Part shown: one piece after another, positions 1 through 29,892 of the stretch
Numbering within the stretch: the stretch's first letter is position 1
Layout: each line of letters opens with the position of its first letter
DNA from: a virus
DNA: 29,892 nucleotides
Reading direction: 5' to 3' (one strand)
IMG/VR virus record: IMGVR_UViG_3300042937_000242
Location: 1-29,892 of that record
Program-made: the position numbers and the translations under genes
Notes under the pieces: generated by a model
The model's input: only the letters and a program-made list of their open reading frames with translations
Told to the model about the DNA's origin: nothing
Databases searched by the model: none

Positions 1-417
1 ATATGCTGGAGGGCCTGGCTGGTCATTAGTTCCAACCCAAAGAGATTCTGCTCTAGCTTGGTCAATGTATATTAATGCATTTCCAGAATATGCTGAGTCA
101 CTATTTACTACAGATATTATCTGAGCTATATCAGTAATAGCTTTTGATTGACTACCAATTGGAGTTGGTTGGAGTTGAGTAAAACCTATGTAAGCTCTAA
201 CATCTTCAAGAACAGCAATACCATAAGTTGTTTGATAATACGGCCAACGAACACTGAGGGCTACAACTTTTTGAAAACCTTCTTTAATAAAACCGTTAAT
301 CAAGTCAAGTTGAATATCAACGTTTTCAGTTGTACCGATTTCTAAGTCAGATAATTGCGCAACAAAACTGCGCATCTGTGCAAGTGTTAGGTTTGCATTT
401 TGAAAAGGTATAGCCAT
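1..417 (-). CDS. Probable head-tail adaptor protein, C-terminus cut by window edge
   Basis: 139 residues are visible and the frame is still open at the left edge. The start follows AGGA seven to eight bases upstream. The protein begins MAIPFQNANLTLAQMR and is helical and polar, with the stretch LDLINGFIKEGFQKVV followed by RWPYYQTTYGIAV. A helix ending in an aromatic-rich RWPYYQT turn, then an Ile/Leu/Ala-rich strand region, is the pattern of phage adaptor (gp6/SU10-adaptor-like) proteins, which close the portal ring and receive the tail. Its place downstream of the major capsid gene on the same strand fits. The assignment rests on pattern and position, so moderate confidence. Confidence 0.6.
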   Translation of the reverse strand, partial: MAIPFQNANLTLAQMRSFVAQLSDLEIGTTENVDIQLDLINGFIKEGFQKVVALSVRWPYYQTTYGIAVLEDVRAYIGFTQLQPTPIGSQSKAITDIAQIISVVNSDSAYSGNALIYIDQARAESLWVGTNDQPGPPAY

Positions 418-426
418 TTAATAATC

Positions 427-699
427 CTATTCTTTAGACTTCTTAGCTTGTTGATTTAAATGACCAATGCAATATTCAGTCTTCTTTGCTTGCGGAGCTC
501 TACAACGCATTTCTGTTTTTGGATTAACATGTATGCAAGTTGGAATTGGTGGAACATACTCAACACCAGATGGTGGAGCTAGTTCTACAGTTGCATTAAC
601 AAAACCTACCATAATATTTGCTGGTTCAATACCAGGCATGTTGCCGTATCTCTCGGCTCCTACTGGTGTGTGTATTTTATATGCGAATTCTTTTGTCAT
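427..699 (-). CDS. Small Cys/His metal-site protein, 90 aa
   Basis: The start ATG is preceded by a clear GAGGGAG ribosome site. The first half is Pro/Val/Gly-rich and unremarkable. The second half carries C-x8-C-x10-C-x2-H (CIHVNPKTEMRC, then YCIGHL), the spacing of a small treble-clef-like zinc site seen in many short phage proteins. The last ten residues are lysine-rich. It sits nine bases upstream of the adaptor gene in the leftward virion module, so it is probably made late. No function can be assigned; it may be a minor virion or DNA-contacting protein. Confidence 0.7.
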   Translation of the reverse strand: MTKEFAYKIHTPVGAERYGNMPGIEPANIMVGFVNATVELAPPSGVEYVPPIPTCIHVNPKTEMRCRAPQAKKTEYCIGHLNQQAKKSKE

Positions 700-724
700 T
701 ATTACTCCCTCGTAAAATATTTAT

Positions 725-841
725 TTATTTATCAGTTTTTTTTGGTCTTGCTTCTTTTTTGCGACCAGAAACTTCTTGCATACTTCCTTTTTTAGAGGAA
801 AGCATTTGGGAATAATTTGTATTCTTTTTCTTTTTTTTCAT
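725..841 (-). CDS. Very short polybasic protein, 38 aa
   Basis: The product starts MKKKKKNTNYSQ and ends RPKKTDK; about a third of its residues are Lys or Arg. A weak GAAAGAG site lies upstream of the ATG. It resembles in composition the lysine-rich small proteins encoded between terminase and portal (5254-7223). It lies between a hairpin (879-908) and the next virion gene. Because it is so short and A-rich, it could be a chance reading frame, but it fills an otherwise empty gap in a tightly packed strand. Confidence 0.5.
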   Translation of the reverse strand: MKKKKKNTNYSQMLSSKKGSMQEVSGRKKEARPKKTDK

Positions 842-878
842 ATTATTCTCTTTCAATTACTTAGTGTTATTAAAGATA

Positions 879-908
879 TGCCGCCAGAGGAATACACCCC
901 TGGCGGCA
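879..908 (-). terminator. Perfect 9-bp hairpin downstream of the 157-aa structural gene
   Basis: TGCCGCCAG at the left pairs exactly with CTGGCGGCA at the right around an AATACA-centred loop, with two further G-C pairs inside after one mismatch. It is GC-rich in an AT-rich region and lies 17 bases beyond the stop of the 157-aa gene. In the leftward direction it is followed only by a weak T stretch (TATCTTTAATAA), so it may be a partial terminator or a 3' stability element. Confidence 0.5.
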
Positions 909-925
909 CACCCTAGTCAGCTAAA

Positions 926-1399
926 TTATGGCTGTGCTGGCCAGTCAATGCGACTCCACTCACAAGATGAGTAAAGTGCGTTAACTGTAATTGTGCTGTC
1001 TGCATCTTTGATACCGTTAACAATCAAAGTACCATCTGCTGAAGGTGTAACTACACCCTCAAGAATTGCAATGTTTCCAGCTGTTGCTAACGCATTACCA
1101 GTACCTGGGCTTGATGCTGCACCAATTACACCAACTGAAGTTGTTACCAAAGTTGATGAAGCTGATGTAGCTTGAGTTACCTGGTAAGCAATTTGAGTTG
1201 CTGCAGGACCGTTAACGGCCCAAGCTGAACCCGCAGTTGTTGCACCACAAGTGTAAGATACAATAAACTTAAACTTGTAGGTTTCTCCAGCTGCTACATA
1301 AAAGGACAAGCCTGTTATTGGGGTGTTTGTTGCTGCTACTGATACGTCCGATGGAAGTGTTACTACTCTTGGAACTATGAATTTATTTGTTGTTGCCAT
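926..1399 (-). CDS. Putative virion surface or decoration-type protein, 157 aa
   Basis: The protein is rich in Thr, Ala, Ser, Gly and Val with almost no charged residues, and starts MATTNKFIVPRVVTLPSDV. It reads as alternating beta-strands: an N-terminal strand set, then GLSFYVAAGETYKFKFIVSY, and a C-terminal VNGIKDADSTITVNALYSSC. There is one Cys in each half. This composition is common in phage head-decoration and fibre-associated beta proteins, and the gene directly follows the major capsid gene. No specific family is recognised, so the structural role is inferred from position and composition. Confidence 0.65.
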   Translation of the reverse strand: MATTNKFIVPRVVTLPSDVSVAATNTPITGLSFYVAAGETYKFKFIVSYTCGATTAGSAWAVNGPAATQIAYQVTQATSASSTLVTTSVGVIGAASSPGTGNALATAGNIAILEGVVTPSADGTLIVNGIKDADSTITVNALYSSCEWSRIDWPAQP

Positions 1400-1473
1400 G
1401 ATTATTACCTATTCTCTCTAATCAATCATGTTGATTGAAATTGTTGTTTGTTTGTTTTTTTTATTAAATAGCT

Positions 1474-1523
1474 GGCACTGGGAGAGTCACCCGAAGGATG
1501 GCAACCTTTCAACTCCCAGTACC
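1474..1523 (-). other. Nested hairpin between the major capsid gene and the next gene
   Basis: Outer arms ACTGGGAG and CTCCCAGT pair perfectly over eight bases, extended by G-C pairs after one mismatch. A second short stem (GAAGG with CCTTTC) forms inside. It lies just after the major capsid stop codon. The leftward transcript continues into an A-rich stretch rather than a T-run, so this is not a standard terminator. It could be a leaky attenuator or an RNA-end stabiliser that keeps capsid mRNA abundant. Confidence 0.45.
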
Positions 1524-1541
1524 AACTACATCTTTTGCTTA

Positions 1542-2495
1542 TTAAGCGTCAGCTAACAAGTAGCCTTGACGTGCACGGTTTGAACAGGTCAATTCACCAT
1601 AAGCCATTACGAGAGCGTAACGGGCGTCAACGCCTGCTACAGTTCCGTTTTGGAAGTCGGTGGTATTGAACCAGTGGCCGTTCATGCCGGTCAACTTGAG
1701 GTACTTGCTGTTAAGGAAGTACATTGGTGCTGAAGTTGCATCAGCTGCTATGGCAAGGTCAAACACAAGTGGTGTTTGCTTGAACATCAAGTTCTGGAAA
1801 CCAGCATTTGCTTTTGCAACGTCTTGGTAACGCACGTTTGCTGTCAACAATGACTCGTACTTTTCAAACAGGTTAGTGTTTGTAAGAATCAAGTCAGGAA
1901 CATCGCTGCCCTTTGATATCTGGTTGTAAACATTACCCATGTCAGCTTGTGACAAGGTTGATGCTGATACGTCCTGGAATGGATTCCACCAAGTGTTGCT
2001 CGATGCATCAATGCCACCAACCGTGTTATTCACAGTTGCTACGATGTTGCCAAGACCGTTAAAGTCTTTGCTACCGTTGCCAGTACCATCGCTGTAAAGC
2101 ATGGTGTTAAGGCTTGACTTGAGTGACTCTTCTGCCTGCATAATCTTTGCATTCAAAAGCTTGATGATTGCCTCGGTGCCACGGTTCTTGGATTCTTCGA
2201 TACCGCTGATTGCGATAGAAGCAGCCATCTGCTTCCACTGGTACTCAGCAGCTGTGATTCCGTCTTGTGGGGTGAGGTCAATCGCATCATACCCTGAGTA
2301 CGAACCAACAGTGTTGTTGACTGCGTACATCAATGGCTCTACGATTGAGGTACCACCCTCTTCAACTTGGACTCTGCCCTTGCTGTTGAGGTGGTTAAGA
2401 AGGACAAGGTCCTTGAAAATGTTGTCGACCAACGTCGGCTGATAATTTTGCAGCGTAGTAGACAACAGTGCATTAAAGTCGGGATTTCCGGCCAT
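1542..2495 (-). CDS. Major capsid protein, 317 aa
   Basis: The protein forms the icosahedral shell. Family features read from the sequence are the N-terminal LLSTTLQNYQPTLVDNIF, the GRVQVEEGGTSIVEPLMY block (the E-loop-like region), SGYDAIDLTPQDGITAAEY, a long helix region around IIKLLNAKIMQAEE, and GTGNGSKDFNGLGNIV. These match in order a widespread HK97-fold phage capsid family. The length of about 320 residues without an N-terminal scaffold domain agrees with a separate scaffold gene immediately upstream. Mature capsid normally exceeds all other products, and the hairpin just downstream may help. High confidence. Confidence 0.92.
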   Translation of the reverse strand: MAGNPDFNALLSTTLQNYQPTLVDNIFKDLVLLNHLNSKGRVQVEEGGTSIVEPLMYAVNNTVGSYSGYDAIDLTPQDGITAAEYQWKQMAASIAISGIEESKNRGTEAIIKLLNAKIMQAEESLKSSLNTMLYSDGTGNGSKDFNGLGNIVATVNNTVGGIDASSNTWWNPFQDVSASTLSQADMGNVYNQISKGSDVPDLILTNTNLFEKYESLLTANVRYQDVAKANAGFQNLMFKQTPLVFDLAIAADATSAPMYFLNSKYLKLTGMNGHWFNTTDFQNGTVAGVDARYALVMAYGELTCSNRARQGYLLADA

Positions 2496-2514
2496 TTTAA
2501 TATCTCCTGTTTGT

Positions 2515-3294
2515 TTAGAGGTTTAGTGCTCTCTTAGCATTTTCAAATGCTTCGAAAACTGATTTAGGTTGTGCAGTTTGTGTGGTGACTGGTGATTTTG
2601 CTGCAGTGCCGCCAGAGACTATTGCCGCTGAACGCTTAGACTGAAGCCTAGCCTGTTCTTCTGAAAGCTTTTTAGTAGCTTCCGAAGCCTTAGAGTAAAC
2701 CTTATCAAAAGTAATCTGTTTAAAGATTGATTCTAAATCGGTTGAACCCGTTGCTAAAGCTTTTGCTACAACTTCATCTGCATCAAAATCTTCACCATAC
2801 TTGCTCTGCAATGTATCGATAGTTCTAGTCAACTCATCCATAGCTTTTGATTGCTCGAAAGCTGCAATGCGCTGCTCTAACTGTCGAAGTTGCTGTTCAG
2901 CTGGGTCTAACCACTCTTCCTCTTGAGGTTGGGTAGCTACACCGTATTGCTGATTCAACAACTGCAAGGTAGCAGCTGGGTCACTTTGCAGGGCTTCCTG
3001 GAGTGCACTAGCGTACTGGACTTGCTTTCTTTGCTCACTGAGCTCTTGTGTCTTGCGGGTATAATCCGCCTGACGCTGATACCCAGCTAGAGCCTCCTTT
3101 ACTGGAACTACTACTTCTTCGCCATCTACTTGGAGCTTGATGACCTTGTCGGCAATCTCTGTATAGTCGAATAATTCTTGTTCTTGTTCTGGAGTTTCTG
3201 CTTGTACCTCAACCTCTTCTCCAACTTGTCCACTTGCAATGGGGTTAGTTTCGTCGTCAATTGTACTAGCAATATTTATTTCTTCATTACTCAT
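2515..3294 (-). CDS. Capsid scaffolding / assembly protein, 259 aa
   Basis: A strongly acidic N-terminus (residues 1-50, many Glu/Asp/Gln) is followed by a long predicted coiled coil rich in Gln, Glu, Ala and Leu (about 75-175) and a basic C-terminal tail (KSVFEAFENAKRALNL). This acidic-coil-basic layout and the position between portal and major capsid are typical of phage scaffolds, where the basic end binds the coat protein. The start has a GAGGA site upstream. The region VIKLQVDGEEVVVPVKEALAGYQRQADYT is the short conserved motif often seen at the front of such proteins. Confidence 0.85.
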   Translation of the reverse strand: MSNEEINIASTIDDETNPIASGQVGEEVEVQAETPEQEQELFDYTEIADKVIKLQVDGEEVVVPVKEALAGYQRQADYTRKTQELSEQRKQVQYASALQEALQSDPAATLQLLNQQYGVATQPQEEEWLDPAEQQLRQLEQRIAAFEQSKAMDELTRTIDTLQSKYGEDFDADEVVAKALATGSTDLESIFKQITFDKVYSKASEATKKLSEEQARLQSKRSAAIVSGGTAAKSPVTTQTAQPKSVFEAFENAKRALNL

Positions 3295-3338
3295 TTGGAA
3301 TCCTCATCCTTCTAATTGGTTGTTCCGTGTATCTATCT

Positions 3339-3370
3339 ATTATATAGATAGTTTATTACATTACTGTAAA
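3339..3370 (-). promoter_or_regulatory. Candidate leftward promoter ahead of scaffold and capsid genes
   Basis: On the minus strand a perfect TATAAT lies at 3344-3339 and TTTACA at 3370-3365, but the spacer is 20 bases, longer than ideal. The -10 sits inside an inverted repeat (CTATCTA / TAGATAG). Predicted start is about 37 bases ahead of the scaffold ATG. It falls in the largest gap of this strand before the capsid genes. The call is tentative. Confidence 0.3.
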
Positions 3371-3371
3371 T

Positions 3372-5252
3372 CTATTGTTGTGCAGCCAATAATGCTTGTA
3401 ATATTTCAGGCGGCAATCCTTGTAAAGCAGCTGCTGGATTTGCTCCAACTTGTGGTGCAGGTCCTTGAATTGGTGCTCCAGGTATCATGCCAGGTGGTAG
3501 CTGTGGTGGCATACCTTGCATCATCTCTGGTGGGATGCCTTCCATACCCGGAGGCATACCTTGCATCATCTCTGGTGGCATACCTTGCATTTCTGGTGGC
3601 ATTGGTGGAGCTTCTGGTGCTGGTGGTGGCTCTGGAGACTTTAAGAATGAACTTGCATTCTTTACTCCAAATCCAGTTGCTAAAACATATTCAGCTAGCT
3701 TTTCTAAATTAACTAGACCAGCTTGAGCAAATGGTTGCATTGCTGAAACTATCTGAAGTGCCATATCTCTGCGGAAAGCTTCGTTTCTTGGGGCAGTTGA
3801 ACCTGCCTCAACATTAAAGTCAAACTCACCAGATATATAATCTTTATCAAATGTTAACCACATAGGAGCAGATTCTGTTCCTACTATTCTTACAGTCTGC
3901 TCACCAGTTAAATACTGCTGAGCTAGCATTATAAGATTAGAAGCACATCTAGCTATAGCATTTTCAATAGACACAAGCTTTTCAGCCACTCTAGCATTAC
4001 CAGCTTCAGCAATGATTGATGCTTCGCGGGCAGTTCTAGTTGTTTCTGGGATTGCACCACGCTGGTACTCTGAGACGCCTGACACACGGTCAATGTCATT
4101 TTGAATTAAAGTTGACTGATTATAAAATTCAGGTGGGTTAATCAAGGCCGGCATTGGAACAACAACGTTATTTAAATTCTCGTTACCCTTAACAGGAACG
4201 ATTACGTTGTCATCATCAGATGCCAAAGCTTGACGACCATCATCATCAAATGCTGATTCATTAAACAACCACTTGCGTGAGTAACGCTTTCTGTGGTTCA
4301 TCATCTGTGTACGAGTTTCGTTTAATTCGTACTGCAATGGTTCAATTGCTTCTAGTTCACCCATTGGATAAAAGAATCCAGGGATTTCATAGTTGCGTAA
4401 CATAAAGAATGGATGACCAAATGCGTATGGCATCTTAACTGGTTTAATTAAGAACTTGTCTCCACTGTCTGCAAACACGCACATCTCACCAGTATCAATA
4501 TTATAATATTCATAAATGTCGCAATATGCTTCATCTGGGTTAGTAGGATTATAAGTATTAGTTACTGTTATGTCACCATATTTTTGATAAGAAGATGGAC
4601 TTAATTCTTTTCTTGCGGCGGCATCATAACGCTTATCTTCTTTTGCATCCTTTAAAGGACGACGAGTACGTTGTGCAATCCAACGAATGTCATTCATGCT
4701 TACAGCATCAACGTCAACATACATATCAAATGGGTCAACGCGCTCTAAGAATGGACGGTCTTCTCTAATAATTATTTGAGATTCAACATCATCAGTAGTT
4801 TCTGGGCCGGCAGCTTCATCAGCAGTATCTTGAATATCATCGAGTTTTGCTTCTTCAACGAAACGATAACCAGTCTTAACCCAACCATGACCAATAATTA
4901 AATAGTCTTTAACTGCGCGCTGAAACTCTGGTTGGCATTCGTAATGCTGCCACCAATAGTTAATGATAGATTCAGTTACTACAGCTTTGTCACCGTCTTC
5001 TGGTCTACGTGCATTAACGTTAATCTTTGGGCGACCAATAGAAACAGCTGGAGCTAATGTATTGATGGTTGAAAAAGCAATGTTAACAAGGAGTCTGTCA
5101 CCTTGTAAATAACCACGGTAGTGCCTACCACGATAAAGGTTAATAAGTCTTTGCCAAAGATTGTCATAGTTTTCATTCTTGCGCCAGTTTCTAGAGTAAT
5201 CAACTTTTTTTCTATAGCTTGATAATTTATCATAATTACTTTGTCTTGCCAT
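3372..5252 (-). CDS. Portal protein, 626 aa
   Basis: The portal is the dodecameric ring at one head vertex through which DNA is packaged and to which the tail joins. It starts MARQSNYDKLSSYRKK and has the portal pattern: LWQRLINLYRGRHYRG near the N-terminus, VNIAFSTINTLAPAV, then FDMYVDVDAVSMNDIRWIAQR and GHPFFMLRNYEIPGFFYPMGELE, a stem/crown helix region with QRGAIPETTRTAREASIIAE, and a flexible tail. Residues from about 545 to 615 are a Pro/Met/Gly tract made of near-repeats. One base separates it from the upstream gene, so translation is probably coupled. The neighbouring scaffold and capsid genes confirm the role. Confidence 0.9.
   Translation of the reverse strand: MARQSNYDKLSSYRKKVDYSRNWRKNENYDNLWQRLINLYRGRHYRGYLQGDRLLVNIAFSTINTLAPAVSIGRPKINVNARRPEDGDKAVVTESIINYWWQHYECQPEFQRAVKDYLIIGHGWVKTGYRFVEEAKLDDIQDTADEAAGPETTDDVESQIIIREDRPFLERVDPFDMYVDVDAVSMNDIRWIAQRTRRPLKDAKEDKRYDAAARKELSPSSYQKYGDITVTNTYNPTNPDEAYCDIYEYYNIDTGEMCVFADSGDKFLIKPVKMPYAFGHPFFMLRNYEIPGFFYPMGELEAIEPLQYELNETRTQMMNHRKRYSRKWLFNESAFDDDGRQALASDDDNVIVPVKGNENLNNVVVPMPALINPPEFYNQSTLIQNDIDRVSGVSEYQRGAIPETTRTAREASIIAEAGNARVAEKLVSIENAIARCASNLIMLAQQYLTGEQTVRIVGTESAPMWLTFDKDYISGEFDFNVEAGSTAPRNEAFRRDMALQIVSAMQPFAQAGLVNLEKLAEYVLATGFGVKNASSFLKSPEPPPAPEAPPMPPEMQGMPPEMMQGMPPGMEGIPPEMMQGMPPQLPPGMIPGAPIQGPAPQVGANPAAALQGLPPEILQALLAAQQ
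3470..3620 (-). repeat. Repeats encoding the Pro/Met-rich portal tail
   Basis: Degenerate in-frame repeats encode units such as GMPPEMMQGMPP. The DNA unit TTGCATCATCTCTGGTGG appears twice, 54 bases apart, with weaker copies around it. The tract is low-complexity and probably disordered in the protein. Its length could vary by slippage between related phages. Confidence 0.7.
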
Positions 5253-5253
5253 G

Positions 5254-5514
5254 TTAGCAGTCCCACTTCTTTAATGCCAACGCTTTACGTGTTGGTCTTC
5301 CTTTTGCATCCTTCATTGGTCCTGGATTTCCTTCCATCCTAGCGCAAAAAGATTTTCTTCTTGCTGCGGCCTTTGGTGACTTAGCTGCCTGCTTAGCGGT
5401 AACTGGTGGCTTTAGATTCATACCTTGAGCTTTTGCGGATGCGCGGCCTTTAGCATTAAGTCCACCTGTAGGACTCTTACCTTCTTTTCTTTGCCATGCA
5501 GGAGTCTTAGCCAT
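5254..5514 (-). CDS. Basic small protein, DUF6321-like, 86 aa
   Basis: It begins MAKTPAWQRKEGKSPTGGLN and ends GRPTRKALALKKWDC. The blocks AWQRKEGKSPTGGLNAKGRA, AARRKSFCARM and GPMKDAKGRPTRKALALKKW match from memory a conserved phage family, which I believe is DUF6321, of unknown function. It is strongly basic with two Cys. Its ATG overlaps the stop of the upstream gene (TAATG), and its own stop lies one base before the portal start, so it is translated as part of the gapless chain. A nucleic-acid-binding or packaging-related role is possible from charge and place only. Confidence 0.8.
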   Translation of the reverse strand: MAKTPAWQRKEGKSPTGGLNAKGRASAKAQGMNLKPPVTAKQAAKSPKAAARRKSFCARMEGNPGPMKDAKGRPTRKALALKKWDC

Positions 5515-5687
5515 TATTTCTTTTTCCTCGCAGCTTTCATATTATCAACTAAATTTGGGTAAGGTCTACCTGCAGCTTTAGCAGAAGCTTTAGCTGAAGC
5601 TTTTTGTGCAGGTGTGAGTTTCTTTGGTGCGCCTAAAGATTTAGGACGTGCCTTTTCCCATACTGGTTTACTTTTTTTTGCCGCCAT
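5514..5687 (-). CDS. Polybasic small protein, 57 aa
   Basis: The product has 14 Lys and 3 Arg in 57 residues. It opens MAAKKSKPVWEKARPKSLGA, has an Ala/Lys/Ser helix (TPAQKASAKASAKAAG), then the more specific GRPYPNLVDNMKAARKKK. Its stop overlaps the ATG of the following gene (TAATG). Upstream sequence offers only a weak GAAAGAAG site, so re-initiation from the upstream gene is likely. The GRPYPNLVDN block looks conserved rather than random, but I cannot name a family. Confidence 0.7.
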   Translation of the reverse strand: MAAKKSKPVWEKARPKSLGAPKKLTPAQKASAKASAKAAGRPYPNLVDNMKAARKKK

Positions 5688-5763
5688 TTTTCTTCTTCTT
5701 TCTAGGAGTATAATTCTTAGTTGTTGTAGAAGGTAATGCTGGATATTTTGGATTACCTGGCAT
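5668..5763 (-). CDS. Very short polybasic peptide, 31 aa
   Basis: It starts MPGNPKYPALPSTTTKNY and ends in two lysine clusters (RKKKK and GGKKK), with 9 Lys and 1 Arg in total. Its ATG lies inside the last codons of the upstream 115-aa gene (11-base overlap) and its end runs 20 bases into the next gene. No good ribosome site is visible, so it depends on coupling or is not expressed. It is kept because it exactly bridges two genes and matches their lysine-rich composition. Confidence 0.5.
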   Translation of the reverse strand: MPGNPKYPALPSTTTKNYTPRKKKKNGGKKK

Positions 5764-6100
5764 TGGTATTCGAAACTGCTGTAACAACAAGGTCTACGCT
5801 ACCAACAAAACCAGCTTCTGATTTTACAACTAATGTAGTTAGACCAGCAACTGGAACTCTAGCAGTCCATACTTCAGCCGATGGACTTGAACCAGCTTCT
5901 GAAGTAACTGCAGTTGTCCAGTTTGTGCTATCCAACTCTTGTACTGCAATAGCGGTATATGCTGTTCCTGTGTTGGTTGCATAGAAGGCTATACTTCCAT
6001 CCCATATGCCAGAAAGTCTAATGACTGCATCTGAATAATCTGCAACATTGAAAGTTCTTTCAACTGAAGCACTTGTTAGTGTTGATGTATAAGTTTGCAT
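5753..6100 (-). CDS. Putative beta-sandwich structural protein, 115 aa
   Basis: Unlike its polybasic neighbours this protein is nearly neutral and beta-rich: MQTYTSTLTSASVERTFNV, then VIRLSGIWDGSIAFYATN, ELDSTNWTTAV, VWTARVPVAGLTTLVVKSEA and a final VDLVVTAVSN. The LSGxWxGSIxF pattern followed by a W-containing turn is common in phage Ig-like or jelly-roll decoration and fibre-head proteins. Its ATG overlaps the stop of the upstream gene (TAATG). A virion surface role is inferred. Confidence 0.7.
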   Translation of the reverse strand: MQTYTSTLTSASVERTFNVADYSDAVIRLSGIWDGSIAFYATNTGTAYTAIAVQELDSTNWTTAVTSEAGSSPSAEVWTARVPVAGLTTLVVKSEAGFVGSVDLVVTAVSNTNAR

Positions 6101-6267
6101 TATTTACCTTTTACTTTCTTAAGATTTGGATTCTTTCTTTTTGCGGCAGGTGATGCCTTGCGTGAAGCATTTGCAAGTATTGCCCCTGCAGACTCCATGC
6201 TATAGTTGCCCTTCTTAGCAATTTGCTTTTGAGCTGCTTTAAAGCCCATTCCTTTTTTAGCTTTCAT
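6100..6267 (-). CDS. Polybasic small protein, 55 aa
   Basis: It has 14 Lys and 2 Arg among 55 residues. It reads as two helices: MGFKAAQKQIAKKG and SMESAGAILANASRKASPA, then a basic tail AKRKNPNLKKVKGK. The middle block (SAGAILANASRKASPAAKRK) recurs, as I recall, in small proteins of unrelated phages and may be a real domain. Both ends overlap the neighbours as TAATG junctions, so it belongs to the coupled chain. Its function is unknown; charge suggests DNA or RNA contact. Confidence 0.7.
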   Translation of the reverse strand: MKAKKGMGFKAAQKQIAKKGNYSMESAGAILANASRKASPAAKRKNPNLKKVKGK

Positions 6268-6620
6268 TACTTGCCTGACTTTGGAACCAATTTATATTTT
6301 GGAGGATTGCTCATCAAAGTAAGTACCGTATAACCATCTGGAATATTCTTAGGATATTTTGTTGAACCACTTCCACCTTGGTACTGACGGTCCACTGGCT
6401 TTCCACCTTCTGCAGGACCTTTTTTGCGACCTGGATTATTTTGTGGCTTAGGTGCCTTTAGTGTTGGTGGAGCTGGTGGTGGTGGAGCTGACTTCATTGC
6501 TTTACCTATTGGCTTTCCAGAATCAGAACCTTGAGCAGATTGAAATGCTTTGCCCATTGGGCTATTCATTACTTCTGTAGCTCTGTTTACTTTCTTACCC
6601 AATACTGGTTTCTTAGCCAT
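6267..6620 (-). CDS. Lys/Pro-rich protein, 117 aa
   Basis: The N-terminal half is Lys/Ser/Gly-rich (MAKKPVLGKKVNRATEVMNS), then a proline run (APPPPAPPTLKAPKP), a basic linker, and a compact C-terminus with DGYTVLTLMSNPPKYKLVPK, which looks like a short beta-hairpin. The proline and lysine linker is probably disordered. It shares TAATG overlaps with both neighbours. No family is recognised. Possible roles are a flexible virion or scaffold-associated protein. Confidence 0.7.
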   Translation of the reverse strand: MAKKPVLGKKVNRATEVMNSPMGKAFQSAQGSDSGKPIGKAMKSAPPPPAPPTLKAPKPQNNPGRKKGPAEGGKPVDRQYQGGSGSTKYPKNIPDGYTVLTLMSNPPKYKLVPKSGK

Positions 6621-7051
6621 TATTTTTTTCCTTTTTTCTTAGAAGCCTGTGAACCTGCACCTGTGTACTTCTTTGTTATAACACCTTTGACAGAAGGTGA
6701 TAATCTGCTACTAGTTTCTTTAAATGAAGCATCTGGACTAAGTTGTGCCTTTATTATTTCTACTTGGTTCTTATAATTTTTCTTACTGAACGGGTTGTTT
6801 CCTACCTTAACAGTCTTGCGAACTGTATCTGTCTCAAATCCAGGAACTGCTTTTTTGCGAGCAGCATCTGTCTTTATTCTTTTAGCAAGATTTTCTGTAG
6901 CAGAACCTCTGTTTGCTTGTCCTGTCATACGAGAAGATTGAGCTCTTCTTGCTTGAGGCGACGCACCAGGACCTGGATAGTCAATAGGACCCTTTGCTGC
7001 CTTGTATGCTTCGGCCACTGTTGGCTTCTTTGAATTTTTCTTACTTGCCAT
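6620..7051 (-). CDS. Polybasic protein, 143 aa
   Basis: It starts MASKKNSKKPTVAEAYKAAK and ends GAGSQASKKKGKK. Basic residues are spread through the whole length, with Arg clusters in the middle (QARRAQSSRMTGQANRG). The stretch NYKNQVEIIKAQLSPDASFKE looks like a folded helical segment, followed by SRLSPSVKGVITKKYTG. Its start overlaps the upstream gene by 11 bases and its stop overlaps the next ATG. Composition is like histone-H1-type or packaging-associated basic proteins, but no homology is claimed. Confidence 0.7.
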   Translation of the reverse strand: MASKKNSKKPTVAEAYKAAKGPIDYPGPGASPQARRAQSSRMTGQANRGSATENLAKRIKTDAARKKAVPGFETDTVRKTVKVGNNPFSKKNYKNQVEIIKAQLSPDASFKETSSRLSPSVKGVITKKYTGAGSQASKKKGKK

Positions 7052-7223
7052 CTTTTTTTCCTACTTTCTTTAATACTTCTAGTCGTTGTTTAGCTGTAGC
7101 TAATCTTTTTTCTGCTTTGGTTACTTCTTTTTTAGCTGCTTTAGTAGCTGGTACTTCTATCTTTTTACCTTTAGTTACTTTTCCTGTTTTAATTTTAGGA
7201 TATGATTTTATTTCTTTCTTCAT
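7041..7223 (-). CDS. Extremely lysine-rich protein, 60 aa
   Basis: Twenty of 60 residues are Lys. It has a beta-like front (MKKEIKSYPKIKTGKVTKGK) and a predicted helix rich in Lys, Ala and Glu (AAKKEVTKAEKRLATAKQRL) that could form a short coiled coil. The ATG chosen has AAAGGA six bases upstream and overlaps the stop of the previous gene as ATGA; a TTG 21 bases earlier lacks such a site. Function unknown, probably nucleic-acid-facing. Confidence 0.7.
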   Translation of the reverse strand: MKKEIKSYPKIKTGKVTKGKKIEVPATKAAKKEVTKAEKRLATAKQRLEVLKKVGKKDGK

Positions 7224-7393
7224 CTTTTGTCCTTTAGATGCCAATCAATATGTCCGTCTAGTTTGTCAGCAATCTTGTCTATCTTGCCGGCTAGAACGCC
7301 GTGTTGTTCACTGCTCTCTTTTCTAAACGATTGTATTAATACAACCATTGGTCCACCTATAATAGCAACAGCTACTGGCACCAACCACTCCAT
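7220..7393 (-). CDS. Single-helix membrane protein, holin-like, 57 aa
   Basis: An N-terminal transmembrane segment (WLVPVAVAIIGGPMVVLI, residues 3-20) is followed by a charged amphipathic helix ending KLDGHIDWHLKDKR. This small layout (one helix, then a polar coil with DxHIDWHL) is common in phages, often next to lysis or terminase genes, and has been annotated as holin- or spanin-like in some. Its ATG shares one base with the upstream stop (TGATG), and its TGA overlaps the next ATG. Confidence 0.7.
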   Translation of the reverse strand: MEWLVPVAVAIIGGPMVVLIQSFRKESSEQHGVLAGKIDKIADKLDGHIDWHLKDKR

Positions 7394-7608
7394 CAGATTA
7401 ACTCTTTACGACTTGATACTTTTTCAACGTTAGGCATTGCTTCATACATTCTTTGAGTCTCTCTAATGGTTGTATCATTCCATGTAGACTTGCCATAACT
7501 TGCTCCCCTGAACCCAAACTTGATGCCTTTGATGTGGCAGCTAAAGCAAATACCACGTTTGATATCATTCTCTTCTGAAATTTCTTTGGAACAATCCAAA
7601 CAGTGCAT
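7393..7608 (-). CDS. Zinc-ribbon protein, 71 aa
   Basis: It has two CxxC knuckles, CLDC at residues 3-6 and CFSC about twenty residues later, forming a four-Cys zinc ribbon, followed by KFGFRGASYGKSTWNDTTI and a helix with QRMYEAMPNVEKV. The ATG with an AGGAG site five bases upstream is preferred over a GTG 27 bases earlier. The gene is the first of the small-gene chain downstream of the large terminase. Similar zinc ribbons sit next to terminase genes in other phages; they may help DNA cutting (inference). Confidence 0.75.
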   Translation of the reverse strand: MHCLDCSKEISEENDIKRGICFSCHIKGIKFGFRGASYGKSTWNDTTIRETQRMYEAMPNVEKVSSRKELI

Positions 7609-7648
7609 AAAAACTCCTATATAAGTATAGTTCACTCGTTACATTATA

Positions 7649-9238
7649 TCAGTAACTATTGAATTCACCTATCCAATAACGCTCTTTAGTCTTAATTGGC
7701 TTATGTAGCTTCTTTTCAAAGTAATTCATGGTTCCCCATGGAGAGTCAGTTTTAGGCTTATACTCTGGCAGCCAAACGTACTTAAGCATCTGGTTGGCAA
7801 TAGCCAAAGACATTACTCGGTCGTCGTGCGGGGAGCCGTGCGTAGAGCCATTGTCATCACGGACAAAGGTCTTAAGTTCAGCTATCGTATATTCACATCG
7901 TAGGTCTAATGCACCATCTCTTAGATTGGCATTCAATTCGTCTATAGCTAAAGGCTTAGTCAAGGTTGTTGTGCGCCAACCCAATGCCTCTGTGGCTTCA
8001 GCGTGGCGTTGGTTTAATCTACGCTGTCTATAAAGATTAATATAATTAGCTTTATTTAAAGCAGTTAAAGTTGTTAAACCGTGGTTATTAGACTCAACTC
8101 CTATTAAAGCTTCATTATAAAAGAACCCCAATGCATAAAGAACTTCTTCGCCAAACTTGTCTGGGTCAATATGACCATGCCAGTGGGCAACTATAAGACC
8201 AGACTTAGCATCAATAACATGAGCGGTAGAATAGTCACCCCTAGCCAATCCTTCGGCCACGTCAGCTCCAATAGCATAAACAGCTCCTGCCTGTGGTGTT
8301 TGCCATACGGAGAGCGGTCCACCGGAGGACTCAAACATATAAGAGTTTCGAACATCAGAGAGTTTTTTATTAAAACCTTTCTTAGGGGTTGTTGTAATAA
8401 ATCTATTTAAAGCGTCAATGTCAAATACTGGTCTGCCAGAACGAATGAATGCTTCTTCTGGATTAGATGGGTACTCTTGGTGTAGTTGCCATATTGGTAG
8501 TTCTGCGGCTTGCGCGTCATACCAGGCTTGGTCACGACCAGATGCTGACCATGGAAAGAAGATTCCACGGAAACGATTAGTCCCAGTCTGCGACCCATGC
8601 CATAAATTAAAGAATATATTACCTTCACCCTTGGCAGTAGACAAGCAGATAACACGACCACCTACGTCAGCAATTGGCTCGATTGATGCCCAGGCTTCCT
8701 CAGGATTAGGCAAAAAAGCCATCTCGTCGATTATAGCCAGATACACTGATTCACCTCTAGCAGGCTCGTTAGCAGATGGCATTGATTCAATTACAGAGTC
8801 ATTACTAAAGGACATCTTAAGAACGTTATTTTGTAATAGTTCAGGACCAGACAATCTCATCCAGTCAGGTATAAATTTATAAATATACTTAGCCTTTTGT
8901 AAAAGCTTTGTAGCTTCACGTTCAGTCTTTGAAAGCATAACCACAAATCTGTCTGGCCAAAAGAAAGTAATCCAGAAAGCATATGCTGCAGCCAAAGTGG
9001 AGAATCCAATCTGACGTGCCTTTAATACTATTGTATATCTATCACTTAACCATGCTTTAACAGTTTCTTTTTGCGCGTCCCTTAAAACAAAAGCAATACG
9101 TCCTTGGTTAGGGTGTTTAATATAAGCATAGTTTTCACAGAAGAAAGCAAATGCTTCTGCTAGTTCTGCTGGTGTTGCGTTCTCTGGCCCACGGCACTTA
9201 CGAAAGTTCCACTCATTAAGTAAACTATTTAGTTCCAC
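7649..9238 (-). CDS. terL: Terminase large subunit, 529 aa
   Basis: This is the DNA-packaging motor ATPase and headful or end-cutting nuclease. The Walker A-like loop KARQIGFST is at residues 73-81, Walker B YLAIIDE at 166-172 and coupling motif LSTAKGEG at 199-206. The C-terminal RNase-H-like nuclease has Asp326 in GADVAEG, Glu382 in IGVES and Asp472/473 in SPHDDR. The start is GTG with GGAG seven bases upstream; no earlier ATG is in frame. It overlaps the sulfotransferase gene by 14 bases. All key residues are present, so the enzyme is probably active. Confidence 0.95.
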   Translation of the reverse strand: MELNSLLNEWNFRKCRGPENATPAELAEAFAFFCENYAYIKHPNQGRIAFVLRDAQKETVKAWLSDRYTIVLKARQIGFSTLAAAYAFWITFFWPDRFVVMLSKTEREATKLLQKAKYIYKFIPDWMRLSGPELLQNNVLKMSFSNDSVIESMPSANEPARGESVYLAIIDEMAFLPNPEEAWASIEPIADVGGRVICLSTAKGEGNIFFNLWHGSQTGTNRFRGIFFPWSASGRDQAWYDAQAAELPIWQLHQEYPSNPEEAFIRSGRPVFDIDALNRFITTTPKKGFNKKLSDVRNSYMFESSGGPLSVWQTPQAGAVYAIGADVAEGLARGDYSTAHVIDAKSGLIVAHWHGHIDPDKFGEEVLYALGFFYNEALIGVESNNHGLTTLTALNKANYINLYRQRRLNQRHAEATEALGWRTTTLTKPLAIDELNANLRDGALDLRCEYTIAELKTFVRDDNGSTHGSPHDDRVMSLAIANQMLKYVWLPEYKPKTDSPWGTMNYFEKKLHKPIKTKERYWIGEFNSY

Positions 9239-10046
9239 GCCAAAACTCCAATCCCGAATAACGCTGTATTGTTTCTGGCAAGAACACGTCTTCTGGTTTG
9301 CGTGATTTCTTTTCTAACTTTGGTCTTACTTTGTGTAGATTCTTAATCCCTGTAAGACTGTTTTCAGAGATACCTGAGCTGTCTTCAATGTTCTGATATT
9401 CATGATTGTATTGCGGAATTTCCAAGTATTCATATATTTTATTAATTTCCTTCTGTGGATTGGTGGTTAAGTCATCATACTCAACAAAGTGAAACAAGTG
9501 TCTATATTCTGGATTCATTGCATGTTTCATATTATTTAAGCATCTCATTATATCATTACCAAACTTCATTAGCCAATCTGCTCTGCGGTCAGCCATTGGT
9601 TTATCTGGAAATGTTTCTAATAAAACTTCTTTGTCCATTAAAGCATTTTGCTGCGAATCAGGATGAGCATTAATGATTGTGTCAAATGAAACTAATATAT
9701 CAAGTATATCTCTTACTGGACATATTATTTTAATATTTTGATTTATATAACGATAAGCTACTTCTACGCCATTGGCTGATGTCCAATTAAGGTTCTTATC
9801 AATGATGTAGTTAGCTTGTTTATCATAATAAAAGTTTTGTGGTATTGCGGCAATTGCATTAGATATTGCGTTGCCTCTGTCATAGTCTTTATGTTCAAAT
9901 GAATCAAATGTTTGTGTAGCATTAATCATCATTTGTAACATTGGACTTGCCGGCGAAACCCACAAGTCTGGATTTTGATTTAAGATTGAACTAAGTACTG
10001 TTGCACCTGAGCGTTGAAGCCCAGCTAAAAAAAATATTTCCTTCAT
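9225..10046 (-). CDS. Sulfotransferase family protein, 273 aa
   Basis: It should transfer sulfate from PAPS to an acceptor. The 5'-phosphosulfate loop is FLAGLQRSGATVLSS (residues 6-20) and the 3'-phosphate site is CPVRDILDILVSF with Arg112 and Ser120. DKNLNW (residues 83-88) is the usual strand after the loop. The length fits a single-domain enzyme. The acceptor is unknown; since the gene lies between a giant fibre and the terminase it may modify a virion protein or host surface glycan. It is coupled by overlap to the terminase gene. Confidence 0.85.
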   Translation of the reverse strand: MKEIFFLAGLQRSGATVLSSILNQNPDLWVSPASPMLQMMINATQTFDSFEHKDYDRGNAISNAIAAIPQNFYYDKQANYIIDKNLNWTSANGVEVAYRYINQNIKIICPVRDILDILVSFDTIINAHPDSQQNALMDKEVLLETFPDKPMADRRADWLMKFGNDIMRCLNNMKHAMNPEYRHLFHFVEYDDLTTNPQKEINKIYEYLEIPQYNHEYQNIEDSSGISENSLTGIKNLHKVRPKLEKKSRKPEDVFLPETIQRYSGLEFWRGTK

Positions 10047-10499
10047 TTATTTTCCTTCGTTATTTAATTATGCGTTTGTTGCCATTATATACCAGTTGGT
10101 ACCATCATACACTATAGTGCTAAATCTTCCACTGTTTGCAGAATTAATATCTGTTTGTGCTGCGCCACCATTGTGTGGAATAACATTACTTGATGCCGAT
10201 ATAACTTTATGGTTTACATGGTTTATAAATGTTACTGCGCGTCCAATATATTCTGAACCAGATGGTAAAGTTACAGTTAAGTTACTGGTTTTAGTATTTA
10301 CAATATAGTTTTCTGTATCAGCTAAAGTAAAGTCTGCATTCTTTTCTACTGGTGCAGTAGATGCATAGTATTCAGAAACTTTAGCATAACCTGTTACTGA
10401 TGCGCGGTTTGTGTCAATGTCAAATCCAACACCAGGAACTCTAAAGTTTGTAACTGAAGCGTTACCTAATGTTATTTGATTAGATACAGATGCAGATGT

Positions 10500-14472
<3,973 letters not shown>

Positions 14473-14826
14473 TTAAAATCCCCTTGCATCGTAATCGAAA
14501 TCTCTTCTTGTTTCAAACACATATTGAGATGTACCAAATGCCGTAGCAGCTGGAGTTAAAGACCCAGCCGTACCTGTGTTAGCATCAAAAGCACCTGCAG
14601 CAGTAGTAGTTGAAGTTAAAGCTGTACTATCTGCCTTAAGCAAATAGTGGAATTGAACACTTGATGAAGTGCCGCCATCAATCAAATCTTCTTGTTGGTG
14701 GTCTACCAATAGGTCAGACTGTTGCTTAGTAAGTTCTCTTTTAAGGGTGTTCATCATTCTAGACAGCAGCAAGTTGCTGTTGCCCTGAATGGTATTGTTA
14801 CCCGGCGCACTCCAAACAGCTCTGAT
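14473..14826 (-). CDS. Small structural or completion-type protein, up to 117 aa, start uncertain
   Basis: The first in-frame ATG (at 14757) gives 94 residues but has no ribosome site. The frame is open back to 14826, where an ATC codon stands five bases after a strong AAGGAG and the intervening codons read like real protein (VWSAPGNNTIQGNSNLLL before the ATG-ATG). So either ATC is used, or the true start base is altered. The protein then has LKRELTKQQSDLLVDHQQED, a Thr/Ala-rich middle, and ends FETRRDFDYDARGF. It abuts the fibre start. Function unknown; place suggests a virion or packaging accessory. Confidence 0.65.
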   Translation of the reverse strand: MRAVWSAPGNNTIQGNSNLLLSRMMNTLKRELTKQQSDLLVDHQQEDLIDGGTSSSVQFHYLLKADSTALTSTTTAAGAFDANTGTAGSLTPAATAFGTSQYVFETRRDFDYDARGF

Positions 14827-14828
14827 AA

Positions 14829-15251
14829 CTACTCCTTATTCTTAATCTTTTGTTGTGTTATTTCAACTATCATAGCCTGAAGTTCGGCATCTGACAAATC
14901 TTTAACACTTGATTCAGTTTTAATATTAACAGTTTGAGCTTGCTGCAAAAAGCCAGTAGCCTTTAAATACAACTCGGCACTCTTAGTATCACCTGAGACA
15001 CCCTTAATGTATAAGGCATCTAATAATGATTGAGTTCTTTCTGGCGATTCCGCTAGACCCTTGACCCCAATGGACCAACGCTCGATGAAATTTTTTTTCT
15101 TTTCCCATGTGCCCAAAGTATTAATATGGACTTCATGTTCTTCAGCCCAAGCCTTTTTGGTAGCTGGGGTTCTAGCATTTTCAGGTGTAAGCAGCCAGCT
15201 TAGGTATTCTTCTTGGGCATTGGTTAAGAAGAGTGCTTCGGTTCTTGACAT
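14829..15251 (-). CDS. terS: Probable terminase small subunit, 140 aa
   Basis: It begins MSRTEALFLTNAQEEYLSWL and has an N-terminal helix-turn-helix (TKKAWAEEHEVHINTLGTW, residues about 32-50), a W-rich turn, a helical middle, then LYIKGVSGDTKSAELYLKAT and a polar coil end. The KGVSGDxKSAELYLKATG block followed by a variable tail is characteristic of the phBC6A51-type small terminase or its relatives, which recognise the packaging site. An AAGGA site precedes the ATG. It is the first gene of the leftward module, and large terminase lies 5.6 kb downstream. Confidence 0.75.
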   Translation of the reverse strand: MSRTEALFLTNAQEEYLSWLLTPENARTPATKKAWAEEHEVHINTLGTWEKKKNFIERWSIGVKGLAESPERTQSLLDALYIKGVSGDTKSAELYLKATGFLQQAQTVNIKTESSVKDLSDAELQAMIVEITQQKIKNKE

Positions 15252-15306
15252 GAAATCCTTATCCTTCGGGAAAAAAAGTGTTCTATATGTAAAGATATTC
15301 TGTTAC

Positions 15307-15335
15307 ATCATATAGATATCGGTGATATATCACAA
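15307..15335 (-). promoter_or_regulatory. Leftward promoter for the virion/packaging module
   Basis: On the minus strand TTGTGA (15335-15330) and TATGAT (15312-15307) are separated by exactly 17 bases, a sound sigma-70-type promoter. The predicted start near 15300 leaves a leader of about 50 bases before the small-terminase ATG. The palindrome 15322-15333 overlaps the -35 and spacer. An alternative extended -10 (TGATATACT) lies at 15343-15335 just upstream. Confidence 0.6.
15322..15333. promoter_or_regulatory. Palindromic operator candidate GTGATATATCAC
   Basis: A perfect 12-bp palindrome that overlaps the leftward promoter. The 12-mer GGTGATATATCA of which it is part is repeated at 16519-16530, also in non-coding DNA upstream of a promoter. 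A shared repressor or activator site is the simplest reading. Confidence 0.5.
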
Positions 15336-15362
15336 GTATATCAGAAAAAGATTACAAAAAAC

Positions 15363-15392
15363 TTGTTAATCCTGCTCTTGGTATGGTACTAT
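15363..15392 (+). promoter_or_regulatory. Candidate rightward promoter before the OB-fold gene
   Basis: TTGTTA and TACTAT are separated by 18 bases. It would give a leader of about 120 bases that holds a palindromic cluster at 15469-15495. Both hexamers are only moderate matches. Confidence 0.35.
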
Positions 15393-15453
15393 ATGGTTAC
15401 TCGGGTTCTGCATAACAGGAAAACATGAATAACAAACAAATATTAAAGGTTGG

Positions 15454-15495
15454 TTATTCAAGGTAACTGTTACTAGTAACCACATTCAAGTAACC
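15454..15495. repeat. GTAACC repeat cluster with palindrome GTTACTAGTAAC
   Basis: The 12-bp perfect palindrome at 15469-15480 is flanked by ATTCAAGGTAAC and ATTCAAGTAACC, so GTAAC half-sites occur four times in about 40 bases. It lies just upstream of the ribosome site of the first rightward gene and could be an operator or an mRNA structure that hides it. Confidence 0.45.
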
Positions 15496-15518
15496 ATTAT
15501 AATCGAAGGAGATTAGAA

Positions 15519-15944
15519 ATGCAAACATTTACAGGAACAATAGCCAAGGTGCCTACCGTTGGCGCAAAACAAATAACCTCAGCAATTAAAATAACAGAAG
15601 ATAGTAAGCCAATACAGATAGTAGCTTTTAAGAACTATTGCCCAGTTCAAGTAACCACAGCATTAACCAGTATTAAAATTGGTGATAGCTTTTGCTTCAT
15701 TGGCAGACAGAAGAAGAACCCTTCCACAGGTCAACAGGAAATTGTAGTAGAGAAGCTTGTAGAAACAAAGGATTTAAAATATGCCATTGACCCTAACCTT
15801 GATTTTATTATAGGTGGTCTGTCTTCCTTTAATAACAAGCCAATCAGCATATCAGAACCGCGCGAAGGATGTAAGCAATATTATACAGATGGTGATTTTT
15901 ATTGGTATGAAGGTCATAAAGAGAAGTGCCCAACAAGTTTCTAA
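15519..15944 (+). CDS. OB-fold-like protein, possible single-strand DNA-binding role, 141 aa
   Basis: The first 85 residues read as a five-strand OB barrel: FTGTIAKVPTVG, ITSAIKITEDSKPIQIVAF, then ALTSIKIGDSFCFIGRQKK, and QQEIVVEKLVE. That is the arrangement of nucleic-acid-binding OB domains (a strand starting F.G.I, a VAF strand, a G(D).....G turn). The tail contains EPREGCKQYY and ends HKEKCPTSF, with two Cys but no acidic tip like classical SSB. The start has GAAGGAG upstream. It is the first gene of the rightward module, where early replication genes are common. Only the fold is suggested. Confidence 0.6.
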   Translation: MQTFTGTIAKVPTVGAKQITSAIKITEDSKPIQIVAFKNYCPVQVTTALTSIKIGDSFCFIGRQKKNPSTGQQEIVVEKLVETKDLKYAIDPNLDFIIGGLSSFNNKPISISEPREGCKQYYTDGDFYWYEGHKEKCPTSF

Positions 15945-15967
15945 TTTTTTTTTTATTATTGTTTTAT

Positions 15968-15997
15968 TTGCTTAGGACAATATGAGGATGCTATACT
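15968..15997 (+). promoter_or_regulatory. Extended -10 promoter for the five-hairpin RNA
   Basis: TGCTATACT (15989-15997) is an extended -10 with TATACT as core; TTGCTT lies 18 bases upstream. The predicted start, six to eight bases later, falls exactly at the first base pair of the first hairpin (16004). The same TGCTATACT recurs at 16571-16579. Confidence 0.5.
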
Positions 15998-16003
15998 GGT
16001 AGC

Positions 16004-16148
16004 CTCTTAGGAACGTCCTGAGAGACCTTAGAAGAGATTCTAGGGTTACATAATCAGTGATGATGAACTAAATAGTAACTTACTAGGTTGGGGACAACTT
16101 AGAGCTTTCGTGAGGAAAGGGCCAGGGATTAAGTTCTCTGGTCTTTTT
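16004..16148 (+). ncRNA. Candidate small RNA of five tandem hairpins
   Basis: The five stems, in order, are: 16004-16024 (9 bp, loop ACG); 16025-16046 (9 bp, GNRA loop GAGA), abutting the first; 16083-16102 (8 bp, GNRA-type loop GGGA); 16105-16119 (5 bp, loop GTGAG); and 16120-16143 (9 bp), followed by a T-tract. No credible reading frame fills it. It starts at a promoter and ends at a terminator, giving about 145 bases. It is either an independent RNA or a regulatory leader of the 40-aa gene that follows. I do not recognise a known RNA family. Confidence 0.6.
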
Positions 16149-16157
16149 CTTTTATTT
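16120..16157 (+). terminator. Rho-independent terminator
   Basis: GGCCAGGGA pairs with TCTCTGGTC over nine positions (two G-T pairs), loop TTAAGT, followed directly by TTTTTCTTTTATTT. It ends the candidate small RNA and precedes the ribosome site of the 40-aa gene. Confidence 0.75.
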
Positions 16158-16175
16158 AACAAGGAGATATTTGGC

Positions 16176-16298
16176 ATGTTTGAATTAGAACCAGAACACA
16201 ACTTGTGGGATGCTGAACACCCAGAGTGGTTTATATATGACGTAGAGTTGCTTAATGCTTGGTACTGGGAACAATGTGTAATAGAATTGGAAGGCTAG
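16176..16298 (+). CDS. Very acidic 40-aa peptide
   Basis: MFELEPEHNLWDAEHPEW begins the product. It has nine Glu, two Asp, four Trp and no Lys or Arg at all, so a net charge near -11. AAGGAG lies nine bases before the ATG, which is a good site. It follows the terminator of the candidate RNA, so its translation may depend on read-through. Such small acidic phage proteins can mimic DNA or bind host enzymes, but nothing here proves that. Confidence 0.65.
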   Translation: MFELEPEHNLWDAEHPEWFIYDVELLNAWYWEQCVIELEG

Positions 16299-16390
16299 TA
16301 CTTAAGCTTAACTAGGTACGGGGGTCTTGGGATTTTATAATAGTCCGTTTGTCCCTACATAGTACGGTACCCTTATGTAAATGGGTATAC

Positions 16391-16424
16391 GGGGGGCCTG
16401 GGTGTAGGGGTGTGCCTGGGTGTA
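16391..16424 (+). repeat. G-quadruplex-type tract with an 11-bp direct repeat
   Basis: Four G runs (6, 3, 4 and 3 bases) are separated by loops of 3, 4 and 7 bases, meeting the usual quadruplex rule. GCCTGGGTGTA occurs twice, 18 bases apart, at 16396-16406 and 16414-16424. Such a tract is rare in this low-GC non-coding DNA. Confidence 0.6.
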
Positions 16425-16518
16425 TGTACATGGGTCTGGTAGCACACTGAGTATGATGAGGGTGCTTAGTGGTAGAGCTCATACATAAGAGAGGACCTAA
16501 CCTGTTACTGGCCTAGTG

Positions 16519-16530
16519 GTGATATATCAT
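16519..16530. repeat. Second copy of operator-like GGTGATATATCA
   Basis: Identical in 12 bases to 15321-15332. Here it lies about 40 bases upstream of the TATACT promoter at 16574-16579 and is followed by a hairpin TAGGA/TCCTA. Confidence 0.5.
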
Positions 16531-16549
16531 AGGAATATTATCCTAGTCC

Positions 16550-16579
16550 TTGCACACCTTGACCATCCTGTGCTATACT
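16550..16579 (+). promoter_or_regulatory. Extended -10 promoter TGCTATACT
   Basis: TTGCAC and TATACT are separated by 18 bases, with TG one base before the -10. The nine bases TGCTATACT equal those of the 15989 promoter. Confidence 0.45.
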
Positions 16580-16585
16580 ATACGT

Positions 16586-16710
16586 GTCGGTGAGGGAATG
16601 ACGCGGGGGGCTAGTTCTCTTGCCGGCATATAATACGAATATAATAGCTAAGCCATAATAAGACCCAGGATTGTACAGTATTCCTTCTGTATAGTCCTGG
16701 GTTTCTCCTT
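16586..16710 (+). ncRNA. Possible second small RNA ending in a long hairpin
   Basis: It would run from the 16571 promoter to the hairpin at 16661-16704, whose outer stem pairs ACCCAGGA with TCCTGGGT and inner stem TACAG with CTGTA. The hairpin is followed by TTTCTCCTT, a weak T-tract. The middle holds the palindrome TGCCGGCA and two TATAAT boxes. No reading frame with a ribosome site is apparent. Less certain than the first RNA. Confidence 0.35.
16661..16706 (+). terminator. Long two-tier hairpin, probable terminator
   Basis: Ten outer pairs, a symmetric internal loop and five inner pairs, followed by a short mixed T-tract. Confidence 0.5.
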
Positions 16711-16746
16711 GTGTAGTAAGGGTTTTGTGGGGGAAAAGCTAAGAAC

Positions 16747-16776
16747 TTGACACTGTCTAGTCCTCTATTCTTTAAT
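16747..16776 (+). promoter_or_regulatory. Strong sigma-70-like promoter
   Basis: A perfect TTGACA is followed after 18 bases by TTTAAT (five of six consensus bases). It is the best promoter match in the window. The palindrome CTTTAATTAAAG covers the -10 and could bind a regulator. It points toward the 169-aa membrane protein gene. Confidence 0.6.
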
Positions 16777-16961
16777 TAAAGGATGCCCTATATGCAAAGC
16801 AGAGGTGTTCTATCTCTTATGCAGATACAAAGACCTGGATTTATCTTATATTATGATACTTGTATTGAACTTGTATACCTTGATTAAAGATAAGCACTTG
16901 AGCATTAGTCTCTCTATGAGTTCTTGTCTTATCACAATTATAATATTAAAAGATTGTTTGT

Positions 16962-16977
16962 TTTGCGGCGGCCAATC
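16962..16977 (+). repeat. Intergenic 16-base motif, copy 1
   Basis: TTTGCGGCGGCCAATC, identical to 17929-17944. It is preceded by similar AT-rich sequence with ATTAATATTAAA-type words. One copy lies upstream and the other downstream of the 169-aa membrane protein gene. Confidence 0.6.
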
Positions 16978-17007
16978 TTAATAAATCCAATGTAAATACA
17001 AAAGACC

Positions 17008-17048
17008 GAGACAACTGGAGTTCGTAGGGTCTGCAGTTGTCTCATTTT
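17008..17048 (+). terminator. Perfect 10-bp hairpin, terminator or attenuator
   Basis: GAGACAACTG pairs exactly with CAGTTGTCTC around a 16-base loop, followed by ATTTTAAAA. It stands 37 bases before the ATG of the 169-aa gene and downstream of the strong promoter, so it could attenuate that gene. Confidence 0.6.
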
Positions 17049-17084
17049 AAAACCTTACTCCCTACAAAAGGATATTATACTACT

Positions 17085-17594
17085 ATGAAAACAGAACAAA
17101 TTGAACAGATTGTTGCGGCGACCGACAATCTTATAGCACAATCAATCAGTGATGCAGTTGCTGAGCAGTTTAAGAAGCAAAATAAGGTTAAGCCTTCTAT
17201 TAATACTAATATGATTATTGGTATTGTTATTGGTTTTATTTTAATTCTTGCTTTGTTTGCCGGCAATTCCAAACTAAACAATGTTGCTGATACTATCAAA
17301 CAGGATAATGCTGGAACAGCTGCAGTAGTTACTGGAGCACTTACTGGCTTAGAAGGCACTATCGCAGCAGGTGATGCTGATATTATTGCTGGACTTGATG
17401 GTATTCAGACTGGTATTGGTGAGATTAAAGATTCAGTTGCTAAAATCCCGACCAAACCAGTAGTTATTACTAAGGCTCCTGTTACCACAAAACAACAGAA
17501 GTATAATAACTGTGTCAAATGGGTTGGGAATGCTAAACTCGATGCAGCAAACTCTAAAATCTATCTTGATGCTTGCTTGACTTGGATTAAGTAG
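17085..17594 (+). CDS. Single-span membrane protein, 169 aa
   Basis: It begins MKTEQIEQIVAATDNLIAQS. One transmembrane helix (MIIGIVIGFILILALFA, about residues 43-59) follows an N-terminal basic segment with KKQNKVKP, so the N-terminus should be inside. The outer part is Ala/Gly/Asp-rich with coiled heptads (ADTIKQDN to IGEIKDSVAKI), a Pro/Thr hinge, and a C-terminal KYNNCVKWVG...DACLTWIK with two Cys that may bond. The gene stands alone, between a hairpin and a good terminator, with its own promoter. Exclusion of other phages or a host-envelope role are possible readings; no family is recognised. Confidence 0.75.
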   Translation: MKTEQIEQIVAATDNLIAQSISDAVAEQFKKQNKVKPSINTNMIIGIVIGFILILALFAGNSKLNNVADTIKQDNAGTAAVVTGALTGLEGTIAAGDADIIAGLDGIQTGIGEIKDSVAKIPTKPVVITKAPVTTKQQKYNNCVKWVGNAKLDAANSKIYLDACLTWIK

Positions 17595-17609
17595 TTTTAA
17601 ACTTGTTAG

Positions 17610-17648
17610 TAGCATAGGTAATCGGCTTATGCTATTAACATTTTTTTT
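17610..17648 (+). terminator. Rho-independent terminator after the membrane protein gene
   Basis: TAGCATAGG pairs with CTTATGCTA over nine positions (one G-T pair), loop of seven, followed within six bases by eight T. Confidence 0.8.
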
Positions 17649-17750
17649 ATAAGGCGTAGGTTAGTACTGCACCCAAAGGCAGGCGTTACTGTGAATGCTT
17701 TGGGGTTGGGTCGGTTGGCCCTTTTCCAGCCGAAGGCTGGTTCTAGTATA

Positions 17751-17773
17751 AATGCTTTCTAATGGTTCGGCGT
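17751..17773 (+). repeat. 23-base block, copy 1 (TCTAATGGTTCGGCGT core)
   Basis: It matches 17839-17861 in 22 of 23 bases. Sequence downstream of each copy is also loosely similar, so an old tandem duplication of about 88 bases is likely. Confidence 0.65.
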
Positions 17774-17838
17774 CAACTTTTCTGAAAGTATTCTTAATTT
17801 GAATTATTGGTTTGTTTGTTGTCTTAGGTTTTTTTTTA

Positions 17839-17861
17839 AATGCTCTCTAATGGTTCGGCGT
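17839..17861 (+). repeat. 23-base block, copy 2
   Basis: One mismatch to copy 1 (T to C at the seventh base). It is followed by A/T-rich sequence that leads to the 16-base motif. Confidence 0.65.
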
Positions 17862-17928
17862 GAAAATGTTTAGAATGTATCCTAATTGTAAAATTAATAT
17901 TAAAGTAATAAAATTGGATTTATTGTTC

Positions 17929-17944
17929 TTTGCGGCGGCCAATC
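17929..17944 (+). repeat. Intergenic 16-base motif, copy 2
   Basis: TTTGCGGCGGCCAATC, the same as 16962-16977. It lies about 35 bases before an extended -10 box. Confidence 0.6.
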
Positions 17945-17977
17945 ACATTTAAAAGAATAGATTAGATTGTTACTTTC

Positions 17978-17986
17978 TGATATAAT
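17978..17986 (+). promoter_or_regulatory. Extended -10 promoter TGATATAAT
   Basis: A perfect TATAAT with TG one base upstream; no clear -35, as expected for an extended -10. The start would lie about 20 bases before the ribosome site of the 55-aa gene and would drive the long rightward operon. Confidence 0.55.
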
Positions 17987-18014
17987 TGGTTACTATTACT
18001 TACAGGAGGATAAT

Positions 18015-18182
18015 ATGCCTAAAAAGAAGATTAAAGTTTGTGAGTCTTGCGGGAAACCAAAGGTAACTGAAGAGATGAACGCCTTTAAAGCAGTACAAGA
18101 AGTCATGCAGTATATTAGAATCAATGACAACAGTCCATACATGGTAGAAGAACTGCCACTCTACGAAGGGAAGATAGCATGA
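18015..18182 (+). CDS. Small CxxC protein, 55 aa, first gene of operon
   Basis: It starts MPKKKIKVCESCGKPKVTEE, with one CxxC knuckle, then a helix (MNAFKAVQEVMQYIRI) and an acidic end. A single knuckle could make a zinc site only as a dimer or with a partner. AGGAGG five bases before the ATG is the strongest ribosome site in the window. Its stop overlaps the next ATG (ATGA), starting a chain of coupled genes. Confidence 0.75.
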   Translation: MPKKKIKVCESCGKPKVTEEMNAFKAVQEVMQYIRINDNSPYMVEELPLYEGKIA

Positions 18183-18271
18183 GTTTAAATGAAGTCGTTA
18201 CATGGTTAGATTTATTTATTTTATTTAATACTTATTTGTTTGTTAGAATTATAGGGATGTTATTATCATGA
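18179..18271 (+). CDS. Tiny membrane peptide, 30 aa
   Basis: The product starts MSLNEVVTWLDLFILFNTYL and is one hydrophobic helix with a single Arg near the end. Start and stop both overlap the neighbours as ATGA, which makes translation by re-initiation likely. A chance frame is possible, but three consecutive ATGA junctions are unlikely by chance. Function unknown. Confidence 0.6.
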   Translation: MSLNEVVTWLDLFILFNTYLFVRIIGMLLS

Positions 18272-18363
18272 TTAATGAGATTGTATTTATGAGTGTTATG
18301 TTTGCGGCAATTGCAATAACTATTAAAGGTGTATGCGGGATTGCAGGGAAGTTAATTAAATGA
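18268..18363 (+). CDS. Tiny membrane peptide, 31 aa
   Basis: MINEIVFMSVMFAAIAITIK followed by a Gly/Cys turn and a basic end (GKLIK). One transmembrane helix, with the positive end probably in the cytoplasm. It overlaps both neighbours as ATGA. Together with the previous peptide it could form a small membrane pair; this is inference. Confidence 0.6.
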   Translation: MINEIVFMSVMFAAIAITIKGVCGIAGKLIK

Positions 18364-19004
18364 ACTATTTAAATTTAAATATACCTACGTTCCTTGCCTA
18401 CCTTGACACAGGGTTCTTGTACAACGAGGAACCTAACCATAAGAATGATGCAGTGCCAGTTGAAGTATTTAATTTTACTTCTATACCACAACGCTGTGGT
18501 TTGTTTAGCGTCATGACTGAGTGGGGAACACAGCACGCAAGAGTGCCTATCCATTACCTACGCGCAACACCAGATGCTACAACAGCTTACCCATTGGACT
18601 GGTTGCAGCTTTGGGATAACATGTCATACTACGCAAGTGCCGGCATCTATGACTACCTGAAGAACAGAACAGCTATGATAATGTTAAAGGATAAGACCAG
18701 ACACAAGGCTAAGTACATGTTTACTATTGACTGGTGCCTTGGACCACAATACCATGCAGGATATGGTGAGATGGCAGCAGGACACAAGTGTGCACACGTC
18801 TTTGAGGGTGAAGGTGGACAGTTCTTCATGCAGCCAAACAACAGAGTGCTGTGGTTAGATGGTGGTGCATGGATTAGTAAAGAGTTAACCAAGCCAGACT
18901 GGAAAGTCTTTGGCTTAGAGTTTAGCTGTGAATCTACTGGCTCACGTTGGGTATCAGAATCAGATGAAGAATTATATTTTTACGACTTTAAGGAAAAGCC
19001 ATGA
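18360..19004 (+). CDS. Unrecognised protein, 214 aa
   Basis: It starts MNYLNLNIPTFLAYLDTGFL. The protein is rich in aromatic residues (many Trp, Tyr, Phe) and mixed alpha/beta, with notable stretches RCGLFSVMTEWGTQHARVPI, YPLDWLQLWDNMSYY and MFTIDWCLGPQYHAGYGEM. It looks like a compact soluble enzyme or sugar-related protein. No catalytic motif is recognised. It overlaps the glycosyltransferase gene by ATGA, so a role in the same surface-modification pathway is plausible. Confidence 0.75.
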   Translation: MNYLNLNIPTFLAYLDTGFLYNEEPNHKNDAVPVEVFNFTSIPQRCGLFSVMTEWGTQHARVPIHYLRATPDATTAYPLDWLQLWDNMSYYASAGIYDYLKNRTAMIMLKDKTRHKAKYMFTIDWCLGPQYHAGYGEMAAGHKCAHVFEGEGGQFFMQPNNRVLWLDGGAWISKELTKPDWKVFGLEFSCESTGSRWVSESDEELYFYDFKEKP

Positions 19005-20119
19005 AAGTTGCAGTAGTCTCGATAGCTAAGAACGAAGAACAGTTTGTTAAACGATGGAAGGAATCTGCTCAAGATGCTGATGCATTATATATTCTTGATA
19101 CTGGGAGCAGTGATAATACTGTTTCAATAGCTAAGGAGTTAGGAATCAATGTTCATGAAGCTGTTATTACACCTTGGCACTTTGCTAATGCTCGTAATCA
19201 TCTTCTTGATTTATTGCCTGATGATGTAGATTGGATTATTAACTTAGACCTTGATGAAGTTTTGGTTGATGGTTGGCGCGCCGAACTGGAAAAGGTTCCT
19301 AACGATGGGTCAATCACTAGACCAAGATACAACTACACATGGTCGTGGAATCCAGATGGCACACCTGGACTTCAATACAATGGTGATAAGATTGTTCGTA
19401 GACATAGTCACCGCTGGAAGGGTGCCTGCCATGAGGTTAATATAACCCAACCAGGCTATGAAGAAAACCAAATCTTTTGTGGTGTTAAAATAGAACAGTA
19501 TGCTGACAACAGTAAGCCACGCAGTTCATACCTACCTTTGCTAGCATTAGACGTTGAAGAGGACCCGCACAACGACCGTAACCGTCACTACTATGCTCGA
19601 GAGTTGTTCTTTCATGGGCAGATAGAGGAATCAATCAAGCATTTCAAGCATCATATCACCATGCCTGAAGCTAAATGGGATGCCGAACGCGCATGGTCAA
19701 TGAGATACCTAGCTAAGATGATACCAGCTGAGCGTGAAGCATGGTTGCTTAGAGCATGTGCTGAGTATCCTCATGGTCGTGAGCCTTGGTTTGATTTGTG
19801 TCAATACTATTATGAGAAACAGAACTTTGCTGGTTCTTATTTTGCGGCCAACAAAGCATTAGATATTAAAGTAAAACAGGGATTATATCTTAATGAACCT
19901 GAACCATGGGGATGGAAACTACATGATGCGTTCGCTGTAGCAGCTTATAATCTTAATCAAGACTTTTATGCTTATGTGCATGGATGTATTGCTTTAGATT
20001 TAAATCCAACTGATGCTCGATTACAGAAGAACGTTGAGTTTTATACTGAGCGTGTTCCAGAACAATATAGAGCAAACTACAAAGAGATAGCAAAAACTAT
20101 GGTGTCTCATGCACACTGA
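19001..20119 (+). CDS. Family 2 glycosyltransferase, 372 aa
   Basis: It transfers a sugar from a nucleotide donor. The GT-A fold is evident: VAVVSIAKNEEQFVKRW (residues 3-19), the donor-binding DTGSSDNT (33-40), and the metal-binding DLD of NLDLDE (83-85). The later WKGACHEVNI is the acceptor-side motif of this family. The C-terminal third is helical, TPR-like (YYARELFFHGQIEESIKHF and following). The start overlaps the previous gene and the end overlaps the methyltransferase by 11 bases. Probably modifies a phage or host surface structure, or a virion protein. Confidence 0.9.
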   Translation: MKVAVVSIAKNEEQFVKRWKESAQDADALYILDTGSSDNTVSIAKELGINVHEAVITPWHFANARNHLLDLLPDDVDWIINLDLDEVLVDGWRAELEKVPNDGSITRPRYNYTWSWNPDGTPGLQYNGDKIVRRHSHRWKGACHEVNITQPGYEENQIFCGVKIEQYADNSKPRSSYLPLLALDVEEDPHNDRNRHYYARELFFHGQIEESIKHFKHHITMPEAKWDAERAWSMRYLAKMIPAEREAWLLRACAEYPHGREPWFDLCQYYYEKQNFAGSYFAANKALDIKVKQGLYLNEPEPWGWKLHDAFAVAAYNLNQDFYAYVHGCIALDLNPTDARLQKNVEFYTERVPEQYRANYKEIAKTMVSHAH

Positions 20120-20606
20120 AGCAATGTTTCATATCTTTAAATCTTTCCACGATTGGAGAGATGGTAGAAGTCATTTAAGAGTATTAGATATTGGTTCACT
20201 TGATATCAATGGTAGTATGCGCCCCATCTTCTATCCCTTTGCCGAGAAGTACATTGGCATAGATACACAAGATGGACCAGGTGTAGACATTGTGACGGAT
20301 GCCACAGAATATCTTAGTCCAGGCTATTTTGATGTCATCATATGTGCTGAGGTGTTTGAGCATACTCCTGATTGGAAAAAGATTATTAATAATTCTTATG
20401 TAAATTTAGTTGATGGCGGCATCTTTATCGCTACTATGGCAGGTGAGGGTAGATATCCACACTCGGCTATAGATGAGAACCCCATCAGAGAATGGGAACA
20501 CTACTCAAACATAGGCTGGTGGGAACTAGAGCAAGCCTTGAAAGCCTTTAAAACAAAGGAAGTTAATGTACTTGGCACCGATACACGATGCTATGCAGTA
20601 AAATAA
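20109..20606 (+). CDS. SAM-dependent methyltransferase, 165 aa
   Basis: A class I methyltransferase of the Methyltransf_11/12 kind. VLDIGS (25-30) is motif I, YIGIDTQDG (48-56) includes the ribose-binding acidic residue, and FDVIICAEVFEH (74-85) is motif IV to post-motif. The fold core is complete but short, with AGEGRYPHS and a final ALKAFKTKEVNVLGTDTRCY. Its partner glycosyltransferase overlaps it, so methylation of a sugar or lipid product is the best guess. DNA methylation is less likely since no NPPY-type motif is seen. Confidence 0.85.
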   Translation: MHTEAMFHIFKSFHDWRDGRSHLRVLDIGSLDINGSMRPIFYPFAEKYIGIDTQDGPGVDIVTDATEYLSPGYFDVIICAEVFEHTPDWKKIINNSYVNLVDGGIFIATMAGEGRYPHSAIDENPIREWEHYSNIGWWELEQALKAFKTKEVNVLGTDTRCYAVK

Positions 20607-20638
20607 TGTAAAGAAAATGCTATATAGATAGGAAGATA

Positions 20639-20800
20639 ATGTATTATCAGAAATTAGAAGAAGTAGATAAAGAGCTAGAAGCAATAGAAGCTTGGCAACG
20701 AGAGCAATTAAAGAAGCTTTATGCTAAGACCGAAAAGAAAATAAAGAAAACAATGGCTAAGTTGGCCATCCATATACCCGAGGAGTTTAAAACAAAATGA
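20639..20800 (+). CDS. Small coiled-coil protein, 53 aa
   Basis: MYYQKLEEVDKELEAIEAWQ leads into a long charged helix rich in Glu, Lys and Leu (REQLKKLYAKTEKKIKKTM) and ends IHIPEEFKTK. It has AGGAAG before the ATG and its TGA overlaps the holin-like start (ATGA). A short coil next to lysis genes could be a regulator of the holin, but that is inference. Confidence 0.7.
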   Translation: MYYQKLEEVDKELEAIEAWQREQLKKLYAKTEKKIKKTMAKLAIHIPEEFKTK

Positions 20801-21048
20801 AACAAGTAAAAGCAAGTCACGTAGATGCAGGTATCAAGGGATTGGCAGCTGGTGTAGTTAGCTATGCCGCTAACCAGTACGGTCTTAATGCAGAGTTAAC
20901 AGCAGCAATTATTCCAGCAGTTGTTGTTGCCTTGTCTTGGGTATCAACCAAGGTAGGCGATAAGAACACAGCTTTGTTTGTAAAGTTTGCAACAGAAGCT
21001 CTAGCTAAAGCACCAGCCAAGAAGGCTGCCGCAAAGAAGAAGGCATGA
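20797..21048 (+). CDS. Holin-like membrane protein, 83 aa
   Basis: It starts MKQVKASHVDAGIKGLAAGV. Two weakly to strongly hydrophobic segments (GLAAGVVSYAANQYGL and LTAAIIPAVVVALSWVS) are separated by a short turn, and the C-terminus is a run of Lys and Ala (APAKKAAAKKKA). That is the layout of many phage holins, which make the membrane hole that releases endolysin. It lies in the operon with the VanY-type endolysin. Holin identity by size, topology and place only. Confidence 0.65.
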   Translation: MKQVKASHVDAGIKGLAAGVVSYAANQYGLNAELTAAIIPAVVVALSWVSTKVGDKNTALFVKFATEALAKAPAKKAAAKKKA

Positions 21049-21293
21049 TGGATGATAAAGAAATAGCACTACGTTTGTTGCACTTAGTTGAAGAGAACTA
21101 TGACATCGATGCTGTTGTTGTCGACTACAAGAAGGCTTTAACTGCATTGACTGGCAACGTTGAGATTAAACAAGAAAGAGTTACAGGCGGACGTAAGATT
21201 CCTATTCTCTCGAATGATGAAATTCAAATAAGATTAAATGAGAAATTGCGTTCAGCTTCTGCTGTAACAACGAGTTCAGTAACGTCGTTCTAA
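21045..21293 (+). CDS. Unrecognised small protein, 82 aa
   Basis: It begins MMDDKEIALRLLHLVEENYD, then VVVDYKKALTALTG, and ends with a Ser/Thr-rich tail (SASAVTTSSVTSF). The first half is an acidic helix and the middle is basic (GGRKIPILSNDEIQIRL). There is no transmembrane segment. Its ATG overlaps the holin-like stop and its TAA overlaps the next ATG (TAATG). Function unknown. Confidence 0.65.
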   Translation: MMDDKEIALRLLHLVEENYDIDAVVVDYKKALTALTGNVEIKQERVTGGRKIPILSNDEIQIRLNEKLRSASAVTTSSVTSF

Positions 21294-21463
21294 TGTTAAA
21301 GAAGTTAATTAATATAACAGCCAGCCTGTCATTTACTTTGGCAGGTATGGTTGTTGTATTCATTACACTTAGTGGGGATACAAGAAGAATAGCTTTGATT
21401 TCTTCGGTGTCGGCATTACTAGTGCACTACACCTATGAAATTTTAAGGAGCGATAATGACTAA
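21293..21463 (+). CDS. Second holin-like protein, 56 aa
   Basis: MLKKLINITASLSFTLAGMV starts it. Two transmembrane helices (LSFTLAGMVVVFITL and IALISSVSALLVHYTY) are joined by a polar loop GDTRR; the ends are charged. This is a class II holin-like layout. It overlaps the upstream stop as TAATG. With the neighbouring 83-aa protein it may be a holin/antiholin pair. Confidence 0.65.
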   Translation: MLKKLINITASLSFTLAGMVVVFITLSGDTRRIALISSVSALLVHYTYEILRSDND

Positions 21464-21551
21464 GAAGTATCAACCTTCACATGATATAGATACTAAAGCA
21501 GGACGAAGGATTAATTGGAAGCGCGACTTGGCTATTGGTCAAGAGCGGTGA
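21456..21551 (+). CDS. N-terminal part of a frame-broken nuclease-like gene, 31 codons
   Basis: The frame starts MTKKYQPSHDIDTKAGRRIN with AAGGAG five bases upstream, and reads on to RDLAIG before a stop. The better continuation RDLAIG-(K)SGEDLFEEF is in the +1 frame, reached by dropping one base near 21540. With that, 21456-21909 gives exactly 150 residues. So this is the true start of the protein that follows, not a separate gene. Confidence 0.6.
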   Translation: MTKKYQPSHDIDTKAGRRINWKRDLAIGQER

Positions 21552-21909
21552 AGACTTGTTTGAAGAGTTTATTAAATCATTAGATGATGCTGACTTTGAA
21601 ATCAAGCGCGACATGTATCGTAACGGGCGCATGGTTGTAGAAGTAGAACAAAAGCCTAAAGATAAAGACTGGAAGCCATCAGGTTTAGCTGTAACTAAAG
21701 CTAAGTATTGGGTCTACATGTTCAGCGCAGATGCATACGCAGTGATTGAAGTTGCAAGACTAAAGAAATATTTAAAGATTAATAATAAGATTCCATTGAA
21801 AACATTTGCACCATACAGTGCTAACCCAACCAAGGGTTATTTGTTGATGGAAGAAGATGTAGTTAAACTCATGAGCTCAGAGCTCTACGACACCAAGGAG
21901 AAGAAATGA
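21535..21909 (+). CDS. Nuclease-like protein (PD-(D/E)XK pattern), main part
   Basis: The pattern GEDLFEEFI, then FEIKRDMYRNG and MVVEVEQKPK, then WKPSGLAVTKAKYWVYMF fits a PD-(D/E)XK nuclease core: Glu, then an acidic residue, then ExK/ExQ, with a following SG(L/I)..T.A...(V/F) block common in phage homologues. The 24-residue charged tail ends SSELYDTKEKK. A TTG at 21535 is the only local start and lacks a ribosome site, so the real N-terminus is the 31-codon frame upstream. Its end overlaps the endolysin ATG (ATGA). Confidence 0.6.
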   Translation: MVKSGEDLFEEFIKSLDDADFEIKRDMYRNGRMVVEVEQKPKDKDWKPSGLAVTKAKYWVYMFSADAYAVIEVARLKKYLKINNKIPLKTFAPYSANPTKGYLLMEEDVVKLMSSELYDTKEKK

Positions 21910-22274
21910 AACTGCCAATTAAAGATGTAGTATTATGCTCGCACCTAAAGAATGCTAAGCCAGGCCAGTTGGCTGAAGCTAAGCTGCGTAAGATTGAAGG
22001 TGGCGGCAAGCTTCACCATTGTGCAGCAGATGCATACGAAGCTATGGATGCTGCAGCAAAAGCAGAAGGAATAGAATTAAAGCCAACAAGTGCAGGTGAT
22101 ACTTACCGTACACTAGCAGCCCAGCTCGCTGGCTTTAACCAACGCTACCAGTTGGAGCCTATCGAAGGACAAAGTACCAGGACATATGAAGGTAAGAAAT
22201 GGTATTTGAAGAAGGGGATGGCTCCACTGGCTGCGCCAGGTACTAGTAAACATAACTTACGGAATTGCCGTTGA
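21906..22274 (+). CDS. VanY-type endolysin, N-terminal part (frame-broken)
   Basis: A D-alanyl-D-alanine carboxypeptidase-type peptidase that cuts cell-wall peptide bonds. This frame holds the front: HHCAADAYEAMDAAAK, then PTSAGDTYRTLAAQLAGF and APGTSKHN with the first zinc His of the SxHxxGxAxD motif. An extra T at 22257 or 22258 then turns the frame to a dead end (TTACGG, stop at 22274). Removing one base gives 178 residues to the stop at 22443. No signal peptide is seen, so release needs a holin, present upstream in this operon. Confidence 0.8.
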   Translation: MKLPIKDVVLCSHLKNAKPGQLAEAKLRKIEGGGKLHHCAADAYEAMDAAAKAEGIELKPTSAGDTYRTLAAQLAGFNQRYQLEPIEGQSTRTYEGKKWYLKKGMAPLAAPGTSKHNLRNCR

Positions 22275-22443
22275 CATTGCCAATGCCTCAGGTCCAAGAC
22301 TTGCGTGGCTAGTAAAGAATGCTCCTGAGTTTGGTTTCTCATGGGAAGTAGTGCCAGAAGAACCATGGCACATCCGTTACGTAGCAGGAGATGCTATACC
22401 AGCACGCGTTAAGGCGTGGAAAGACGCTCAGACAGCCTCCTAG
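22258..22443 (+). CDS. VanY-type endolysin, C-terminal part in shifted frame
   Basis: The frame reads YGIAVDIANAS, then PEFGFSWEVVPEEPWHIRYV. Together with SKHN just upstream this completes the zinc site: His (SKH), Asp (AVD) and His (PWHIRY), all with family spacing. The tail ends AWKDAQTAS. It cannot start on its own since the first catalytic His lies in the other frame. If the shift is real, the enzyme is dead unless ribosomes shift frame. Confidence 0.75.
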   Translation, partial: YGIAVDIANASGPRLAWLVKNAPEFGFSWEVVPEEPWHIRYVAGDAIPARVKAWKDAQTAS

Positions 22444-22478
22444 AGGCCTCTCAGGGCATTATAGAATGATGTGTCCTG

Positions 22479-22871
22479 ATGTGGTTTGTGACTGTAACTA
22501 AAACTATGGACTTTAACAATAAAGAAATACCTTTAACCTTTGACGAGCTAAGTCATTTAGTTCCAGCCGGCGTACCGGATAATCCATTCCAAGCTTTAAT
22601 GGAGACTGCTCCCGGTGGCAATGTGCCTTTATCATATGAAGAGATAATAGATTTTAAAGAAGCTATTATTGATTGCATTGATATGTTGTCTGAACAAGAT
22701 AGATTTATTATTGATGCTGTAACTTATGAGCGTGTTACTTTTGCGGAACTTGGTTCTCGCTTAGGCGTATCGTCTGTGCATGCATGGAGACTTTACAATG
22801 GTGCATTGAAGAACTTGAAACAGATTATGAGTATGCATGATGTATTCACAGATAGGTTTGACTTTGAATAA
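22479..22871 (+). CDS. Sigma-factor-like (region 4 helix-turn-helix) protein, 130 aa
   Basis: The C-terminal half, LSEQDRFIIDAVTYERVTFA followed by ELGSRLGVSSVHAWRLYNGA and LKNLKQIM, is a sigma-70 region 4 pattern: a helix with DRFIID, then E(L)G..LGVS...(R)..(A)L..LK. The N-terminal half is acidic and not recognisable as region 2. It could redirect host polymerase to late promoters or act as a regulator. ATG at 22479 is the first start, while the next at 22506 (MDFNNKEIPL) is also possible; neither has a strong ribosome site. Confidence 0.7.
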   Translation: MWFVTVTKTMDFNNKEIPLTFDELSHLVPAGVPDNPFQALMETAPGGNVPLSYEEIIDFKEAIIDCIDMLSEQDRFIIDAVTYERVTFAELGSRLGVSSVHAWRLYNGALKNLKQIMSMHDVFTDRFDFE

Positions 22872-23139
22872 TGATTGGGCACACCGAGTCTTTTCTTCTG
22901 CGGAACTAGAAGAGTTTGAATTAACATCTGAAAAGATTGTTTACAATGCAGAGAATGGTGTTGTATTAAACTTGGGCTTGTCTAACAATACTTGTATTGA
23001 TGTTGTGCGCAACTGGGGTAAAGCTCATGCTGGTGATACAAATGCTCAGAACTTTATGCTTGAATTCTTTGATGGCTTTGTAGAATACATTGAAGATTAT
23101 TTAATTGAAGAGGGAATTAACTTTACAGACGAACAGTAG
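22837..23139 (+). CDS. Unrecognised acidic protein, 100 aa
   Basis: The core FSSAELEEFELTSEKIVYNA is followed by VVLNLGLSNNTCIDVVRNWG and an acidic helical end (FFDGFVEYIEDYLIEEGIN). It overlaps the sigma-like gene end by up to 35 bases. The start is unclear: ATG at 22837, or TTG at 22858 or 22864 nearer the conserved-looking NNDWAHRVF. Many acidic residues and few basic; function unknown. Confidence 0.65.
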   Translation: MMYSQIGLTLNNDWAHRVFSSAELEEFELTSEKIVYNAENGVVLNLGLSNNTCIDVVRNWGKAHAGDTNAQNFMLEFFDGFVEYIEDYLIEEGINFTDEQ

Positions 23140-23158
23140 CCTGTTATAATATTTACAT

Positions 23159-23740
23159 ATGAAGAAAGAAACTAAATATTATACATGTCGTGCTTGCAGT
23201 GCAAGTTTTAACCATACCATCAGGCAAGGTAGAGACCCGCAGTACTGCTCTGATGACTGCAGAGGCAAGAGCATAGACAAGACAGCAAAGCCAACGATAT
23301 GGCATTTGAATTGCAAGGCCTGTAAAAAAGATTGGTCAATGGAACGCGTCAAACAAAGTGGACGCAAGCCACACTTCTGCCCTGACTGTTATGATGTAGC
23401 TAGTAAAGAACGTCATAATAAAAGACAGAAGGAACGTGACAGAAGTTATGTTCCTAAAAAAGAACGTGCTATAACTGAACAAAAGATGATTAAGTGGATA
23501 CCATTTGAACCATTGATAAAAGTATTATTACAAGGTCATATTAAAGATGAAGACTGGGCTGTTGTAGATTCACGTGACCGCAGCACAACAACGTACATGG
23601 CAAACAAATTAGGTTTGCAATACAGTTCTATGTCTCGTTACTTAGAACCAGGTGCAAAGATTAACGCATACAAAGCTGATGAGTTTGCTATCCGTTTGCG
23701 GAATGCACCCTATACTTATCTGGGGAATGGATTTCTATAA
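23159..23740 (+). CDS. Double zinc-ribbon DNA-binding protein, N-terminal part (frame-broken)
   Basis: Two four-Cys ribbons stand in series: YTCRACSASF...QYCSDDC (residues 8-35) and LNCKACKKDW...HFCPDC (about 50-77). A basic linker (KERHNKRQKERD) follows, then a helix-turn-helix-like region (TTTYMANKLGLQYSSMSRYL). After DEFAIRL the present frame gives RNAPYTYLGNGFL and stops, but the +1 frame gives GMHPILIWGMDF, the expected continuation. Dropping one base (C23699) gives 253 residues to 23921. Probably a transcription or replication regulator. Confidence 0.75.
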   Translation: MKKETKYYTCRACSASFNHTIRQGRDPQYCSDDCRGKSIDKTAKPTIWHLNCKACKKDWSMERVKQSGRKPHFCPDCYDVASKERHNKRQKERDRSYVPKKERAITEQKMIKWIPFEPLIKVLLQGHIKDEDWAVVDSRDRSTTTYMANKLGLQYSSMSRYLEPGAKINAYKADEFAIRLRNAPYTYLGNGFL

Positions 23741-23921
23741 ACTTGAGGTAGTTGACTTTGAGGTAGGGGAGAGACAGCGTGCGGCTTCACGTAAGTCCAT
23801 GGCGCTAGCCCGTGAGCGTCGTATAGATGCTTTGCTGCAGCAAGGTTACAGTCGAGAGTTAATAACAAAGGGAGGTCACCTCCGCAAACGCGACGTACCA
23901 TCTCACGATGACCAGAGTTAA
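23700..23921 (+). CDS. Zinc-ribbon protein, C-terminal part in shifted frame
   Basis: GMHPILIWGMDFYKLEVVDF continues the HTH of the upstream frame; then comes a basic helix (GERQRAASRKSMALARERRI) and a polar end. Hydrophobic-IWG-aromatic after (L)GMHP is a common close of such phage DNA-binding domains. It could also start at ATG 23703 or 23727. This whole segment lies antisense to the lysozyme gene on the minus strand. Confidence 0.5.
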   Translation, partial: GMHPILIWGMDFYKLEVVDFEVGERQRAASRKSMALARERRIDALLQQGYSRELITKGGHLRKRDVPSHDDQS

Positions 23922-24177
23922 TTTGTAACAAGCCTGAGTCCCAACTCTTATTTCTATTTAGGTGATAAATCATTTCACCTTTTTCATTCCACGTAGCATT
24001 AATTGCTTTGATGCGGCATCTTGATTCACGCCAAGCAATATAACTAAACTCTTTTACTGGCAGGCCAGCAGCTTTAATAGCGGGTTCCCACTTAGGGCAA
24101 CTCTTGCTTTCAGCTGAGGCCGGCGATGGGAATAACATTAATAAAGATATGGCAATAGCCAATATAAGCTTACGCAA
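23716..24177 (-). CDS. SLT/lysozyme-like muralytic protein with signal peptide, 153 aa
   Basis: Residues 1-22 (RKLILAIAISLLMLFPSPAS, then AE) form a signal peptide, so the enzyme is exported. The domain has FSYIAWRESRCRIKAINATW with the catalytic-type Glu in RES, DSGLLQINS (the GLxQINS motif), then VCGG, CNLAAAKHLYDAHGLAPW. These are hallmarks of lytic transglycosylase/lysozyme folds. The start is TTG with AAGGAG seven bases upstream. The last 25 residues (YVKPHAVSPLPQS and on) look unstructured and are antisense to the zinc-ribbon gene. It may act in entry or lysis. Confidence 0.8.
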   Translation of the reverse strand: MRKLILAIAISLLMLFPSPASAESKSCPKWEPAIKAAGLPVKEFSYIAWRESRCRIKAINATWNEKGEMIYHLNRNKSWDSGLLQINSGHREMVRRVCGGDLPLLLTLDCNLAAAKHLYDAHGLAPWTYVKPHAVSPLPQSQLPQVYRNPFPR

Positions 24178-24213
24178 TAGTTTTCTCCTTGTTAGGGGTT
24201 TATAATGAGAAGA

Positions 24214-24498
24214 TTACTCCTCTGGATTTGTTCCAGATTCTTCTTTCTTCTTGCTCTTCATACCGTTGGACATAACAAGTCCACCCAAACTTCCAGTTAG
24301 GAAGACGGTAAGAGTCTTAAGCAGGTCAATGAACGCTGCATCGTTTGGGCTTTGTTTGTCTACGGGCTGTGTTACAAACATCAACGCATAAACAAAACCA
24401 AATACGCACACTGCAAATACAACAGCAAGTATTATACCTACTGAAAATATTAAACGTGCGTGTAGTTCTTCTCCAGAATATCTTTTAGGCTTAGCCAT
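24214..24498 (-). CDS. Two-helix holin-like membrane protein, 94 aa
   Basis: It starts MAKPKRYSGEELHARLIFSV, with GGAG seven bases upstream of the ATG. Two membrane spans (about residues 16-42, with SVGIILAVVFAVCVFGFVY, and 60-81, TLTVFLTGSLGGLVMSNG) flank a polar loop (TQPVDKQSPNDAAF). The C-terminus is charged (KSKKKEESGTNPEE). Size, topology and position between a lipoprotein and a lysozyme favour a holin. Confidence 0.7.
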   Translation of the reverse strand: MAKPKRYSGEELHARLIFSVGIILAVVFAVCVFGFVYALMFVTQPVDKQSPNDAAFIDLLKTLTVFLTGSLGGLVMSNGMKSKKKEESGTNPEE

Positions 24499-24500
24499 TT

Positions 24501-24665
24501 TTATTCTCCAATCAAATCTTTTGTACAAGTTCCTGATGGAGTGCAAACGGGTGGATTGCACTCCGTCTTTTCCCAGTTTTGCGGGTCTTGACATTCATAT
24601 CTAAAACTCCCATCATATCCACAGCTAGCAAGTAACAGTGTTGAGATAAATATTATTCTTTTCAT
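24501..24665 (-). CDS. Small lipoprotein, 54 aa
   Basis: MKRIIFISTLLLASCGYDGS has a lipobox LASC, so Cys15 should become the lipidated N-terminus. The mature 40 residues contain Cys pairs in the pattern YECQDPQNWEKTEC...VC...TC, which resembles a small family known from aquatic phages (as I recall). It may be a spanin-like or surface-exposed lysis accessory. It lies two bases after the end of the 1507-aa gene and just before the holin-like gene. Confidence 0.75.
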   Translation of the reverse strand: MKRIIFISTLLLASCGYDGSFRYECQDPQNWEKTECNPPVCTPSGTCTKDLIGE

Positions 24666-24666
24666 A

Positions 24667-27600
24667 TTATTTATTTCTTGCTCTTGCTGCTATTTCTTCT
24701 AACCTTTTTGTAATTGCATCGATTGCAGCTTTTTGCTGAAAGTCTTGCAGTTCATAACCAGGTAAACCAAAGAATCTATACAGTGCTTGACGCGATGCTT
24801 CAGGTGTTTGTACGCCTTGTTCTTCTTGAAGGTAACTTGGTTTACCAAGTCCAATCAAATCTCTAATAGGTGCTGGTATTTGCTCTTGTGGTAGAGCTGC
24901 AATCTTGTTAGCAATTTCTTGTGGAGTTTCACTGCCAGTTAAACGAAGCAATGAACCCAAAGCCTGTATTGCGCCAATGCCTACGTTGCCTAACTTGCCT
25001 GCATAACCAATTTGTGGTAGCACTTCTTTTGCAACATATCTTGCTTGTGCACCAGTTCCTTCTTGGTAAAAAGGATTAAAGACTTGGCCACCAGTACTGA
25101 ATCGTTGATTAATACCAGCTTCAACAAGAGCACGTGGGAATGGAGAAAGACTTGCTAAGATGCTACCTGGGTCAGTTAAATTACCAAATGATTCTTCTTG
25201 TCTTTGGAAACCAAAGTCAGGACTACCATAAATATTTCTACCAAATGGTAACTTAAATGATGATTGTAAATAATCAGGACGGAATTGGTCTTGCATTCCT
25301 TCTCTATCAGTTGCGTTTCTTGTAACGCTATTCCAAATTGCATAAGCACGGGGGTTAGCCCAAGCTGATTCTAATATTAATGGGAATGAACGTGATGTCC
25401 ATGTCCAGAACGGAATAACTTGTTTAATGCTCTTATCTAACATTGACAAATCTTGATAGTCAATTAAATATTTTGCTGTGCGGGCAGAAGCTTGTTCTGG
25501 TGATAATCCTTTTGCAAGTCCATCGTATGTTAATGCAAAGCGTGACCAGTTTTCAACTGCGTTACCCATCTTGCGCGATAAAGCAAGAGGCGTACCAAGT
25601 TTGCGTGATACTTCAGCCAAATTACCAACAGCTCCTTCTGTTCTTAACTGTTGTCTACCAGAAATTCCAAGCTTTCCCTCTCCACTAAATACATCACCAA
25701 TCTGGCCAAATCCTGACTGTTGTGTTCCAAACAAAACATCAGCAATAGTTTTATCTGTTGCAGCATTAACTACACCAAGTGGGTCTTTACCAAGAGCTTT
25801 ATATTCTGCACTCACCAAGAAGTCCATTACAGTTTTATTGCCAGCTGATAATTCTTCAATTGCTTGACGCTGTGCAAATGTACCAGCAGGTGTTTTAAGC
25901 CATGCTTCGATAGTGTCATCTGTTGCACCTGGCCCTAGCACACGTTTTGCTGCATCTGTAGCAGCTTTAGTTAAAGCTTCATCTCCACCCAAACCAATAA
26001 CTGATTCTAAATTATTTTTCTGTAAGAACTTAACATAAGCTTTATATACTTTCCTTGCGCGTCTCATTGTAATTGGGTCAGCACCAGCAGATAACATAAA
26101 GAATACGTTTGACATTCCGTTGCGTATATGGAATCCAGGAGTTGCGGTTACCCAACCCTTAAACATCTGAGTTGTATCTCTATACCATTGCGGCATTGCT
26201 TGAGCAAATGCTGGGTCTTCTAATCTTCTGAAATTAGAAATCATTTCTTTTATTTCTGGCGAAGCTAATAAACCAGGATAGTTCTTGGCATTAACTTGCA
26301 AGAATGCTGTAGCATTGTCTAAAAATAAAGGAACAGTCCTCGCCCATTTATCTGGAGGAACATTTTCAATAGCAACTCTAAGGCCTGCAGCTTCATTTTG
26401 CAGTGAATCAAATAATGCTTTTGCTTCAGCAGTAATAGCTGCACCATAGCCAGCTGGTACATCAGGTGCTATTCTTTGTAAATCTAATATTCTTTGTTCA
26501 AGGTCATTAATCTTTTGATTTGTAAAATCAGAAAATACAGCTTGTCCTTTAGCAGTTTTTTTAGTTACATCATCTTGTAATTTAATTATTTCATCTCTAA
26601 TAAATTCAAGTTCAGTTTTTAATTTAGGAACACTATTGAGTGCTTCAATACGAGCAGGAGACAATATTTCTGTTGCTGCATCTACGAATGGAAGCAGCTT
26701 TGATGGTGGACGTACACCAAACTCAGCCTTAATTGATTCTTGAGTTATTCCTTCTTGGAATCCTTTACCTGCAAATGGACCAGCTCCTTCGGCTTCTACA
26801 ATTGAGTTAAGATAAGAACCAGGTGTTCTTCCACCTTCAACCGCTCCTTCTGTTACTTTAGCTAAATTGTATAACCATTCTGAAAATGCTGTATCTCTTG
26901 CAAAGCCTTCACCATATTTTACAAATGCTTTCTCTGCATTAGTTTCAAAGAAATCATAATTAAGTTTTCCATATTTGCGGGCAATCTCATTTAATCTTCT
27001 GATGCCTCCAGCAACATCTGCTGGTTTTAATGTATAGCCAAAGAATTTTTCACCAGCTTTTAATTGGCGCAAATTAGAACCAGCTAATGCATATCCTCTG
27101 TCAACACCAAGAGCTTCTAAAACATCATCTCCAATTTCATTAAAGAATAATGGTTCACTTACTGCTCTACGCGCTCTATCCGAAAGAGCATGTGGGAACC
27201 ATGCTGGGTTTTTAGCCAATGGTTTAATCGTTCCCAAGGCTCCATCCATATCCCTAACCAAGCCAGGGCCCATCGCGGGAGTTCCTCTGCCGGCAGCAAG
27301 TTGTGCACGTTGGTGTATAAAGTTTGCTCTTTCATAAAATTCATCACCAGCTAATCTTAACTTTTTTGCAACAGCAAGTTCTGCATCTGTTACTTCTCTA
27401 CCAACAGCAGCTGAAGCAGCAGCAGCATCAAATGTATCATCTAATAAATTAGTAATCTTAGGATTATCCAATAAATCATAAACAGTATTAGAATATGTAA
27501 AGAAGTTTTCATCCTGAAGTACCGGGCGTAACAGTCTTTGTGCTTCAGTTGTTGATTGAGATTTCAATCCTCTAAAAGCTTTATCCATTGCAAGAAGTTT

Positions 27601-29190
27601 AACAAAGTCATTTGCTACTTCACCAGTCAATTTCTTACCATTGTACGTACCAGTGCGCAATGCTACGCGCATAGCTGCAACATCAGCAGAACCAAATACA
27701 CCGCCTTCTCCAACAGGAGTTATGTTTGCCATTATTGCACGGCCTGGTTCACTACCAAAGAATCCATTAGTAAGTACCTTTACAGTTTTACCTACACCTG
27801 GAATTGTAATTGGAATTCCTTTTCCACCAACACGCAAAGTAGTAAACGTTTGACCAAGAGCATTACCTAATGCTTCTGTATAAGGAAGAACTACTTTTGC
27901 ATTACCTACACCAAATCGCAAACCACCACGAGCACCAAGAACTTCTGCCACTGGCCCGCGCAATGCACTATAACCACGTGTAGCAATGTCTCCAATTACA
28001 TCATCGGTTAATGTAGCTACAGCATACTCATTGCCTACAGATGCCGCAGTTTCACGAACTTCACGTGCAATTTGTGCAAGTTCTTCACGGCTACGAGCAC
28101 CTAAAACACGTCTTGGTCCTACGCGCTGATTTGTAATAATAGCTTGGGCAGCTTCTTGTTGAGCAGGTGTAAGCCCTGCTGTTGCTCCAGATGATGGTCT
28201 AACACCAAATGGACCAGATGGAACTCTTGCTGGTGTTGGAATTGCAGACAATGCTTCTTCGGCTGATGCTCTAGCAAGAGCTGCACGTGATGCTAGTTCA
28301 GCGCTATCGGTAACACCTTCTCTTGCTGCATCGTCTCCAGCTTTTGCTAATTGCTGTGCAGTAGCTTTTGCTGTTTGTTTTGTTGTTGCAACAACACCGG
28401 CTTTAATACCTTGTTCTGCAACTTCTTTAACAATATTGCCAGTGCCGGCAGTCAACCAAGTAACTGGGTCAAAAAATATGTCACCGAATAAACCAATGCC
28501 ACGGTCAGCCCATTTATTACCAGTTAAATCTTTTCCTATTAAGGTACCGAAACCAGTGTTTACATCGCTAACTTGGTCTGACCAATCTGACCAACTCCAC
28601 CCTGCTTTTTCTCCAAATCGATTAGTCTTATTTCCTCTTATTTGGGCAAGCAAATCACCAGTTTCTCTCATTGTAGAAAGAACTGCACGACGACCAACAT
28701 CAATAGTTTGCAATGGTTTAATAACAGTTTCCATTACTGGTTTAAATTCACCTTTACCAGGAACAATATCAAAGTTAATTACTTTACCAAGACCCTTCAA
28801 TGCCCAGTTAGGTTCTTTCTGTTCAACAATATCGGTTATTTGTTCTTGAGGAACTCCATATGCACGAGCTGTTGCTTGTGCTGCAAGCATTTGTCCACGA
28901 GATTCTCTTATGTCTGGTGATTGTACATAGCCACCAGATGTACCCTTTGGTACTTGTGGCCCTTGCACTAGACCAGTTGGTCTAGGAAGAATAGTTGATG
29001 GAGTAGATGGCACTTGTGTTTGCGTTACTGGAGCAGGTGCGATACCACTACCACGTGCAGGAATAGTAGACGGAGTTGGTGCAACGGGGGCTGTTGTTGC
29101 AGTAGGAGAAACAGTATTGCCACTGCCACGCGCAGGGATAGTAGGCGTAGGAGGAGGAGTCGTTCCTGGTTTAATTATTCGTGGTGCCAT
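24667..29190 (-). CDS. Very large probable virion protein, 1507 aa
   Basis: The N-terminus is Pro/Thr/Ser-rich and disordered with repeats of TIPARGSG (residues about 17-50). The rest is mostly helical with long Ala/Glu/Lys-rich runs, including EVAEQGIKAGVVATTKQTAK, ARSREELAQIAREVRETAAS, and a late region EGMQDQFRPDYLQSSFKLPF. No enzyme motif is found. Size, helicity and its place before the lysis genes fit an internal virion (ejection) or tail-associated protein. It starts three bases after the upstream stop. Confidence 0.7.
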   Translation of the reverse strand: MAPRIIKPGTTPPPTPTIPARGSGNTVSPTATTAPVAPTPSTIPARGSGIAPAPVTQTQVPSTPSTILPRPTGLVQGPQVPKGTSGGYVQSPDIRESRGQMLAAQATARAYGVPQEQITDIVEQKEPNWALKGLGKVINFDIVPGKGEFKPVMETVIKPLQTIDVGRRAVLSTMRETGDLLAQIRGNKTNRFGEKAGWSWSDWSDQVSDVNTGFGTLIGKDLTGNKWADRGIGLFGDIFFDPVTWLTAGTGNIVKEVAEQGIKAGVVATTKQTAKATAQQLAKAGDDAAREGVTDSAELASRAALARASAEEALSAIPTPARVPSGPFGVRPSSGATAGLTPAQQEAAQAIITNQRVGPRRVLGARSREELAQIAREVRETAASVGNEYAVATLTDDVIGDIATRGYSALRGPVAEVLGARGGLRFGVGNAKVVLPYTEALGNALGQTFTTLRVGGKGIPITIPGVGKTVKVLTNGFFGSEPGRAIMANITPVGEGGVFGSADVAAMRVALRTGTYNGKKLTGEVANDFVKLLAMDKAFRGLKSQSTTEAQRLLRPVLQDENFFTYSNTVYDLLDNPKITNLLDDTFDAAAASAAVGREVTDAELAVAKKLRLAGDEFYERANFIHQRAQLAAGRGTPAMGPGLVRDMDGALGTIKPLAKNPAWFPHALSDRARRAVSEPLFFNEIGDDVLEALGVDRGYALAGSNLRQLKAGEKFFGYTLKPADVAGGIRRLNEIARKYGKLNYDFFETNAEKAFVKYGEGFARDTAFSEWLYNLAKVTEGAVEGGRTPGSYLNSIVEAEGAGPFAGKGFQEGITQESIKAEFGVRPPSKLLPFVDAATEILSPARIEALNSVPKLKTELEFIRDEIIKLQDDVTKKTAKGQAVFSDFTNQKINDLEQRILDLQRIAPDVPAGYGAAITAEAKALFDSLQNEAAGLRVAIENVPPDKWARTVPLFLDNATAFLQVNAKNYPGLLASPEIKEMISNFRRLEDPAFAQAMPQWYRDTTQMFKGWVTATPGFHIRNGMSNVFFMLSAGADPITMRRARKVYKAYVKFLQKNNLESVIGLGGDEALTKAATDAAKRVLGPGATDDTIEAWLKTPAGTFAQRQAIEELSAGNKTVMDFLVSAEYKALGKDPLGVVNAATDKTIADVLFGTQQSGFGQIGDVFSGEGKLGISGRQQLRTEGAVGNLAEVSRKLGTPLALSRKMGNAVENWSRFALTYDGLAKGLSPEQASARTAKYLIDYQDLSMLDKSIKQVIPFWTWTSRSFPLILESAWANPRAYAIWNSVTRNATDREGMQDQFRPDYLQSSFKLPFGRNIYGSPDFGFQRQEESFGNLTDPGSILASLSPFPRALVEAGINQRFSTGGQVFNPFYQEGTGAQARYVAKEVLPQIGYAGKLGNVGIGAIQALGSLLRLTGSETPQEIANKIAALPQEQIPAPIRDLIGLGKPSYLQEEQGVQTPEASRQALYRFFGLPGYELQDFQQKAAIDAITKRLEEIAARARNK

Positions 29191-29192
29191 TA

Positions 29193-29892
29193 TTATTTAA
29201 AGCTCTTGTCCTTGAGTGACTGTCTTCTAATTGCTTCATCTTTAAATGGATTAGCTCCTGATTTTGTAAATAAATTAAACACTTTGTCTTCAACTTGCAA
29301 AAGAGGGTCACGAGGTGGAGCAGCTATACCAGCAGCTGCAGAACTTTGTGGGCCTTTTGTTCCATATGTTGTCTGAAGTTCTGTTTTAGTTTTAGCAACT
29401 TTTTCTTCTTGAGCTTTAAATACTGGTTCCATTTTTTTATACTCTTCACCCAAAACTCTTGCTACTGATGGATGAGTTTTAAAATCAATAATACCTTTAG
29501 CTAAATCAGTTGTTTTACCGTATTTAAGATTAGGATGCGGTATTTGTGCTTTATAATATTTGTCACCTTCAAGAAATGAAAATTTTAATTTAGCTTCTTC
29601 TTCAGCTTGTCTAGCGTCTTCTGCGGCATACTTATCAACTAAATCATTTGCCGAACCAGGTAACAATTTATTATTAATTGTATATGTAGTACCGTCAGGT
29701 GCAACATAACTTCCTGCTAATACTTCTTCTTTTATTTGACCAATTGGTTTTTGATATAAATATATATTACGAACAACATACTGGTCTATGTTATCTGTAG
29801 TTGGGTCAGCTGGTAAAGTATTTATTACCTTAAGTAAGTTTGGTGCTACGTTTCTAAAAGATGATTGTCTTATTGTATTAATTTTTTGTGGG
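29193..29892 (-). CDS. Probable virion protein, partial at right edge
   Basis: At least 232 residues are open to the edge, so the N-terminus is outside. The visible part begins PQKINTIRQSSFRNVAPNLL and contains IYLYQKPIGQIKEEVLAGSY, VAPDGTTYTINNKLLPGSAN, a Glu/Ala/Lys helix (YAAEDARQAEEEAKLKF), and ends IRRQSLKDKSFK. It is directly followed by the 1507-aa gene in the same operon. No family recognised; a structural role is inferred. Confidence 0.65.
   Translation of the reverse strand, partial: PQKINTIRQSSFRNVAPNLLKVINTLPADPTTDNIDQYVVRNIYLYQKPIGQIKEEVLAGSYVAPDGTTYTINNKLLPGSANDLVDKYAAEDARQAEEEAKLKFSFLEGDKYYKAQIPHPNLKYGKTTDLAKGIIDFKTHPSVARVLGEEYKKMEPVFKAQEEKVAKTKTELQTTYGTKGPQSSAAAGIAAPPRDPLLQVEDKVFNLFTKSGANPFKDEAIRRQSLKDKSFK

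Follow-up and report, generated by a model that had tools for sequence, protein, structure and literature searches.

The locus and its transcription signals

The window, by which we mean the whole stretch of DNA that was analyzed, is a 29.9-kb IMG/VR virus record. Its minus strand carries genes for the portal, the major head protein, terL and terS, and also a collagen-like fibre; the plus strand carries small genes, a non-coding stretch of ∼0.9 kb and then other genes. The capsid relatives are 21–38% identical and come from varied phages. Elsewhere in the window we noted a PHROG 351 sigma-factor-like protein, a sulfotransferase and an SLT_3-like lysozyme domain (the last below its cut-off) at 22479–22871, 9225–10046 and 23716–24177, respectively. 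The words GGTTACT/AGTAACC are repeated at 15390–15510, upstream of a gene of 141 aa that is 98% identical between lineages with very different flanks.

At the beginning of the non-coding stretch, beside the packaging genes, lies a structured RNA of ∼150 nt on the plus strand (16001..16151) that we designate RNA1. The stretch has at least two RNA genes of this kind, of which RNA1 comes first. Its start is inferred from the promoter and its end is the U tract of the terminator. The promoter (15968..15997) comprises a –35-like TTGCTT (15968–15973), an 18-nt spacer and an extended –10 element TG-C-TATACT (15989–15997), of which TATACT occupies 15992–15997. Transcription is predicted to start 4–7 nt past the –10 element, at 16001–16004. 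This is the foot of the first hairpin, P1, just where a sequence-only reading of this DNA had put it. The intrinsic terminator (16120..16151) has a stem formed by 16120–16127 and 16136–16143 followed by the U tract, and was identified by a terminator scan and by paired changes. RNA1 is predicted to possess both its own promoter and its own intrinsic terminator, two of the marks of an independently transcribed small RNA.

The fold of 16001–16151 has a free energy of –59.5 kcal/mol compared with –38.5 ± 3.6 kcal/mol for shuffled sequences (z = –5.8); a second run gave z = –5.5, and in each none of 200 shuffles was as good. The hairpins, promoter and terminator claimed in the sequence-only reading are all present. 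No conserved reading frame was found inside RNA1 among its homologues, and a coding peptide was rejected.

Hairpins and the conserved core

Helices were parsed by hand in up to 24 homologues, with the letters checked against the DNA. P1 (16004..16024) is a hairpin of 8–9 bp with a loop around AAxGY, and has 9 bp in the window (16004–16012/16016–16024). It is paired in 168 of 171 cells over 22 loci, in 12 distinct forms. P2 (16025..16046) abuts P1 with zero unpaired bases between them, as had been noticed earlier. It has 9 bp (16025–16033/16038–16046) and a GAGA loop, which elsewhere is GCAA, GTAATG, ATAAAA and others; 158 of 161 cells are paired, in 13 forms. Next comes the conserved core (16048..16078), made up of ACAUA (16048–16052), the hairpin P3 (16053–16064) and AAUAGUAA (16071–16078). 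P3, with the sequence AUCA-GUGA-UGAU, was overlooked in the five-hairpin layout first proposed, but it covaries strongly: all 102 cells are paired, with two loop types and seven forms that include ATCA/TGAT, TACA/TGTA, TGCA/TGCA, TATC/GATA and TCTAA/TTAGA. All three helices exceed shuffled controls, with 2, 0 and 0 of 2000 shuffles as good for P1, P2 and P3, respectively. The motifs of the core are also kept in homologues that were retrieved via terS instead of by a motif pattern.

P4 (16083..16102) has 8 bp (16083–16090/16095–16102) and a GGGA loop. In its type a form all 112 cells are paired, although alone it is weaker against shuffles (79 of 2000). P4 occurs in at least two unrelated builds, both exposing GGGA, some lineages having a substitute hairpin in its place; of 21 homologues, 19 have a predicted fold that leaves the GGGA loop exposed. 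A tentative P5 (16105..16119) is formed by 5 bp, CTTTC/GGAAAG (16105–16109/16115–16119). It is the weakest helix, its conservation being unclear in some homologues, and it shares bases with the terminator's A-rich foot, where they could instead lengthen the terminator stem. The stems of 9, 9, 8 and 5 bp described previously, two of the hairpins having GNRA-type loops, are thus located as P1, P2, P4 and P5. A closing helix AGC/GCU around P1–P4 can be drawn in several homologues but not in all, and we do not claim it.

Homologues of RNA1

How general is RNA1? The searches yielded 24 homologues that differ in sequence, spread over more than 40 phage contigs from metagenomes; their place is constant, divergent from terS and ∼0.7–1.3 kb away from it. 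A scan of viral contigs for an exact 20-base stretch of the core gave 25 stretches, and scans with a spaced pattern and with a P1 pattern added more divergent forms. Bias from motif searching was avoided by a protein search with terS (80 loci) followed by a covariance model of RNA1, termed R1, which recovered RNA1 divergent from terS in additional lineages. E-values of the 24 aligned homologues run from 1e-45 to 2e-6 (E ≤ 3e-6). RNA1 is present in nearly all loci whose TerS shares 67% identity or more with that of the window and which have more than 1.3 kb of upstream sequence; the exceptions are L171, without a recognizable copy, and L158, L166 and L167, with a shorter form. In all, a recognizable copy is absent in four TerS neighbours with enough sequence (L171 and L177–L179). 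A pattern scan for alternative P3 stems with the GUGA loop fixed returned unrelated sequence only.

The chance level on bacterial genomes reaches ∼26 bits, as illustrated by a Rickettsiales genome in which a sequence matching at 26 bits lies inside a 638-aa reading frame and was dismissed. Three loci with 29–30 bits (L135, L136 and L157) were consequently trusted only where synteny, promoter and shared motifs agreed. L135 and L136, the weakest homologues counted, share motifs with the stronger L153 and L159; L157 was excluded from the counts. A shorter sister form in L158, L166 and L167 has the ATAGTAA motif and a covarying P1, GTCTTGGG/CCCAAGAC versus GTCTTAAG/CTTAAGAC. In this form (L158:4286–4425 on the minus strand; upstream of terS in L166 and L167) the promoter and terminator are the same and P3 and P4 are replaced. 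Directly behind the RNA1 of L169 is a diverged second copy (768–918, minus strand) that scores 25.7 bits, near the chance level but adjacent to the first. The 47.8-kb record IMGVR_UViG_3300043467_000329 (L002 and L007) contains two terS loci and two RNA1 copies of different lineages, and probably combines several genomes.

RNA1 lies outside the known families, as the sequence-only reading had supposed. At the gathering threshold Rfam has no match in the window, and a permissive search of Rfam 15 (E ≤ 10) gave only chance-level matches in RNA1. A distant DNA search of the INPHARED phages found no homologue at that sensitivity. Among 84 980 prokaryote genomes scanned for the motif there were 51 matches, at random taxa, none of which was confirmed by the covariance model. 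Two classes, presumed from the centre loci to be Gamma- and Alphaproteobacteria, were sampled with model R1 (321 and 337 genomes) and gave no match, under stricter filters that may lose weak matches. With nothing above chance in Rfam 15, none in INPHARED and no relation found in sequence or fold to the known phage small RNAs, RNA1 would constitute a new RNA family among those encoded by phages.

Covariation and conservation of the transcription signals

With 15 homologues aligned, 93.2% of the cells are paired and 19 of the 37 base pairs have changed on both sides. There are 54 cells with double changes where 15.9 are expected, and none of 500 shuffles reaches any of these measures. Stems not kept by paired changes had been named at the outset as grounds for dropping the candidate, and this outcome did not occur. 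When the partner was slid by 1–3 columns pairing fell to 34–55%, compared with 93% in register. Kinship among the sequences can inflate shuffle tests of pairing, and the slid controls together with the radical replacements of P3 are the stronger argument. In 20 of 21 homologues the plus strand gives the more stable fold of the 5′ region, a bias expected for an RNA with G–U pairs, and such pairs are frequent in the helices of RNA1.

The signals at either end are likewise preserved. An extended –10 element (TGN followed by TANNNT) is found at nearly constant distance from P1 in all 24 loci scanned, L158 included, with –35-like boxes 16–18 nt from it; the promoter score is ≥9 in 22 of the 24 loci, compared with 6% of random positions. 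The last stem was read from the start as a terminator, and this is borne out by the homologues. A terminator is present in all of those whose sequence extends to the 3′ end, and in the 15 aligned sequences 100% of the stem cells are paired, with double changes at five of the eight pairs.

Relationship to the neighbouring genes

Downstream of RNA1 is an ORF encoding an acidic protein of 40 aa (16176..16298, plus strand), with no PHROG or Pfam match. It is a frequent yet dispensable neighbour. A homologue follows RNA1 in nine lineages, the most divergent ones included, and in these the ORF and its ribosome-binding site begin ∼20–50 nt past the terminator. It is absent in at least 11 lineages that keep RNA1, promoter and terminator, and in several of the lineages lacking it a degenerate ATTTGGCATT is all that is left of its start. 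From this pattern the ORF was probably an early neighbour that was later lost, while RNA1 stayed. The upstream genes also differ among relatives (141-aa, small SNPATEKQ, 152-aa and 107- to 120-aa genes), so that RNA1 is kept while the genes on both flanks change.

These observations bear on the suggestion that RNA1 is a 5′ leader of the attenuator or riboswitch kind, in which conditional read-through of the terminator would control the 40-aa gene or whatever lies downstream. The short gap between terminator and ORF in the nine lineages leaves little space for another promoter, so a leader role is conceivable where the ORF exists. Yet a leader of this kind should have a constant downstream gene or gene class, and here the genes that follow RNA1 span more than one functional class. 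Moreover the arms of the terminator evolve freely, and a non-exhaustive inspection of the alignment revealed no antiterminator pairing kept across homologues. With at least 11 lineages keeping RNA1 without the 40-aa gene and no conserved antiterminator seen in that inspection, the leader is disfavoured and we think it unlikely. Of the two interpretations offered by the sequence-only reading, that of a structured small RNA with promoter and terminator has stood, and that of a riboswitch-like leader of the 40-aa gene has lost ground. A regulatory function for RNA1 is one that we infer.

Other explanations and known systems

The abutting P1 and P2 at the start of the transcript call to mind the put RNA of phage HK022, where putL consists of two stem-loops just downstream of PL (PMC9378689). 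RNA1 might similarly bind RNA polymerase through its two 5′ hairpins and let downstream terminators be passed, and there are several terminators downstream. However, put is ∼70 nt, lacks a core like that of P3 and P4, and has its effect in cis, on the polymerase, the marks of its class being antitermination activity and binding to the β′ zinc-binding domain, whereas RNA1 has its own terminator and its conserved letters lie mostly outside P1 and P2. In addition, the second structured RNA of this locus, RNA2, has its own promoter, and read-through would be unneeded for it. Antitermination by RNA1 has little in its favour, and we regard it as improbable. We give slightly less credence to the idea that RNA1 is a decoy that captures a protein of the CsrA/RsmA type, or small RNAs of the UCCC type, through GGA or GGGA loops. 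One GGGA hairpin loop is indeed kept in almost all homologues, but CsrA decoys carry many GGA motifs, whereas GGA counts in RNA1 equal those of dinucleotide shuffles and usually one copy is exposed.

Could the inverted repeats belong instead to a DNA element, such as a packaging site, an origin or protein-binding repeats, and mimic an RNA? Sites of the pac and cos kind often adjoin terS, and the location is suitable, but promoter and terminator fit the plus strand only, and the frequent G–U pairs and stronger folding of that strand argue for RNA. A DNA element is very improbable on this evidence. Hairpins arising by chance in a non-coding region have nothing in their favour beyond the small size of the element; given the z-score of the fold, the conserved promoter and above all the paired changes in independent homologues, which already refute it, the probability of this explanation is negligible.

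Several phage RNAs invite comparison. The pRNA of phi29 is small and structured and its gene adjoins those for packaging, and RNA1 resembles it in all these respects. But the phi29-type motor operates without TerS and TerL, and the phages carrying RNA1 have homologues of both; we see no evidence linking RNA1 to the packaging motor. The c4 antisense RNA of phages P1 and P7 is, like RNA1, compact and built of several hairpins, with functional letters in the loops. The pairing partner of c4 is the ant mRNA nearby, whereas for RNA1, which is unmatched in Rfam, a simple duplex-energy scan of start regions in 14 fragmentary contigs found no recurrent complementary site. Discrete small RNA genes are known in other phage genomes, trans-acting examples being VpdS of VP882 and the PreS and 6S/LPR RNAs of lambda (reviewed in PMC12197685). 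Those reviewed are each known as a single example in a well-studied phage, and most are antisense RNAs that depend on Hfq, unlike RNA1 with its covarying multi-hairpin fold and conserved unpaired core in a diverse clade, and we found no sequence relation to them.

A probable role in trans

On balance it is probable that RNA1 is the gene for an independent structured small RNA of ∼150 nt, belonging to a clade of freshwater tailed phages and acting in trans. Judging from the sequence, the RNA polymerase of the host, carrying the main sigma factor, would start at the extended –10 element and the intrinsic terminator would end the transcript. Covariation shows that the RNA folds into P1-P2-P3-P4 and the terminator hairpin, and most likely it would act ready-folded in the infected cell. 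Letters in the stems vary freely provided they are paired, while the unpaired ACAUA and AUAGUAA, the mostly GUGA loop of P3 and the GGGA loop of P4 stay, and it is this that suggests a ready-folded molecule acting in trans. The core, ACAUA–P3–AUAGUAA, together with the GGGA loop would then be offered to a protein or RNA partner. A more specific proposal, which we put forward tentatively and consider doubtful as it stands, is that the core is the binding site for a protein, of either phage or host origin, and has a direct function in packaging, in replication or in takeover of the host. RNA1 would in that case represent a novel class among the non-coding RNAs of phages rather than an antisense regulator, and the first gene of a conserved locus comprising RNA1, the pseudoknotted RNA2 and perhaps a third RNA.

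Uncultured phages have been little explored for structured non-coding RNAs. RNA1 is kept across a diverse freshwater clade as small neighbour genes come and go; it offers a defined covariance model with which to search viromes and metatranscriptomes, and a specific molecule on which to do structural and pull-down work.

RNA2 and further non-coding blocks

RNA2 (16574..16705, plus strand) lies 0.4 kb downstream of RNA1 and is organized like it. It has its own promoter, with the –10 element at 16574–16579; in L007 the promoter reads TTGACA-18-TATACT. A stem of 13 bp with a G6 loop (16586–16598/16615–16627) is present in seven homologues, where 98.9% of cells are paired and double changes occur at eight of the 13 pairs. 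A likely pseudoknot is predicted between 16609–16614 and 16648–16654. Stem and pseudoknot together make 18 pairs with 96.8% of cells paired, the pseudoknot pairs having no double change; variants with a shifted bulge in L012 and L013 suggest that the pseudoknot may form. RNA2 ends in a terminator-like hairpin (16662–16705).

The interval between RNA1 and RNA2 includes a very G-rich conserved stretch (GTACGGGGGG..., in 16300–16530) and a conserved palindrome, TGATATATCA, at ∼16520. Beyond RNA2 there are more conserved non-coding blocks at 16783–17043 (GTGTTCTATCTC...GATAC... and a TTTGTTTTGCGGCGGCCAATC hairpin), a region that is perhaps a third RNA. At 17008–17043 there is a terminator-like hairpin, the stem letters of which are replaced in L007.
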